From: [Pantoea] beijingensis
Lineage (GTDB): Bacteria; Pseudomonadota; Gammaproteobacteria; Enterobacterales; Enterobacteriaceae
Reading direction: 5' to 3'
NCBI RefSeq assembly: GCF_022647505.1
Contig: NZ_CP071409.1
Location: 1-64,000 of the forward strand
DNA: 64,000 nucleotides
Below are positions 1-64,000 of the stretch, piece after piece. Both the position numbers and the translations under genes were made by a program. Each line of letters opens with the position of its first letter. Position 1 is the first letter of the stretch. The notes under the pieces were generated by a model. The model did not search any database and had not been told where the DNA came from. It was given only the letters and a program-made list of their open reading frames with translations.

Positions 1-1407
1 GTGTCACTTTCGCTTTGGCAACAGTGTCTTGCCCGCTTGCAGGATGAGCTACCTGCCACAGAATTCAGCATGTGGATACGCCCGCTACAGGCCGAACTAA
101 ACGACAACACATTGGCTTTGTATGCGCCTAACCGGTTTGTACTGGATTGGGTTCGGGATAAATATCTGCATAATATTAATGGGCTACTCAATGAGTTTTG
201 TGGCACGGATACGCCGACGCTGCATTTTGAAGTCGGCACTAAGCCGAAGCCAGCAGCACAGCCTGTTAGCCAGCCGATTACCGCGAGTGCTCACTATAAT
301 GCGCCGCCCGTAGCCGCTGCAGGCGTCCGTCCGGCACCTTCACGCCCAAGCTGGGATACGGTACCCGCCCCGGCGGAACTCTCTTATCGCTCGAACGTCA
401 ATACCAAGCATAATTTTGATAATTTTGTTGAGGGTAAATCTAACCAGCTGGCTCGCGCGGCAGCGCGACAGGTCGCCGACAATCCTGGTGGAGCCTACAA
501 TCCACTGTTCCTTTATGGTGGGACTGGTCTGGGTAAAACCCACCTGTTACATGCGGTGGGGAACGGTATTATGGCGCGTAAACCCAATGCGAAAGTGGTT
601 TACATGCATTCTGAGCGCTTTGTACAGGATATGGTGAAAGCGTTACAGAATAATGCTATTGAGGAGTTCAAGCGCTACTATCGATCTGTTGACGCGTTAC
701 TGATTGATGACATCCAGTTTTTTGCTAATAAAGAGCGTTCACAGGAAGAGTTTTTTCATACCTTTAACGCACTTTTGGAAGGTAATCAGCAGATCATCTT
801 AACCTCGGATCGTTATCCCAAAGAGATCAACGGGGTAGAAGATCGTCTTAAATCGCGCTTTGGCTGGGGCTTAACGGTGGCTATCGAGCCACCGGAGCTG
901 GAAACACGCGTGGCGATCCTGATGAAAAAAGCGGATGAGAATGATATCCGCCTACCGGGTGAAGTCGCTTTCTTTATCGCCAAGCGTTTGCGGTCTAATG
1001 TGCGCGAGCTGGAAGGGGCGTTGAACCGGGTGATCGCCAACGCCAATTTTACCGGTCGGGCCATTACTATTGATTTCGTGCGTGAGGCGCTGCGCGATCT
1101 GCTGGCGCTGCAGGAAAAGCTGGTCACCATCGACAATATTCAAAAGACGGTGGCGGAGTACTATAAAATTAAGGTAGCCGATCTGCTTTCCAAGCGCCGC
1201 TCTCGTTCCGTGGCGCGTCCGCGCCAGATGGCGATGGCGATGGCAAAAGAGTTGACCAACCACAGTTTGCCGGAGATCGGTGATGCTTTCGGGGGTCGGG
1301 ACCATACGACTGTGCTGCATGCGTGCCGTAAGATCGAGCAGCTACGTGAAGAAAGTCACGACATTAAAGAAGATTTTTCCAATTTAATCAGAACATTATC
1401 TTCCTGA
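1..1407 (+). CDS. dnaA: Chromosomal replication initiator DnaA
   Basis: AAA+ ATPase that binds DnaA boxes at oriC, melts the origin and recruits the DnaB helicase. The 468-aa product begins [18 protein letters not shown], the typical domain I start, and is close to the usual enterobacterial length of 467. A low-complexity Pro/Ala linker (about residues 80-130) is followed by the AAA+ core with Walker [10 protein letters not shown] near residue 173 and Walker B LLIDDIQF. The C-terminal domain IV carries the DnaA-box recognition signature [11 protein letters not shown]. The GTG start is the first base of the window, so the promoter is outside. dnaN follows after 4 bp, as in the conserved dnaA-dnaN-recF-gyrB operon. 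Confidence 0.98.
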
Positions 1408-1411
1408 CGCT

Positions 1412-2512
1412 ATGAAATTTATTGTAGAACGTGAGCATTTACTCAAGCCATTGCAGCAAGTCAGCAGCCCGTTGGGAGGCCGTCCCACTCTGCCAATTCT
1501 GGGAAACCTGTTGCTGCAGGTGACTGAGGGCACTCTGCTGCTAACTGGTACAGATTTAGAGATGGAAATGGTGGCGCGTGTTGCGCTGTCGCAACCGCAT
1601 GAGCCAGGTGCCACAACGGTGCCGGCGCGCAAGTTCTTTGATATCTGCCGTGGTCTTCCGGAAGGTGCAGAGATAAGCGTCGTGCTGGAGGGTGACAGAA
1701 TGTTGGTGCGATCAGGTCGCAGCCGTTTCTCGCTTTCGACGCTACCCGCCAGCGATTTTCCTAATCTGGATGACTGGCAAAGTGAGGTTGAATTCACCTT
1801 GCCGCAGGCAACGATGAAGCGCCTGATTGAAGCCACGCAGTTTTCCATGGCTCATCAGGACGTGCGTTATTATCTGAACGGCATGCTGTTTGAAACCGAA
1901 GGCGAAGAACTGCGCACCGTGGCCACCGACGGTCACCGCCTGGCGGTTTGTTCTATGCCGGTTGGTCAGGCATTGCCAAATCATTCGGTGATTGTGCCGC
2001 GTAAAGGCGTGATTGAATTGGTTCGCTTGCTGGACGGCGGTGATACACCGCTGCAGATTCAGATTGGCAGCAACAATATCCGTGCGCACGTCGGTGATTT
2101 TATCTTTACTTCAAAGTTGGTTGACGGTCGTTTCCCGGATTATCGCCGCGTGTTGCCGAAAAACCCTGATAAAAACCTTGATGCCGGCTGTGATTTACTA
2201 AAGCAGGCGTTTGCCCGCGCAGCTATTCTCTCAAATGAGAAATTTCGCGGCGTTCGCCTCTATATCAGCGAAAATCAGCTGAAAATCACCGCAAATAACC
2301 CGGAGCAGGAAGAAGCGGAAGAGATCCTCGACGTGACCTATGGCGGCACAGATTTAGAGATCGGGTTTAACGTAAGCTATGTGTTGGACGTGCTGAACGC
2401 GCTGAAATGTGAAAATGTGCGGCTGCTGTTGACCGATTCTGTGTCCAGTGTGCAGATAGAAGATGCGGCCAGTCAATCGGCCGCTTATGTCGTTATGCCC
2501 ATGAGATTATAA
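1412..2512 (+). CDS. dnaN: DNA polymerase III beta sliding clamp
   Basis: Ring-shaped processivity clamp that tethers Pol III and other clamp-binding proteins to DNA. The 366-aa product matches the family length. It begins MKFIVEREHLLKPLQQV and ends in YVVMPMRL, the canonical C-terminus that forms part of the protein-binding cleft. It lies 4 bp after dnaA, so the two are almost certainly co-transcribed. In E. coli the dnaN stop overlaps the recF start. Here 157 bp separate them, filled largely by an imperfect palindrome, so translational coupling to recF is lost. Confidence 0.98.
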   Translation: MKFIVEREHLLKPLQQVSSPLGGRPTLPILGNLLLQVTEGTLLLTGTDLEMEMVARVALSQPHEPGATTVPARKFFDICRGLPEGAEISVVLEGDRMLVRSGRSRFSLSTLPASDFPNLDDWQSEVEFTLPQATMKRLIEATQFSMAHQDVRYYLNGMLFETEGEELRTVATDGHRLAVCSMPVGQALPNHSVIVPRKGVIELVRLLDGGDTPLQIQIGSNNIRAHVGDFIFTSKLVDGRFPDYRRVLPKNPDKNLDAGCDLLKQAFARAAILSNEKFRGVRLYISENQLKITANNPEQEEAEEILDVTYGGTDLEIGFNVSYVLDVLNALKCENVRLLLTDSVSSVQIEDAASQSAAYVVMPMRL

Positions 2513-2645
2513 TTGTCCGGGCTATCTTACTGGCTACTTTGGGATTGGGCAGTGCTCAAAATCCTCACGTACTGCGTGTACGCTCCGGTTTTTGCGCGCT
2601 TGCCGCACCCAAACTAGCTGCGACGATAACGCCCTGGATTGTAAT
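2512..2645. repeat. Long imperfect palindrome between dnaN and recF
   Basis: The dnaN-recF gap holds a ~130-bp imperfect inverted repeat. The left arm (ATTGTCCGGGC... from 2512) matches the reverse complement of the right arm (...GCCCTGGATTGTAAT to 2645), with several shared blocks between. The centre is CGTAC-TGCGT-GTACG. It resembles enterobacterial intergenic palindromic elements (ERIC/MITE class) in size and form, but I do not recognise it as ERIC itself. It would be transcribed within the operon as a long hairpin. No second copy was noticed in the window. Confidence 0.65.
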
Positions 2646-2669
2646 GTTACTCGTGGGATTCAATAGAAT

Positions 2670-6181
<3,512 letters not shown>

Positions 6182-6201
6182 ACTGTGCCACAATACGAAG
6201 A

Positions 6202-6229
6202 AGCAGCCCTAAGCCGGCTGCTTTTTTTT
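6202..6229 (+). terminator. Rho-independent terminator after gyrB
   Basis: A 7-bp perfect stem AGCAGCC/GGCTGCT with a 7-nt loop is followed directly by a run of eight T. It sits 20 bp after the gyrB stop and upstream of yidA. Confidence 0.9.
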
Positions 6230-6259
6230 GATCAAGATGCGTAATCTGATGAGGAAATT

Positions 6260-7069
6260 ATGGCGATAAAGTTGATTGCAATTGATATGGATGGCACGTT
6301 GCTGAACCCGAAACATGAGATTACGCCTCGTGTTAAACAGGCGATTGGTCTTGCACGCGAGCGAGGGGCCGCAATTGTGCTGGCGACAGGGCGACCTTTT
6401 ATCGGCGTACAACGCTACCTGATGGAACTGGATTTACAACAGGATGGCCAGTTTTGTATCACCAATAATGGCGCATTAGTTCAGCGTGCAATTAATGGCG
6501 ATTGTGTAGCCGAAGTAGCCCTGACTTTTGATGATTACCTCTATTTTGAACAACTGGCGCGTGAGCTAGGCGTTCATTTCCAGGCATTGACCAAATCGCT
6601 GTTGTACACCTCAAACCAGGACATCAGTGAATACACCGTTCATGAAGCCTGGCTCACCGGCATGCCGCTTCGTTACCGCAGCGTTGCTGAGATGGACCGA
6701 ACGCTGACTTTCCCGAAAGTTATGATGATCGATCCGCCTGAGCGGCTTGATAAAGCCATTGCTCGTATTCCGCAGGAAGCACGCGAACGCTATACCATTA
6801 TGAAAAGCTCGCCTTACTATCTTGAAATACTTAATAAGCAGGTGAATAAAGGGGCGGGGGTCAAAGCGCTGGCCGATCAGCTTGGGCTGTCGCGTGATGA
6901 AGTCATGGCTATCGGCGATCAGGAAAACGATATAGCGATGCTGGAATTTGCCGGCACTGGCGTAGCGATGGGGAACGCGATCGATTCAGTCAAGGCTGTA
7001 AGCCAGTTTGTCACTAAAACGAATATGGAAGATGGTGTTGCGTACGCGATTGAGACATTTGTGCTTTAA
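6260..7069 (+). CDS. yidA: HAD-family sugar phosphatase YidA
   Basis: Cof-type (type IIB cap) haloacid dehalogenase-like phosphatase, known in E. coli to act on sugar phosphates. The 269-aa product starts MAIKLIAIDMDGTLLNP with the catalytic DMDGT motif (nucleophile and acid/base Asp). Motif II is the ATGR segment, and motif IV is GDQENDIAML near residue 220. The ATG is preceded by GAGGAA. The gene keeps its E. coli position beside gyrB, but yidB is absent. An IS256-type remnant starts one base after the stop, marking the edge of an accessory block. Confidence 0.95.
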   Translation: MAIKLIAIDMDGTLLNPKHEITPRVKQAIGLARERGAAIVLATGRPFIGVQRYLMELDLQQDGQFCITNNGALVQRAINGDCVAEVALTFDDYLYFEQLARELGVHFQALTKSLLYTSNQDISEYTVHEAWLTGMPLRYRSVAEMDRTLTFPKVMMIDPPERLDKAIARIPQEARERYTIMKSSPYYLEILNKQVNKGAGVKALADQLGLSRDEVMAIGDQENDIAMLEFAGTGVAMGNAIDSVKAVSQFVTKTNMEDGVAYAIETFVL

Positions 7070-7195
7070 GAGCCTGTACACCATTCTGTATAACTGCCTT
7101 TTCGAAGTGGCCGCCCAGGCGGTCACCGAACTCAATAATAAAGTCGCTTATTGCCATACGCCAGTTCCTCAACGGCGCCGTCCGTTGGGAACTTC
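7070..7195 (-). mobile_element. Remnant of an IS256-family element (transposase C-terminus and end)
   Basis: Read on the minus strand this stretch encodes RNWRMAISDFIIEFGDRL, which resembles the C-terminus of IS256/Mutator-family transposases. The remaining bases up to the yidA stop include GAGCCTGTACACCATTCTG, probably the former element end. Only about 40 codons remain, with no catalytic residues. It marks an old insertion at the junction between the conserved backbone and the T6SS/histidine block. The family assignment rests on a short motif. Confidence 0.5.
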
Positions 7196-7241
7196 TTCTT
7201 GAAACGCGTATGGTTATCGATAAAACAGACCTGTATTTTGA

Positions 7242-7580
7242 CTAAACCGAATCTACAGGCGAGTTTTTTTCTATGCATCGGGCATCTACGGCCATTTCGT
7301 CAAAGCAAAGCAGATTTGAATCCTGGTCTGTTCCCCCGTCGATACGATATCCCTCACCAAAGTCCCTAATGGCCACGCTGTAATCATCATCTTCCGGTAT
7401 ACCGTATTTAGCGTTGATCATGTCCTTATTAGCTTTCCACCAGGCTTTTCAGGTATGGAAGATACCTGGCCAGTATTGTATACCATCATGAACGGCAACA
7501 ATCTCAACTGGCGTCAGGTACTGCCACAGCATATAGCCACAGGCCGCAGCGGCTACAATTCCTGTCAGTTGCTTATTCAC
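7242..7580 (-). pseudogene. Decayed duplicate of the DUF943 gene
   Basis: On the minus strand a GTG at 7580 opens MNKQLTGIVAAAACGYML, nearly identical to the start of the intact DUF943 gene at 8094. The frame is broken by TGA at 7449-7451, at the position where the intact copy reads KNRQIAWWEANKD. After it the family resumes with KAWWKANKDMINAKYGIP and DFGEGYRID, ending at TAG 7242-7244 after a further small indel. It is one half of a tandem duplication that also copied the 3' end of the PAAR-DUF3289 gene. It looks like an orphan immunity-type gene that has been lost. Confidence 0.8.
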
Positions 7581-7682
7581 CCCGTCTCCCGCTGATTTCT
7601 AAGGTAGCATTCATTTCAGTGATAAACGGCTTATACCTGTACAGATCCCAGCGCTGGAGAGTAAACCACAGCCGGAAGATAC
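7573..7682 (-). pseudogene. 3' fragment of a DUF3289 gene (duplicated)
   Basis: About 110 bp, nearly identical to the 3' end of the PAAR-DUF3289 gene (8087-8200). Read on the minus strand it encodes ...WFTLQRWDLYRYKPFITE and ends in EISGRRGE. The segment overlaps the start of the decayed DUF943 copy exactly as in the intact pair. No upstream part of the effector gene is present. Confidence 0.8.
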
Positions 7683-7704
7683 AAAACCTTTTCCATTTAC
7701 AGTC

Positions 7705-8094
7705 TCACCAGTAGAACTGACCTGTATTTTGACTCCATCCAATCCAGCTAAGTGGTTTTTTTTCAATGCATCGGGCAGCAACGGGTATATCATCAAAGCA
7801 TAACAAATCAGAATCTTCGTCCGTTCCGTGATCGATGCGATAGCCATCACCAAAATCCATAATAAATACTTGGTAGAAGCCATCTTTAGACTTGTGTGGA
7901 ATCCCATATTTAGCTTTGATCATGTCCTTATTGGCTTCCCACCAGGCTATCTGACGGTTTTTCATGTACGGAAAATGCCTGACAAGCATAAAGTTTCTAT
8001 GCACAGCCACAATCTCAACCGGCGTCAGGTACTGCCACAGCATATAGCCACAGGCCGCAGCGGCTACAATTCCTGCTATCAGTCGCTTATTCAC
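7705..8094 (-). CDS. DUF943 family membrane-anchored protein, putative T6SS immunity
   Basis: 129-aa protein starting with GTG at 8094. The N-terminal hydrophobic segment (about residues 4-24, IAGIVAAAACGYMLWQYL) should anchor it in the inner membrane. The remainder would be periplasmic, with family features VEIVAVH, WWEANKDMIKAKYGIP, DFGDGYRID and LCFDDI...CIEK. DUF943 proteins of Enterobacter, Pantoea and Erwinia are commonly encoded beside T6SS cargo. The start overlaps the stop of the PAAR-DUF3289 gene by 8 bp (GTGAATAA), so translation is probably coupled. The immunity role is inferred from this arrangement, not from a known structure or activity. Confidence 0.7.
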   Translation of the reverse strand: MNKRLIAGIVAAAACGYMLWQYLTPVEIVAVHRNFMLVRHFPYMKNRQIAWWEANKDMIKAKYGIPHKSKDGFYQVFIMDFGDGYRIDHGTDEDSDLLCFDDIPVAARCIEKKPLSWIGWSQNTGQFYW

Positions 8095-9334
8095 CCCGCC
8101 TCCCGCTGATTTCTAAGGTAGCATTCATTTCAGTGATAAACGGCTTATACCCGTACAGATCCCAGTGCTGGAGAGTAAACCACAGCCGGAAGATACGAAA
8201 CTCCCTGTATAGTGGGTTCTGTACATCGGCATCATCAAGTCCGAAGTGATCCTGAATACGGTAATGCACCTTTGCCCTGAAACTCTCCCCCTCAAATTCC
8301 AGCGACTCCAGCGTGATATGCGTCGACCAGGTATCATGGACGGTAATCACCAACCCGTTAGTCCGGTCGATCAGACGGTCAAATTTAGGCAACACCGCTG
8401 AATTAACTGCATCGAGATTCCCTTTTTCATCAAATAAACTGGCTTTTTTATCCAGCGGAATAAACCCATATTCATAGTTAACAGCCGTCTTTAAAGCTTT
8501 TTTAATTTTCAGCAAAGAACTCTGCTCTGAATGATCATTCAGAATCTGCTCTTTCAGCGCCCTGTCCAGCAACGAGCTGCTGTATGGTGTGCCGCTTTTC
8601 TCCTGCATGTGGTCAATCATTTCGGTAATGATATTTTTGTACAGACCCTGGAAGGAGAACAGCTTCGCCAGCTCACGGAACTCATCAAACATAATGCGCG
8701 CGCTTTCCTCCCGGCTGACCACGACCGGTGCACTTTTCGCCAGACTGCCCGGATAAAATCCGCCAAACGGGCTGGTGGGAGCTGATGGGACAAGGGTCAG
8801 CGTATTCGGGTCGACTTTCGCCGAGATATCTGTCAGACCAAAACGCCCTTTCAGCACCTCCGCGCTCAAATCGCCGTAATGCATGTCCTTCGCGTCATAG
8901 TCATCCATCATGCGCTGCGTGGCATAGATCCGCGCCGGCAAAGGCATTGGCTCAAGTCCCTTTGACTTCGCCTCACTCAGTTTTTTCTTCCGGTCAGCCT
9001 CCTCCCGCTCTGCCACCCTACCGGCATTACAGTTGCTGTCGTAGGTGTGCGTCTTGACTGACGGGATGAACCGGGCACGACACGGGCAGGAATTGTAGCT
9101 GTCCAACGAACCCGCCCACTCTTTCAGCTCTCCACCCACCTCGTAAGTATCCCCCATACCACCGCAGACACGAAACCGTCCCTCATGCTTACCGCAGGTC
9201 ACCGGATCGCCCACTCTGACCCGCTGCCGCTCGATACCGCCGATTTCGTAGGTTTCATCTAGTGCGCCGGCAAGAATTCGCCCGCCACAGGTAGTTTTAT
9301 CCAGATGGTAGAGAAAATAACCTTCGTTAGCCAT
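8087..9334 (-). CDS. PAAR-like N-terminus with DUF3289 domain, putative T6SS effector
   Basis: 415-aa protein. The N-terminal ~95 residues are Gly/Cys-rich (TTCGGRILAG, GDPVTCGKHEGRFRVCGG, SCPCRARF) and resemble PAAR/DUF4150 tips that sharpen the T6SS spike. After a charged linker (about residues 105-130, EREEADRKKKLSEAK), the region from ~135 to the end matches the DUF3289 (YPO3983-type) family: RIYATQRMMDDYDAKDMHYGD near its start, YRIQDHFGLDD and YKPFITEMN near its end. I see no recognised catalytic motif, so the toxic activity is unknown. No other T6SS structural genes are in the window, so it would be an orphan cargo locus. Its own 3' end has been duplicated downstream. Confidence 0.75.
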   Translation of the reverse strand: MANEGYFLYHLDKTTCGGRILAGALDETYEIGGIERQRVRVGDPVTCGKHEGRFRVCGGMGDTYEVGGELKEWAGSLDSYNSCPCRARFIPSVKTHTYDSNCNAGRVAEREEADRKKKLSEAKSKGLEPMPLPARIYATQRMMDDYDAKDMHYGDLSAEVLKGRFGLTDISAKVDPNTLTLVPSAPTSPFGGFYPGSLAKSAPVVVSREESARIMFDEFRELAKLFSFQGLYKNIITEMIDHMQEKSGTPYSSSLLDRALKEQILNDHSEQSSLLKIKKALKTAVNYEYGFIPLDKKASLFDEKGNLDAVNSAVLPKFDRLIDRTNGLVITVHDTWSTHITLESLEFEGESFRAKVHYRIQDHFGLDDADVQNPLYREFRIFRLWFTLQHWDLYGYKPFITEMNATLEISGRRGE

Positions 9335-9758
9335 ACCAAATCCTTCTGTTTTACATGGTTATAAAGTCAGCGCATCATAGCGGGACATCACTAGTCGAGC
9401 CACATCGGAGGGAATGATTTACCATAACATCCATATTATGAACCGCTTGAAACCGACTGTAGTTGGCAACTTCATAGTGCACTCCGTCTTGCATTCTACA
9501 GGTTCAATATCTGAATACGATATTTCAGGCGGCGAGGTAACTCACAGCCTCTTTCCACGTTTCACTTTTATCGTTCAAATAAAATGGGACAGAGTCAAAT
9601 ACAGGACTTATGGACAAAAAACAATCAACCATCCCTTCTCTAATAGTTTACTTAACTATCAGAATTGATCTGAGTCATAAAAATAACCATTTTCGGTGAT
9701 AAAAATAAATATGAATTAAGTTCAAACCTTCATTAATTTTAAATAATAGGAAACCATT
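9335..9758. other. 424-bp non-coding, AT-rich interval upstream of the hdc operon
   Basis: Divergent intergenic region between the PAAR-DUF3289 gene and the first histidine/histamine permease. An 84-codon plus-strand frame at 9414-9668 has no convincing ribosome binding site and no recognisable product. The last ~90 bp are strongly AT-rich and should contain the hdc operon promoter; I do not assign -35/-10 boxes. An AGGAA ribosome binding site precedes the ATG at 9759. Confidence 0.5.
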
Positions 9759-11105
9759 ATGGGAACAGTAAGCTCAGGCTCTGCTCATAAAATGGGAGTC
9801 ATTGCTCTTACGTTAGTAACCGCCTCCAATATGATGGGGTCGGGGGTTTTTATGTTGCCCACTAACCTGGCAGGAATTGGCTCTATATCGATATGGGGTT
9901 GGGTATTTACCATTATTGGTGTAATTGCACTGGCTTTAGTTTTTGCTAAAACCAGTTTAGTGACGCCTCGTGCGGGCGGTATTGTTGCTTATGCCAGTGA
10001 TGCATTTGGCCCCTTTATTGGATTTCAGACGACCGTTTGTTACTGGATAAGTGCATGGGTTGGTAACGTTGCTTTATTAGTTGCTGGTGTGGGTTATTTG
10101 AGTTTCTTTTTTCCGGAGCTTAAAAATCCAACCTATGGTTGTATCGCTGCCATCTTTATTTTATGGGCTTTTGTATTTCTTGCGAGCTTCGGCGCAAGGA
10201 TAGCTGGCCGTGCACAATCTTTTACTGCAGTATGTGGCCTGATCGTTATTTTAGGCGTCGGCCTGATTGGCTGGTTCTGGTTTAATCCAGAGATGTATTC
10301 CGAAGTTTATAATGCGACAGGACGGAGTAACTCCTCTGCTATTGTTTCTGCAGCATCAATGGCGTTATGGGGATTCCTGGGGATCGAATCCGCCGTTGTT
10401 TCGACGGGGCAGGTTCAGGATCCGGAACGTACCGTACCACGGGCAACGGTGATGGGGTTACTGATTGCCGCCATCTGTTACGTGGGTAGCTGTACCGTCA
10501 TCATGGGACTGGTCCCACATAACGTGCTGATCAACTCAGCAGCACCTTTCGCTGATGCTGCTCGTTATATGTTCGGTAATCTTGCCGGTAATATTGCCTC
10601 TGCACTCAGTATTATTGCTTGTTTTGGTTCCATTTCAGGTTGGCTGATCCTGCAATCTGAAGGCCCACGCGCGGGTGCTCAGCAAGGTCTTTTTCCTCAG
10701 TTTTTTGCGGATACCAATAAGCAAGATGTTCCAATGAAGAGCCTTATTTTTACCGGCGTCCTAATGAGCATTGTCCTGTTATTAACGGCCTCGCCAAACC
10801 TGGCTAAACAGTTTGAGGTTGTTATTTTAATGTCAGTTTTCGCTTCATTACTGCCTTATATGTATGCCTTAATTTCACTGCCTATTATCCTGGTATCGAA
10901 GAAAATGAACCGCGGTAGCTCTTTCATGTTTTATTGCACATTGGTTGTTATCGGCATGATCTACTGTATTTTTGCCTTACTTGGTTCGGGCGGTGACTCC
11001 ATGTTCTGGGGCATACTGATGATGATGATTACTATTCCGTTATTCTCTTTCGTTGCTGTTGGTCGAAGTAAAAAAGGGAAGACCACGCTTTATTTAGATA
11101 AATGA
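9759..11105 (+). CDS. hdcT1: APC-family antiporter, probable histidine/histamine exchanger (HdcT1-like)
   Basis: 448-aa inner-membrane transporter of the amino acid-polyamine-organocation superfamily (CadB/PotE/AdiC branch), with about 12 predicted membrane segments. The first helix has the substrate-loop signature NMMGSGVFMLP near residues 22-32, as in basic-amino-acid antiporters. WGFLGIESAVVS near residue 200 is another conserved site. It is the first gene of the hdc operon, 33 bp before the decarboxylase. Known gram-negative hdc clusters have the order hdcT1-hdc-hdcT2-hisRS, so import of histidine coupled to export of histamine is the likely job. It is paralogous to the permease at 12493. 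Substrate is inferred from context. Confidence 0.85.
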   Translation: MGTVSSGSAHKMGVIALTLVTASNMMGSGVFMLPTNLAGIGSISIWGWVFTIIGVIALALVFAKTSLVTPRAGGIVAYASDAFGPFIGFQTTVCYWISAWVGNVALLVAGVGYLSFFFPELKNPTYGCIAAIFILWAFVFLASFGARIAGRAQSFTAVCGLIVILGVGLIGWFWFNPEMYSEVYNATGRSNSSAIVSAASMALWGFLGIESAVVSTGQVQDPERTVPRATVMGLLIAAICYVGSCTVIMGLVPHNVLINSAAPFADAARYMFGNLAGNIASALSIIACFGSISGWLILQSEGPRAGAQQGLFPQFFADTNKQDVPMKSLIFTGVLMSIVLLLTASPNLAKQFEVVILMSVFASLLPYMYALISLPIILVSKKMNRGSSFMFYCTLVVIGMIYCIFALLGSGGDSMFWGILMMMITIPLFSFVAVGRSKKGKTTLYLDK

Positions 11106-11138
11106 AATCGTAAAAAAATGAATACAAGGAGTTAAAAA

Positions 11139-12275
11139 ATGACATTATCTATAGCCGATCAAAACAAACTTGATGAATTCTGGTCATATTGTGTGAAAAA
11201 TCAATATTTCAATATTGGTTATCCTGAATCTGCTGATTTTGATTATACGATTCTTGAACGTTTTATGCGTTTCTCAATCAATAACTGTGGTGACTGGGGA
11301 GAATACTGCAACTATTTATTAAACTCATTCGAGTTTGAAAAAGAAGTGATGGAGTATTTTGCTAATCTCTTTAAAATTCCGTTTGAAGAGAGCTGGGGAT
11401 ATGTTACCAATGGTGGTACTGAAGGAAATATGTTTGGCTGTTATCTGGGGCGTGAGCTTTTTCCTGATGGCACTCTTTACTACTCTAAAGATACACACTA
11501 TTCAGTAGCCAAAATTGTCAAACTATTGCGTATTAAATCCTCTGTTGTTGAATCACAGCCAAACGGTGAAATGGACTACGGTGATTTACAGCAAAAAATT
11601 AAACGCGATGGCGAAAAGCATCCTATTATTTTCGCTAATATCGGGACTACCGTGCGTGGTGCTATTGATAACATCACGACTATTCAGGCGTTAATTAAAG
11701 ATTTGGGCATTAAACGTGAGGATTACTATCTCCACGCTGATGCCGCACTTAGCGGGATGATTTTGCCCTTTGTTAACGATCCTCAACCGTTTAACTTTGC
11801 AGATGGGATTGATTCGATTGGTGTGTCTGGCCATAAAATGATCGGTTCTCCGATTCCCTGTGGCATCGTTGTCGCCAAAAAGAAAAACGTCGATCGTATT
11901 TCAGTCGAGATTGATTATATTTCCGCTCACGATAAAACCATTACAGGTTCTCGTAACGGTCATACGCCATTAATGATGTGGGAGGCCATTCGCAGCCATT
12001 CATGGAGCGACTGGCAGCGCCGCATTGAGCGGAGCCTGAATATGGCGAAATATGCGGTTAAACGATTCCAGGACGCTGGCGTAAAAGCCTGGTGTAACAA
12101 AAACTCCATTACCGTCGTATTCCCTTGTCCCTCTGAGGAGGTCTGGAAGAAACACTGCCTGGCGACGTCCGGTGACGTTGCGCACCTGATCGCGACGGCA
12201 CATCACCTGGATTCCAGCAAAATTGATGAGCTGATTGACGATGTCATTGCCGACCTGAACAAACAGGCTGCCTGA
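11139..12275 (+). CDS. hdc: PLP-dependent histidine decarboxylase
   Basis: Group II pyridoxal-phosphate decarboxylase converting L-histidine to histamine and CO2. The 378-aa length is that of the Morganella/Klebsiella-type enzyme. Visible sites are the N-terminal [15 protein letters not shown], the cofactor loop [11 protein letters not shown] (about 90-100), His120 in DTHYSV (stacks on PLP in the family), Asp201 in LHADAALSG, and the Schiff-base Lys233 in [11 protein letters not shown]. It lies between two antiporter genes and 5' of a dedicated HisRS. Proton consumption plus histamine export gives acid resistance in this class of system, and histamine can also feed siderophore synthesis. No siderophore genes are nearby, so the acid-stress role is favoured. 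Confidence 0.95.
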
Positions 12276-12280
12276 TAAAA

Positions 12281-12302
12281 GGGCAGTGATAAAACACTGC
12301 CC
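12281..12302 (+). promoter_or_regulatory. Hairpin directly after hdc
   Basis: A perfect 8-bp stem GGGCAGTG/CACTGCCC with a 6-nt A-rich loop begins 6 bp after the hdc stop. There is no T-run, so it is more likely an mRNA-stabilising or partial-termination structure than a full terminator. A second 8-bp inverted repeat (CGCAACCG at 12314-12321, CGGTTGCG at 12342-12349, then TTTCT) follows. Together they could lower expression of the downstream permease relative to hdc. Confidence 0.5.
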
Positions 12303-12492
12303 TCCAGCACGGGCGCAACCGTTGCCGAGACCAATCATTAGCGGTTGCGTTTCTCAGTCCCTGTTTTCGCGGGGACGCGCTCAGATTAACGCTTTGCCGA
12401 CAGGTTGTAACGACAAATTACGTCCGGGATGTACGTCAATGGACTCAGGTGCATATGCGATAGCGTTTATTCCCCATCTTACGAGGACCGGC

Positions 12493-13863
12493 ATGGATAA
12501 ATTCCGCATAAAGAAGAATCAAATGGGCTTATTTGCCCTGACCATGATGACAGCATCAAACATGATGGGCAGCGGCGTGTTTATGTTGCCCGCTACGCTG
12601 GCGCGGATAGGTGCTATTTCCATTTGGGGGTGGGCACTGGCATTTTTAGCGATTGCCGCACTGGCGCTCATTTTTTGCAAAACAAGCGAATTATTTCCGT
12701 GTAACGGGGGCATCATTGCCAATATTACTGCCAGTTTTGGTCCTTTCGTTGGCCTGCAAATGACCCTTTTTTACTGGTTATCGACCTGGATCGGTAACTG
12801 CGCGCTCCTGCTCGCGGGAGTCGGTTATCTCTCTTATTTCTTTCCCTCTTTGCATAACCCGCTTTACGGAACCGGTGCCTGTATCCTTATTCTCTGGCTT
12901 TCCGTTATTTGGGGATTAAGGGGGGCAAAACTGGTGGGCTATACGCAGCTATTTACCGGCGGATGTATGGTGCTCGCTATCCTTAGCATCGGTGTTTTGG
13001 GCTGGGGGCACTTTGACGCTGAGCGTTATCATGCGGCCTGGAATCTCAGTGGTGTCAGTAATTATCAGGCTATCATCAATGCCGCAATGATATCGCTATG
13101 GGGGTTTTTAGGTATTGAATCTGCGTCGGTCTCTTTTAGTCAGGTTAAAAATCCTCGCCGTACTGTTCCCCTGGCAACGCTATTAGGATTAGGCATTGCC
13201 GGGCTGTGCTACGCCAGTTCAACCAACGTTATGATCGGCATACTTCCTCATCATGCACTGATCAACTCCTCTTCGCCATTTGCCGACAGCGCCTGCGCCA
13301 TGTGGGGAACGAACGCCGGATTAGCTATTTCTGTTATGGTGGTTATCGCTTGTTTTGGTGCAATACCCGGCTGGCAAATCCTGCAAACGGAAGTCCCCAA
13401 GGCTGCGGCGGAAGAGGGGTTATTACCCGCATTTTTCGCCCGCACCAATCGCCATGGCGTTCCTGCTGGCGGGCTGGTATTTACGGCTTCACTGATGACC
13501 TTGTTGTTGCTACTCACGCTCTCCCCTAATCTGCAAAACCAGTTCACAACGATTATCACCCTGGCTGTCTCGGCAAGTTTGTTTCCCTACGCTTTTGCCG
13601 CGGTATCGCTGCCGGTGATGATCGCTCTAAATCACCAGAAAAAAAATACCACCTTTTATTACTATTGCTGCTTAAGCCTGGTGGCGTTGTGTTTTATTTC
13701 CCTCGCGTTCATTACCGAGAGTTCGTCAACCGTGGTATGGGGGATCGTTTTACAAATAGCCACGCTCCCTCTTTATCTCTTATACATTGCGCGGCGCCAC
13801 CGACGGGAAAGTCGTGTCTCGCAGCAATCTCTCATCGGGCAATTAAACAAGGAGCTGTTATGA
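12493..13863 (+). CDS. hdcT2: Second APC-family antiporter of the hdc operon (HdcT2-like)
   Basis: 456-aa transporter, clearly paralogous to HdcT1 (NMMGSGVFMLPA, WGFLGIESASVS, PHHALINSSSPFADSA). I chose the ATG at 12493, preceded by GAGGACCG, because it gives the family N-terminus MDKFRIKKNQMGLFALTMM. The upstream in-frame extension to 12286 covers the hairpin region and is not credible. The 217-bp gap after hdc contains two inverted repeats. The stop overlaps the hisRS start by 4 bp (ATGA), indicating coupled translation. The exact substrate, or whether it only runs in one direction, cannot be read from sequence. Confidence 0.85.
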   Translation: MDKFRIKKNQMGLFALTMMTASNMMGSGVFMLPATLARIGAISIWGWALAFLAIAALALIFCKTSELFPCNGGIIANITASFGPFVGLQMTLFYWLSTWIGNCALLLAGVGYLSYFFPSLHNPLYGTGACILILWLSVIWGLRGAKLVGYTQLFTGGCMVLAILSIGVLGWGHFDAERYHAAWNLSGVSNYQAIINAAMISLWGFLGIESASVSFSQVKNPRRTVPLATLLGLGIAGLCYASSTNVMIGILPHHALINSSSPFADSACAMWGTNAGLAISVMVVIACFGAIPGWQILQTEVPKAAAEEGLLPAFFARTNRHGVPAGGLVFTASLMTLLLLLTLSPNLQNQFTTIITLAVSASLFPYAFAAVSLPVMIALNHQKKNTTFYYYCCLSLVALCFISLAFITESSSTVVWGIVLQIATLPLYLLYIARRHRRESRVSQQSLIGQLNKELL

Positions 13864-15119
13864 ACAAGATTCAGGCCATACGCGGTATGCGTGACGTTCT
13901 TCCGGACGAAACCCCCATCTGGCAGTGGCTGGAGCGGAAGTTTCACCACATGGCTTTCCACTACGGATATCAGGAAATGCGTTTGCCCTTACTTGAACCT
14001 GTTGCTTTATTCGAACGTGCCGTTGGGGAAGCAACCGATATTGTATCCAAAGAAATGTATGATTTTACTGATAAAAGTGGTGAACACATAACGCTCCGTC
14101 CTGAGGGAACCAGCGGATGTATGCGTGCCGTGCTGGAAAATAATATGTGTTACAACAAATCTCAGCGTTTGTGGTATCAGGGGCCCATGTTTCGCTATGA
14201 ACGACCGCAAAAAGGTCGGCTACGCCAGTTTACACAATTTGGTGTCGAGGCCTTCGGCATGTCCGGTGCCGATGTTGATGCCGAGCTGATTTTTATGGTT
14301 CGTGATCTGTTTGAGGACTTAGGTATTACGCAAAACGTTCGTCTCGAAATTAACTCGCTTGGGACGCCTGCAGAACGACTGGCACATCGTCAGCAGCTCG
14401 TGCAGTGGTTCACTGACCATAAATCACAATTAGACGACGACAGTCTGAAACGTCTGGCCGTTAATCCATTACGTATCCTGGACAGTAAAAATCCGGAAAT
14501 GCAGGCGATAATTGAGCAGGCTCCGCGTTTACTCGATTTCCTTGAAGAAGAGTCACGACAGCATTTTGCGACATTGCGGAAGTTACTCGATGAAGCGGGC
14601 ATCGCTTATCGCATTAACCCGCGTCTGGTCAGGGGATTAGATTATTATTCTCGTACTGTCTTTGAGTGGATCACCGATGATTTGGGGTCGCAGGGAACCG
14701 TATGCGGTGGTGGCCGTTACGATGGCCTTGCTGAGCTTTTTAATGGCAAGAAGCTGCCTGCCTGTGGTTTTGCTATTGGTATCGAGCGCTTAATATTGTT
14801 GCTGCAAGTGGTTTATGGCGACCAGAATCCACAGTGGCAAACTCATCCTGATGTGGTCATCACCAGTGAGATGGATGACGACGGTGTCTGCGCGCAACTG
14901 CTGGCCTGCACGCTACGACGTGACTTGCCGAGCTTGAATATATTAACCGACTGTAGCGATGCGAAATTAAAACGTCAGCACCAAAATGCGCTTAAAAGTG
15001 GTTGCCGCTATATTATTACCGTTAATGCGGACAAACAAATTCGCTTTTGGAATTTGCAGGATAATAGACAGGAAACATTAATAATCGAAGAGATAAAGAA
15101 ACAACTGTTATCTTCATGA
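13860..15119 (+). CDS. hisRS: Second histidyl-tRNA synthetase linked to histidine decarboxylase
   Basis: 419-aa class II synthetase charging tRNA-His. The start is the ATG at 13860 overlapping the permease stop (ATGA); N-terminus MNKIQAIRGMRDVLP is canonical. All catalytic landmarks are intact: RPEGTSGCMRA, motif 2 WYQGPMFRYERPQKGR, QFGVEAFG, HisA loop LVRGLDYYSRTVFEW with the catalytic Arg, GGGRYDGL, and motif 3 CGFAIGIERL. A C-terminal anticodon-binding domain is present. Because hisS is normally elsewhere (beside ispG), this is taken as a cluster-specific copy, as in described hdcT1-hdc-hdcT2-hisRS clusters. A plausible role is to keep protein synthesis going while the decarboxylase depletes histidine. 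Confidence 0.92.
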   Translation: MNKIQAIRGMRDVLPDETPIWQWLERKFHHMAFHYGYQEMRLPLLEPVALFERAVGEATDIVSKEMYDFTDKSGEHITLRPEGTSGCMRAVLENNMCYNKSQRLWYQGPMFRYERPQKGRLRQFTQFGVEAFGMSGADVDAELIFMVRDLFEDLGITQNVRLEINSLGTPAERLAHRQQLVQWFTDHKSQLDDDSLKRLAVNPLRILDSKNPEMQAIIEQAPRLLDFLEEESRQHFATLRKLLDEAGIAYRINPRLVRGLDYYSRTVFEWITDDLGSQGTVCGGGRYDGLAELFNGKKLPACGFAIGIERLILLLQVVYGDQNPQWQTHPDVVITSEMDDDGVCAQLLACTLRRDLPSLNILTDCSDAKLKRQHQNALKSGCRYIITVNADKQIRFWNLQDNRQETLIIEEIKKQLLSS

Positions 15120-15183
15120 TATAGATAAAAACGATCCATTATATCTGGGCGTTTAGCAGCAGTAAAATGGCAAGTCTGAAGGG

Positions 15184-15213
15184 CCCGGTAATTTGTTCAG
15201 GTAGATTGCCGGG
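15184..15213. repeat. Hairpin upstream of the RAYT-HisRS fusion
   Basis: A 9-bp stem CCCGGTAAT/ATTGCCGGG (one G-T pair) with a 12-nt loop sits 173 bp before the fusion gene. It is followed by GGCGGTGAATGGTGCTTCCGGATAA, so GCCGG and CCGGA blocks flank a further short arm. REP elements bound by RAYT proteins begin GCCGG and form such hairpins. The resemblance is suggestive only; there is no clear REP consensus. Confidence 0.4.
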
Positions 15214-15385
15214 CGGTGAATGGTGCTTCCGGATAAATTTTTAATACGGCTATTAAAATCATGGGTTGCAGAGTAAGAAGTGGGGAGTAAATTTCTTATT
15301 TTTTCTTTTATGGTTTCTGTGATTTTTAATTTTCTGATAAGCAATAATTAAATTTATTCTTTATTATAAGAATTGTGTTGTCGTT

Positions 15386-17224
15386 ATGACGAGAAAAAGT
15401 AGATTATTTGTTGATGGCATTCCTCATCTTGTGAAACTGTCCGGTCATAATAATGGCGTTATTTTTAAGGATGAGAATGATTTCCGGAGTTTCTTTGATT
15501 GCATTGAAAATGCATTAACTATCTATGCGATAAAATTACATGCCTATAATTTGTCCGCCCGGAAAATTTTATTACTGCTCTCCGCACCAGATAAGGAACG
15601 ACTGGGACGTTTTATGCAGTACCTGAGTAAGGGGTACTCTCAGGTTTTTAATCAACGCCATCAGCGGCATGGTACGCTTTGGGATGGCCGTTACAGCTGT
15701 TGCCCCGTCGAACCTAATGCCTATTTTTTATTAACGAAAAAATATGTCGAATGCCATTGTGTTGATGATTTGGGCCATCATAGTTTCGCCGGCGAGCCAG
15801 CTTCACGGGTTACTCCTCATGACGAGTATTTACGCTTGGGTGATAGCGCATCCCAACGGCTAACTGTTTATCAACGTTTTTGTCTGGGCAGGATAGGACC
15901 GGCGTTAATTACCCGTATTGAATCCGCTTTAACGCAAAACTGCTTACTTGCGACGGCGACCTATACTCAAACGCTTGAGCAGAAATACCAGCGAAATCTA
16001 CGCCCACGGAAAATTGGTCGGCCAAAAAAGTACGAACATAATCCACTGGAAAGCTGGGAATGGCTGGGGAAGAAGGCCGGTTATCTGCTGCATCAGTACT
16101 GTTACCGTGAAATAAGAATCCCACTGCTGGAACAGCAAAATGAAAATACAGGCCACTCCTTTTCCGGCGAGTCTGACGCGTTATGTTTCAGTCATCAGGC
16201 ACTATTGCGCGGTGATGGTACGATGGGATGTTTACGGTTGTTATCGCAACATCAGAGTTTACAAACGGAAACCCGTGTCTGGTATCAGGGCGCAATGTTC
16301 CGGCGCCAACATCAGCAAAATATAAATCAATTTCACCAGTTAGGTGTGGAAGCATTTGGCTATTCCGGCATTGGTATTGAAATTGAACTTATTTCTCTAC
16401 AGTTTGATTTTTTTAAATCACTGCAAATACTGCCATTTATTGAATTAAAAATGAATACAATAGGAAGCACTGATGATTTCACGCGTTTTCGTAGCGAGTT
16501 GCGGCAATATTTTCTTCCTTACGCTTCTCTGTTTAATCCGCAGCAGCATCGCTGGTTTGCCTCGTCTCCTGAACGTTTGTTAACCGATAACGACATATTG
16601 ATGCAAAGGCTGGCAGAGAAAGCGCCAAAACTGGATGACGTACTCTCTGCGCACTCACACGAGCGATTCACAAAACTTTGCACTTCCCTGACCGCATTAA
16701 ATATCCCCTTTATCCACGATAAAAACCTCTTTCCGATTAATGACTACAACGATTTTCTTTTTGAATGGAATACCGATTCGCCACATAACCACGGCGTGCT
16801 GTGTCGGGGAGGGCGTTATGATAACAGCGCCAGTAGTCTCATTGGTCACCCGGTATCTGCTTGCGGCTTTGCTTTTATGCTGGAACCTATCATGCAGCTA
16901 TTAAACAGTACTCAAAGAAGCAAGGGTTGCGGAAAGCAGGTTGATATAGTGCTCATTCCTGAGCAGGAGAGATCTCGGGATATTGCGCTATTGCTGGGAC
17001 GCAAGTTGCGGCGCAATTTTCCTCACCTGAGTATTCTGAACGATTGTTCTACGCTACGTTTGTCCACCAGACAGAAAAACGCGCAACGCCAGGGGGCCAG
17101 ATTCATCATTCTGATTGATGGCTGCGAGAATGAAGCCACATTCTGTGATGAAACCAACCATTTCTGGCAGCAGATTCCCCTTAGTGATGTTGTCGCCCAC
17201 CTTAGTCACGCGCTAATGATGTAA
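15386..17224 (+). CDS. RAYT (REP-associated tyrosine transposase) domain fused to a degenerate HisRS
   Basis: 612-aa two-part protein with no family I know. Residues 1-215 follow a full RAYT: MTRKSRLFVDGIPHLVKLSG, FNQRHQRHGTLWDGRYS, KKYVE (candidate catalytic Tyr120), VTPHDEYLRLGDSASQRLTVY and the C-terminal GRPKK. The HUH metal site is lost: where RAYTs read NHVH, this reads RKIL (59-62). Residues ~222-612 follow HisRS: RGDGT (275-279), WYQGAMFRR (299-307), QLGVEAFG (318-325), CRGGRYD (473-479) and an anticodon-binding-like C-terminus. The catalytic Arg of RGLDYY is Phe449 and the motif 3 Arg is Pro501, so aminoacylation is unlikely. Residues contacting histidine (Arg306, Gln318, Glu322, Tyr454) are kept. 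It sits 266 bp after the hdc operon on the same strand. A histidine or tRNA-His sensor joined to a hairpin-binding module is my inference. Confidence 0.85.
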   Translation: MTRKSRLFVDGIPHLVKLSGHNNGVIFKDENDFRSFFDCIENALTIYAIKLHAYNLSARKILLLLSAPDKERLGRFMQYLSKGYSQVFNQRHQRHGTLWDGRYSCCPVEPNAYFLLTKKYVECHCVDDLGHHSFAGEPASRVTPHDEYLRLGDSASQRLTVYQRFCLGRIGPALITRIESALTQNCLLATATYTQTLEQKYQRNLRPRKIGRPKKYEHNPLESWEWLGKKAGYLLHQYCYREIRIPLLEQQNENTGHSFSGESDALCFSHQALLRGDGTMGCLRLLSQHQSLQTETRVWYQGAMFRRQHQQNINQFHQLGVEAFGYSGIGIEIELISLQFDFFKSLQILPFIELKMNTIGSTDDFTRFRSELRQYFLPYASLFNPQQHRWFASSPERLLTDNDILMQRLAEKAPKLDDVLSAHSHERFTKLCTSLTALNIPFIHDKNLFPINDYNDFLFEWNTDSPHNHGVLCRGGRYDNSASSLIGHPVSACGFAFMLEPIMQLLNSTQRSKGCGKQVDIVLIPEQERSRDIALLLGRKLRRNFPHLSILNDCSTLRLSTRQKNAQRQGARFIILIDGCENEATFCDETNHFWQQIPLSDVVAHLSHALMM

Positions 17225-17274
17225 AAAAATCGTGCTGATGTTGTTACGCTTGAATTGTCCGTTTTGTGATCTGC

Positions 17275-17308
17275 ATTGTAGTACAATGTTATTATTTAGT
17301 ACTACAAT
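17275..17308. promoter_or_regulatory. Probable DgoR operator pair upstream of dgoR
   Basis: Two 13-bp near-palindromes, ATTGTAGTACAAT (17275-17287) and TTAGTACTACAAT (17296-17308), share the ATTGTAGTAC core in opposite orientation with centres 21 bp apart, two helical turns. This is the layout of a GntR/FadR-type operator. They lie about 95 bp before the dgoR start and are well placed for autorepression of the dgo operon. Confidence 0.65.
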
Positions 17309-17400
17309 TTTGCCAACGGCCTATTCAGATTGCGTGATTTTGTCTCTCAAAGCGGTAATGTGTTGAGCAGTGTCATCTCTACTTGATGAGAAAACAGAAC

Positions 17401-18093
17401 ATGGAAAATCTCACTAAAACGGAACGCATTATCCTGACGCTTGGCGAAGAAATTGTATCCGGAAAGTATGTACCGGGTGCAGCTTTGCCCTCTGAAGCGG
17501 AGTTGTGCGAACAGTTTGGAACCTCGCGCAACATTATTCGCGAGGTTTTTCGTTCACTGATAGCCAAGCGGTTAATGGAGATGAAACGTTATCGCGGCGC
17601 TTTTGTTACTCAGCGTAATCAATGGAACTATCTGGATAGCGACGTACTGCAATGGGCATTAGCCCACGATCATGACCCGCGACTGATTGCGGCAATGAAC
17701 GAAGTGCGTACGCTGGTTGAGCCCCAAATTGCACGCTGGTCAGCAGAGCGCGCAACGCCCGGAGATTTAGCGCAAATTGAGAACGCCCTGAACGATATGG
17801 TGAAAAATCATCTCGATCGTGAGGCCTTTAATCAGGCGGATATTCGCTATCACGAAGCCGTACTGGCATCAGTACACAATCCGGTGTTGCAGCAATTGAG
17901 CGTAGCAATCAGTCAGTTACAGCGTGCGGTTTTTGAACGCACCTATATGCCAGATACCGGCAATATGCCGAAGACGCTGGAAGAACATAAAGCTCTGTAT
18001 GACGCCATCCGTCATCAGGACCCTGATGCTGCAGAGTTAGCAGCACAAAGTATGATTGCCAGCTCAACACAACGGCTCAAGGATATTATGTGA
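17401..18093 (+). CDS. dgoR: Galactonate operon repressor DgoR
   Basis: GntR-family (FadR subfamily) repressor that releases the dgo operon when D-galactonate is bound. The product from the ATG at 17401 (MENLTKTERIILTLG) is 230 aa, like E. coli DgoR. Another ATG lies six codons upstream. The winged helix-turn-helix occupies the first ~75 residues (PSEAELCEQFGTSRNIIREV). The FCD effector domain follows, with the metal-coordinating residues DIRYHEAVL and EEHKALYDAI. The stop overlaps the dgoK GTG start (ATGTGA). Operators are visible just upstream. Confidence 0.95.
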   Translation: MENLTKTERIILTLGEEIVSGKYVPGAALPSEAELCEQFGTSRNIIREVFRSLIAKRLMEMKRYRGAFVTQRNQWNYLDSDVLQWALAHDHDPRLIAAMNEVRTLVEPQIARWSAERATPGDLAQIENALNDMVKNHLDREAFNQADIRYHEAVLASVHNPVLQQLSVAISQLQRAVFERTYMPDTGNMPKTLEEHKALYDAIRHQDPDAAELAAQSMIASSTQRLKDIM

Positions 18094-18968
18094 CAAGCTA
18101 TATCGCTATCGACTGGGGCTCAACGAACCTACGGGCCTGGTATTATCAGGATGGAACGTGCGTGGATGAACGTCGATCGGAAGCTGGTGTTACGCGCCTC
18201 GGTGAGCGTACGCCTGCTCAGGTATTTGCAGCTATCACCGAAGGGTGGCCAGTCAGCGACGTGCCCGTAGTGATGGCGGGTATGGTAGGCAGCAATGCGG
18301 GATGGATTAACGCTCCTTACCTCTCTTGCCCGGTTTCGCTTCGCCAACTGGCGTCACGGTTAACCCGTGTTGACGATAAAGCGTGGATTGTACCCGGCCT
18401 GAGTCTCGATCGCCCTGATAACCATAACGTGATGCGTGGTGAAGAAACACAGCTAGCAGGTGCCGTTCGTTTGGCACCCGCCACGGTATACGTGATGCCC
18501 GGCACGCATTCTAAATGGGTGCTAACGGATGGCGACAATATCAATGATTTTCGTACCGTAATGACCGGCGAACTCCATCATCTGTTGCTAAACCATTCGC
18601 TTATCGGTGCGGGTTTACCTCCCCAGCAGGCCGACGCGGAAGCTTTTCAGGCGGGGCTCGAAACGGGCGTAAATGACAGCAGTATCCTTGCGCGTTTATT
18701 CGAAGTCAGGGCATCACATGTTTTAGGCGCACGGGCGCGAGAATCGGTAAGTGATTTCCTTTCTGGGTTATTGATTGGTCATGAAGTGGCACTGATGCAG
18801 AAGCAGTTTGCGTGCGCTGAGCAACCCGTGACGCTGATTTCTGGCTCGTCACTGGCCCAACGCTACCAGGATGCAATGAATTTTACCGGAATCCCGGTAC
18901 AACGACTGGACGGCGATGCGGCTTTCCAGCATGGCATGAGGAGTATTGTTGATGAGTTGGCCAACTAA
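18090..18968 (+). CDS. dgoK: 2-dehydro-3-deoxygalactonokinase
   Basis: Phosphorylates 2-keto-3-deoxy-D-galactonate (KDGal) at O-6 in De Ley-Doudoroff galactonate breakdown. The 292-aa product starts at a GTG overlapping dgoR's stop. The N-terminal YIAIDWGSTNLRAW is the phosphate-binding motif of the family. MAGMVGSN, NVMRGEETQL, MPGTHSKWV and MTGELHHLLLNHSLIG also match E. coli DgoK. dgoA begins inside its 3' end (17-bp overlap), so expression is tightly coupled. Confidence 0.95.
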   Translation: MTSYIAIDWGSTNLRAWYYQDGTCVDERRSEAGVTRLGERTPAQVFAAITEGWPVSDVPVVMAGMVGSNAGWINAPYLSCPVSLRQLASRLTRVDDKAWIVPGLSLDRPDNHNVMRGEETQLAGAVRLAPATVYVMPGTHSKWVLTDGDNINDFRTVMTGELHHLLLNHSLIGAGLPPQQADAEAFQAGLETGVNDSSILARLFEVRASHVLGARARESVSDFLSGLLIGHEVALMQKQFACAEQPVTLISGSSLAQRYQDAMNFTGIPVQRLDGDAAFQHGMRSIVDELAN

Positions 18969-19569
18969 AACGCCATTAATCGCTATTCTGCGCGGTATTA
19001 AACCGGAAGAGGCGAAAGCCCACGTTGGTGCGTTGATCGCTGCCGGTTTCGATGCGATTGAAATTCCGCTTAATTCTCCGGGATGGCAGCAAAGTATCGC
19101 TGAAATGGTACAGCTGTTTGGCGATCGTGCCTTGATTGGTGCGGGTACGGTACTTCATCCGGACAATGTTGATCACTTGGCCACCATAGGCAGCAAATTA
19201 GTGGTAACGCCCAACACCGATAGTGACGTCATCCGCCGTGCAGTTGCGCATAACATGATTGTTGCAGCGGGTTGCGCCACGGCATCGGAAGCTTTCACGG
19301 CACTCAAAGCGGGTGCACAGACGCTGAAAATCTTCCCTTCTTCGGCATTTGGTCCGGATTATATTAAGGCGCTGAAAGCGGTATTGCCGCCGGAAGTCCC
19401 GGTATTTGCCGTGGGCGGCGTTACGCCAGAAAACCTGAAGGATTTCATGATGGCAGGATGCATTGGTGCTGGTTTAGGAGGGGATCTCTACCGCGCCGGT
19501 CAGCCACTCTCGCGTACGCAGGAAAAAGCCGAGGCCTTTATTCGTGCCTATCAGGAGGCCGTACGATGA
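18952..19569 (+). CDS. dgoA: 2-dehydro-3-deoxy-6-phosphogalactonate aldolase
   Basis: Class I (Schiff-base) aldolase that splits KDPGal into pyruvate and glyceraldehyde 3-phosphate. The 205-aa product, started at the ATG 18952 ([15 protein letters not shown]), is a KDPG/KDPGal aldolase barrel. Glu in the FDAIEIPLN strand and the Schiff-base Lys in [11 protein letters not shown] are in place. The start lies 17 bp inside dgoK. The stop overlaps the start of dgoD (ATGA at 19566). Confidence 0.95.
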
Positions 19570-20714
19570 AAATTACTAAACTCACCACTTATCGCCTGCC
19601 ACCGCGCTGGATGTTTCTGAAAATTGAAACGGATGAAGGCATTGTGGGTTGGGGCGAGCCGGTCATTGAAGGGCGTGCGCGCAGTGTTGAGGCTGCCGTA
19701 CATGAGTTTTCCGATGTATTGATTGGCCAGGATCCGGCGCGGATTAATGATTTATGGCAGGTGATGTATCGCGGTGGATTTTATCGTGGTGGTCCCATTT
19801 TAATGAGCGCGATTGCCGGCATTGACCAGGCGTTATGGGATATCAAAGGCAAAGCGCTAGGCGTACCGGTCTATCAGCTACTTGGCGGATTAGTACGCGA
19901 TAAAATTAAGGCCTACAGCTGGGTGGGGGGCGATCGCCCGGCAGATGTAATTGGAGGCGTTAAAAAACTGCGTGATATCGGTTTTGACACCTTCAAATTA
20001 AATGGCTGCGAAGAAATGGGGATTATCGATAATGCCCGGAAGGTCGATGCCGCAGTGGATACCGTAGCGCAAATCCGCGAGGCGTTCGGTAAAGAGATTG
20101 AGTTTGGTCTGGATTTCCATGGTCGTGTCAGCGCACCCATGGCTAAAATTTTGATTAAAGAGTTGGAACCGTATCGCCCGTTATTTATTGAAGAACCGGT
20201 ACTGGCTGAACTCGAAGAGTACTATCCACGGCTGGCCGCACAAACACATATTCCGATTGCCGCCGGTGAGCGTATGTATTCGCGTTTTGAGTTCAAGCGT
20301 GTGCTGGAAGCGGGGGGATTAGCGATATTACAGCCAGACCTGTCACACGCTGGCGGTATCACCGAATGCCTTAAAATTGCCGGTATGGCAGAAGCTTATG
20401 ATGTTGCGCTGGCGCCGCATTGCCCACTTGGCCCTATTGCGCTAGCGGCTTGTCTGCATATTGATTTCGTTTCACGCAATGCCGTATTCCAGGAGCAAAG
20501 CATGGGCATTCACTATAACAAGGGTGCTGAACTCCTTGATTACGTGATCAATAAAGATGACTTCAAAATGACTGATGGTCACTTCTGGCCGTTGAAAAAG
20601 CCTGGATTGGGCGTAGAGATTAATGAAGAACTGGTGATTGAGCGTAGTAAAAACGCACCTGATTGGCGCAATCCTGTCTGGCGTTATCCGGATGGTGCGG
20701 TTGCAGAATGGTAA
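19566..20714 (+). CDS. dgoD: D-galactonate dehydratase
   Basis: Mg-dependent enolase-superfamily enzyme turning D-galactonate into KDGal, the first step of the pathway. The 382-aa length equals E. coli DgoD when started at ATG 19566 ([19 protein letters not shown]). Metal ligands lie in GLDFHGR, FIEEPVL and AAGERMYSR, and the catalytic His is in APHCPLGP. The enzyme is encoded last in the dgoRKAD run. The transporter dgoT does not follow directly: a hairpin and another MFS gene intervene. Confidence 0.96.
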
Positions 20715-20742
20715 TGCTGTCTGGCTGACGTTATTTTTTGAC

Positions 20743-20782
20743 TGGCTATGCGCATCACCGTGTAGCGTGATGGGCGTAGCCA
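20743..20782. promoter_or_regulatory. Long hairpin between dgoD and the MFS gene
   Basis: TGGCTATGCGCATCAC pairs with GTGATGGGCGTAGCCA across an 8-nt loop: 16 positions with one mismatch and one G-T pair. No T-run follows. It probably limits read-through or protects the dgoRKAD transcript end. Confidence 0.55.
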
Positions 20783-20951
20783 ATGCGAGTACTGTGCAAA
20801 ACGGGAAGCTATTTATCCTGCCCTGTCGGTGATCTGCAGCGCGAAAGATAGCGGTTATAAAAAGTCTCTATTACGGGAATAAACACCCTCAGCGTAATAA
20901 CAGGGTGTGGCGAACTGTTTTCGCTATGCCAGATCCGGAGATAACATTCTT

Positions 20952-22262
20952 ATGAATACCGATCTGTACACCACAACGTTAAAAAAGCTTAATGCTAAAA
21001 TTATCCCTTTTATTATTATTTGCTACTTTGTTGCGAACTTAGATAAAACAAATATCTCTATCGCAGCATTGCAAATGAATGCTGATTTGGGATTGTCCGC
21101 CAGCATGTATGGACTTGGCGTAAGTATGTTTTATATCTCCTATATTATTTTTGAAATACCCAGTAATGTTTTTATGACACGAGTTGGCGCACGTATCTGG
21201 ATAGCTCGTATTATGGTGACATGGGGGATTGTCAGTGTCGGTATGTCTTTTGTTCATACCGCTAATCAACTCTATATTATGCGATTCCTGTTGGGTATGG
21301 CGGAAGCCGGATTCACTCCGGGTATCATATATTATATTTCCTGCTGGTTTCCGAAAAGTAATCGTGCGCGTGCGATGTCATTTTTCTATATGGGATCGGT
21401 TGCGGCTTCGATTATTGGCTTACCCGTATCCGGCTTGATCCTCAATATGCATGGTCTTGCCGAAGTGGCGGGTTGGCGCTGGCTATTTGCGCTGGAAGGC
21501 ATTCCGGCGGTGATGCTCGGTCTGTTGGTCTTGCGGCGTCTGCCAGATACCCCGGCACATGCAACATGGCTGAGCCAGGAACAAAAAAACTGGCTACAGC
21601 AGCGTTTAGTACAGGATAGCGCAGGCGTTGAAATTGGGGCGAATCACTCATGGATCAGCGCGTTAAAAAATAAAACGGTGATGTTGTTAAGCCTGGTATG
21701 GTTTTTACAGGCGTTCGGATCGATTGGCATCACGTTATTTATGCCACTGATTATAAAAAGTATGGCTGCGGATGAAAGTAACTTTGTCATTAGCCTTTAT
21801 TCAGCGGTCCCTTTCATATTTGCCTGCCTGTTTATGTATTTAAATGGCAGTCATTCAGACCGAACCCATGAGCGCTCCTGGCATATGGGGCTTCCTCTGA
21901 TTTTATCCGGATTGTCACTCACGCTGGCGATATATTCAGGAAGCCTGATGGCTTCATATATTTTGTTGGTATTAACCGTTGGCTTTAACTTCGCATTAAC
22001 GCCGATATTCTGGGCAGTAACGACGGAGAAATTGGCGGGTGTTGCGGCGGCGGCATCCATTGCTTTTATTAATACCATTGCCAATTTTGTTGGCCTTGGT
22101 TTACCCCCTGTGTTAGGGAAAATAAAAGATCTGACCAATAGTTACCATTATGGTCTGCTGATCGTTGCGGTCGCGCTCATTATCGGCGGAATCATTGGCA
22201 TTTTGGTTTCCCGGCCTGTACGAACTGTGACGAATAAAACCGCCACGACTCACATTTCTTGA
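20952..22262 (+). CDS. MFS transporter of the anion:cation symporter (ACS) family
   Basis: 436-aa transporter with about 12 membrane segments. The ATG at 20952 (MNTDLYTTTLKKLNAK) is preceded by a purine-rich site; an upstream in-frame start at 20907 lacks support. The N-terminal NLDKTNISIAALQMNADLG and the loop after helix 2, FMTRVGARIWIARI, are typical of ACS sugar-acid and phthalate-type carriers. It is not DgoT, which is the next gene, and is only distantly like it. It is inserted between dgoD and dgoT, so a second sugar-acid (aldonate or similar) uptake system under DgoR control is plausible. Substrate unknown. Confidence 0.85.
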   Translation: MNTDLYTTTLKKLNAKIIPFIIICYFVANLDKTNISIAALQMNADLGLSASMYGLGVSMFYISYIIFEIPSNVFMTRVGARIWIARIMVTWGIVSVGMSFVHTANQLYIMRFLLGMAEAGFTPGIIYYISCWFPKSNRARAMSFFYMGSVAASIIGLPVSGLILNMHGLAEVAGWRWLFALEGIPAVMLGLLVLRRLPDTPAHATWLSQEQKNWLQQRLVQDSAGVEIGANHSWISALKNKTVMLLSLVWFLQAFGSIGITLFMPLIIKSMAADESNFVISLYSAVPFIFACLFMYLNGSHSDRTHERSWHMGLPLILSGLSLTLAIYSGSLMASYILLVLTVGFNFALTPIFWAVTTEKLAGVAAAASIAFINTIANFVGLGLPPVLGKIKDLTNSYHYGLLIVAVALIIGGIIGILVSRPVRTVTNKTATTHIS

Positions 22263-22497
22263 GGATGATGCATAAAACAGAACGGTGGGGCAGGCAGCGT
22301 ATCTGCCCCATGTAACGCGTTGATTACGCATGAGCTGATGCTCTTTGCACAGTGCAGGCGATAATTTTAATCAGTAGCCAGGTCGCTCAGGCATAACAAA
22401 TAAGCCTGTAGCGTAGGGTATGGTGAATTCACACCTTTTTTAACCGCAGTGCAGGGTGATGCAATTCCCTATACAAAACTTAGGAGATATAACGATT

Positions 22498-23790
22498 ATG
22501 AGTACCTCTGTCATCGCGGAAAAACCTACACGTCGCCGTTATATAACGCTAATCATGATCTTTATCACTGTGGTCATCTGTTATGTAGACCGCGCTAACC
22601 TTGCAGTGGCATCAGCACATATTCAGGAAGAGTTTGGTATTTCTAAGGCCGAGATGGGCTATATTTTTTCGGCTTTTGCCTGGCTCTACACGCTCTGCCA
22701 GATCCCCGGCGGTTGGTTTCTCGATCGTGTTGGCTCGCGCTTAACCTACTTTATCGCTATTTTTGGCTGGTCGGTGGCGACATTACTTCAGGGATTTGCG
22801 ACGGGCTTATTCTCTTTGATTGGCCTGCGTGCGATCACTGGTATTTTTGAAGCGCCTGCGTTTCCAACCAATAACCGCATGGTCACCAGTTGGTTCCCCG
22901 AACGCGAGCGTGCCTCTGCCGTTGGTTTCTATACATCCGGACAGTTCGTTGGTCTGGCATTTCTCACACCGTTGTTGATCTGGATCCAGGAGCTGTTGAG
23001 TTGGCACTGGGTCTTTATTTTGACGGGAGGAATAGGCATCGTTTGGTCATTTATTTGGTTCAAAGTTTATCAACCCCCGCGTGCCAGCAAAGGGATCAAC
23101 AAAGCTGAACTGGACTATATCCGCGATGGCGGTGGATTGGTTGACGGTGATGCGCCAGCGGAAAGAAAGCAGCGTGTGGCACTGAGTGCTGCTGACTGGA
23201 AACTGGTCTTCCATCGTAAGCTGGTGGGGGTTTATTTGGGTCAGTTTGCGGTGACATCAACGTTGTGGTTTTTCCTGACCTGGTTCCCAAACTATTTAAC
23301 GCAGGAAAAAGGCATTGCAGCATTGCAGGCGGGATTTATGACAACGGTTCCGTTCCTGGCGGCATTTTTTGGTGTACTGCTGTCGGGTTGGGTCGCCGAT
23401 CGTCTGGTACGTAAAGGTTATTCACTGGGTGTTGCCCGTAAGACGCCGATCATCTGCGGCTTACTGGTTTCAACCTGTATCATGGGCGCGAATTATACCA
23501 ACGATCCGATATGGATTATGGTGCTGATGGCGCTGGCTTTCTTTGGTAACGGTTTCGCCTCGATTACCTGGTCGCTGGTCTCTTCACTGGCGCCGATGCG
23601 ATTGATTGGTCTGACCGGTGGCGTATTTAATTTTGTTGGCGGATTAGGTGGGATCACCGTTCCTCTGGTTATTGGTTATCTGGCGCAGGGGTATGGTTTT
23701 GCGCCTGCCTTAGTCTATATCTCGATTGTTGCTCTGTTAGGGGCGCTTTCTTATATTTTGCTGGTTGGAAAAGTGGAACGTGTAGGCTAA
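22498..23790 (+). CDS. dgoT: D-galactonate transporter DgoT
   Basis: 430-aa MFS (ACS family) proton symporter for D-galactonate. From the ATG at 22498 the sequence aligns throughout with E. coli Dgo[78 protein letters not shown]. The ribosome binding site is AGGAG 10 bp upstream. It follows a 235-bp gap after the other MFS gene, which probably holds its own promoter. yidR is next. Confidence 0.95.
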
Positions 23791-23807
23791 ACGCATTGAA
23801 TGATTTA

Positions 23808-23834
23808 CCCTGAGGCAGTTCAACTGCCTCAGGG
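23808..23834. terminator. Hairpin between dgoT and yidR
   Basis: A perfect 11-bp stem CCCTGAGGCAG/CTGCCTCAGGG with a TTCAA loop begins 18 bp after dgoT and ends 9 bp before the yidR ATG. There is no T-run. It could mark the end of dgo transcripts. It also brackets the yidR ribosome binding region (CAGGG), so it may affect yidR translation. Confidence 0.5.
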
Positions 23835-23843
23835 ATTGCCACG

Positions 23844-25106
23844 ATGAAACAACTCACATTTGACGAGCGCCATCATCAGCTCACTAACGTCAATGTCTGG
23901 ACCGCCGATAGCCAGTGGCTGGTATATGATGTGCGGCCCAGCGGCGCTTCTTTTACCAGCCTGACGATTGAGCGCGTTCATGTTCTCACGGGGGAGACGG
24001 AAGTTCTTTACCAGGCAAAGGATGGTGCGTACGTTGGTGTCGTCACCGTTAGCCCCGATCTTCCCGCGCGTTATGTTTGTATCCATGGCCCGGAGCACCC
24101 TGACAGCAACTGGAAATATGACTTCCATCATCGACGTGGCGTGATTGTGCAAAATGGCCATGCCGAAAATCTTGATGCCTGCGATATCACACCACCTTTT
24201 ACACCAGGCGCATTGCGGGGCGGTAGTCATGTTCACGTCTTTAGCCCGGACGGCTCGCGGATCAGCTTTACTTATAACGATCATGTGATGCATGAATACG
24301 ATATCGCAGAAGATCTGCGTAACGTCGGTATCGCGCTGCCGCTTCATGCAGTTTGCCCGCCAAAGCAGCATTCGCGTGAGTATGACGGCAGTCATTTCTG
24401 TGTTCTTGTGAGTAAAACCACCGCCAGTCCAATACCGGGAAGTGATGAAATTAATCGTGCCTACGAAGAGGGCTGGGTGGGGCATCAAGGCTACCAAAAA
24501 ACCGATGGTAGCCATCAGCGCTGGGCATTGGCGTTTATTGGTGACACGCTTTCCAGCAGCAGTGAAAAAGTGGCCGAAGTATTTATTGTTGATCTGCCTG
24601 AGCGCCTGAAAGATTACGCGTTGCCGGGCGTAGCGCCGCTGGAGGGGACGGAAACCACCTTGCCTGCGCCACCACGCGGCGTTGAGCAGCGTCGTTTAAC
24701 CTTTACGGATAAACGACGCTTTCCTGGATTGGTGAGTCAGCCACGTCACTGGTTACGGGTATCGCCGGATGGGCGTTCGATTGCTTTTCTGATGAAAGAT
24801 GATTGCGGCGTTGTACAGCTATGGACCATTTCTCCCAATGGGGGCGAGCCAAAGCAAATAAGCCAAAGTCACTATGATATACAGTCGGCGTTTAGCTGGC
24901 ATCCTGACGGAAAAATGGTCGCATTTATCTGTGATAACAGCGTGATGCTGTGTGATATCGACAGCGGTGAATTGAAAAGGATAACGGCGCGGAATGAACA
25001 CGCACCGTGCGGTGATGCCGTTGTATTTTCACCAGACGGTCAGTACGTCGCCTGGATGAATGATGTGAATGGCTTCCGCCAACTCTTTACTGCTGTGGTG
25101 AATTAG
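23844..25106 (+). CDS. yidR: YidR family beta-propeller protein (DUF3748)
   Basis: 420-aa protein aligning end to end with E. coli YidR: MKQLTFDERHHQLTNVNVWT, VYDVRPSGASF, HDFHHRRGVIV-like block, SYNDHVMHE-like block, EINRAYEEGWVG, LPAPPRGVEQRRLTF. It has TolB/WD40-like repeated blades ending in SPDG motifs (VFSPDGSRI, VSPDGRSIAF, WHPDGKMVAF, FSPDGQYVAWM). No signal peptide is visible. Biochemical function is unknown. The last 20 bp overlap tail-to-tail with yidQ on the other strand. Confidence 0.9.
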   Translation: MKQLTFDERHHQLTNVNVWTADSQWLVYDVRPSGASFTSLTIERVHVLTGETEVLYQAKDGAYVGVVTVSPDLPARYVCIHGPEHPDSNWKYDFHHRRGVIVQNGHAENLDACDITPPFTPGALRGGSHVHVFSPDGSRISFTYNDHVMHEYDIAEDLRNVGIALPLHAVCPPKQHSREYDGSHFCVLVSKTTASPIPGSDEINRAYEEGWVGHQGYQKTDGSHQRWALAFIGDTLSSSSEKVAEVFIVDLPERLKDYALPGVAPLEGTETTLPAPPRGVEQRRLTFTDKRRFPGLVSQPRHWLRVSPDGRSIAFLMKDDCGVVQLWTISPNGGEPKQISQSHYDIQSAFSWHPDGKMVAFICDNSVMLCDIDSGELKRITARNEHAPCGDAVVFSPDGQYVAWMNDVNGFRQLFTAVVN

Positions 25107-25458
25107 CGGCCAGCGGTGCAGCTTGACTCAGGCTATCCTGGGTAGCAGAAATTCTTTCGCTTTTTAAAACGCGCTCACGCGGGGAGTCTTCACTCTTATC
25201 GTCGTCAGCGCGCGCGTAGTCCCACGGAAGCAGGAGCGTGTCCATGACCGCTGAAAATGGCAGATCGATCGCCGCCAGCGGTTTGATCGCCCAACTGGTA
25301 TCATCATTAACCAGCATCTCTGCGCTGGCTCGGGTGCCCGGATAATATCCCTGGCTGGCTCCAGTATGGGACATCACGCTGGAACAACCTGTCGTACTCG
25401 CTACGCAGCAGCAAGCGAACAAACTGGCTAAACGAATTTTCTTCATGGCTTTCATCAT
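25087..25458 (-). CDS. yidQ: YidQ family lipoprotein (DUF1375)
   Basis: About 123-aa predicted outer-membrane lipoprotein. The signal peptide runs MMKAMKKIRLASLFACCCVA and ends in the lipobox STTGC. The mature part has the family blocks SSVMSHTG, YPGTRAS, and AIDLPFSAVMDTLLLPWDYA. Four consecutive ATG codons precede Lys, so the exact start is uncertain by a few residues. A GAAGGG site favours the second or third. The 3' end overlaps yidR convergently by 20 bp. Confidence 0.88.
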   Translation of the reverse strand: MMKAMKKIRLASLFACCCVASTTGCSSVMSHTGASQGYYPGTRASAEMLVNDDTSWAIKPLAAIDLPFSAVMDTLLLPWDYARADDDKSEDSPRERVLKSERISATQDSLSQAAPLAANSPQQ

Positions 25459-25668
25459 CATCATCCCTTCAGTCAAAGCATCACGCCCGGCTGGGTTTCA
25501 TTACCGACGTGTAGGGCATATTCCCGGCGACTCTTTGGTCACTCGTACACGTTTACCGATAATACCCTGGTTAGCTTGTTGCAGCGGCAACGGTAGTTAA
25601 CCAACGTTATATTGCCCCTGAGTGTATGACATTCAGTGCATTCTGGTTAAAAAAATTACTCTTCTGCT

Positions 25669-25697
25669 CTTGAAAGCCGACTGATTGTCACCATTTT
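25669..25697 (+). promoter_or_regulatory. Sigma-32 (RpoH) promoter of ibpA
   Basis: CTTGAAA (25669-25675), a 14-bp spacer and ACCATTTT (25690-25697) match the sigma-32 consensus CTTGAAA-N13/14-CCCCATNT well. It lies about 113 bp before the ibpA ATG, leaving a leader of ~105 nt. Confidence 0.85.
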
Positions 25698-25769
25698 TAT
25701 AACACGGTCACAAAAGCGTACGCCGACAGGGTACAACTTGCGTGGCTGGCAACCTGTCCATTGTGGAAG

Positions 25770-25812
25770 GTTGTGCACAAATCTTGCTGAAATATCAGGA
25801 GTATTAATAATG
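25770..25812 (+). promoter_or_regulatory. ROSE-type RNA thermometer in the ibpA leader
   Basis: In the 5' leader, CTTGCTG (TTGCT at 25784-25788) faces the Shine-Dalgarno sequence AGGAG (25797-25801) across a short loop. The U(U/C)GCU anti-SD element is the hallmark of ROSE thermometers of small heat-shock genes. It masks the ribosome site at low temperature. E. coli ibpA is controlled the same way. Folding was judged by eye only. Confidence 0.65.
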
Positions 25813-26229
25813 CGTAATTTCGACCTTTCCCCTCTTTACCGTTCTGCTATTGGTTTCGATCGTTTGATTAATCTGCTGGAATCGAATCAGGGCCAGAGTA
25901 ATGGCGGCTATCCTCCCTATAATGTGGAGTTGGTCAGTGAAAACCAATACCGAATTACGATTGCCGTCGCGGGATTTGCACAAAGCGAACTGGATATTAC
26001 CGCGCACGACAATCTGCTGATCGTACGGGGTGCCCATGCTGAAGAGCAAACCGAGCGCCAGTACCTCTATCAGGGGATTGCGGAACGTAACTTCGAACGC
26101 AAATTCCAGCTGGCAGAGCATGTCCATGTGCGTGATGCTCGCTTAGAGAATGGTTTGCTGTATATCGATTTGGAACGTGTTGTACCTGAAGCAATGAAGC
26201 CACGTCGCATTGATATCCTCAGCGAATAG
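25810..26229 (+). CDS. ibpA: Small heat-shock protein IbpA
   Basis: 139-aa alpha-crystallin-domain chaperone that coats aggregating proteins in the cytoplasm. The ATG at 25810 gives [19 protein letters not shown], the standard IbpA N-terminus. The alpha-crystallin domain spans about residues 37-125 ([20 protein letters not shown] to [11 protein letters not shown]). The conserved IxI-type tail is RRIDI. Sigma-32 promoter and ROSE-like leader are visible upstream. No ibpB follows; the next gene is on the other strand. Absence of ibpB at this site is a known Erwiniaceae trait. Confidence 0.95.
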
Positions 26230-26243
26230 CGTCTTCAAACGTG

Positions 26244-26267
26244 CGCCGCGGAAAGCCGCGGCGTTTT
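26244..26267 (+). terminator. Terminator of ibpA
   Basis: Perfect 8-bp GC stem CGCCGCGG/CCGCGGCG with an AAAG loop followed by TTTT, 14 bp after the ibpA stop. Confidence 0.88.
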
Positions 26268-26298
26268 AGCCTCTTACCGACAAGGGCGGCGAAGGCAT

Positions 26299-27216
26299 TT
26301 AGCCTGTCCGCTCGGCAATGCGACGATGCGCAGGTGTCAGAAAGCCGCCGAAAACGTTCAACAGTAATCCCGCAATTATGATCAGTGCGCCAGCAATTTG
26401 TATCGGCGAGAGCATCTCATCCAGCAACAGTGCGGCGCTAATAATTCCCACAACCGGTACCAGTAGCGCCAGTGGCGCAACACGCCAGGTTTCATAGCGA
26501 TTAAGCAAATCCCCCCAAATGGCGTAGCCAACAATGGTGGCGATAAAGGCCAGGTAAATCAGCGCCAGTATGGTTTGCGTATTAATATTCATCAGGCTCA
26601 GGATAATAGTCTGCTGTCCTTCATACAGCCACGAACAGGCGAAGAACGGGATGATGGGCACCAGCGCGCTCCACACCACCAGCGACATAATCGGTGCCTT
26701 GCTGTTACGCATGATGACCTTATTAGTAATATTGCCCAGCGCCCAGGAGAGTGCAGCGCCCAGCGTGAGCATCAGGGTTATCATGGTAATACCACCCATA
26801 GCCTGATTTTCCATACTCGCTTTTGCAAGCAGCACCATGCCGACACAGGCAATCAGAATACCGACGAAATGGTGCCACTTCAGTTTTTCCGATAACAACA
26901 ATGCACCCAGCAGAAGAGTAAAAAATGCTTGTGCCTGAATCACCAGTGAGGCAATCCCTGCTGGCATTCCCAGTTTTATGGCCAGAAAAAGGAATGCGAA
27001 CTGACCAAAGCTGATAGTCATGCCATAAACCACCAGCCATTTGATCGGGATTTTAGGTGGTTTGATAAAAAAGATGGCGGGAAACGCAACCAGCGTGAAG
27101 CGTAAACCGGCCAGTAAAAAGGGTGGCATATCGTGAAGTCCCAGCTTAATCACAACAAAGTTCACGCCCCAGGCAACCACCACACAGAGAGCCAGCAACA
27201 TATCTTTGACAGACAT
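26299..27216 (-). CDS. eamA: EamA-type (DMT superfamily) exporter
   Basis: 305-aa inner-membrane exporter with ten predicted helices in two EamA repeats. It aligns well with E. coli EamA (YdeD), the O-acetylserine/cysteine exporter: VVAWGVNFVVIKLGLHDMPP, LAGLRFTLVAFPAIFF, MPAGIASLVIQAQAFFTLLLG, WSALVPIIPFF, YETWRVAPLALLVPVVG. It is the last gene of the minus-strand run that starts at 32082, 21 bp after the YbaK-type gene. Placed here it may export the product of that pathway rather than serve only cysteine metabolites. That role is inferred from position. Confidence 0.85.
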   Translation of the reverse strand: MSVKDMLLALCVVVAWGVNFVVIKLGLHDMPPFLLAGLRFTLVAFPAIFFIKPPKIPIKWLVVYGMTISFGQFAFLFLAIKLGMPAGIASLVIQAQAFFTLLLGALLLSEKLKWHHFVGILIACVGMVLLAKASMENQAMGGITMITLMLTLGAALSWALGNITNKVIMRNSKAPIMSLVVWSALVPIIPFFACSWLYEGQQTIILSLMNINTQTILALIYLAFIATIVGYAIWGDLLNRYETWRVAPLALLVPVVGIISAALLLDEMLSPIQIAGALIIIAGLLLNVFGGFLTPAHRRIAERTG

Positions 27217-27237
27217 TACTTTTTCCTTCTGTAACGC

Positions 27238-27738
27238 TTATTCAGCGTTAACCACGACGGGCGTGGAAATTTCACCCAGGCAGCTTTCGCCCACCACGCG
27301 GAAATAGTCTTCAACGTTCAGCGCGAGCGATTTGTCTAATTCGCCAGCGTTAAAAAATAGCGTGCCCACACTGCGTAAGCGATCGTCAACCAGCAGCGTT
27401 AATCGGTCATCAAAACTAAAAGGCGGTACAGCTCCCATAACACACTGCGTGAGTGCCTGCGCAACTTCTGGCGGGGCGAAGCTTGATTTCTTACCGCCGC
27501 TCCGCTTAGCCACCTCTTTGAAGTTCACCTTACTGTCGCCTGGTACGATAGCCAGCACGTAGCGTACGGGCTCTGCACCGGCAATCACCTGTAGTACCAT
27601 CGCTTTGGCTGCCTGCTCGGGAGCATTGCCGCGAATGGCACTGATCAGCTCGGTTCGCCCTTCTGGCGGATGCTCGATAATCCGGTAATTCGCCTGTTTC
27701 TCATTCAGTAAGGCCAGTAATTTTTCAAAGGTTGTCAT
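27238..27738 (-). CDS. YbaK/EbsC-type aminoacyl-tRNA editing-domain protein (YeaK-like)
   Basis: 166-aa free-standing editing domain from the ATG at 27738 (MTTFEKLLALLNEKQANYR), with GAGGAG upstream; a longer reading to 27768 is unlikely. Family marks are KAMVLQVIAG, the invariant substrate-pocket lysine region SKVNFKEVAKRSGGKKSSFA, GAVPPFSF and FNAGELDKSLAL. Relatives (YbaK, YeaK, ProXp) hydrolyse mischarged aminoacyl-tRNAs in trans. It most resembles YeaK. It lies inside the small-molecule gene run, 78 bp after the 2OG oxygenase and 21 bp before eamA. A self-protection role against a product mimicking an amino acid is possible but untested. Confidence 0.82.
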   Translation of the reverse strand: MTTFEKLLALLNEKQANYRIIEHPPEGRTELISAIRGNAPEQAAKAMVLQVIAGAEPVRYVLAIVPGDSKVNFKEVAKRSGGKKSSFAPPEVAQALTQCVMGAVPPFSFDDRLTLLVDDRLRSVGTLFFNAGELDKSLALNVEDYFRVVGESCLGEISTPVVVNAE

Positions 27739-27816
27739 GCATAAACTCCTCTTGAGTCGCGTTGTCATTCCGGCTATAGCGTGCCGACAACGCGCATTAT
27801 TTCGGCGAAAACGCGG

Positions 27817-28617
27817 CTAGCTCCAGGCAATGGCGTTCTTCATTTTTTTATCGGTCAAGCCAAAGAAGAAGCCCATAGTGATGCGCGTATCGCCTGAGAC
27901 GCGATCAATCTCATGGTAATAAGCCGGATTGAAAATATAGATATCGCCCTGACGTGGCTTGAATTCACAGATTTCACATGCGTTAATCACATCGCTGTGA
28001 TAGCCGAGTTCACCCTGAGTTTTAAATTTCTCATCCTCAGGTAACCATTTTTTCTTATAGATGCGCAGAGTTCCTCCGCTGTCGCACTCTTGCAGACAAA
28101 CAACGCAACTGAGCTGATGGGCGATCTGTGTGACGACCAGTCCACTGCCGGCGGCATCGCGCACGATATGATCGTTGTGCAGCGGATTAGCAACACCGTC
28201 GGCGTGGAAACGCACAATTGAACCGGAGTATTCCCCAAGCTGCGGTTCCACAGCGGTTTCCAGCGTTTCCAACTGGAGCGCATGTTTTACCCACTGATAA
28301 ACATTGTTTTTTAATATCGCTAGCGAGTCTGGTAATGCCGGTTGAATATCGCGCAGTTCGGTAAAATAATTTTCCGGTGCGGCAGTATGTTTAGCCAGAT
28401 AGGGCCCGAGAGTGGTAAGGGCACCGTTAGAATAGTGAGAGACGCGAATTTTTTCGCGGCACTGGCGTAAGTTTTCTACGATGGCGTGGGTGTCATTAGG
28501 TTGCAGAAAACCGCGCATGACCAGTAGGGGTACGCGCGCGGTAACGATATCGTCAAGCCAGGTTCTTTCAATAAACATGGTGGGGTTAATGACGCGAATG
28601 TGATTAAAAATGGCCAT
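27817..28617 (-). CDS. 2-oxoglutarate/Fe(II)-dependent oxygenase-like protein
   Basis: 266-aa protein from the ATG at 28617 (MAIFNHIRVINPTMF), preceded by GGAG. It shows a probable non-haem iron facial triad: His147-x-Asp149 in LHNDHIV, and His235 in NPAYYHEID. Arg245 in GDTRITMGFF is a candidate 2-oxoglutarate carboxylate ligand. The DIYIFNP strand before the distal His is typical of cupin-fold hydroxylases. No signal peptide. It follows the amidotransferase gene by 4 bp and so belongs to the same operon. Hydroxylation, desaturation or halogenation of the pathway intermediate are all possible. Substrate unknown. Confidence 0.78.
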   Translation of the reverse strand: MAIFNHIRVINPTMFIERTWLDDIVTARVPLLVMRGFLQPNDTHAIVENLRQCREKIRVSHYSNGALTTLGPYLAKHTAAPENYFTELRDIQPALPDSLAILKNNVYQWVKHALQLETLETAVEPQLGEYSGSIVRFHADGVANPLHNDHIVRDAAGSGLVVTQIAHQLSCVVCLQECDSGGTLRIYKKKWLPEDEKFKTQGELGYHSDVINACEICEFKPRQGDIYIFNPAYYHEIDRVSGDTRITMGFFFGLTDKKMKNAIAWS

Positions 28618-28621
28618 GATT

Positions 28622-29329
28622 TCACTCCGCAAAGTTTACTTCATGTAGTTCATGATTATGCATACGGCGCCATTTCGACGCTTCGCCCAAGTGTGAGATG
28701 GTTTCTGATGAAATGTATGTCGTTTCCGCTGTTTGATAACAATTCAGCGTAAAATAGTGAGGATAGGGGGTGTCATCGGGATGCCATTGCCATGCCCAGG
28801 CTTTCTCTTTGGTGATAAAAAACGCGTTGCCCGCGCTGCCTCCCGGTGCGATTTGCGCCATTTTGTCGCTTAAATAACGCTGATTGAGATCGCCAGGCGT
28901 TATGTGATCAACGATGTATTCCAGATATTCCGCCGAATCAAACCGTGATTCCTTCAGCCCCAAATGTGGATAAATAGTGGGTAAAAACCCGTTATGCATC
29001 ATGAACCACTCGGTTTCCCCACTGTTGCGCCGTAGCGGATGTGAAAACTGGACCCCGCTATTTTTGCTGAGCGTGGCGTGGCGAACGTGTACCGCTAAAA
29101 AACGCGTCTTGATGCGGGAGAAATCAATATCAGGTAAGGCATCAGCAAAGGTGCCGGTGCCGTGCAGAGTGCGGATTTCACCTTCATCCAGCCATAAACA
29201 TCCCCAGCCGTTAGGATGTTGTTTAATCGGACCATCATGCTGCGCGGTTTCGCCACAGCTCATGGCACGGGCAGCTTGCATCACGTCGGCAACGGAAAAA
29301 TCGCCGCGCGCTAAAATCATCCTGCACAT
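28622..29329 (-). CDS. Class II (Ntn) glutamine amidotransferase
   Basis: 235-aa protein starting MCRMILARGDF, so Cys2 becomes the N-terminal nucleophile after Met removal, as in GATase II enzymes (GlmS, PurF, EgtC). Other landmarks are HPNGWGCLW, VHVRHAT and MMHNGFLP, which form the glutamine pocket and oxyanion hole. It supplies ammonia from glutamine but has no synthetase domain of its own. The PP-loop protein two genes upstream is the obvious partner, giving a split asparagine-synthetase-like pair. The start overlaps the ATP-grasp gene by 13 bp. It most resembles EgtC/YafJ-type stand-alone domains. Confidence 0.85.
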   Translation of the reverse strand: MCRMILARGDFSVADVMQAARAMSCGETAQHDGPIKQHPNGWGCLWLDEGEIRTLHGTGTFADALPDIDFSRIKTRFLAVHVRHATLSKNSGVQFSHPLRRNSGETEWFMMHNGFLPTIYPHLGLKESRFDSAEYLEYIVDHITPGDLNQRYLSDKMAQIAPGGSAGNAFFITKEKAWAWQWHPDDTPYPHYFTLNCYQTAETTYISSETISHLGEASKWRRMHNHELHEVNFAE

Positions 29330-30594
29330 TGTAAATCTCGCTGTTCCGGCAGTGGTTTAAGGGTGGAAATTACATTGAATACCGACATAACTTCATGCCG
29401 GTCGCGCGCTTCCAGACGCAATGTACCGAGGACACCGGCATGTCGTGTTAAGTCCGCATATAGCGTCGATCGGGTGGAAACGCTAAGTTGTGGCAGCTTT
29501 ACCGGCGGTATGATGCATCCCTGTGGATGTTGATCTACCCACCGTTCCGCAGCGCTGAGCTGACTGGGTTGTCGCAGGCGAAGCTGGCCTATGGCTTTTT
29601 TTGCACTTCCCGGCGTTAAGCCGGTAAAAGGTTTGCCCTGCTCCAGATTAAATGCGATTTCGGCCCAGTTCAGATCCGTTACCTCTTTGACCAGATTAAC
29701 AATGCCCATTCCTGACAGGCGAAATCCCATTTCAAGGAAATGCGCAACCCCATTCACCAGAATAAAATCGATATGAAATGCGCCCTGACGATAATCGAAG
29801 GCATCACAGCAGAGGTGCATTAAATCGGTAAAAGCCTTAGGCAATTCGTCGGCGGCGGTGGCGATGTGCCCGGATTCATAGAAACTGGTAATCCCTTCCG
29901 GCGTGGTGACCGGTTCAATCAGTTTCTGGCAGTAGGTCAGGGCATGGGGAACGCCATCACTGACAACACCTTGCAGCGAGTATTCTTCGCCCGGTAACCA
30001 GCATTCGACGATAAAGCCGGAGAAACTACGGCCACCGTAATTCATCGTGGTGACCAGCTTGTCGATCGCTTTATCCAACTGCTGCGGGGATTTCACCAGC
30101 CAGACGCCCAAGCCGCCGCCGCCATCAACCGGTTTAATGACGCAGGGATAAATCAACGCATCACTGGCGTCACGAATGCTCAGCGCCGAGGCGAAGAAAC
30201 GGAACTCAGGCTGTGGGCAGGTTGGATTCATTTTATTCAGCGCCATACGCTGTGCGTATTTATCCGGCGGGATGAAACATTGTCTGTTGAGCGGATCGGC
30301 GAGCATTTCACGTACGCGACCAGCACTTTGGTTGTAAGCTTCGAATCCGGCCAACACAATATGTGGATGCTCAAGCAACCCCGCGTTCATATACGCTTGC
30401 ATGACTTCGAACGGGCTCTCAGGGCGGTTAACGCGCAGAATCATATCGAACGGCAAGCTGAGGCAAACGGACTGGTAGTCCACGTAATCGCCCATTTCTG
30501 CCAACACGGTAAAAAAACCTTCGCGTTGTGCGACCTCACAGTAAGGATTCTGCCCGTCACGGGTTGCGCCTATTTGCAGGAAAATCTTTTTCAT
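29317..30594 (-). CDS. ATP-grasp carboxylate-amine ligase-like protein
   Basis: 425-aa protein with an ATP-grasp core. ATP is bound by PCVIKPVDGGGGLGVWLVKS near residues 148-165. The B-domain contains FIVECWLPGEEYSLQGVVSD. The metal-binding segment is FHIDFILVNG followed by HFLEMGFRLSGMG. In most ATP-grasp ligases that last motif reads ExNxR; here it is EMGFR, so the metal-binding Asn is replaced by Gly. Such enzymes join an acyl phosphate to an amine, making dipeptide-like bonds. It lies between the PP-loop and amidotransferase genes (18-bp gap, 13-bp overlap). Substrates cannot be predicted. Confidence 0.82.
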   Translation of the reverse strand: MKKIFLQIGATRDGQNPYCEVAQREGFFTVLAEMGDYVDYQSVCLSLPFDMILRVNRPESPFEVMQAYMNAGLLEHPHIVLAGFEAYNQSAGRVREMLADPLNRQCFIPPDKYAQRMALNKMNPTCPQPEFRFFASALSIRDASDALIYPCVIKPVDGGGGLGVWLVKSPQQLDKAIDKLVTTMNYGGRSFSGFIVECWLPGEEYSLQGVVSDGVPHALTYCQKLIEPVTTPEGITSFYESGHIATAADELPKAFTDLMHLCCDAFDYRQGAFHIDFILVNGVAHFLEMGFRLSGMGIVNLVKEVTDLNWAEIAFNLEQGKPFTGLTPGSAKKAIGQLRLRQPSQLSAAERWVDQHPQGCIIPPVKLPQLSVSTRSTLYADLTRHAGVLGTLRLEARDRHEVMSVFNVISTLKPLPEQRDLQCAG

Positions 30595-30612
30595 GGCTTT
30601 GGCCTTAGCTGA

Positions 30613-32082
30613 TTAGCGTCCTGAAATCACTTCACTGACGGTGTCCTGAATAGCACCGTTATTAACCTGAATAATGGCCTTGTGTGGGTCATAGCGCAGC
30701 ACGCGTGATAGCGGATCGTTATGCTTGCGTTCCAGCAGCGAACTGACTAACGGGCTGCGATAACACTGACGAAGCTGTTCAAGCGTTAAGCCGGACAGCG
30801 CTTCCAACTGAATGCGGAGCGCACGATCTTCATGGTTTTCATTGCCCAGCAGAGCGTGGATTGCGGCAGCGGAGCAGGGGATATCCTCTTGAGAAAGATA
30901 GTTTTCCAACAGCTTGCCTCCTTCAGTGAAGGGGGAATAGATCATGCAGACCAGCTGTTGCGTTGAGAGGCCAAAGGCGTCAACGGCAAATTGCTCAGCG
31001 CGTGCACGTTGTGCGGCAATAGCGGAGTTATCCTGATAACGTGCGGCCATTTCGGCGATCAGATGTGCGGGGAAATCTTTCTGCTGCATCAGTCCGAGCG
31101 CGAAGCGTACATATTCGCTCACGCCTTCGCTGTAGCTGCGCTGCAGCCGTGTTTCTGCGCGCAAACCGCGAATATGCGCCATTAGCGTGGGGTTACCGCA
31201 GTCAGATTCAGAAAAGCTGAACATTAATTCGTCAAAACGAAAATGCATAAATTCGCTCAGTAGCGCCCAGTGCTCGCCAGCTTCATAAGCGGTATCCTGA
31301 TAGATATTGAAAAACAGAGGATCGCGTACCAGCTTGCAGGTAATACGGTGAGCCGGCATTACGTTGTCAGTCCCATAAATATGGCCGAAATAACGTGTTG
31401 CCACGCCGTCTAAGGTTTCAAGAAAGCCAGAGAAACCCCGGCGGTTTGCGGTGTCAGGGGCGTCAAACAGACGCGCAAGATGACGTGCCCAGGCGATATA
31501 AGCTGTCTGTTCTTCGGGGGAGTCACCGGTGATGATAATATCCACGCCGCCCTCGTAATGTGCGGCAAGGCCGAAAGAATTGACCATACTGAGGTTGCAG
31601 GCGTTGCAAAAGGTAGATCGTGCATCAGCCTGGAAGCGGTGCCCGTTCATCAACACATCAGTACGGTTTTGGCGGCGAACAGCGTTGGGCATAGGAAGCT
31701 GTGCGTCAAAAGGGCGAATAATCGGCCCGTCGGTCAGTAAGCATTCAACAAATGGATCACCGTATATATTCAATGCCTGATACACACGATCGATATTTTC
31801 CATCACGCGGTCGTTCATGCCGGCGTGGCGATTAGTGCTGATGCGCAGGCGGAACGTTTCGCCCTTTTCCTGCCATACCAGCCCCTGAATATAACGCACC
31901 CAGGCAACCATATAGCTGCTGTCTTTGCCGCCACCGTAAGCCAGCAATACTCGGTTATCGCTAATATTCTGCTGATTGGGCAAGGAAGTGATTAATCGCT
32001 GAGCGCATTGTCGCGCTGAATCAATAACGGCCTCCGAAAGCCAGACCTCCATATCTTTCATCATTTTCGAAAGATTATTCAT
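30613..32082 (-). CDS. PP-loop (adenine nucleotide alpha-hydrolase) synthetase-like protein
   Basis: 489-aa protein, first gene of the run; the ATG at 32082 is used, with a GTG two codons upstream as an alternative. The PP-loop AYGGGKDSS (about residues 48-56) binds the ATP phosphates in N-type pyrophosphatases. FCNACNLSM near residue 170 has a CxxC that could bind metal or carry sulfur, and TGDSPEEQTAY follows. There is no AsnB-like domain, but a GATase partner is encoded nearby. PP-loop enzymes activate a carbonyl by adenylation for attack by ammonia or sulfur. In Erwinia amylovora a PP-loop enzyme (YcfA) makes 6-thioguanine, so a thionation role is a real alternative to amidation. Confidence 0.78.
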   Translation of the reverse strand: MNNLSKMMKDMEVWLSEAVIDSARQCAQRLITSLPNQQNISDNRVLLAYGGGKDSSYMVAWVRYIQGLVWQEKGETFRLRISTNRHAGMNDRVMENIDRVYQALNIYGDPFVECLLTDGPIIRPFDAQLPMPNAVRRQNRTDVLMNGHRFQADARSTFCNACNLSMVNSFGLAAHYEGGVDIIITGDSPEEQTAYIAWARHLARLFDAPDTANRRGFSGFLETLDGVATRYFGHIYGTDNVMPAHRITCKLVRDPLFFNIYQDTAYEAGEHWALLSEFMHFRFDELMFSFSESDCGNPTLMAHIRGLRAETRLQRSYSEGVSEYVRFALGLMQQKDFPAHLIAEMAARYQDNSAIAAQRARAEQFAVDAFGLSTQQLVCMIYSPFTEGGKLLENYLSQEDIPCSAAAIHALLGNENHEDRALRIQLEALSGLTLEQLRQCYRSPLVSSLLERKHNDPLSRVLRYDPHKAIIQVNNGAIQDTVSEVISGR

Positions 32083-32357
32083 TGTCACTTTTTCCTTTAG
32101 TCCATAGATATAAGATTACCCGGTGAAAGGTAAGTAAGAAGAATGACCTCATTGGAACGGCCGAAAAAAGAAAGAACAAGATACTGGCAATGAAATATCA
32201 GGATCTTATGATTATTTTTATCCCTAATAATTCGAGTTACAGCACGGTCAATAAAACTGCAATTCGCGATATGACGGCTATAAGCGCTTGATAGGTAAAC
32301 TACTATCAAAGTAACCTGTTGAACACGCACAGATCAGAACGATATAGGGTGTAACAG

Positions 32358-33824
32358 ATGTCCATTGCGGGAACAGATCGGGACAATCAAGCCAGCCGTT
32401 ACCGACAAATAGCAGAGCAAATAAAACAGGCGATTCATGCCGGTACGCTCCTTCCCGATACGCGCTTGCCCTCTGTACGTACGTTGGCGACGCAGTACAA
32501 CGTTAGCCTCACAACGGCGCTAAAAACCTTACGCACGCTGGAAGATGAACACTATGCTGTCGCCCGCCCAAAGTCGGGTTTTTTTGTTGCGCCTTTGCAG
32601 CGACCACAGCACGATCTTCTGGTGCCGGTCGAGCAGTCGAAGGAAGTGGCACCGCTTGATGAACAGACCGAACTGCATCTGGCGATGGTGGGGACCGATT
32701 GTCGGGTCAGGCTCGATCTGGCTAATGGTGCTTCCTCGCTTTATCCGGTGAAGAAAATGGGCCTGTTAATGCGGCAGTTGGGATATACCAAACCCTTTTT
32801 GTTAGGTGATACGGTAAAAGGCACCGGCTATTCACCGTTAAAAGCCGAAATAGCTCGCCGGGCGGTTGATTATGGCTGCAATATAAATCCCGATGATATT
32901 TTGATTACCAACGGTTGTATTGAAGCCCTATCGCTTTCACTGCGTGCGACGGTAAAACCTGGCGATGTAGTGGCCGTTGAGTCACCCTGTTATTTTGTGT
33001 TATTGCAAATGCTGCATAATTTAAATCTACGGGTGATTGAAGTCGAAGCTGGTCCGGAAGGGTATATCCACGTAGAGAAATTAACCGGATTGTTTAAGCG
33101 AAAAGCGGTGCAGGCGTTTGTCACGCTGGCGAATATTAATAATCCGCTGGGGAAAAGTATCCCTAATGAAAAGAAAGCGTATATTGCTCGCCAGGCTGAT
33201 GAAAATGATGTGATCGTTATTGAAGATGATATTTTTGGTGATACGGCATTTGGCGAACGACGCCCTTTTCCGATGCGTGCCTTTAGCCCAAATGCGATTC
33301 TGTGCAGTGGCTTTTCGAAAACTGTGGCCCCAGGCATGCGTATTGGCTGGGTATGCAGCAGCAACTACATGCGTAAGATTGCATCGCTGAAATATACCTC
33401 GACGATGGGGACATCGGTGCTTTCGCAGGCGGCTATCGCGGAACTGCTGCGTAATGGAGGTTACGATGCACATTTACGCAAGCTGCGACGTGAGTTGTGC
33501 TGCCAAATTGGACAGATGCGCAATGCCGTGCTGCGTTATTTTCCTGCGGGGACACGGGTGTCTGATCCTGAAGGAGGCTATGTATTGTGGGTCGAGATGC
33601 CTGAACGGTCACTGAATGTGCGCACGTTATTTATCAAGGCACGCAACGCCGGCATTGGTATCGCACCGGGGCATATTTTTGCCACCGACCAGCGTTATGA
33701 TCGCTGTTTCCGGCTGAACGCTGGTTTTGGCTGGAATGAAGAGGTCCATCAGGCGATAAAAATGCTGGCGCAGTGGTGCGAGCAGTCACTTATTGAACCT
33801 CCACCCCAGCAGGATAGCCGTTAA
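32358..33824 (+). CDS. MocR-type transcriptional regulator (GntR HTH plus aminotransferase fold)
   Basis: 488-aa chimera. Residues ~10-80 form a GntR winged helix (YRQIAEQIKQAIHAGTLLPD, LPSVRTLATQYNVSLTTA). Residues ~115-480 have a fold type I aminotransferase domain with the PLP lysine in CSGFSKTVAPGMRIGW. It resembles the YdcR branch. It is divergent from the PP-loop gene, with a 275-bp shared promoter region, so it is the likely regulator of the biosynthetic run and may sense an amino-acid-like ligand through PLP. It ends 9 bp before avtA, convergently. Confidence 0.88.
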   Translation: MSIAGTDRDNQASRYRQIAEQIKQAIHAGTLLPDTRLPSVRTLATQYNVSLTTALKTLRTLEDEHYAVARPKSGFFVAPLQRPQHDLLVPVEQSKEVAPLDEQTELHLAMVGTDCRVRLDLANGASSLYPVKKMGLLMRQLGYTKPFLLGDTVKGTGYSPLKAEIARRAVDYGCNINPDDILITNGCIEALSLSLRATVKPGDVVAVESPCYFVLLQMLHNLNLRVIEVEAGPEGYIHVEKLTGLFKRKAVQAFVTLANINNPLGKSIPNEKKAYIARQADENDVIVIEDDIFGDTAFGERRPFPMRAFSPNAILCSGFSKTVAPGMRIGWVCSSNYMRKIASLKYTSTMGTSVLSQAAIAELLRNGGYDAHLRKLRRELCCQIGQMRNAVLRYFPAGTRVSDPEGGYVLWVEMPERSLNVRTLFIKARNAGIGIAPGHIFATDQRYDRCFRLNAGFGWNEEVHQAIKMLAQWCEQSLIEPPPQQDSR

Positions 33825-33833
33825 CCTGCGGCC

Positions 33834-35087
33834 CTACATACCCTCGGCGTGCGCACGTTCAATCTCTTCAGCAAGAATTCGCACGCCCTTCTCAATGGTT
33901 TCACTGTCTGGCACATAGTTCATGCGCATGCACTGATGCGTATGTGCCCATTCATGTTCCAGGCCGGGGAAGAAAACATGGCCTGGAACCATCAGTACGC
34001 CCCGTTTTTTCAGTCGCTCGTACAGGACTTCGGTGGTTATGGGCAGATCTATGAACCACAGCCACAGGAAGATTGCTCCCTCTGGTTTATGAATCAGGCA
34101 GCGTTCTTCGGAGAGATAGCGACGAATAACCGCGATCGTCTGGCTTACGCGGCGCTGGTAAAATGGTTTTATTACCTCTTCGGATAAGCGCAGCAGATCG
34201 CCACGGTTAATCATCTCGGTGGCGATAGCAGGGCCGATGCTGCCGGGTGCCAGACTGATAATCCCATTCATGTTGCCGATGGCGGAGATGACTTTCTCGT
34301 CACCAATAATAATACCGCAGCGTGAACCTGGCAGGCCCAGTTTGGAGAGGCTCATGCACAGGATAATATTAGGATTCCAAAGTGGTCGGGCATCACTAAA
34401 GATAATACCCGGAAAAGGCACACCGTATGCGTTATCGATAAGTAGGGGGATACCGTGCTGCTGCGCCAGCAGATCAAGTTTCATCAGCTCATCATCGGTG
34501 ATGACGTTTCCGGTTGGGTTTGTCGGACGTGATACGCAAATCAGCCCGGTATCGTCAGTGATCTTCAGATGTTCAAAGTCAACGTGATACTTAAATTGCC
34601 CTTCGGGCAGAAGCTCAATGTTAGGTTTTGCACTGACGAATAACCCTTCATCCAGACCTGCATCAGCGTAGCCGAGGTATTCCGGTGCAAGCGGAAAAAG
34701 GACGCGTTTTTTGCTGCCGTCGGCGCGGCGGCCGGCATAGAGATTAAACAGATAAAAAAATGCGCTTTGACTGCCATTGGTTAACGCGATGTTCTGAGGC
34801 GATATTTGCCAGCCCAGATGTTCACGTAACAGAGATGCAAGGGCATCCAGCAGCACAGCCTTACCCCGTGGGCCATCGTAATTACACAGTGCGTCAGTCA
34901 GCTTGCCTTCTGTATGCATCTGCTGCAAAAGCTGATGAAAATAATCATTCATCTCAGGGATCTGTGCCGGATTTCCTCCGCCCAGCATGACGGTGCCGGG
35001 CGTACGTAACCCTTCACCCATATCTTCCATCAGGCGTGTAATACCTGAATAGCGTGTAAATTTGTCGCCAAATACGGAGAAACTCAT
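33834..35087 (-). CDS. avtA: Valine-pyruvate aminotransferase AvtA
   Basis: Fold type I transaminase exchanging amino groups between valine, alanine and their 2-oxoacids. Started at 35087 (MSFSVFGDKFTRYSG) it is 417 aa, the length of E. coli AvtA; the upstream reading to 35153 is an artefact. Conserved blocks include MLGGGNPAQIPEM, NGSQSAFFYLFNL, SRPTNPTGNV, the PLP-lysine region CMSLSKLGLPGSRCG, and HTHQCMRMNYVP. It sits in the E. coli-like order near ghrB. It is probably backbone rather than part of the neighbouring cluster, though its product pools could serve it. Confidence 0.96.
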   Translation of the reverse strand: MSFSVFGDKFTRYSGITRLMEDMGEGLRTPGTVMLGGGNPAQIPEMNDYFHQLLQQMHTEGKLTDALCNYDGPRGKAVLLDALASLLREHLGWQISPQNIALTNGSQSAFFYLFNLYAGRRADGSKKRVLFPLAPEYLGYADAGLDEGLFVSAKPNIELLPEGQFKYHVDFEHLKITDDTGLICVSRPTNPTGNVITDDELMKLDLLAQQHGIPLLIDNAYGVPFPGIIFSDARPLWNPNIILCMSLSKLGLPGSRCGIIIGDEKVISAIGNMNGIISLAPGSIGPAIATEMINRGDLLRLSEEVIKPFYQRRVSQTIAVIRRYLSEERCLIHKPEGAIFLWLWFIDLPITTEVLYERLKKRGVLMVPGHVFFPGLEHEWAHTHQCMRMNYVPDSETIEKGVRILAEEIERAHAEGM

Positions 35088-35223
35088 AGCCTGTTGATCG
35101 TTTGTTAATGGTAAATGAAGTCCCACCTTAACGTCCCTAAAAATGTGGCGCAATCGGAATATACGCTCATATATTCAGACGTCGGGAAGGATAGTGAGGT
35201 GGTGACCGGGCTGGCGATGGACG

Positions 35224-35253
35224 AGTGCAGAGGAAACTCGCTTCCTCTGCACT
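35224..35253. terminator. Strong hairpin after ghrB
   Basis: A perfect 12-bp stem AGTGCAGAGGAA/TTCCTCTGCACT with a 6-nt loop lies 11 bp beyond the ghrB stop (minus strand) and upstream of avtA. It lacks a long T-run on either strand, so terminator function is likely but not certain. Confidence 0.6.
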
Positions 35254-35263
35254 TGGTATGGCG

Positions 35264-36238
35264 TTACTTCAACAGTTGCGGGTTAACACAGTTTTTCTCA
35301 ACGTTGCCGTTCAGGGCGGCAATCAGATTATCCACGGCATCACGGGCCATACCGTAGCGCGTTTCATGAGTTGCAGAGCCGATATGTGGCAGGGCCACAA
35401 CGTTAGGTAATGTCAATAACGGCGAATCGGCGGGAAGGGGTTCCGTTTCGAAAACGTCCAGGCCTGCCGCATGGAGGGTGCCTTTCTGTAGCGCCGCGAT
35501 AAGCGCTTGCTCATCAATGACGGCACCGCGGCCTGCGTTCACCAGGACCGCACTGGGTTTCATTTTTGCTAACTGCTCGGCACCAATAAGATGATGGGTT
35601 TCCCGGGTCAGTGGCAGACTGATGCAAAGGAAATCAGACTCTTTTAGCAGCGTATCAAGATCGCAATAGCGGGCATCGAAACGGCTCTCTGCTTCTTCAT
35701 GATGCTTGCGTGCGTTGTACAGAATCGGCATGCCGAAACCGAGGTGCGCTCGCTGTGCCAGTGCCAGTCCAATGCGACCCATTCCCAGGATCCCCAGTTT
35801 TTTATGGTGCACATCAATACCAAACCAGGCCGGGCCGATGCTTTCTGTCCATTCCCCGGCTTTCACCCGTTCAGCAACTTCCACGACGCGGCGGGCGGAA
35901 GCAAGCACCAGTGCCATCATGGTATCGGCAACAGTCTCTGTTAACACGGTTGGCGTATGCATTAACAACACGCCACGCTGGTTAAGCGCATCAACGTCAA
36001 AATTGTCATAACCCACAGAAACGGTAGAAGCGGCTTTTAAGCGAGGCGTTTTTGCCAGAAATTCGCCGTCTACCTTGCCGCCAGAACCAAGAAGCCCCTC
36101 GGCGCTGTTAAAGGCATCCGCATATTTCGCCATATTTTCTGGCGTCAGACCGTCGATTTCAGTCACGGTGAAATGTTCATCCAGACGCTTACGTAAATCG
36201 TCGGGTAAAGATTTATACAGCACCACTGAAGGTTTCAT
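35264..36238 (-). CDS. ghrB: Glyoxylate/hydroxypyruvate/2-ketogluconate reductase GhrB
   Basis: 324-aa NAD(P)-dependent D-2-hydroxyacid dehydrogenase. The dinucleotide-binding motif is [21 protein letters not shown] (about 148-168). The catalytic Arg/Glu/His triad is in [18 protein letters not shown] and [12 protein letters not shown]. It matches E. coli GhrB (TkrA), which reduces 2-ketogluconate and hydroxypyruvate. In this genome it is the last gene downstream of kguE-kguK-kguT, which supports a job in ketogluconate use (KguD-like step), besides its general function. Confidence 0.94.
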
Positions 36239-36310
36239 GCGTTTCTCCCTGTCGAACTTTACTTAATCGTGAATTGCTGATGGCGGCTGGTTACCGCCAC
36301 GAGTAATGTT

Positions 36311-37591
36311 TCAGGCATGCCTGGTGCCATTTACAGCGGATGCGCGTTTGTTATCCGCAGGCTTAACAATCAGTGTCAGCCACACCGCAACCAGCAATGC
36401 CGCACCCATAAAAACATAGGAGGCCGCGGGCGTACCGGTAGCACCGTTCAGGTAGCCGACAAACCATGAACCCGTAAATGAACCCAATGCTCCCATGCTA
36501 TTAATCAGCGCCATGGCCCCGCCCGCAACGTTACGGGGCAGCATCTCCGGCACGATGGCGAAGAAGGGGCCATAAGGTGCATACATGGCGGCACCCGCGA
36601 TCACCAACAGCGCATAGGACAGCCAGAAGTTACCGGAACCTACAAGGTATGAACCTAAAAACGCCAGCGCGCCAATTAACAGTAACGGCCAGACAAACAG
36701 TTTGCGGTTTTGTAACTTATCTGACGCCCAGGAGACGATAATCATTGCAATCGTTGCTGCCAGATAGGGCACTGCCGAAAGCCAGCCGGCTTCCACCATC
36801 CCCATTTCCGTGCCATTACGCAGAATCGAAGGTAGCCACAGTACAAAACCATAGACACCAATACTCCAGGCAAAGTATTGCAGGCAAAGCAGGATAACAT
36901 TGCGCGATTTAAAGGCTTCACGGTAGTTAGGTACTGCCTTGATCCCTGCCTGCTCCTTCTGCAATTCGGCCTGTAAATCGGCTTTTTCTTTATCGCTCAG
37001 CCACTTCGCCTGCGTGGGTTTATCCTGTACCATAAACCACCAGGCAATCGCCCAGATAATGGCCGGGAAGCCTTCAATGATAAACATTTCCCGCCAGCCC
37101 AGAGCATCAATCAGATATCCCGATACCACCGACATCCACAGCACGGTCACTGGATTACCCAGTATCAGGAAGGTGTTAGCACGCGAGCGTTCGGATTTGG
37201 TAAACCAGTTACTGATATAAATCAGCATAGCGGGCATCACCGCAGCTTCCACGATGCCGAGGATAAAGCGGATTGCGGCCAGCATCGGGATATTACTGAC
37301 CACTCCGGTTAACGAGGCGCAGCCGCCCCACAGAATTAAACACCAGAAGATTAATTTCTTCACGCTGCGGCGTTCGGCATAAATCGCGCCGGGGATTTGG
37401 AAGAAAAAGTAGCCGAGAAAAAATAGCGCGCCCAGCAGGGAGGACATGCCTTTAGTAATGCCTAAGTCATCGTTTATCCCGGCAGCGGAGGCAAAACTAA
37501 AATTCGCTCGATCGAGGTACGCCAGGCTGTAAGTAATAAACACGATGGGCATGATGTACCACCAGCGTTTTGGTGCAATGGTCTGTTTCAT
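36311..37591 (-). CDS. kguT: 2-ketogluconate transporter, MFS (ACS family)
   Basis: 426-aa permease with about 12 membrane segments. N-terminal AYLDRANFSFASAAGINDDL and the loop IYAERRSVKKLIF are typical ACS-family sequences. It lies in a minus-strand group with ketogluconate kinase and epimerase genes and ghrB, the arrangement of kgu operons in Pseudomonas and in Erwinia/Pantoea. Uptake of 2-ketogluconate is therefore the likely function. The 81-bp gap to kguK is compatible with one operon. Confidence 0.88.
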   Translation of the reverse strand: MKQTIAPKRWWYIMPIVFITYSLAYLDRANFSFASAAGINDDLGITKGMSSLLGALFFLGYFFFQIPGAIYAERRSVKKLIFWCLILWGGCASLTGVVSNIPMLAAIRFILGIVEAAVMPAMLIYISNWFTKSERSRANTFLILGNPVTVLWMSVVSGYLIDALGWREMFIIEGFPAIIWAIAWWFMVQDKPTQAKWLSDKEKADLQAELQKEQAGIKAVPNYREAFKSRNVILLCLQYFAWSIGVYGFVLWLPSILRNGTEMGMVEAGWLSAVPYLAATIAMIIVSWASDKLQNRKLFVWPLLLIGALAFLGSYLVGSGNFWLSYALLVIAGAAMYAPYGPFFAIVPEMLPRNVAGGAMALINSMGALGSFTGSWFVGYLNGATGTPAASYVFMGAALLVAVWLTLIVKPADNKRASAVNGTRHA

Positions 37592-37672
37592 AATTGCTGT
37601 CCTCTGTTCCCCGTAATACTTCAGGCTGCAGGTTTATTGCCGGTGCCCGTGGGTCCGGTGTTCAATATCGGA

Positions 37673-38626
37673 TTAGTCTTCGCCCAGTTCGGCACGCGTC
37701 GGCAGCCCTTCGCTATCGCCGATGACCTGAATGGCCAGAGAGCCGATTTTATTGCCGCGTTTAATCGCCTGCGGTAAGGATTTACCTTCCAGTAACGCGC
37801 TGATGACGCCAACCGCAAAGCCATCGCCTGCGCCAACGGTATCTACAACATTATCGACTTTGATGGCTGCAACCTGGCCCTTTTCGCCTTCGGCGGTTTT
37901 AAACCAGGCTCCGTCGCTACCGGTTTTAATAATGACCGCTTTGACACCCTTATCGAGCCAGAAATCGGCCATGGCTTCCGGCTGGCTGTATCCGGTAAGA
38001 ACTTTTCCTTCCTTTTCACCGGGTAGGACCCAATCGGCATATTCAGCCAACAGGTTTAATTGCTTCACCATCTCACGCTCGCCAGACCACAGCACCGGAC
38101 GTAAATTAGGATCGAAAGAGATAGTTTTTCCCAGGGAACGCATCTCTTTCGCAGCATACTTCGCTAATGCCAGCGAGGAGTCAGAAAGCGCGGCAGAGAC
38201 ACCGCTCAGATGTAAATGTCGCGCCGAACCGAAATAATCATGATTGAAATCGTCGATGGAAAGATGGCTGGCGGCAGAGCCTTTACGGAAATACTCTACG
38301 CACGGATCGGAGCCATCATCGACCTTTGATTTCAACTGGAAACCTGTCGGATAGTGGCTATCGATCGTAACCTGGCGACGATCAACGTTTTCTTTATCCA
38401 GTTGCTGGCAGGTAAAACGACCAAAAGAGTCATCGCCTACCCGGCTGACCCAACCCACTTTCAGACCAAGACGGGCAAGACCGATGGCAACATTAAGTTC
38501 CGCACCAGCAATACGTTTAATAAAACTCTCCGCTCTGGCCAGATCGCCGGTTTCACGGGCAACAAACATTGCCATGGCTTCACCAAGAGTGACGGCATCC
38601 AGCATGTTGTTTGCATCGGTGGTCAT
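37673..38626 (-). CDS. kguK: 2-ketogluconate kinase
   Basis: 317-aa PfkB-family (ribokinase-like) sugar kinase making 2-keto-6-phosphogluconate. The ATG at 38626 is preferred over a TTG just upstream. The first PfkB signature is in NVAIGLARLGLKVGWVSRVGDDSFG. The C-terminal second signature DTVGAGDGFAVGVISAL contains the catalytic Asp and the anion hole. It starts 4 bp after kguE, implying coupled expression. It resembles KdgK, but operon context favours ketogluconate. Confidence 0.9.
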   Translation of the reverse strand: MTTDANNMLDAVTLGEAMAMFVARETGDLARAESFIKRIAGAELNVAIGLARLGLKVGWVSRVGDDSFGRFTCQQLDKENVDRRQVTIDSHYPTGFQLKSKVDDGSDPCVEYFRKGSAASHLSIDDFNHDYFGSARHLHLSGVSAALSDSSLALAKYAAKEMRSLGKTISFDPNLRPVLWSGEREMVKQLNLLAEYADWVLPGEKEGKVLTGYSQPEAMADFWLDKGVKAVIIKTGSDGAWFKTAEGEKGQVAAIKVDNVVDTVGAGDGFAVGVISALLEGKSLPQAIKRGNKIGSLAIQVIGDSEGLPTRAELGED

Positions 38627-38630
38627 CAAA

Positions 38631-39380
38631 TTACTCCTCTCGCAACAGGTTAACGTAATGGCGCGTTACGGCGACCAGATCGTCACCTTCTAACGGAAAC
38701 TCGATACCGCGTGGCACATCTGTCGGCAACTGCCGCAGAAGGTCGCGCCAGAGGCGATCGGCATCATCCAGCGCGATAGCGCGGAAGGTATCATGATGCG
38801 GTATGGCCGCTTTGACATGGATATAGCTGACAACGTGTTTCAGGCTGCTGGCTGCTGCCGTGGCGTCCTCACCTGCCCATAACCAGTTGGCCATATCAAA
38901 GGTCATGCCGATCGGCATACGTATTTCACTGCTTTCAGCGAAAAACGCGTTGATGGCCTGCTGTCTGCCGCAAACGGTTTGGTCATTCTCGACCACCAGA
39001 TGAACCCGATGCCCCGCAAGCTGCTGGCGCAGCGGTGCAAAATCGAACCCGGGTTGATAATGGCCGAGAGAGAATTTCAGGATCTGCGCATTCAGTTGCT
39101 GTGCTTCATGAAGATAATTGTCGAGATCCGGATTCAGACGGCCCTCCTGACTAAACAGGGGGGCAGGCACTGAGTAGAATGCGGTAAGCTGATGGTCAGC
39201 AATTGTCTGGCCCAGCGCGCTGCACTGGCGCAGTTCTTCTTCGCTCATCAATTCACGCCGTATTTCGACGCCATCGGCACCCGCTTCAGCAATAATCGGC
39301 AGCAGTGCCTGCTGACCTCCCAGCGCCTGAACCGTCTGGTGGCCGTAAGCGGCTGTCACTACAATAATTTCGCGTGTCAT
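38631..39380 (-). CDS. kguE: KguE-like sugar phosphate isomerase/epimerase
   Basis: 249-aa TIM-barrel protein of the AP-endonuclease-2/xylose isomerase-like superfamily. Metal and active-site type residues appear in GADGVEIRRELM, LVVENDQTV, GMTFDMANW, YIHVKAAI and GIEFPLEG. It opens the kguE-kguK-kguT-ghrB run. KguE belongs to ketogluconate operons of Pseudomonas, though its exact reaction is not well established. A palindromic operator lies 48 bp upstream. Confidence 0.88.
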   Translation of the reverse strand: MTREIIVVTAAYGHQTVQALGGQQALLPIIAEAGADGVEIRRELMSEEELRQCSALGQTIADHQLTAFYSVPAPLFSQEGRLNPDLDNYLHEAQQLNAQILKFSLGHYQPGFDFAPLRQQLAGHRVHLVVENDQTVCGRQQAINAFFAESSEIRMPIGMTFDMANWLWAGEDATAAASSLKHVVSYIHVKAAIPHHDTFRAIALDDADRLWRDLLRQLPTDVPRGIEFPLEGDDLVAVTRHYVNLLREE

Positions 39381-39427
39381 TCCTTTTTCTCCGGAACCAA
39401 CCGTATCGAACAGAGCAAAACGTTAAA

Positions 39428-39441
39428 TGGAACCGGTTCCA
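39428..39441. promoter_or_regulatory. PtxS-type operator before kguE
   Basis: TGGAACCGGTTCCA is a perfect 14-bp palindrome 48 bp upstream of the kguE start. The Pseudomonas PtxS operator is TGAAACCGGTTTCA, differing at one symmetrical pair. The neighbouring gene at 39646 encodes a LacI-family regulator of that type. Confidence 0.85.
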
Positions 39442-39645
39442 AAACAAAGCGCCAGAGTGTTGTTTTATGATCGTGCTCACGATGTCAATAAACGGTTGGA
39501 TTGGGTGTAGGCCTTTTTCATCCTGATGATGTGGATTATTTCAGCGCCGCTGTTCAGCAGTCGACTAAAACATCTTAGCGCCACAGGTCGTCCGATCTCA
39601 TCTGGCTTGCGGGCTATCAGTATATTGGGACACGCGACGTTCAGG

Positions 39646-40677
39646 CTAACGAGTAGAGTTGAACAGGGTCGAGCCGCGGACGATCAGTTCGCCGGAGAAA
39701 AGCTGTTCCCGTACCGGAGCGTTATCGCCCTCAATGCGTCGGATCACCTGCTCAAGTGCGGCATAACCAATTTGCCAGGTGGGCTGTTTTAGCGTGGTGA
39801 TACCTACGCCGGCCAGTTCAGCCCATTCCAGTTCGTCAAAGCCAAGCAGGCCAACATCTTTACCCCATTGCAAACCGATACGACGCATTGAACGGGCAAC
39901 CTGAAGTGTCAGTGCACCATTTGCCACCAGTACGGCGCAGCGCTTGTGATGATGGCGGCGAGTAAACTCCGTGAGTAAGATATCCAGCTTTTCACTCTGG
40001 TTTAGGGCTGTTTCCGCCTGTTCGCTCACTACGGAAGGACGGCCCTGAGTGGTATGCAAAAAAGCCTGTAAACGTTCCAGTCTGGTATTAACCTGCGCTA
40101 GCGGCTCACTGATAAACAGAATTGCCTCACAGCCGTTTTCCAGCAGGTGTTCGGTGGCGGCTGCCGTCGCCTCCTGATTATTCAGAGCAACAACATCACA
40201 GGCGAAGTCCGGGATTTTGCGGTCAATCAATACCATGGGGAGTTGTGATTGTTGCATGGTATTCAGTGCCTCTTCACGCATTCCCACGGCATTCACCACG
40301 ATGCCCTCCACCTGATAACTACTGAGTAAATGCAGGTAATGTCGCTCCTGGTCTACTTCATTATTGGTATTACAGACCAGCAGGGTAAAACCCTGAGCAC
40401 GACAGGCCGCTTCAATGCCACTTAGCACATGGACGGAGTAGGGGTTGGTAATATCGGCGATGATAAGGCCGATTAATCGCGTACGGCCACGTTTGAGCCC
40501 CCGAGCCATTTGATTGGGACGGTAGTCTAAGGCTGAAATTGCCTGTTCAATACGTTGTTTAAGATCCGCTGAAAGTGCATGGTATTCACCGTTTAAATAG
40601 CGTGAAACACTGGTTTTACCGGTTTTAGCTGTTTTGGCGACATCACTGATAGTAACTCTTGCGGCCTTGCGGTTCAT
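39646..40677 (-). CDS. ptxS: LacI-family regulator of ketogluconate genes (PtxS-like)
   Basis: 343-aa repressor from the ATG at 40677 (MNRKAARVTISDVAKTAK). The LacI helix-turn-helix (about 9-30) and hinge helix ALDYRPNQMARGLKRGR are clear. The periplasmic-binding-protein-like domain follows (LIGLIIADITNPYSVHVLSG...). The helix-turn-helix reads TGKTSVSRYLNGEYHALS, the GntR/PtxS-type variant. It is upstream of kguE on the same strand, and a matching palindrome lies between. 2-ketogluconate is the expected inducer. E. coli GntR is a possible alternative relative, but the neighbours favour PtxS. Confidence 0.87.
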   Translation of the reverse strand: MNRKAARVTISDVAKTAKTGKTSVSRYLNGEYHALSADLKQRIEQAISALDYRPNQMARGLKRGRTRLIGLIIADITNPYSVHVLSGIEAACRAQGFTLLVCNTNNEVDQERHYLHLLSSYQVEGIVVNAVGMREEALNTMQQSQLPMVLIDRKIPDFACDVVALNNQEATAAATEHLLENGCEAILFISEPLAQVNTRLERLQAFLHTTQGRPSVVSEQAETALNQSEKLDILLTEFTRRHHHKRCAVLVANGALTLQVARSMRRIGLQWGKDVGLLGFDELEWAELAGVGITTLKQPTWQIGYAALEQVIRRIEGDNAPVREQLFSGELIVRGSTLFNSTR

Positions 40678-40893
40678 GGCTTTCCCTTTATTCCGGTTTT
40701 GCCAGAGACTAGCACAGCTTTTTTCACTGGGGGTAATGCTGAGGCGTTTTACCATTTACCCCGTTGGTAGGGACAAGAGTGGCCTGCGGGGGAAATACCG
40801 TGTCATTTGGTGCCTCTTTTCCAACGTTTTGCACCAACAATGGAGGCAGGAGATAAATGTGGGGGCAAACATGTTGCCCCTGTTATAACGGCG

Positions 40894-41553
40894 TTACAGA
40901 GGGCTCAGCGTGATCTCTACGCGACGATTCTGTGCCTTTCCGGCTTCGGTGCTGTTGCTGGCGATAGGGTTCTCAGGCCCCATACCGCGGGTACGGATAC
41001 GACTGGCGTCTACGCCCTGCGTGATCAGGGAACTGCCGACGCTGTCAGCACGCTGCTGAGACAGCGACATATTCAGCTTACGCGTACCGGTGCTGTCGGT
41101 GTAACCGATAATATTAACCGCTGTTTTCGGATACTCTTTCAGTACCATGGCAACGCCGGTCAGGGTGTTAGCTCCAGCAGGTTTTAGCGAACTGCTGCTG
41201 GAGTCGAAGGTCACGTTGCTTGGCATATTCAAAATGATGTTATCGCCATTACGCGTAACGCTCACGCCGGTTCCTTTCATCTTGTCACGCAGTTTAGCTT
41301 CCTGCACGTCCATGTAGTAGCCGATGCCGCCACCGAGCGCTGCACCTGAGGCGGCACCGATCAACGCACCTTTGCCACGATCTTTTTTCGATGAGGAGAG
41401 CACGCCGATACCTGCTCCTGCAAGTGCGCCAAGGCCAGCGCCAATCCCGGATTTCCCGGCTTCAGATTCGCCAGTGTAAGGGTTAGTGGTACAGCCTGAA
41501 ATGGCAAGCGTACCGCACAACAATGTGGCAATGGCGATAATGTTTTTGTTCAT
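40894..41553 (-). CDS. yiaD: OmpA-family lipoprotein YiaD
   Basis: 219-aa outer-membrane lipoprotein, same length as E. coli YiaD when started at 41553. The signal peptide ends at lipobox AISGC. A Gly-rich glycine-zipper region (about 35-85, GIGAGLGALAGAGIGVLSSS and GAASGAALGGGIGYY) precedes the C-terminal OmpA-like peptidoglycan-binding domain with GYTDSTGTRKLNMSLSQQRA and NRRVEI. It keeps the E. coli neighbourhood next to tag and ghrB. Confidence 0.95.
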   Translation of the reverse strand: MNKNIIAIATLLCGTLAISGCTTNPYTGESEAGKSGIGAGLGALAGAGIGVLSSSKKDRGKGALIGAASGAALGGGIGYYMDVQEAKLRDKMKGTGVSVTRNGDNIILNMPSNVTFDSSSSSLKPAGANTLTGVAMVLKEYPKTAVNIIGYTDSTGTRKLNMSLSQQRADSVGSSLITQGVDASRIRTRGMGPENPIASNSTEAGKAQNRRVEITLSPL

Positions 41554-41722
41554 GAGTATTCTCTCAAAATATATCCGTGAATGCATTTCCCGCATAAGCT
41601 GACGTAACAATCATCAGCTTCAAGAGACTTGGCCGCGAGCTCCATAGCGGTATGCGGGAATAATGTGCGAAAGCGGCATGATTATGCCGCCAGATGGTGA
41701 GAAAAATAGTTAGGATTAAGTC

Positions 41723-42304
41723 TTAAAATGTAACCTTCAGCGAATTATTATTATCGGGGTGACAAAAGCACTGAATAATATGATCGTTTACCAGACCGCA
41801 CGCCTGCATAAATGAGTAGCAGGTGGTGCTACCGACAAACTTGAAACCCCGCTTTTTCAGTGCCTTTGACATCGCGTCGGAAACGTCTGTTGTGGCGGGA
41901 ACGTCAGACAGGGTAGTGTGATGATTGATCTGCGGTTGATTATCAACAAAATCCCAAACGAAGCGGGCGAACTCTTCACCGCGGGCCTCCATGGCAAGAT
42001 ATGCTCTGGCATTAGCAATGATGGCGCTGATCTTACCGCGATGACGAATAATACCGCTGTCCAACATTAATTGCTCAATACTGGTTTCGTCGAGTAATGC
42101 GACGGATTGTGGATCGAAATTGTTGAACGCGCGGCGGTAATTCTCACGCTTTTTAAGCACCGTAAACCATGACAGCCCCGCCATTTGACCTTCGAGGCAG
42201 AGCATTTCAAACAGCGACTTTCCCTCAGTAACGGGGATACCCCATTCTCGATCGTGATATGCCATGTAGAGTGGATCCTGTGATACCCAACCGCACCGTT
42301 GCAT
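41723..42304 (-). CDS. tag: DNA-3-methyladenine glycosylase I
   Basis: 193-aa constitutive base-excision glycosylase removing 3-methyladenine. It begins MQRCGWVSQDPLYMAYHDREWG, carrying the zinc ligands Cys4 and His17. LCLEGQMAGLSW, VLKKRENYR, GIIRHRGKI and KKRGFKFVGSTTCYSFMQA match E. coli Tag. The C-terminal His/Cys zinc ligands appear in NDHIIQCFCHP. Confidence 0.96.
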   Translation of the reverse strand: MQRCGWVSQDPLYMAYHDREWGIPVTEGKSLFEMLCLEGQMAGLSWFTVLKKRENYRRAFNNFDPQSVALLDETSIEQLMLDSGIIRHRGKISAIIANARAYLAMEARGEEFARFVWDFVDNQPQINHHTTLSDVPATTDVSDAMSKALKKRGFKFVGSTTCYSFMQACGLVNDHIIQCFCHPDNNNSLKVTF

Positions 42305-42568
42305 TTTTTAAATTCCTTATTCCGGGATGCCTGGCATTGATATGGAAAATATTGAACAGTCACAATGGATGCAACATAACGCAAAAAATAAGACTAACAT
42401 CGTGTTGTTTTTAGGTTCTATCCGGCACTGTTTTACTGTGAAGAGGCGAGCGAAAAATCGTTCTCGCTGTTTTATGCGATCTCTCTCGCTAATATTGTTA
42501 GAATCAACGGAAGATGGAGCATCGTACTCCACGTTGTATCGCCTGAAAAAACAACCAGAGATCGAATC

Positions 42569-43120
42569 ATGTCTGTCAAACTCTTAACGCCTAACATCAT
42601 TGCTCTCGACGCGTTTCACCACGATCCATCGGGTGCTCTTGCAGCGGCCGAGCGTGGGATGGTGGCGGTTTTCGACAATAATGCGCCTGCATTTTATGCG
42701 TTAACGCCCGATCGTCTCGCGCAGTTGTTGGCGCTTGAGGACGTTGCTGGCCGCGCCGTTTCTGATGTCGCGTTAGAGGATGGCCTGTTTAACGATGAAC
42801 TTGCTCATCCTGCGGCGATTCCCGTGCCGTCGGGTAAATTTGTTATGTATGATGGCTGGCAACCGGATGATGACTTTATTCGTTTGGCCGCCGTCTGGGG
42901 CGTCTCATTAAATACAGCTGTTTCACCTGCTGAACTGGCCTCATTTGTGGCCTACTGGCGGGCTGAGGGCCGTGTATTCCATCATGTGCAGTGGCAGCAA
43001 AAACTGGCGCGTAGCGTGCAGTTAAGTCGAGCAGCCAGCGGCAGTCAGCAAAAACGCGACCTGAACCACATTCCTGAGCCAGACCAAGAGATTCCTAAAG
43101 GATTCAGAGGGTTAAGATGA
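42569..43120 (+). CDS. dnaT: Primosomal protein DnaT
   Basis: 183-aa primosome component that helps PriA/PriB load DnaB at restarted forks. The N-terminal oligomerisation part ([21 protein letters not shown]) and the C-terminal ssDNA-binding part ([41 protein letters not shown]) align with E. coli DnaT (179 aa). It overlaps dnaC by 4 bp (ATGA). In E. coli dnaTC lies far from this region, so this may be a relocated or second copy. Confidence 0.93.
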
Positions 43121-43857
43121 AAAACAGTGCCGATTTGCTCAAGCGTATGCAGCGACTGATGCCTGCACACATCAAACCCAAGTTTACCAATGGTGCCGAT
43201 CTTTTCGCCTGGAACCAGGAGCAGGGTCGGTTACGTTCTCAGGCTATTGACCGTGAAAACCGTGCGATGAAGATGCAGCGGATTCTGGGTCGCTCCGGTA
43301 TCCGTGAGTTACATATCAACTGCTCGTTTGATAACTATCATGTGCAATGTGAAGAGCAGCAGTATGCGCTGGATTGTGCCCGACAGTATGCTGCTGATTT
43401 TGAAGGAAGTATATCCAGCTTTATCTTCACGGGTAGGCCCGGCACTGGAAAAAACCACCTTGCCGCCGCAATCTGTAATGACCTGATTCACCGCGGTAAA
43501 AGCGTGTTAATTGTTACGGTGGCGGACCTTATGTCGAGTATGAAAGGAACGTTCAGCGGTGCCAGCGGTAACACGGAAGAGAGCCTGATCAACGATCTGA
43601 GTACGGTCGATTTGCTGGTGATTGATGAAATCGGGATGCAGATTGAATCCCGCTACGAGAAAGTCATCATTAACCAGATCGTTGACAGGCGATCGTCGTC
43701 TAAGCGTCCGACGGGCATGCTCTCCAATCTTGATAGTAAAGGAATGGAGTCACTATTGGGTGAGCGTGTGATCGATCGTATGAGCCTGGGAACCAGTCTG
43801 TGGGTGGCATTTAACTGGGAAAGCTATCGTAGCCGGGTAACGGGTGAAGAGTATTGA
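43117..43857 (+). CDS. dnaC: DnaB helicase loader DnaC
   Basis: 246-aa AAA+ loader that opens the DnaB ring and places it on DNA. The N-terminal DnaB-binding part is followed by Walker [16 protein letters not shown] (about 105-118), Walker B LLVIDEIG, sensor [14 protein letters not shown] and the arginine finger region [10 protein letters not shown]. The end RSRVTGEEY resembles E. coli RSRVTGKEY. It is only moderately diverged from E. coli DnaC, and is probably functional. It forms a two-gene operon with dnaT and ends at a large palindromic terminator. Confidence 0.94.
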
Positions 43858-43862
43858 TATGT

Positions 43863-43923
43863 GCCGGGCGCTGAAGGAGGGCCAGTTGCAGAGCCCCTCC
43901 TGCGCGCATTTCAGCCGCCCGGC
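43863..43923. terminator. Large bidirectional hairpin between dnaC and ampH
   Basis: Outer stem GCCGGGCGCTGAA/TTCAGCCGCCCGGC (13 pairs with one bulged C) encloses an inner stem GGAGGG/CCCTCC. It lies 5 bp after dnaC and 27 bp after the convergent ampH, so it can serve both. GCCGG...CCGGC ends also recall REP elements. Confidence 0.7.
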
Positions 43924-43950
43924 TAATCAATAGCAAAATTGTGTCTGGTC

Positions 43951-45093
43951 TTAGCCTTTAGTATTTGCTACCAAATCGGTCAATAAATCATTTACGCCAT
44001 CGCTCATTGCTGTAAAACGACTTAGTGGAGAGCGGGTCACCACCACGAAAACCCCAACATTATATTGCGGTACCATCGCAATATAGGTGATAAAACCGCC
44101 GCCGCCGCCCGTTTTCTGGATGATTCCAGGGCGCCCTTCTTTTGGTGCCATGTAAACCCACCCCATCCCTAACGCATCAGCTTTGCCGGGAACATCCATG
44201 CCATCAAGGCGTGTTAACTGGCTACGTTTGTAAATGAGCGTCTGCAGACGATCTGCCTGTGCGCTACGGTGATGAATGTCAGAAGAAAGGAACTGCTGCA
44301 TCCAGCGGCCCATATCATCCGGCGTGGAGTAAACGCCCCCGCTACCAATGGCCGCCAGCGTATTAATACAGGGGCTGGCTCCTTTTTCCGCGACCATAAG
44401 GCGCGAGCATTGCTCCGGAGAAGGGGTAAATGTGGTGTCCTTCATCCCCAGTGGACGGGTAATCTTTTCCTGTAACAGCGTGGGATAAGCTGTCGCTGAA
44501 GCACGAGCGAGCGCATCAGCGAGTAAATCATAAGCGAGGTTGGAATATCCTGCGCGTACTCCCGGGGGGACGGCAAGCCTGGCCGTTTGTAACCAGGTCC
44601 AGCGTTCAGCACGTGTCGGCCAGACAAAAACTGGACGGCTTGGCGCCCCGCCCGGTTGCTCCCGTGGTAAGCCGCTGGTATGCGTAGCAAGATTAACGAG
44701 TGTCATTGGCTGGCCAGCATAAGCTGGAACCGTTTTTCCTGGCTGCGCATATTTACTGAGTGGATCGTCTAAGCGTATACGACCTTCTTCCGCCAGTTTT
44801 ACCATTACTTCACTGGTCATCAGCTTGCTTAACGAGGCGATACGGATCAGTGAGTCTTTTTGTGGACGAATGTTATTGCCCGGTCGTGTATCGCCAAAGC
44901 TGGCGAACACCCGCTGATTGCCGTCAATCGCAACCAACGCCATGCCCGTCGCGGCTGTTCCGTAAAAAATATGTTCTGCATAGCGGTCCACAATCTGTGA
45001 AGCCAGCAAAGGATCGGGTGAATTTAGCGCCATGGTGCGTAGCGGAAATGCAGCAACAACCAGTAGCAGTAAAGAAAAGAGTCGTGAGTTCAA
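43951..45093 (-). CDS. ampH: Penicillin-binding protein/class C beta-lactamase homologue AmpH
   Basis: Periplasmic peptidoglycan DD-carboxypeptidase/endopeptidase with weak beta-lactamase activity in E. coli. Strong similarity runs from FYGTAATGMALVAIDGNQRVF to FVVVTRSPLSRF. Catalytic Ser-x-x-Lys is IASLSKLM, the Tyr motif is YSNLAYDLLADAL, and the KTG motif is QKTGGGGGF. No in-frame ATG suits the signal peptide. I placed the start at TTG 45093 (LNSRLFSLLLLVVAAFPL), giving 380 aa close to E. coli's 385. The frame stays open to an ATG at 45270, which overlaps the divergent deaminase start and would add an implausible hydrophobic 59 aa. Confidence 0.9.
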   Translation of the reverse strand: MNSRLFSLLLLVVAAFPLRTMALNSPDPLLASQIVDRYAEHIFYGTAATGMALVAIDGNQRVFASFGDTRPGNNIRPQKDSLIRIASLSKLMTSEVMVKLAEEGRIRLDDPLSKYAQPGKTVPAYAGQPMTLVNLATHTSGLPREQPGGAPSRPVFVWPTRAERWTWLQTARLAVPPGVRAGYSNLAYDLLADALARASATAYPTLLQEKITRPLGMKDTTFTPSPEQCSRLMVAEKGASPCINTLAAIGSGGVYSTPDDMGRWMQQFLSSDIHHRSAQADRLQTLIYKRSQLTRLDGMDVPGKADALGMGWVYMAPKEGRPGIIQKTGGGGGFITYIAMVPQYNVGVFVVVTRSPLSRFTAMSDGVNDLLTDLVANTKG

Positions 45094-45259
45094 CAGGCAT
45101 CCATCCAACGATTTAGCGAGATTAACTAGCAGTGTAATCAGTTCTTTTGTTGCTGGCACTAACGAGTTTATGACTTGAGTTACATAAATTGCTAGCTTGA
45201 TTGCTAGCAATTTAAGCGCTAAGGTAATTGTGATTTTTAGCACAGTAAGAGAGGATATT

Positions 45260-45745
45260 ATGGATTTCATTAAGCGGACAATTGCGCTGGCGATGGAGAA
45301 TGTGGAAAAAGGTGGAAGGCCGTTTGCGACCGTTATCGTTCGCGATGGAAAGGTTATCGCAGAGAGTGCAAACCAGGCGGCACAAAGTCACGATCCCACT
45401 GCCCATGCTGAGATACTGGCAATTCGCGAGGCCTGCAAGGCATTGCAGACCGAAAATCTTTCCGACTGTGACATCTATATTCTCGCCAGTCCCTGTCCAA
45501 TGTGCCTGGGCTCACTCTATTACTGTAGTCCACGGCAGGTGATTTATATCACCACGCGTGAAGAATACGCGCCGTTTTATCGTGACGATCGTAAGTATTT
45601 TGAGCTGGAAACTTTCTATGATGAATATCCTAAAGCGATTGCTAATCGTCGCCTGCCGATGAAGCACCAACATGATAATGAGGCGCTGGCGGTATATAAG
45701 CGCTGGCAGGATTTGAATGGGAATCAGAACAGCGAAAACGCCTAA
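45260..45745 (+). CDS. Cytidine/guanine deaminase-family nucleoside deaminase
   Basis: 161-aa zinc-dependent deaminase. From the ATG at 45260 (after GAGAGGATATT) the sequence shows the zinc motifs HAE (in PTAHAEILAIREAC) and PCPMCLGSLYY. The N-terminal MDFIKRTIALAMENVEKGGRPF and the C-terminal aromatic tail are typical of the guanine deaminase/TadA-like clade rather than mRNA-type cytidine deaminases. It is divergent from ampH. The substrate (guanine, cytosine derivative or other base) is not certain. Confidence 0.85.
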   Translation: MDFIKRTIALAMENVEKGGRPFATVIVRDGKVIAESANQAAQSHDPTAHAEILAIREACKALQTENLSDCDIYILASPCPMCLGSLYYCSPRQVIYITTREEYAPFYRDDRKYFELETFYDEYPKAIANRRLPMKHQHDNEALAVYKRWQDLNGNQNSENA

Positions 45746-45948
45746 AGGATAATGGAGATGTAAACCGCATCAGCGTCGGTGCGGTTGCATTCGATAAACG
45801 GATTTATGTTGTATGGTTTTCGGCTGGCGATTAATGATGCCGGGACAATTCCTTAGCACGGTAATAATTTGTATTAAAAATTAAAATCCCCGGTTAGGGG
45901 ACTTCCGTTATCATGAGAAGAAAGGGCCGCGTGATGGATTAGTAGTAT

Positions 45949-48009
45949 ATGAAGTGGTTGTCTAAGAGTGCGGTTTTATTTTCTCTTAAAACCTGTTTTG
46001 CTGCGTTTTTGGCGTTATATATTGCTCTGGAGCTTAATCTTGACAGGCCTGCATGGTCGTTAACGACTGTATACGTGGTTTCACAGCTTTATTCCTCGTC
46101 GACGGTTTCCAAATCAGTGTTCCGCTTTCTCGGCACCGTGCTTGGTGGACTGTTCGTTTTCCTTATCTATCCTGCCACGGTACTTAACCCAATACTGTTT
46201 AGCTTCTGTGTATCAGTTTGGGTCGCGGGATGTCTGTATCTTTCTCTGCATGACCGTACTCCCAAAAGTTATGTTTTTATGCTGGCGGGCTATAGCGCAG
46301 CGATCATGGGTTTCCCTGATGTTGAAACGCCGCTTTCGATTACTTACACAGTCATCTCACGTATTGAAGAGATTACCGTCGCGATTATTTGCAGTAGCCT
46401 GGTGCATAGACTTATTTTCCCGGTCTCGATGCGTAATGTCCTCGAGAATAGCGTCAGTAACTGGTACACCGCCGCGCGAAAGCTGTGCCGTGAATTGCTG
46501 ACGGTAGAAATCAAAGAAGACTCTTCGGAGCGGGAAGCGATTCTTATCCAGATGGCGGGCTATCCGGCGAATGTTGAAACCTTAATTACCCATTGCGTAT
46601 TTGAGGGTGATGCTGCGCGGCAGCTTATCCGTCTGGTCACGGTTCAGTATCAGCACCTTTCTTATCTTGTCCCGACGTTGACCGCGATTGAGATTCGGCT
46701 TCGGCAGTTAACCGATCAAGGTATTGTTCTTCCTGATTTTGTTGAGATCACCTTTCGCCGGTTTCTAATATGGCTTAATGAGGGGGGAACGGATGATACT
46801 CAATCTGTCCAGCAGGACATCGCGCTGACGCAGGCAAATATCCGGCGTGCCTACCTCGATCATGCTCTTAGCGCGGAAGAGAACTTGCTGTTAGGCGGTT
46901 TGATGGAGCGTTTAGGTAATTTCGTTAAAATTACCGATGCTTATGCCAGCGTGGGTAAACGGGTAGATAATTTTGAGGAAAATACGCGTCGGATTAAACG
47001 CACTCGCGCGCATTGGTATGTCGATAAAGGCCTACTGATGCTCTCATCGTTTACTGCATTTCTCGCGACTTTCGTCACCTGCCTTTTCTGGATAGGGACG
47101 GGCTGGAGCGATGGTTCAACCGCGCCTATGATGGCGGCGGTGCTGTGTTCCTTTTTCGCAGGCATGGATAGTCCTATTGCGCCGATGAAGCTCTTTTTGA
47201 AAGGTGTCATTGTCGCTATCGTTATCAGCATCCTCTATTCGGCGTTGTTTATTCCGGAAACGGTATCCTTTGAGTCACTGATTATTTGCCTTGCTCCCGG
47301 ATTATTCACGCTGGGATTGGTCATTGCCAACCCGTCAACTAACCTGCTTGGGCTTATTATTGCCACCCAAATTCCGGGGTTAATAGGTATGAGCCATCAT
47401 TTTAAACCCGATCTGCTGCTGATTGTGAATGGGGCGATCTCAAGCCTGGTGGGTATCATCATTGCGGTTGTTATTACCGCATTAATTCGCAGCAAGCGAC
47501 CTTCCTGGATTGCTCGCCGGGCATTTCGTCAAGGGATACGGGATCTGATTCAGTTCCTTTCCGAGATTCGGTTGAATAGCGCTTCACTCCGAGCACGTCA
47601 GCGATTTGTGGCGCGTATGCTGGATAAAGTGAACGTTATTTTACCCCGCAAGAAAATTGATCCGGCGCCTGATTTAGTCTCTGGAGGAAATTTAATCACT
47701 GAAGTGTGGATTGGCGTCAACTTTTACGATTTTTATGTAAAACATCAATCGTTGCTGGCTGTTCATGGTGTAGATATTGAGCGCTTATTTTATGAGCTGA
47801 ATCGTTTTTTGAAAGCACGTTTAAAATCACTCCATGCTATGCCGCAACCTACATTGCTCAGCGAAATAAACCATCTGTTAATTCAGTTGGAAGGTTTGTG
47901 CGCCACGGACAACCAGCTCTATTCCCCTATGTTTTACTTATTCAATGTCCGCCTTTCGCTATTTTCCAGCCAGCGATGGCCAGAGATTACGGCGAGGGAT
48001 GAGGCATGA
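45949..48009 (+). CDS. FUSC-family (AaeB/MdtO-like) inner-membrane efflux protein
   Basis: 686-aa protein with two membrane bundles, about residues 10-165 and 360-520, each followed by a cytoplasmic domain. This duplicated arrangement is that of the fusaric-acid-resistance family. Motif blocks are DRPAWSLTTVYVVSQ in the first helix pair and a second DGSTAPMMAAVLCSFFA in the repeat. No aaeA-like membrane-fusion partner is adjacent, nor an outer-membrane factor. It could export aromatic acids. No recognisable ribosome site is strong; the start follows a short AT-rich leader. Confidence 0.82.
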   Translation: MKWLSKSAVLFSLKTCFAAFLALYIALELNLDRPAWSLTTVYVVSQLYSSSTVSKSVFRFLGTVLGGLFVFLIYPATVLNPILFSFCVSVWVAGCLYLSLHDRTPKSYVFMLAGYSAAIMGFPDVETPLSITYTVISRIEEITVAIICSSLVHRLIFPVSMRNVLENSVSNWYTAARKLCRELLTVEIKEDSSEREAILIQMAGYPANVETLITHCVFEGDAARQLIRLVTVQYQHLSYLVPTLTAIEIRLRQLTDQGIVLPDFVEITFRRFLIWLNEGGTDDTQSVQQDIALTQANIRRAYLDHALSAEENLLLGGLMERLGNFVKITDAYASVGKRVDNFEENTRRIKRTRAHWYVDKGLLMLSSFTAFLATFVTCLFWIGTGWSDGSTAPMMAAVLCSFFAGMDSPIAPMKLFLKGVIVAIVISILYSALFIPETVSFESLIICLAPGLFTLGLVIANPSTNLLGLIIATQIPGLIGMSHHFKPDLLLIVNGAISSLVGIIIAVVITALIRSKRPSWIARRAFRQGIRDLIQFLSEIRLNSASLRARQRFVARMLDKVNVILPRKKIDPAPDLVSGGNLITEVWIGVNFYDFYVKHQSLLAVHGVDIERLFYELNRFLKARLKSLHAMPQPTLLSEINHLLIQLEGLCATDNQLYSPMFYLFNVRLSLFSSQRWPEITARDEA

Positions 48010-48140
48010 ATACGAGGCTCGGGAGTGTTATTCCGACTACATTCTAACCGCAGGCAACATATTGTGCGGTGCTTCTTGAATTTATGCGTAATCCTACTTA
48101 ACTACATGTCTGTAAGTTAATACAAAAAAGGAAGTTAGTG

Positions 48141-48503
48141 ATGAAAAAGACGATTATTGCGTTGTCCCTGGCGTTGATGACTTCTGGTGCATTGGCGGCT
48201 GAAGTGGTTCCACATGCAACGGACAAAACGGTGGAAAGCGCACAGCGCGGCGCGGATACGGCTAAAGAAAAGTTGCATCAAACGGAGCACCGTATTTCAG
48301 AGCATAAATCAAAAGCTGAACATAAGCTGAAAGATGGTGATACCTCAACCAGTGATAAAGTGAAGGAAGATGGTCAGAAAGCGTGGAACCGCACCAAAGA
48401 GGGTTCAGAAAAAGCGTGGGATAAGACCAAAGAAGGCAGCAAAAAAGCCTGGGACAAAACCAAGCAAGGCGCTGGCGATCTGAAAAAGAAAGTCACTGAA
48501 TAA
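48141..48503 (+). CDS. Small periplasmic LEA-like repeat protein
   Basis: 120-aa protein with a clear signal peptide ending ...GALAA-EVVPHA. The mature part is highly charged and lysine-rich. It holds three near-identical 11-residue repeats (KAWNRTKEGSE, KAWDKTKEGSK, KAWDKTKQGAG) on an amphipathic helical register like group 3 LEA proteins. A GTG lies one codon upstream of the ATG chosen. A desiccation or stress role is inferred from the repeat type. It is followed by a hairpin at 48527-48547 (CCCCCTC/GAGGGGG). Confidence 0.75.
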   Translation: MKKTIIALSLALMTSGALAAEVVPHATDKTVESAQRGADTAKEKLHQTEHRISEHKSKAEHKLKDGDTSTSDKVKEDGQKAWNRTKEGSEKAWDKTKEGSKKAWDKTKQGAGDLKKKVTE

Positions 48504-48653
48504 CCGAGCCTTGCACAAGATCTATCCCCCCTCAGGGATTGAGGGGGAACCTTGTCATCCGTACCTGACACGCCATTCCTTGCCATCTCTGGCAAACAAA
48601 GAAGTCCTCTACCTTTCTATGCAACCAACAAAGCCTGAAAAAGCATAGAAACA

Positions 48654-48681
48654 GGAACCAATTACTCCCGTGAGATACTTA
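48654..48681 (+). promoter_or_regulatory. Candidate hrp box (HrpL-dependent promoter)
   Basis: GGAACCAA (48654-48661), 13 bp, then ATACTTA (48675-48681). The hrp-box consensus is GGAACC-N15/16-CCACNNA; here the first half is perfect, the spacing is 15, and the second half keeps AC and the final A. It lies about 340 bp before the repeat-protein ATG, with only the leader repeat between. Sequence-only evidence. Confidence 0.5.
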
Positions 48682-48856
48682 AGTCTTTTCTGGGACCAGA
48701 TTGCCTGGCATTTGGCATTCATTATTCAGTCCTTTATTCGTGACTTTAGAGTCAACACCAGAACCATTTTTTATGATATTGCATAGCCAATAATCCGATA
48801 TCGTCGCGGATTATAGCTGAGGATCGTGCGAGTTCAATGGTGAAGGCGAAAGAGCA

Positions 48857-48992
48857 ATAAGCAGCTTTCCGCCGGGCGTTATCGTGATCCGGTGACAAAA
48901 CCCCCGGCCGCTGGGTATATGCGGTGGGGAGTGACACAGCCGGGTACATGTTGTACCGGAAAACGTATCTGACTTTATCGACAGGAGCAACC
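48857..48992 (+). repeat. Leader repeat copy 1
   Basis: About 135 bp (ATAAGCAGCTTTCC... to the start codon of the gene at 48993), repeated at 50990-51124 and more weakly at 51912-52027. Shared blocks are GGGCGTTATCGTG, GTGACACAGCCGGG, and TCTGACTTTATCGACAGGAG, the last giving the ribosome binding site. The bases just upstream resemble the 3' end of a paralogous gene, hinting at an older lost copy. Confidence 0.8.
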
Positions 48993-50993
48993 ATGCAGCC
49001 CATCTCATCCGGCCCGACCCACTTTACTTATCCGATCCAGCAGCCTGCAGCAGATGCAACGGCACATGCATCCGGCAGCAGCGGTGCCGGGAGACCCGAA
49101 GCTCAAAATGACACCTGGCCGCCCGCAGCATCACGCCCCCGCGGGCTGCTGCAACAAATTGCCGGGCTAAATAGCCTGGCTGGCCAGATGGAAACGCATG
49201 AAGGCCTTAGCATTGTAAACCGGCAAGTTGGGGTACTGCAGGCCGCACTTTCACAGGCTATTCCCCGGGAAATTGCCGACCTTGAAGGGCAAAGAGGCAG
49301 CATAGCGAACATGGACGGCAGCCTTGAGCGCCATATACAAACTTTGCGTAGTTATATGCCGCCTCTGTCTCAGCAGGCATATGACGCCACGCCTCAGCCC
49401 CCTCTTTCGTTGCAGTTGGCCGCCCTGACAACGCAAATAGGCCTTAATGGTTCCGTAGACAAACAGATACGTGATCTACAAAAGATCATCGTGTTTCAGC
49501 AGACGGGTACCGCTTCTTCAGGTAGGGAGGGGATGGGGGTGAACCTGTCATGGCAGGGGCCACCCCAGGCCCGTGTCGCCGCACCGCTGGCTCGACAGCA
49601 GGCTTCCGGTTCCACTCCGTCGTGGCAGGGTGCAGAATCGTCCCAGGCCGGCTCATCACGGACCCGGGGAGCTACGGATGATGACATCAGGAGACATCTG
49701 CGAACCCCGAATGGCACGCTGAGGTCTCAGGCTGTGATCCGCCAATCAATGAATGATGCCGGGCTTCCTGTCGGCCCGAATCGTATCAATGACCTGAGGA
49801 GAATGGAGCCGGATTACGTATCACGCAGGCCGGGGGCAACGGATGATCAAATCAGGGCGCATCTGCGCACCCCGAACGGCAGGCTTAAAAGCTGTGATGA
49901 GATTGTCCAATCACTGAATCAAGTCGGACTGGGTGCAGGTGACCGTCGTATTAATTTCATACTGACAGCGGCACCGGATTTCGTGCCGGCATCCATGAAG
50001 AGAGCAACGGATGATCAAATCAGGGGGCAACGGTTGAATCCGGACGGTTCGCTGAGAAGTGCTCCGACTATCGCCAGCAATCTGCGCGCGGCCGGGTTTG
50101 CTGTAGATGACCATCGCATCAGTGCTCTGCGGCACAATGAAGGAGGGGCAACACCTGCACAGACTTTGCCGAGGGCAGCGGACGCCCAAATTATGGCTCA
50201 TCTGCGAACCCCGGACGGCGACATTAAAAGCCGTAAGGATATCGCCCAGGCACTGAACCAGGCCGGATTAGGTGCAGATTCCCATCGTATTGATTCACTG
50301 CGGCAAAGCCAACCGGATTTCGGGCCAGCATCCAAGCAGAGTGCAACGGAAGATCAAATCAAAGCGCATCTGTGGAATCCGAACGGCTCACTGAGAAGTA
50401 CCGCTGCTATCAGCGCAGCAGTGCGTGCGGCTGGATTTGGTGTAAATGACCCTCGTGTCCATGAATTACGGAACGAGGAAATCAGAAAAACATCTGCACA
50501 GCCCCCGACCCTTCAGAGAGCTACGGAAGCGCAAATCAGGGAATATATGCGACGTCCTGACGGCTCGTTGAGAGGTGTTGATTCTATTGCCACACGTCTG
50601 CGTACGGCCGGGCTGACTGCAGATGAGGATAGCATCAAGGCCCAGCGGCGCCAGGCAGTAGAGGCAACACGTACAAATCTTTCGCAGGCAACGGAGGCTC
50701 AAATTCAGCAGCATCTGCTAAATGCGCAAGGTCTACCGAGAAGTACGAGGGAAGTCATCAGCGAACTGAATAAGGTTGGATTGAGTTCGGGTAAAAATCG
50801 CGTCGACAGCCTGCGACAAGCGGCAGGAAGCCGGAGGGCAACGGAGGATCAAGTCAGGCAGAATCTACGTAATCCGGATGGCTTATTGAAAAGTGCTACT
50901 GCTATTGCCTACGAGTTGCGTGCAGCTGGCTATTCTGTGGATAACAACATGGTCTCTCAACTGGTCAATAGTGAAAAGGCGAAACGGAGATAA
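48993..50993 (+). CDS. Repeat protein with eight helical repeats, candidate type III effector
   Basis: 666-aa protein I do not recognise. The ATG at 48993 (MQPISSGPTHFTYPIQQP) is chosen because the duplicate gene keeps the same start with GACAGGAG upstream; an in-frame GTG at 48924 lies in the leader repeat. The first ~50 residues are rich in Ser/Gly/Pro/Ala without a signal peptide or membrane segment, as in type III secretion signals. Residues ~50-180 are coiled-coil-like. From ~227 to the end come eight repeats of about 50-57 aa, each with AT(D/E)xQIRxHLR, PxGxLRS, a helix, AG(L/F), and (R)I..LR. They fall in two classes, LNQAGLGA and LRAAGF.V, partly alternating. A candidate hrp box is upstream. 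Basic, helix-turn-helix-like repeats suggest nucleic-acid or protein binding, not an enzyme. Confidence 0.75.
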   Translation: MQPISSGPTHFTYPIQQPAADATAHASGSSGAGRPEAQNDTWPPAASRPRGLLQQIAGLNSLAGQMETHEGLSIVNRQVGVLQAALSQAIPREIADLEGQRGSIANMDGSLERHIQTLRSYMPPLSQQAYDATPQPPLSLQLAALTTQIGLNGSVDKQIRDLQKIIVFQQTGTASSGREGMGVNLSWQGPPQARVAAPLARQQASGSTPSWQGAESSQAGSSRTRGATDDDIRRHLRTPNGTLRSQAVIRQSMNDAGLPVGPNRINDLRRMEPDYVSRRPGATDDQIRAHLRTPNGRLKSCDEIVQSLNQVGLGAGDRRINFILTAAPDFVPASMKRATDDQIRGQRLNPDGSLRSAPTIASNLRAAGFAVDDHRISALRHNEGGATPAQTLPRAADAQIMAHLRTPDGDIKSRKDIAQALNQAGLGADSHRIDSLRQSQPDFGPASKQSATEDQIKAHLWNPNGSLRSTAAISAAVRAAGFGVNDPRVHELRNEEIRKTSAQPPTLQRATEAQIREYMRRPDGSLRGVDSIATRLRTAGLTADEDSIKAQRRQAVEATRTNLSQATEAQIQQHLLNAQGLPRSTREVISELNKVGLSSGKNRVDSLRQAAGSRRATEDQVRQNLRNPDGLLKSATAIAYELRAAGYSVDNNMVSQLVNSEKAKRR

Positions 50994-51124
50994 GCCACTT
51001 TCCGTCGGGCGTTATCGTGACCCGGTGATGAAGCTCCGGCCGCAGGGTATGTGCGGTCGGGTGTGACACAGCCGGGCACATATCGTACCGGAAAACGCAT
51101 CTGACTTTATCGACAGGAGCAATC
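50990..51124 (+). repeat. Leader repeat copy 2
   Basis: Second copy of the ~135-bp leader, between the intact repeat gene and its decayed paralogue. It begins in the last codons of the intact gene (ATAAGCCACTTTCC) and ends with ATCGACAGGAGCAATC before ATG 51125. Closely matches copy 1, with scattered substitutions. Confidence 0.82.
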
Positions 51125-51912
51125 ATGCAACCCATATCCTCCGGCCCGGCCCACTTTACTTATCCGGTTCAGGAACCTGTGGCAGGCGCAACGGCGCATG
51201 CATCCGGCAGCATCAGTGATGGAAAACCCGCAGCGTCACGCCCGCGCGGGTTGTGGCAACAAATTGCCGAACTAAATAACTTGCTTGTCAGATGGAAACA
51301 CCTAAAGGCCTTAAAATCATAGGTCGGTAGGTTGAGGTTTTGGAGGCCGGACTTTCACAGGCCATTCCCCGGGAAATTGCCGATCTTGAAAGGCAAAGAG
51401 GCAGTATTGGCGACTTCGACGGTTCCGTAGAAAAACAGCTACGTGATCTGGAAAGGATTATTTTTTTTAGCGGGCGAGTACGGTCTCTTCGAAAGGCGGG
51501 GGCGTGACTCCGTCGTGGCAGATACGACCACAGTCCCTTTTCAACACACCGCAGGCTTCCGACTTCGACTTGATTCCGTCGGAAGTAAGAGTGGGCCAGC
51601 GGAGGGCAACGAAGGATGACATCGAGGCGCATATGAGAAACCAGAAGGGCAATCTGAGAAGCCGTTCAGAAATCAACGCATCAATGCGTGCTGCCAATCT
51701 GGCTGTAGCTCCCCAGCGTATTGATGAGCAGTGAGTACGTGCGGATACGCAAAAAAGGGGCAAATGATGAGCAAATTAAACCGTATTTGCGTAATCCGGA
51801 CGGTTCGGTAAAAACAACCCGGAACGCTATTGCTTCGTTGCATGCTGCCGGGCTGGGTGCATCCTCAGATCGCGTCCACGCTCTGCTGAGTAAGGAAAGG
51901 AATAAAGGGTGA
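51125..51912 (+). pseudogene. Decayed shorter paralogue of the repeat protein
   Basis: Starts MQPISSGPAHFTYPVQEP, almost the same N-terminus as the intact gene, and keeps SRPRGLWQQIAELNNL. A small deletion (AACTTGCTTGTCAG against AGCCTGGCTGGCCAG) shifts the frame, which ends after 65 codons. Later, in other frames, one full repeat (ATKDDIEAHMRNQKGNLRSR...) and one more (ANDEQIKPYLRNPDGSVKTT...) can be read, ending at the stop 51910-51912. Much of the repeat array is missing. Several stops make it non-functional as a whole, though the N-terminal 65-aa piece could still be made. Confidence 0.85.
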
Positions 51913-52027
51913 TAAGCCGCTTTCCCGGGCGTTATCGTGTCCTGGTGACTAAGCCCACCGGTCGCAGGGTATGTATGGTCGAGAGTGACACTCCGGGTAT
52001 ATATCGTACAGGAAATGTATCTGACGT
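51912..52027 (+). repeat. Leader repeat copy 3 (orphan)
   Basis: A third, more diverged copy of the leader: ATAAGCCGCTTTCCC, GGGCGTTATCGTG, CAGGGTATGTATGGTCG, GAGTGACACTCCGGGTATAT, ATCTGACG. No gene follows; instead an IS3-type remnant starts at 52079. The downstream gene of a third unit has been lost, probably through the insertion. Confidence 0.7.
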
Positions 52028-52078
52028 TTCCGCTTCTTACCGCGTCCTGTGCCATCTGTTTTCCATGCGATGGCTTCA

Positions 52079-52290
52079 TCACTTTTTTGCCATGGTTTCC
52101 TGAATAATTTCTGCTTTGAGGCGTTCCCCAGCATACATTTTTTTGAGACGGCGATTTTCGTCTTCCAGCTCTTTCAGGCAGGTCATCATCGAGGTATCTA
52201 TACCGCCAAAACGTGAACGCCACGTGCAGAAACCGGCGTTGCTCATGCCATGTTCACGACACAGCTGCGCGACAGGTGTTCCGAAGAGAT
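52079..52290 (-). mobile_element. IS3-family OrfA transposase remnant
   Basis: Minus-strand frame reading [48 protein letters not shown] and ending IIQETMAKK. This is the helix-turn-helix and leucine-zipper part of an IS3 OrfA. The N-terminal residues are lost where the sequence runs into selC, and no OrfB follows. It abuts the 3' end of the tRNA gene. Confidence 0.8.
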
Positions 52291-52294
52291 CGAT

Positions 52295-52389
52295 TGGCGG
52301 AAGATCACAGGAGTCGAACCTGCCCGGGGCCGCTGGCGGTCCCAACTGGATTTGAAGTCCAGCCGCCTCACCGGAGACGACGATCTTCC
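52295..52389 (-). tRNA. selC: tRNA-Sec (selenocysteine, anticodon TCA)
   Basis: On the minus strand the 95-nt gene starts GGAAGATCGTCGTCTCC and ends GATCTTCCGCCA, with the long 8-bp acceptor stem, an extended variable arm (GGGACCGCCAGCGGCCCC region) and anticodon loop CTTCAAA with TCA. The length and sequence match E. coli selC. selC is a classic integration site for genomic islands. Here its 3' end borders the IS3 remnant and the effector-like locus. Confidence 0.95.
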
Positions 52390-52557
52390 ATGATAGAAGA
52401 GGCCGGGAGTATACCATCGGTGGTAGAGACGTACCAAGCACGTCGCCGATTCGGTTTATAAAACGAATCGGCTATTAGGGTGAACCAGCATCAGAGCTCA
52501 GGTTTATTTATATAAGCTACAGGCCTGAATAGCTGGCGAGCCATGACACCGAAGGTA

Positions 52558-53553
52558 TTAGCTCACCAGACGATGTTTGTCCAGCCGCTGCAGGCCCATC
52601 GCCAGCAACAAACTGCCGCCAAGCGTGATGGCAAAAACCAGTGGGATATCCAGCAGCGGTTGATTGACATGATCCCAATGCCGGGTGCGGATAAAATGGA
52701 TAAACAGCGCGTGAAAACCATAAATGGGGAGTGAATAGCGTGAAATAAAAGCCAGACCGGGCAAGGGACGCTGATTGAGGCAATTTTTAAACAGGATCAT
52801 CAGGCTTAGTGCAGCAATAAACACCAGCGGCCCGCAATAGAGATACCAGGTATCGGCAAAGGCGCCGTTAATCTGTAACGCCTTTTTGGTCCCGATAGAG
52901 ATACCTGATATACAAACCAGGAACAGTAATCCTGCCAGCCCAGTGACACCACGCCTTTCCGTTTCCATGATGCCTAATGCGCGGCCCAGCAATGCATACA
53001 ATACGTAATAAATGCTGTCACCGCTGATATAAAGGTTAACTGGCAACCAGTGAAACGAACCCAGTCGTTGATCAACCGTATTCGGATTGGCGATAATCCC
53101 CAGAATTAACACCAATAGTGCGGTATAGCCGGCCGTGATCGGCTTAACCTGAATCAGCGGTGATAGTAAATAAATCAGGATAATGGCGAAGAAAAACCAT
53201 AGATGATAAAAAACGGGCTTTTGCAGCAAATGTTTAATAGAAATCCATTCGCTGATTGGTGTCATCCAGGTTATGTAGCTCAATGCCACGGCACTGTAAA
53301 AAAGTAGGCAGAGGACAATACGCAGGAAGTGACGTTTCTTCGCGCTGCGCTCACCGAAGAACAGGTAGCCTGAAATCATAAAGAAGAGAGGCACGCAGAC
53401 GCGTGATGCTGAATTGAGTAAATTGGCAAAATCCCACTGATACTCGGCGAGTTGCGGGCTGTGATTAATATACCATGACGTGGTGTGAATCATGATGACC
53501 ATCAGGCAGGCAACCGCGCGTAAGTTATCAATCCAGCCAATCTTTTGCGTCAT
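52558..53553 (-). CDS. wecH: O-acetyltransferase WecH (YiaH), acyltransferase 3 family
   Basis: 331-aa integral membrane acyltransferase with about ten helices. The family signature is IDNLRAVACLMVIMIHTTSW, with the catalytic-type His, followed by RVCVPLFFMISGYLFF. In E. coli WecH O-acetylates enterobacterial common antigen. It is divergent from glyQ as in E. coli. The small ysaB gene, which lies between them in E. coli, is not visible. Confidence 0.92.
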   Translation of the reverse strand: MTQKIGWIDNLRAVACLMVIMIHTTSWYINHSPQLAEYQWDFANLLNSASRVCVPLFFMISGYLFFGERSAKKRHFLRIVLCLLFYSAVALSYITWMTPISEWISIKHLLQKPVFYHLWFFFAIILIYLLSPLIQVKPITAGYTALLVLILGIIANPNTVDQRLGSFHWLPVNLYISGDSIYYVLYALLGRALGIMETERRGVTGLAGLLFLVCISGISIGTKKALQINGAFADTWYLYCGPLVFIAALSLMILFKNCLNQRPLPGLAFISRYSLPIYGFHALFIHFIRTRHWDHVNQPLLDIPLVFAITLGGSLLLAMGLQRLDKHRLVS

Positions 53554-53885
53554 TATTTCCTCATATTTGTCTGCACTTCAATTCATGAAAAAGAGTAATC
53601 AGCTAACGAAGAATCAACAACCACTGTGAACAGGAATCAGAATCGACCGAAGGCCTTCGCGTTGAGAAGCTCTCCTTAATCATGAGTGCAAAACAGGGAA
53701 TGCGCAGGCGGTGGTATGACAAAAAAGGATAAGCCACAGGCCCGGAGAAAAAATGCTCTGCCGACTTGCGGCGAGTATTTTACGCTGATGGCGGGCGAAT
53801 CAATATCACGGGCTGCATAACTGACGGTCAAAGGGTATACTGGCGCACACTTTTTTAACCCACTCGTATCGCGTGCGAACTCATC
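53554..53885. other. 332-bp divergent promoter region of wecH and glyQ
   Basis: No gene found. Frames here are short, overlap glyQ on the wrong strand and lack recognisable products. It should hold the promoters of both flanking genes. ATCGCGTGCGAACTCATC precedes the glyQ start. I see no clear T-box-like or other riboswitch structure. Confidence 0.5.
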
Positions 53886-54797
53886 ATGCAAAAGTTTGAT
53901 ACTAAGACCTTCCAGGGCCTGATCCTGACCTTGCAGGATTACTGGGCGCGCCAAGGCTGCACCATTGTTCAACCACTGGACATGGAAGTTGGCGCTGGCA
54001 CCTCTCACCCAATAACCTGCCTCCGTGCGCTGGGGCCGGAGCCCATTGCTGCCGCTTACGTACAGCCGTCACGCCGTCCTACAGACGGGCGCTATGGTGA
54101 AAACCCAAACCGGTTACAACACTATTATCAGTTCCAGGTAATCATCAAACCGTCACCAGACAATATCCAGGAACTCTATTTGGGTTCACTGAAAGAGCTG
54201 GGTATGGACCCTACTATTCACGATATTCGCTTTGTGGAAGATAACTGGGAAAACCCAACGCTGGGCGCGTGGGGACTTGGCTGGGAAGTGTGGCTTAACG
54301 GTATGGAAGTCACGCAGTTCACTTACTTTCAGCAGGTCGGCGGTCTTGAGTGTAAGCCGGTTACTGGGGAGATTACCTACGGTCTTGAGCGTCTGGCGAT
54401 GTATATTCAGGGCGTGGACAGTGTGTACGATCTGGTATGGAGTGATGGTCCTCTGGGGAAAACCACCTACGGTGATGTGTTCCACCAGAACGAGGTGGAG
54501 CAATCCACGTATAACTTTGAATACGCCGACGTCGACTTTCTGTTTACCTGTTTTGATCAGTACGAAAAAGAGGCTCAAAGCCTGCTAACGCTGGAAAAAC
54601 CGCTGCCATTACCGGCCTACGAACGGATTCTGAAAGCAGCGCACAGCTTTAACCTGCTTGACGCACGCAAGGCAATTTCAGTTACAGAGCGCCAGCGCTA
54701 TATCCTGCGCATTCGTACCCTGACGAAAGCCGTGGCTGAAGCCTATTACGCGTCCCGTGAGGCGCTGGGCTTCCCGATGTGTAATAACAAGAAATAA
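53886..54797 (+). CDS. glyQ: Glycyl-tRNA synthetase alpha subunit
   Basis: 303-aa catalytic subunit of the alpha2beta2 bacterial GlyRS, length identical to E. coli GlyQ. It begins [20 protein letters not shown] and carries the class II motifs in [34 protein letters not shown] and [20 protein letters not shown]. It precedes glyS by 9 bp. With GlyS it charges tRNA-Gly in the cytoplasm. Confidence 0.98.
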
Positions 54798-54806
54798 GAG
54801 GCAGCC

Positions 54807-56876
54807 ATGACTGAGAAAACATTTTTGGTTGAGATCGGTACCGAAGAGCTGCCGCCCAAAGCGCTGCGTAGCCTTGCCGAATCTTTTGCTACCCATTTTA
54901 CCGCAGAGCTGGATGCTGCCGATCTGACACATGGTGAAGTGAGCTGGTTTGCTGCACCACGGCGTCTGGCACTGAAAGTCGCTGGGTTAAGCGCCGCACA
55001 GCCGGATCGCGAAGTGGAAAAGCGGGGGCCTGCGATTGCCGCCGCCTTCGATGCCAGCGGCGTCGCGACTAAAGCCGCTGAAGGCTGGGCGCGAGGATGC
55101 GGTATCACCGTCGATCAGGCGGAACGTCTGAGTACGGACAAAGGCGAATGGCTGCTGTATCGCGCAAAAATGAAGGGTGAAAGCGCCCAGACGCTGCTGC
55201 CCGCGATGGTAAGCAACGCACTTGCAAAGCTGCCGATCCCAAAGTTGATGCGCTGGGGTGATAAAGAGACGCAGTTTGTTCGCCCGGTCCATACCGTCAC
55301 GCTGTTGCTGGGCGATGAGTTAATTCCTGCCACAATTCTTGGTATTGAATCAGCCCGTGTCCTGCGCGGTCACCGTTTTATGGGTGAACCCGAATTAACG
55401 ATCGACAATGCTGATCAATATCCGCAACTCCTGCTGGATCGCGGTAAAGTGGTTGCTGATTATGAAGCGCGTAAGGCAAAAATTAAAGCCGATGCGGAAG
55501 AGGCCGCGCGTGGCATTGGCGGACAGGCCGACCTAAGTGAAAGCCTGCTGGAAGAGGTGACGTCACTGGTTGAATGGCCGGTGGTTTTGACGGCAAAATT
55601 TGAAGAGAAATTTCTCGCGGTGCCGGCAGAAGCGCTGGTTTACACCATGAAGGGCGATCAGAAATATTTTCCTGTCTATGACAAAAACGGCAAATTATTG
55701 CCGCACTTTATTTTTGTCACCAACATCGAATCGAAAGATCCGCAACAGATTATTTCCGGCAATGAAAAGGTCGTTCGCCCGCGTCTTGCTGATGCGGAGT
55801 TCTTCTTTAATTCCGATCGTAAAAAACGTCTGGAAGATCATCTGCCACGTCTGGAAACAGTACTGTTCCAGAAAGAACTGGGCACGCTGCGTGATAAGAC
55901 CGATCGTATTCAGGCACTGGCGGGTTGGATTGCTGCGCAGATTGGCGCAGATGTTAATCATGCGACGCGTGCCGGTTTACTTTCCAAGTGCGACTTGATG
56001 ACCAATATGGTCTTTGAGTTTACCGATACTCAGGGCGTAATGGGCATGCATTATGCGCGTTTTGACGGTGAGGCAGAAGATGTTGCTGTTGCGCTGAATG
56101 AGCAATACCAGCCGCGTTATGCGGGTGACGATCTGCCCTCGAATCCGGTGGCTTGTGCGCTAGCGATTGCCGATAAAATGGATACGCTGGCGGGTATTTT
56201 CGGCATCGGGCAGCATCCAAAGGGTGATAAAGACCCGTTTGCGTTACGTCGTGCGTCGTTAGGTGTTCTACGGATTATCGTAGAGAAAAATCTGCCGCTT
56301 GATCTGCAAACGCTGACTGAGGAAGCGGTTCGTCTCTATGGCAGTAAGCTAAGCAATAATCATGTTGTTGATGATGTGATTGATTTCATGCTGGGCCGTT
56401 TTCGCGCATGGTATCAGGATGAAGGCTATAGCATTGATACGTTACAAGCCGTATTGGCGCGTCGTCCAACGCGACCTGCTGATTTCAATGAACGTATGAA
56501 AGCGGTTTCGCATTTCCGTACGCTGGAAGACGCGGCGGCGCTGGCTGCTGCGAATAAGCGCGTCTCTAACATTCTGGCAAAATCAACGGAAACGTTGAAC
56601 GATAGCGTGCAGGCTTCGCTGTTGAAAGAAAATGAAGAGATTCAACTGGCCACTTTTGTTACGGCGCTGACCAGTAAGTTACAGCCCTGGTTTGCCGAAG
56701 GTCGTTATCAGGATGCGTTGATTGAGCTGGCCCAGTTGCGCCAGTCAGTGGATAACTTCTTCGATAAAGTGATGGTTAACGCTGAGGAACATGATGTGCG
56801 GATTAACCGTCTGACGCTTTTGGCCAAACTGCGTGAGTTGTTCCTGCAGGTAGCTGATATTTCGCTTTTGCAGTAA
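54807..56876 (+). CDS. glyS: Glycyl-tRNA synthetase beta subunit
   Basis: 689-aa beta subunit, same length as E. coli GlyS; it binds tRNA and completes the active site. N-terminus [20 protein letters not shown] is canonical. The HD-like region ([19 protein letters not shown]) and the C-terminal anticodon-binding domain of the Arg-tRNA-synthetase DALR type ([19 protein letters not shown]) are visible. It ends the glyQS operon. Confidence 0.98.
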
Positions 56877-56910
56877 CAATTACAGGATTAATAAAGGCTT
56901 TATAAGATAT

Positions 56911-56949
56911 GCGGATCAGTAACGGCTACATTTGCTGGTACTGATTCGC
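56911..56949 (+). terminator. Probable terminator of glyQS
   Basis: GCGGATCAGTA pairs with TACTGATTCGC (11 pairs including one G-T) across a 17-nt loop, then ACGCTTTTAATC. It is 34 bp after glyS. The loop is long, so efficiency is uncertain. Confidence 0.5.
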
Positions 56950-57545
56950 ACGCTTTTAATCTTTACAGAATAACGCCTACCGTACTCTCATGCTTTTCCT
57001 CTGCTTATCATTGCCACAAAATTTCAGCGAGTCTCATGTTGCCCCCTTCATCATAGATAATCCTTACTTAACGTAGAACAGCATCTCGTCGTTTGAACGC
57101 TGCGCTTTAATGAGATAGGTGATATCCCGGCGTATACGGGGAGATTCTTATTGCTGCACGCTTTTCAGTTCTCTACTGATACATTCATTATTGTTTGTGC
57201 ATCAACCTTTCTTATTAATGGTATTCATTTTTTTTTAATATTAACAAAGGGATTGATCGGAAAACTCATAACATGATGAGGTAATAACCTAAGAAAATTA
57301 CCTGTATATGAAACTTTTCATTTCATATATAAAGTAAAAAAATTCCTAAAATTATCTTATACGGCAATTAAATGAGATTTATTGTGAGGTGTTGAGGTTT
57401 TTTGTGAAATAATTGAGATGACCTGCCTTGTTAATTTCCTGTTCTCAGGGGTAGTATGGCTTTCCTTAAGAATTATCATGTTGATATATTATTCATATAA
57501 GTAAGAAAAAAAGTAGCGTGGTGAATTTTATGAAAGGGATTTTTC
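56950..57545. other. ~600-bp AT-rich non-coding region before the Tad locus
   Basis: No credible reading frame on either strand. Base composition becomes strongly AT-rich from about 57170 on, with runs such as CATTTTTTTTTAATATTAAC. This is typical of H-NS-bound upstream regions of acquired loci. It probably holds the promoter of the ToxR-like regulator. Confidence 0.5.
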
Positions 57546-58163
57546 ATGACAACGAAAGGGAACGATAAGGATGAGCAGGAAAGGGTCACTTTTATTCTGA
57601 ACGGAAAAGTAAAATTCTTTCCTTCGCGGCGCTGTCTGGCAGCGGATGATGGCACTATTGTTGAACTGTCAGAAAATAGCTATCGCCTCTTATTCCTGTT
57701 GCTTAAAGGTAAAACAGATAAGCAAACATTAATAAACGAAGTATGGAGTGAGCAGCGTGGCTCGGTCAGCGAAAGTAGCTATTATGGTCAGCTCTATCTT
57801 TTACGTAAAGCATTCAGCCTCGCGGGGTTACCTAACTCACTTATTAAAACTATTCCACGTAAGGGCGTTAAGTATGTGGGGAATGTTTCTGAGGAAAGGA
57901 TGACCGATGATGGGGAAAAAACCGATATGGCCGCCGGTGATCGCCCGGTAAATGAATGCGAGATGATAAAAGATGATGAGCCCGGTGTAATCCATGTTGA
58001 TGAAACGGAAGCGATTATTGAAAGCAAGAGTCAGAATCCGGAATGGTATAACTCTCGCAGCTGGAATATCCTGGTTTCTTCGCTAGCCGTGCTGGCCGTT
58101 TGTTGGCTAACAACTCTGATTTTTGCCTTTGTCTTCTTCTTTATCGGCAATGGTAAACTATGA
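57546..58163 (+). CDS. ToxR/CadC-type membrane-anchored transcriptional regulator
   Basis: 205-aa protein. Residues ~12-115 form an OmpR/CadC winged helix: LSENSYRLLFLLLKGKTDKQTL, INEVWSEQRGSVSESSYYGQL, LIKTIPRKGVKYVG. An acidic linker (about 115-170) leads to a single membrane helix (NILVSSLAVLAVCWLTTLIF, ~175-200) with only a few periplasmic residues (GNGKL). So it resembles ToxR/CadC but lacks a periplasmic sensing domain. It lies just before flp on the same strand and is the probable activator of the Tad genes. Confidence 0.85.
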   Translation: MTTKGNDKDEQERVTFILNGKVKFFPSRRCLAADDGTIVELSENSYRLLFLLLKGKTDKQTLINEVWSEQRGSVSESSYYGQLYLLRKAFSLAGLPNSLIKTIPRKGVKYVGNVSEERMTDDGEKTDMAAGDRPVNECEMIKDDEPGVIHVDETEAIIESKSQNPEWYNSRSWNILVSSLAVLAVCWLTTLIFAFVFFFIGNGKL

Positions 58164-58295
58164 AAGTCTCGTAATGAAAATTGATAATAATTGAGAGTCA
58201 ATTGAATGACTTTATCCTGCCGTTGCTATTCAATGCATCGGCTGACCCAGGAAGGGCAGTTTAATTTTAAAACTTAAACAGGATTAGAGGATAAT

Positions 58296-58535
58296 ATGAA
58301 AAATTACTTATTGGGGTGTTATATTTCGGCGCAGTTGAACATGGAAGAGCGTATTAAAGAGTTCGCGAAGAACCAGCGTGGTGTAACGGCGATTGAGTAT
58401 GCGCTGATCGCGGTAGCGATGGCGACGCTGTTAGCCTCTGTACTGGGAGACAAAGACAAGGGATTCCTTGGTGCGCTGAACCATACGTTTGAGGCAATTG
58501 CTGCGGCTATTAGCAGCGTAACGATTGCGAAGTAA
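58296..58535 (+). CDS. flp: Flp-type pilin
   Basis: 79-aa prepilin with a leader ending NQRG, then VTAIEYALIAVAMATLLASV. The Gly before the cut and the Glu-Tyr pair inside the hydrophobic helix define the Flp family. The ATG at 58296 follows AGAGGATAAT. An internal ATG at 58341 would give a more usual leader of about 13 residues, so the 28-residue leader is odd. It is the major subunit of the Tad pilus, cut by the peptidase encoded next. Confidence 0.88.
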   Translation: MKNYLLGCYISAQLNMEERIKEFAKNQRGVTAIEYALIAVAMATLLASVLGDKDKGFLGALNHTFEAIAAAISSVTIAK

Positions 58536-58731
58536 TCGTGTTCTGGCAGAGGTGAGTACCTCTGCCTAACCTCAAAATATTAATAACGGCATCGCAAAAT
58601 TTGGCATTGCAACTGATGGTAAGGTACTAACATCGACATGCTTACCCAGGCTGGTAGATCGTTCTGATGTGATAATAAAACCAGTACAGATGCAGCGGTG
58701 AGTATAACGGATACAGTAACAAGGTTGCAGG

Positions 58732-59169
58732 ATGCACAGCTTACAAGTAATAAATTTTATAGCAGTTTGTGGTTTGCTCTTTTTTGTTAGCTGTAGCGAT
58801 ATTTTGCACAGAATCATTCCTAACCGAATTTTATTTTTTCTTGCCCCTTTAGTCTGCACACTGGCTTTGCTATCTGATCGCATGCCAAACCTCCTACTTT
58901 TTGTGTCTACACTCCTGGCTGGTTTTTTACTTTTTGCTCTCAAAGTATTCGGTGCGGGTGATATTAAGTTAGTCTCTACTCTTGCGTTAGCATGTACCCC
59001 GACGTTAATGGGGGAGTTTCTGATGCTGATGGTTATTTCTGGTGGAGTAGTCGCGCTGGGTGGATGCGTTTTCTTTTTTAAAAATGTAAAAAATAATGGT
59101 GTACCCTATGGCGTTGCTATTTCTTTCGCCTTTATTCTAACTTTTGCTATGGATGTTATTTTTATTTAA
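58732..59169 (+). CDS. tadV: Prepilin peptidase (TadV/CpaA type)
   Basis: 145-aa short A24-family peptidase that processes Flp and pseudopilins in the inner membrane. Several membrane helices are visible. The two catalytic aspartates lie in VSCSDILHRIIPN and in FGAGDIKL, the GxGD-type motif. It lacks the N-methylase domain of PilD, as is normal for TadV. Follows flp after ~200 bp. Confidence 0.9.
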   Translation: MHSLQVINFIAVCGLLFFVSCSDILHRIIPNRILFFLAPLVCTLALLSDRMPNLLLFVSTLLAGFLLFALKVFGAGDIKLVSTLALACTPTLMGEFLMLMVISGGVVALGGCVFFFKNVKNNGVPYGVAISFAFILTFAMDVIFI

Positions 59170-59181
59170 GGGAATATAAAA

Positions 59182-60069
59182 ATGAATCAGAGGATTCTTT
59201 TTTTTCTCTCCATTACCATCATTGCCGTTGGTATCGTGGGGATCGCTTTACAGAAAAAGCCACAGCCTGAAGAAGAGGCTGTGGTTCCTTCGTCATCTCA
59301 ACCGGTTGAACATACAATACTCATTGCTAAATCTCTGAGAAGCATAAAGTCTGGAGATACCTTAGAGCGTTCTGATTATCAAATGATACCTGTAAAAGTA
59401 TCATCAGAGCTTAATGATCCTCGTGATATCTCATCTTTATCTGCATCTGATGGGTTGCGCGGATTTATGGTAAAAAACGATCTCAAAAAAGATGAAGTTA
59501 TTATTCCTTCATCGGTAGTTTCTCCCAATAGTCCTGATTTTATGAAAGAAATGCTGAGTGAGAATGAAATGCCTTATGCTTTTCCAGTAAAGGAGATTGA
59601 TGACTACCTACTTTCTACATTGCGGGTAGGGGATAAGGTTTCTTTATACATAAAAATAAAAGAAACAGATCGCTATAAAGAGTCACGTGTTGTTCTTGAT
59701 GAAACACCATTTAACAATGAAGGGAGTGGTAGCAGGCGTACAGATAAAAATACACAGCCGTTATATACCATCAATCAGATCTTCGAACAGCTCACAGTAC
59801 TGGAAAGTAAGCGTAAAGAGAAAGATGAGAATTCTAACGAATCACGTTATGGCACTAATTCTTCTTATGCGGGCACAATTATCCTTCGGTTAAATAAAGA
59901 ACAATTGGCAAAGCTGAGAGTAATAGAGAATGTTGGTGAGATCTTCCTGCTCCCGGCAGGAAGCAGAACGGACAAATCATTAAAACGCATCAGAATGGAC
60001 GAGGTATTACCGATGCTGCGTTCGAAAAGGGAAATACGATCGTTGAAGGAAGTAAGGGGACAACAGTGA
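59182..60069 (+). CDS. rcpC: Tad pilus assembly protein RcpC/CpaB
   Basis: 295-aa protein with an N-terminal membrane anchor (ILFFLSITIIAVGIVGIAL). The SAF-type domain follows: ILIAKSLRSIKSGDTLERSDY, then a second part with YAFPVKEIDDYLLSTLRVGDKVSLY. The beta-clip fold is typical of CpaB/RcpC, a periplasmic partner of the secretin. A lysine-rich stretch (SKRKEKDENSNESRY) is local to this copy. Its stop overlaps the GTG start of rcpA (GTGA). Confidence 0.88.
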   Translation: MNQRILFFLSITIIAVGIVGIALQKKPQPEEEAVVPSSSQPVEHTILIAKSLRSIKSGDTLERSDYQMIPVKVSSELNDPRDISSLSASDGLRGFMVKNDLKKDEVIIPSSVVSPNSPDFMKEMLSENEMPYAFPVKEIDDYLLSTLRVGDKVSLYIKIKETDRYKESRVVLDETPFNNEGSGSRRTDKNTQPLYTINQIFEQLTVLESKRKEKDENSNESRYGTNSSYAGTIILRLNKEQLAKLRVIENVGEIFLLPAGSRTDKSLKRIRMDEVLPMLRSKREIRSLKEVRGQQ

Positions 60070-61421
60070 TTTCACGTAACGTCATACAAGAAAGAATAAT
60101 GAAGAAAACGTTTCAGAAGATTATTTGCTTAATCGCTTTTTTATGTCCTTTGTTCTCTTTTGCCAGTGAAATCTATATGGCACCGGGCGACACACGAGTG
60201 ATTCAGGTAAAGGATAACGTTGAAACCGTCTATATCTCCTCACCTGATGTGGCCGATTATGAGCTGATTAGCGATAAAAGCCTTGTCGCCTATGCAAAAA
60301 ATCAGGGGCGTGCCGATCTGATTGTGTTCGATAAGAGTGGCGACCAGGTACTCAAAATGACGATCGTGGTTGACACTGTCTTGAGTGATATTGCTAAGAA
60401 AATTAATCAGGAGTTTCCTGACAGCACGGTTAACGTGTTGAAAATGGGCAAAAGTTATGTGGTTTCGGGCATGGTTCCGACTGAACAAGCAAAAGATCGT
60501 ATTTATCAAATTGTTGGTGAAGGTACCGGGGCTGAGCGGATAGAGCACAAGAAGGCGGGAATGGGGCAGACAACCCCCTGGCTGAATGATGCTGAGTATA
60601 GGAATGTGGTTAATAAACTGGAATTACCGGTGACTAATCAGGTTAACGTAAAACTGTCAGTCGTTGAAGTGAGTAGAACCTTTGTTGATAACGTTGGGAT
60701 CGACTGGGGAACTAACGGGGGAGGCGGCAATGGATTTGCGGCTGGTACTTTTCGTTTCGTAAAATTTAATGCTGATACGTTGACCAGCCTGGTTCGCGCT
60801 ATCCGCAATGATTCGGTTGCTCGTGTGCTGGCAGAGCCTAATTTATCGGTTCTGTCGGGCGAAACGGCTGATTTTCTGGTCGGCGGTGAGGTGCCCGTTG
60901 TGACCTCTTCCCAGAATGGTAGTAACGTTGATTATAAAACCTTTGGTATCAAGCTAAATGTGGGAGCGAGGGTCAACAGTAATAAAAATATCCGCCTGAC
61001 CCTCAGTGAAGAAGTCAGTAACGTTGATGAAACATATAAAATTGGCGTTGATAATAATCTGCCTTCTTTCCGAACCCGTAGTGCCAGAACCACTATCGAA
61101 TTAGCCGATGGTGAAAGCTTTTTACTGGGTGGATTACTGAGTAACAACGATAAGGAATCGCTGAGAAAAGTTCCGTTCATTGGTGATGTACCCTTACTGG
61201 GTGCCTTATTTCGGAATGCATCCACTTCGCGTGAAAAGACCGATTTGGTGGTTGTGGCCACGGTAAATCTGGTTAAACCGATCACGCCGCGTGAAGTCGT
61301 GCTGCCGGATTTCAAAAGAACATCGACTCTGGCGCGCTTCTTCAATCTTGACGGTATTACCGATCGACGTGACAGAAAGCGTGCGCAGCAATTCATTGAA
61401 GATGGTGGGTTTATCAAATGA
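60066..61421 (+). CDS. rcpA: Tad pilus outer-membrane secretin RcpA/CpaC
   Basis: 451-aa secretin forming the outer-membrane channel. Reading from GTG 60066 couples it to rcpC. The ATG at 60099 gives a cleaner signal peptide (MKKTFQKIICLIAFLCPLF) and may be the true start. The N0-type domain DTRVIQVKDNVETVYISSP is followed by a BON-like region, then the secretin core with VRAIRNDSVARVLAEPNLSV, SGETADFLVGGEVPV and LADGESFLLGGLL. It overlaps the next gene by 4 bp. Confidence 0.93.
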   Translation: MISRNVIQERIMKKTFQKIICLIAFLCPLFSFASEIYMAPGDTRVIQVKDNVETVYISSPDVADYELISDKSLVAYAKNQGRADLIVFDKSGDQVLKMTIVVDTVLSDIAKKINQEFPDSTVNVLKMGKSYVVSGMVPTEQAKDRIYQIVGEGTGAERIEHKKAGMGQTTPWLNDAEYRNVVNKLELPVTNQVNVKLSVVEVSRTFVDNVGIDWGTNGGGGNGFAAGTFRFVKFNADTLTSLVRAIRNDSVARVLAEPNLSVLSGETADFLVGGEVPVVTSSQNGSNVDYKTFGIKLNVGARVNSNKNIRLTLSEEVSNVDETYKIGVDNNLPSFRTRSARTTIELADGESFLLGGLLSNNDKESLRKVPFIGDVPLLGALFRNASTSREKTDLVVVATVNLVKPITPREVVLPDFKRTSTLARFFNLDGITDRRDRKRAQQFIEDGGFIK

Positions 61422-61900
61422 AGATATTTAATCTGTTTCTGGGGTGGTGGTTGACGCTAGCGGCCGTAGTAATGCCCTTTCCGCTATATGCTGAGCAAAT
61501 AAGTGAGGGATTGCCGTTCCTTAAACCAGATGTCGTGCTTAGCACACCTGATACCATTACCAGAGAAGTCGCTGTAGGAAAAATAATGTCCCAGGTTAAG
61601 GGTGATTTTCGCGGTAGAATACTACTTATCTGGAATAACTCTCGTTTCAACGAAAGTGCGAATAAATTGCGGAGTGATTTAATTCAGCGAGGGATTGCAC
61701 CTTATCGTATTGAGTTAGTTCAGGATGTTGGCGGCTATCGAAAATATAATAATAGCGGCATAAAAATTCATATCCAGCAAATGATAAAACAGCAACGTGA
61801 ATGCCAGGACAAAAATTATAACTATAAATTTAATCGCTATAGCGATCAGGGATGTGCACTTGGTAACCTCCTCGATCGCTCATTAGTCGATATCTATTAA
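61418..61900 (+). CDS. RcpB/CpaD-like Tad pilus accessory protein
   Basis: 160-aa exported protein with a signal peptide (LGWWLTLAAVVMPFPLYA). Its position between secretin and TadZ is that of RcpB/CpaD. The C-terminal RYSDQGCALGNLLDRSLVD recalls the GCA..NL...V..P motif of CpaD. No lipobox is evident. Assignment rests on position plus this short motif. Confidence 0.7.
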   Translation: MKIFNLFLGWWLTLAAVVMPFPLYAEQISEGLPFLKPDVVLSTPDTITREVAVGKIMSQVKGDFRGRILLIWNNSRFNESANKLRSDLIQRGIAPYRIELVQDVGGYRKYNNSGIKIHIQQMIKQQRECQDKNYNYKFNRYSDQGCALGNLLDRSLVDIY

Positions 61901-61910
61901 GGAAGATAAG

Positions 61911-63029
61911 GTGTTGCTATTTCAGTCAGATAAAGGACTTGGCTATCACTCACCAAAAAACCTGTTTTACGTTGTGTCATCGCGTAAGAACGTGGGCGAG
62001 ACGCTATGCGAACAATTCCGTATGGCTGGCGTTGAGGCGGTTGAGCAGATTGCTATCGATATTACGCAGGTTGATGTGCTAAACATACCGACAAATGCGG
62101 ATGGCGTCGTCATTGATGTTGGTAATAATGAAGATGTGAGCAATATTATTAATGCATTACGTGTTCATATTCCTCGGACTGTCTGGTGCTGCGTTGTTGG
62201 GGACAGTGATTCAATTTCAGTCGCGCAAAATTTTGCGGTTAACGATCTTCATTACTTTAACATCAATACACAATACGAAGCGATTATACATAATGCCATC
62301 GCTAAACGTGGTGCCGTGGTTAGTCGCTCTGCGGTTCATATCAGCATTCTGGGATGCAAAGGTGGGGTAGGAAGCACGACGATTGGTTACCAGCTAGCCA
62401 GCGCTATTTCTAGTCTGAAACGCTCTCCTGGGCTCTTTATTCAGGGCGCTGGCGGTTCAGTAGATCTTGATCTTGTGGTGGGCAAGAAATTGCTCAAAGA
62501 AATCACGCAGGTGCAAAAACACCTGGACGTCATCGGTGGACAGAGTGCCTGCTTCCCTGAGGTGTCAGAAGGTATAATGAAAGGATATAACTTCATCTTT
62601 TTTGAGCAGTCTATCCATTCAGCAAATAAAGAAAATTTACGTCAGGTTATCGAGAATTCTCATTGTATTGTACTGGTGATCGACCGTTCTATGTCAGCCA
62701 TTCGGGTCGCTAAGAATGTCATTGAGAATATTGAGCAATTGCAAAAAATACGCAATATTTCACGGCGGCTCGTGATATGCCTTAACGATTCCCGTCCCGT
62801 AACGATGGGCGGATTGAATCAGGACGATATCAACTCGTTAATTAGAAATCGCATTGATACTCATTTTCCCTACAATAAAGCTACGCTTAATGGAAAATTA
62901 GAGCGTCTCTTAAGGACGCAATCCCCCCAGGAAGATTTAGTGAAAATTGTTCTGGGTAAGGCAAGGAAGAATAAATACACTTCTGCAACACCCAGTCTCT
63001 TCTCTCGAATCGCACGGAGAAAAGCATGA
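61911..63029 (+). CDS. tadZ: Tad pilus localisation ATPase TadZ/CpaE
   Basis: 372-aa protein starting with GTG after GGAAGATAAG. The N-terminal half is a receiver-like atypical domain (residues ~1-135). The C-terminal half is a ParA/MinD-like ATPase with ILGCKGGVGSTTIGYQLASA. The deviant Walker A has GST in place of GKT, as is common in TadZ. TadZ sets the polar site of the pilus. The stop overlaps tadA by 4 bp (ATGA). Confidence 0.88.
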   Translation: MLLFQSDKGLGYHSPKNLFYVVSSRKNVGETLCEQFRMAGVEAVEQIAIDITQVDVLNIPTNADGVVIDVGNNEDVSNIINALRVHIPRTVWCCVVGDSDSISVAQNFAVNDLHYFNINTQYEAIIHNAIAKRGAVVSRSAVHISILGCKGGVGSTTIGYQLASAISSLKRSPGLFIQGAGGSVDLDLVVGKKLLKEITQVQKHLDVIGGQSACFPEVSEGIMKGYNFIFFEQSIHSANKENLRQVIENSHCIVLVIDRSMSAIRVAKNVIENIEQLQKIRNISRRLVICLNDSRPVTMGGLNQDDINSLIRNRIDTHFPYNKATLNGKLERLLRTQSPQEDLVKIVLGKARKNKYTSATPSLFSRIARRKA

Positions 63030-64000
63030 GTATTGCTATTGATGTTCAGGAAATCCTGCGCGAAGGTGTATTAAAAAATATCGAGCTCGATAAAATAGAG
63101 CAGTTAATTGACGATAGGATACAGTTGATCACGGAAATCAACCACGTCCTTGAACGTTTTGTTGAACAACAAAGAATTTATCTTGCGGGTAACAGTCAAC
63201 AGTTGTTTGCAGAACAAATGGCTGATGAGATTGCCGGTTTTGGACCGCTACGTACTTTGCTTGATGACGATACGATCAGTGACATTTTAGTTAATGGCCC
63301 TGAACATATTTTTATTGAGCGTTTTGGCAAACTGGAACCAAGCACGGCGCGCTTTATCAATAACACTCAACTTACGGATATTGCGAAACGGTTAGTACAG
63401 CGTGTCGGGCGTCGACTAGATACGGGAAGTCCACTGGTCGATGCACGCTTGCCGGATGGTAGCCGCCTGAACGTTGCTATTCCTCCTATCTCATTAGATG
63501 GAACTGCTATTTCAATTCGTAAGTTTGGTAAGCACAATTTACAGTTCAGTGATCTTATTAGTTCTAATGCACTCAGCAGCCAGATGGCAAATTTCCTGAT
63601 TATTGCCGCTCGTTGTCGTATGAACATCATTATTTCAGGCGGGACAGGGTCAGGGAAAACGACGCTCTTAAATGCGCTTTCAAAGTACATTGATGAAAGT
63701 GAGCGAATTATCACTATGGAAGATGCGGCAGAATTACGCCTAATGCAGCCCCATGTATTACGTATGGAAACTCGTTTAGCAGGCGTGGAAAATACGGGCC
63801 AGGTTACTATGCGCAACTTGCTTATTAACTCACTGCGTATGCGTCCTGATCGTATTATTGTAGGCGAGTGCCGAGGGGAAGAGGCATTTGAGATGTTGCA
63901 GGCAATGAATACCGGTCACGATGGTTCAATGTCGACCCTGCATGCTAATAGCCCACGTGATGCTATCTCACGCTTAGAAAATATGGTGATGATGGCCGGC
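63026..64000 (+). CDS. tadA: Tad pilus secretion ATPase TadA/CpaF (cut by window end)
   Basis: First 325 codons of a type II/IV secretion ATPase, starting at the ATG overlapping the tadZ stop. The N-terminal region (IAGFGPLRTLLDDDTISDIL, RVGRRLDTGSPLVDARLPDG) is followed by Walker A GGTGSGKTTLLN, the Asp box IITMEDAAEL, Walker B RIIVGECRGEEA and the His box LHANSPRDAISRLE. The frame runs open to base 64000, so the end lies outside. It powers pilus assembly from the cytoplasm; tadB/tadC should follow. Confidence 0.93.
   Translation, partial: MSIAIDVQEILREGVLKNIELDKIEQLIDDRIQLITEINHVLERFVEQQRIYLAGNSQQLFAEQMADEIAGFGPLRTLLDDDTISDILVNGPEHIFIERFGKLEPSTARFINNTQLTDIAKRLVQRVGRRLDTGSPLVDARLPDGSRLNVAIPPISLDGTAISIRKFGKHNLQFSDLISSNALSSQMANFLIIAARCRMNIIISGGTGSGKTTLLNALSKYIDESERIITMEDAAELRLMQPHVLRMETRLAGVENTGQVTMRNLLINSLRMRPDRIIVGECRGEEAFEMLQAMNTGHDGSMSTLHANSPRDAISRLENMVMMAG

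Follow-up and report, generated by a model that had tools for sequence, protein, structure and literature searches.

What does a single protein that joins a transposase-derived RAYT domain to a histidyl-tRNA synthetase (HisRS)-like domain do beside a histidine decarboxylase operon? Such a gene lies in the window, that is, the whole 64,000-nucleotide stretch of DNA analysed here (all features placed below are on its + strand). A first-pass annotation proposed a catalytically silenced, domesticated regulator that reads histidine or uncharged tRNA-His through its HisRS part and controls the hdc genes by binding a DNA or RNA hairpin through its RAYT part. Our comparative analysis leads to a related answer with a different target: with a probability of roughly 0.8, the fusion would be a local one-component regulator of hdc, in which a dead transposase binds an operator and a dead HisRS senses histidine or histamine.

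The fused family and its two halves

The RAYT-HisRS fusion, a putative hdc regulator of 612 residues (15386..17224), was delineated by its reading frame, Pfam, homologue alignment, dN/dS and profile search. The frame runs unbroken for 612 codons from an ATG at 15386 to a stop at 17224. A protein search returned 39 matches of at least 435 bits, of which one is the query's own sequence (P0002) and two are fragments (P0013 and P0034). With these excluded, 36 homologues besides the query, 38-71% identical to it, span the RAYT and HisRS parts and together with the query make up alignment A1, the 37 fusions counted below. Four of the 36 begin slightly late and still take in part of the RAYT half. 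In a profile search, scores step down from 765 bits for fusions, by way of a fragment at 551, to 290 bits for plain HisRS, with no additional fusion among the best 120 of 313 matches. Whole-gene dN/dS is 0.04-0.12 (10 of 17 pairs with a computable dS), and values of 0.02-0.12 for the separate halves place the RAYT and HisRS parts both under purifying selection. An assembly join or a pseudogene is ruled out by the 36 full-span homologues and by the selection on both parts. The single protein first read from the sequence is thus borne out by one 612-residue frame with its Pfam and NCBIfam domains, and the check for separate genes or a sequencing join also favours it, since the 36 other homologues are fused too. 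In a HisRS tree of 61 rows (18 of the 37 fusions, 14 of the 22 hisRS2 sequences of the clusters described below, and 29 housekeeping HisRS), the fusions form a single clade (support 100/100) and, together with hisRS2, are set apart from the housekeeping enzymes (100/99); one origin of the fusions would therefore be the simplest history. A plasmid or phage origin was considered and rejected: the complete fusion occurs in one plasmid-labelled K. aerogenes record, 80% coverage of it was reached by no phage record, and the phrogs search gave chance-level scores only. A single protein cluster, which bears a Klebsiella aerogenes name, represents 553 member sequences. The named homologues are mostly called histidyl-tRNA synthetase or ATP phosphoribosyltransferase regulatory subunit, and the family is accordingly hidden by misannotation.

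The N-terminal half (residues 1-217, 15386..16036) was assigned as a nuclease-dead Y1/RAYT domain from Pfam, its stand-alone relatives and motif counts. Pfam Y1_Tnp (PF01797) matches residues 27-122 (E 1.4e-6, 28.8 bits, cut-off 23), and identity to stand-alone RAYT genes is 26-36%, with E values reaching 2e-26. Searched against PDB as a profile of 12 sequences, the RAYT half gave weak matches only, the best being to the ISDra2 transposase (E 0.12). Frames of stand-alone RAYT genes were obtained for motif comparison at 21 of 29 loci. Both histidines of the HUH motif are present in 20 of these 21 relatives and in none of the 37 fusions, in agreement with the earlier claim of catalytic silencing, made from an HUH motif that reads RKIL in the window. 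The catalytic tyrosine position holds Y in 17 fusions and F in 20. The first HUH histidine is retained in two fusions. The domain ends in a basic GRPKK tail (16016-16030) that presumably resembles an AT-hook; the pattern GRP.K is invariant in 37/37 fusions and occurs in 5/21 stand-alone relatives. Reading this half as a nuclease-dead, domesticated transposase is supported by sequence comparison.

The C-terminal half (residues 222-583, 16049..17134) is a HisRS-like domain that has lost its catalytic arginines and kept its pocket residues, as judged from Pfam, NCBIfam, alignment and structure comparison. Pfam tRNA-synt_His covers residues 222-356 (E 8.4e-19), the hisS profile matches residues 221-583 with 179 bits, below its curated cut-off of 286.75, and the hisZ profile TIGR00443 gives 81.6 bits, below its cut-off of 271.65. 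Some database records name fusion homologues HisZ. Structure comparison of this half matched HisRS folds with an rmsd of mostly 7-8 Å, so high that only the fold, and no pocket geometry, is claimed. In the aligned columns, R259 and R311, which we take to be the HisRS catalytic Arg259 and the motif 3 Arg311, are each found in 0/37 fusions; R121 is kept in 3 and R113 in 29, position E83 is Asp in 30 and Glu in 7, and T85 is Thr in 36 and Ser in one. Q127, E131, Y264 and Y288 are each present in 37/37, and the first three of these are presumably histidine pocket residues. Hence the loss of the motif 3 Arg and the persistence of these histidine pocket residues, both noticed at first pass, hold across the family. 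The equation of the catalytic Arg with Phe449 fares less well: loss of the Arg stands (R259 0/37), while its exact register is uncertain. The loop in this region carries a one-residue deletion, MAFFT aligns Pro450 with R259 where phmmer leaves a gap, and an Arg lies one column from R259 in 7/37 fusions. The motif 2 loop, which in HisRS contacts the tRNA acceptor end, is shortened and altered in the fusions, and uncharged tRNA-His, one of the two signals originally proposed, is for this reason the less likely.

Linkage to the histamine genes

Upstream of the fusion in the window lie hdcT1, a histidine-histamine antiporter (9759..11105; NCBIfam TIGR04298, 857.6 bits, cut-off 750); hdc, a PLP-dependent histidine decarboxylase (11139..12275; NF002748, 617 bits, cut-off 305); hdcT2, a second antiporter-like gene (12484..13863; TIGR04298, 470 bits, below the cut-off of 750); and hisRS2, a second histidyl-tRNA synthetase (13860..15119; TIGR00442, 457 bits, cut-off 287). 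The hdc operon claimed to adjoin the fusion is thereby confirmed, with the addition of the second antiporter-like gene and of a HisRS whose checked residues are intact: E83, R113, R121, Q127, E131, R259, Y264 and R311 are retained in 22/22 sequences. The gene hdcT2 occurs in some clusters only. In PMC12072131, the Morganella cluster is given as hdcT1, hdc, hdcT2 and hisRS; the words "transposase" and "promoter" are both absent from its main text.

The linkage is constant. Among the best 80 of 239 matches in genome_contigs, hdcT1, hdc and hisRS2 adjoin the fusion at 20/20 fusion loci (L031-L050; the matches listed after L050 hold the HisRS half only). The hosts are Citrobacter, Raoultella, Pantoea, Erwinia, Pluralibacter, Morganella, Tatumella, Rosenbergiella, Izhakiella and a MAG named Pseudogulbenkiania. 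At 12 of these loci the order is hdcT1-hdc-(hdcT2)-hisRS2-fusion, and at the other 8 (four Morganella, four Erwinia) the fusion gene is divergent from hdcT1. In the window's family, which from its members we identify with the Enterobacteriaceae of GTDB, hdc was detected (E<=1e-100) in 12 of 392 sampled genomes, each of which also carries the fusion. Whether the fusion always lies beside hdc-hisRS, as the first-pass annotation had asked, is thus answered in the affirmative for 20/20 loci. In K. aerogenes NCTC10006 the fusion is annotated hisS_3 and adjoins hisS_2 and hdc. Across the wider order, hdc scores above the family cut-off in 9/394 sampled genomes, and the fusion is present in the window's genome and in none of the other eight; it is therefore a feature of the enterobacterial cluster and not of every hdc gene. 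One of the eight (G045), from another family, has antiporter, hdc and hisRS2; a second (G070), a 75% complete genome, has antiporter and hdc on a 4.2-kb contig; and the remaining six have an hdc of 44-63% identity with no antiporter, two of them on contigs shorter than 9 kb.

A HisRS-like half that is nearly complete, through its C-terminal domain, next to an intact-looking HisRS gene in the cluster at all 20 of those loci, also invites a quite different reading, in which the protein, as a HisZ-like subunit or a tRNA sensor, acts on tRNA-His or on partners of the HisRS or HisG type, with the RAYT half reduced to a vestige or serving as a nucleic-acid clamp, and with hdc controlled post-transcriptionally. 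We consider this improbable. The shortened and changed motif 2 loop speaks against a tRNA ligand, and the profile score lies much nearer HisS (179 bits) than HisZ (82 bits). A vestigial RAYT half would not be expected to be under purifying selection comparable to that of its partner or to keep an invariant GRP.K tail, and the reading leaves aside the RAYT-end-like site that stands in the hdcT1 promoter in 27/27 clusters.

A RAYT-end-like site before hdcT1

This putative operator, CAAATAAAATGGGACAGAGTCAAA (9576..9599, its core GGGAC from 9586, 173 bp before hdcT1), was recognized as a conserved motif and by a matrix of RAYT ends. Its consensus, AAATAAAAGGGGAC[AG]GAGTCA, is composed of an A-tract followed by GGGGAC[AG]GAGTCA, and stands out from poorly conserved upstream DNA. 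It was found before hdcT1, 167-188 bp from the start, in 27/27 testable clusters, which are not independent cases because several come from close relatives (five, for example, from Morganella or its like). The count comprises 20 of the 21 clusters first examined and 7/7 further ones (L186, L188, L190, L195, L196, L004 and L007). The 28th fusion cluster (L049), with 150 bp of upstream DNA only, was left out of it, and L002 (no hdcT1), L198 and ten loci repeating counted contigs stand outside. The right half of the motif is variable, and L044, L045 and L007 retain GGGAC[AG]GA and lose GAGTCA. A CRP/FNR-like box, TTGATCTGAGTCAT (9665..9678), identified by consensus match only, follows the operator core at a distance of 79 bp. 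A strict pattern for this box is matched in 21/27 clusters, 77-79 bp after the operator (sd 0.65), and a relaxed one adds L186, L188 and L195 (79, 78 and 79 bp), for 24/27; no recognizable box, even relaxed, was found in L036 and L041 (both Erwinia persicina) or in L004 (the window's genus). Distances to the hdcT1 ATG vary, from 167 to 188 bp for the operator (sd 6.8) and from 88 to 109 bp for the box (sd 7.3). In K. aerogenes NCTC10006 both elements are present, 79 bp apart. The rigid spacing suggests that an operator-bound protein and a CRP/FNR-family activator act together. A promoter scan placed predicted promoters below the shuffled mean and gave 15 terminator-like sites. When the letters of the motif were used as a literature query, no title bearing on the subject appeared among the matches listed.

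The origin of this site is suggested by the stand-alone RAYT genes, relatives of the N-terminal half that occur in 37/247 Enterobacterales genomes (the window's own genome counted) and of which 29 loci were analysed. When the longest inverted repeat between the two flanks is chosen blind to the motif, it holds GGG[AT]C[AG] in 19/29 loci (for example, AAATAAAAGGGGTCAGAGTC), and in the remaining 10 the motif is not in the longest repeat. In 19/29 loci the repeat is at least 14 bp long, a length that 145 shuffled pairs do not exceed. The inward-pointing motif pattern is found in 16/29 left flanks, 18/29 right flanks and both flanks of 14/29, compared with 0.014 per shuffled left flank. A matrix built from 44 RAYT ends, themselves picked by a pattern that the operator had suggested, was run on 19 clusters and on the window. 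In 19/19 clusters no other site of the locus outscores the hdc operator, which also comes first in the 64-kb window with 22.9 bits, the next site scoring 9.6; in five hdc loci lacking the fusion, no site exceeds 11.6. Operators score 13.4-32.2 and unrelated second sites reach 18.2 (L043) and 17.0 (L036, L040), so that the lead of L044 (15.6) and of L045 (13.4) holds at their own locus only. Agreement with the stand-alone end consensus extends to 21/23 defined positions at best (L033) and 19/23 in the window, the stand-alone ends being mostly GGGGTC and the hdc site GGGGAC. PMC3733652 and PMC6006769 report inverted repeats containing GGGGWSAS on either side of some TIRYT genes, and the hdc site conforms to this consensus. 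Most of the RAYT relatives examined (19/29) are TIRYT-like, with GGG[AT]C inverted repeats at their flanks.

The hairpin originally proposed as the target of the RAYT part does not emerge from this comparison. Folding z-scores lie between -0.8 and 1.2 for 18/20 operators, there is no consistent hairpin at the hdc site, and the relatives are mostly TIRYT-like. The two exceptions are L045 (z -3.0) and L033 (z -2.1), and the stem of the latter lies mostly outside the core. Lying upstream of the CRP/FNR-like box, the operator probably precedes the transcript, which makes duplex DNA a likelier target than an RNA hairpin. A genomic repeat family was rejected as well: exact core 12-mers number 0-8 per genome in 20 genomes, with no excess over a reversed-pattern control (the exact pattern also misses several operators, including that of Morganella).

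Could the site belong to some other regulator, its likeness to RAYT ends being due to chance or to a common A-tract/G-run element, and the fusion act otherwise? It is a short sequence rich in A and G, its exact core 12-mers occur at a background rate in the genomes scanned, and the weakest operators score no higher than some unrelated second sites at other loci. A coincidence of this kind would nonetheless have to produce agreement at up to 21 of 23 positions, the top rank in 19/19 loci, and a motif that also lies in the longest inverted repeat flanking most of the RAYT genes examined; the site is, moreover, missing from one complete fusion-less hdc cluster. There is, in our judgement, a slim chance that this is correct. 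The last of these points concerns G045, the only complete fusion-less antiporter-hdc-hisRS cluster available; it comes from another family, so that its lack of both fusion and operator can be explained by common descent.

Nor does a functionless relict of the transposon end of the RAYT ancestor fit the data well, although the site is of the same sequence type as RAYT ends and each cluster has a single strong copy. The position and direction of the operator are fixed relative to hdcT1, whether the fusion gene is divergent or kilobases downstream, and at divergent loci it points the opposite way to the upstream end of a stand-alone RAYT gene. The operator-box spacing varies by just 2 bp across genera, whereas the surrounding intergenic DNA is far less alike (median 0.44 vs ~0.8, 12 representatives). 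We regard a relict as very improbable. The flanks of the fusion gene itself (600 bp) have a longest inverted repeat of 0-13 bp, with the motif in one of 20 loci (L047, 11 bp).

A proposed regulator and its relation to known systems

The preferred reading, a one-component regulator of hdc, would work as follows. The RAYT half would keep the end specificity of its RAYT/TIRYT ancestors and bind AAATAAAAGGGGAC[AG]GAGTCA as duplex DNA in the hdcT1 promoter, ~80 bp before the CRP/FNR-like box, where the GRP.K tail could read the A-tract. The HisRS half would keep a pocket for the amine and the imidazole, and with it sense histidine or histamine. Ligand would then alter the placement of the operator-bound protein with respect to the CRP/FNR-family activator, and this change would switch hdcT1-hdc-(hdcT2)-hisRS2. 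Direct binding to the operator, the choice of ligand and the dimeric form of the protein are what we infer. A single operator per promoter is odd for the HisRS fold, which is dimeric, and counts against the model. Activation is the somewhat likelier sign of regulation, favoured because the operator lies upstream and its spacing is fixed. That the HisRS half senses the product, histamine, and not histidine, which would make the protein an intracellular bacterial histamine receptor with a duplex-reading dead Y1 transposase, is a tentative and rather doubtful extension drawn from the alignment; the pocket could prefer histamine because an Arg that we take to contact the histidine carboxylate is lost, if truly gone. 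The domesticated hdc regulator of the first-pass annotation thus survives in a protein that appears dead, under selection, linked to hdc and matched by a RAYT-end-like promoter site; its hairpin target does not.

Histamine-forming enterobacteria such as Morganella, Klebsiella aerogenes and Raoultella cause histamine fish poisoning and are discussed as sources of gut histamine. If true, the proposal would supply a local regulator and a candidate operator for the histamine genes of gut and food-spoilage bacteria. It would also present a Y1 transposase turned transcription factor, with its end specificity kept and its nuclease lost, and an aminoacyl-tRNA synthetase turned sensor of that transposase-derived factor. 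No description of the fusion protein was found among the open-access papers listed, subscription papers being mostly outside the scope of the search. Neither half is known to us in such a role in any transcription factor, and for this reason we rate the kind of regulator as new.

The closest relatives of the N-terminal half are the RAYT/TIRYT proteins of the TnpA-REP family, with which it is homologous and whose GGGGWSAS consensus, as given in PMC3733652 and PMC6006769, the hdc site fits. Unlike them, the fusion is without HUH (37/37), has Phe for Tyr in 20/37, and is joined to a HisRS-like domain; the core of the site shows no excess elsewhere in the genomes scanned, and the flanks of the fusion gene share the motif as longest inverted repeat at only 1/20 loci. 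With HisRS and its paralogue HisZ the C-terminal half shares the HisRS fold and pocket residues, but the fusion is devoid of the catalytic arginines (in the aligned columns), carries a transposase-derived half and adjoins hdc. The HisRS-like domain of Gcn2 is a further relative among HisRS-type sensors. TldR proteins are RNA-guided and derived from TnpB. They are nuclease-dead transcription factors (PMC13418256). Like the proposed regulator, they represent a transposon nuclease that has lost catalysis, kept target recognition and turned transcription factor. The fusion differs from TldR in that it comes from a TnpA-like Y1 enzyme and bears a metabolite-pocket domain. An enzyme fold serving as sensor on a DNA-binding module is a logic already known. 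BirA combines a DNA-binding domain, a winged helix, with an active, class II synthetase-like enzyme, and the fusion resembles it in that a synthetase-like fold, attached to a module for DNA binding, would serve to sense the ligand; unlike in BirA, both halves of the fusion look dead, and the half that would bind DNA is a transposase.

Operator variants and additional sites

In one Erwinia group, represented by fusion loci L044 and L045 (position 9798 in both), the right half of the putative operator upstream of hdcT1 deviates (GACGGAACGCG and ACAGATCGAG), and its flanks form an A/T inverted repeat. The RAYT-HisRS fusion of this group is itself diverged, at 39-40% identity, and the altered operator may reflect a shift in specificity alongside it. 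A few fusion loci carry an additional, weaker RAYT-end-like site (L036, 9943; L043, 7433; L040, 21280), scoring 17.0-18.2 bits with the matrix built from stand-alone RAYT ends. These second sites are not conserved. One, in Erwinia persicina, lies immediately upstream of the divergent fusion gene and may be an autoregulation site. At L140, a stand-alone RAYT locus, the flanking ends contain a perfect palindrome, TTGGGGTCAGAACATGTTCTGACCCCAA.

Short RAYT-half proteins

Two short proteins, P0122 and P0123, match the RAYT half alone at 70-73% identity; one, of 121 aa from Raoultella ornithinolytica, is named a transposase. Both are probably broken or truncated fusion genes of some strains.

Origin of the hdc cluster

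Horizontal transfer of the window's hdc cluster (9335-17224) is likely, because its closest relatives are the Citrobacter and Raoultella clusters, whose fusions share 70-72% identity with the window's (among the best 80 of 239 matches), whereas those in genomes assigned to its own genus share 41-46%, and because most of its genes, with the exception of hdcT2, have a GC content below that of the flanks.
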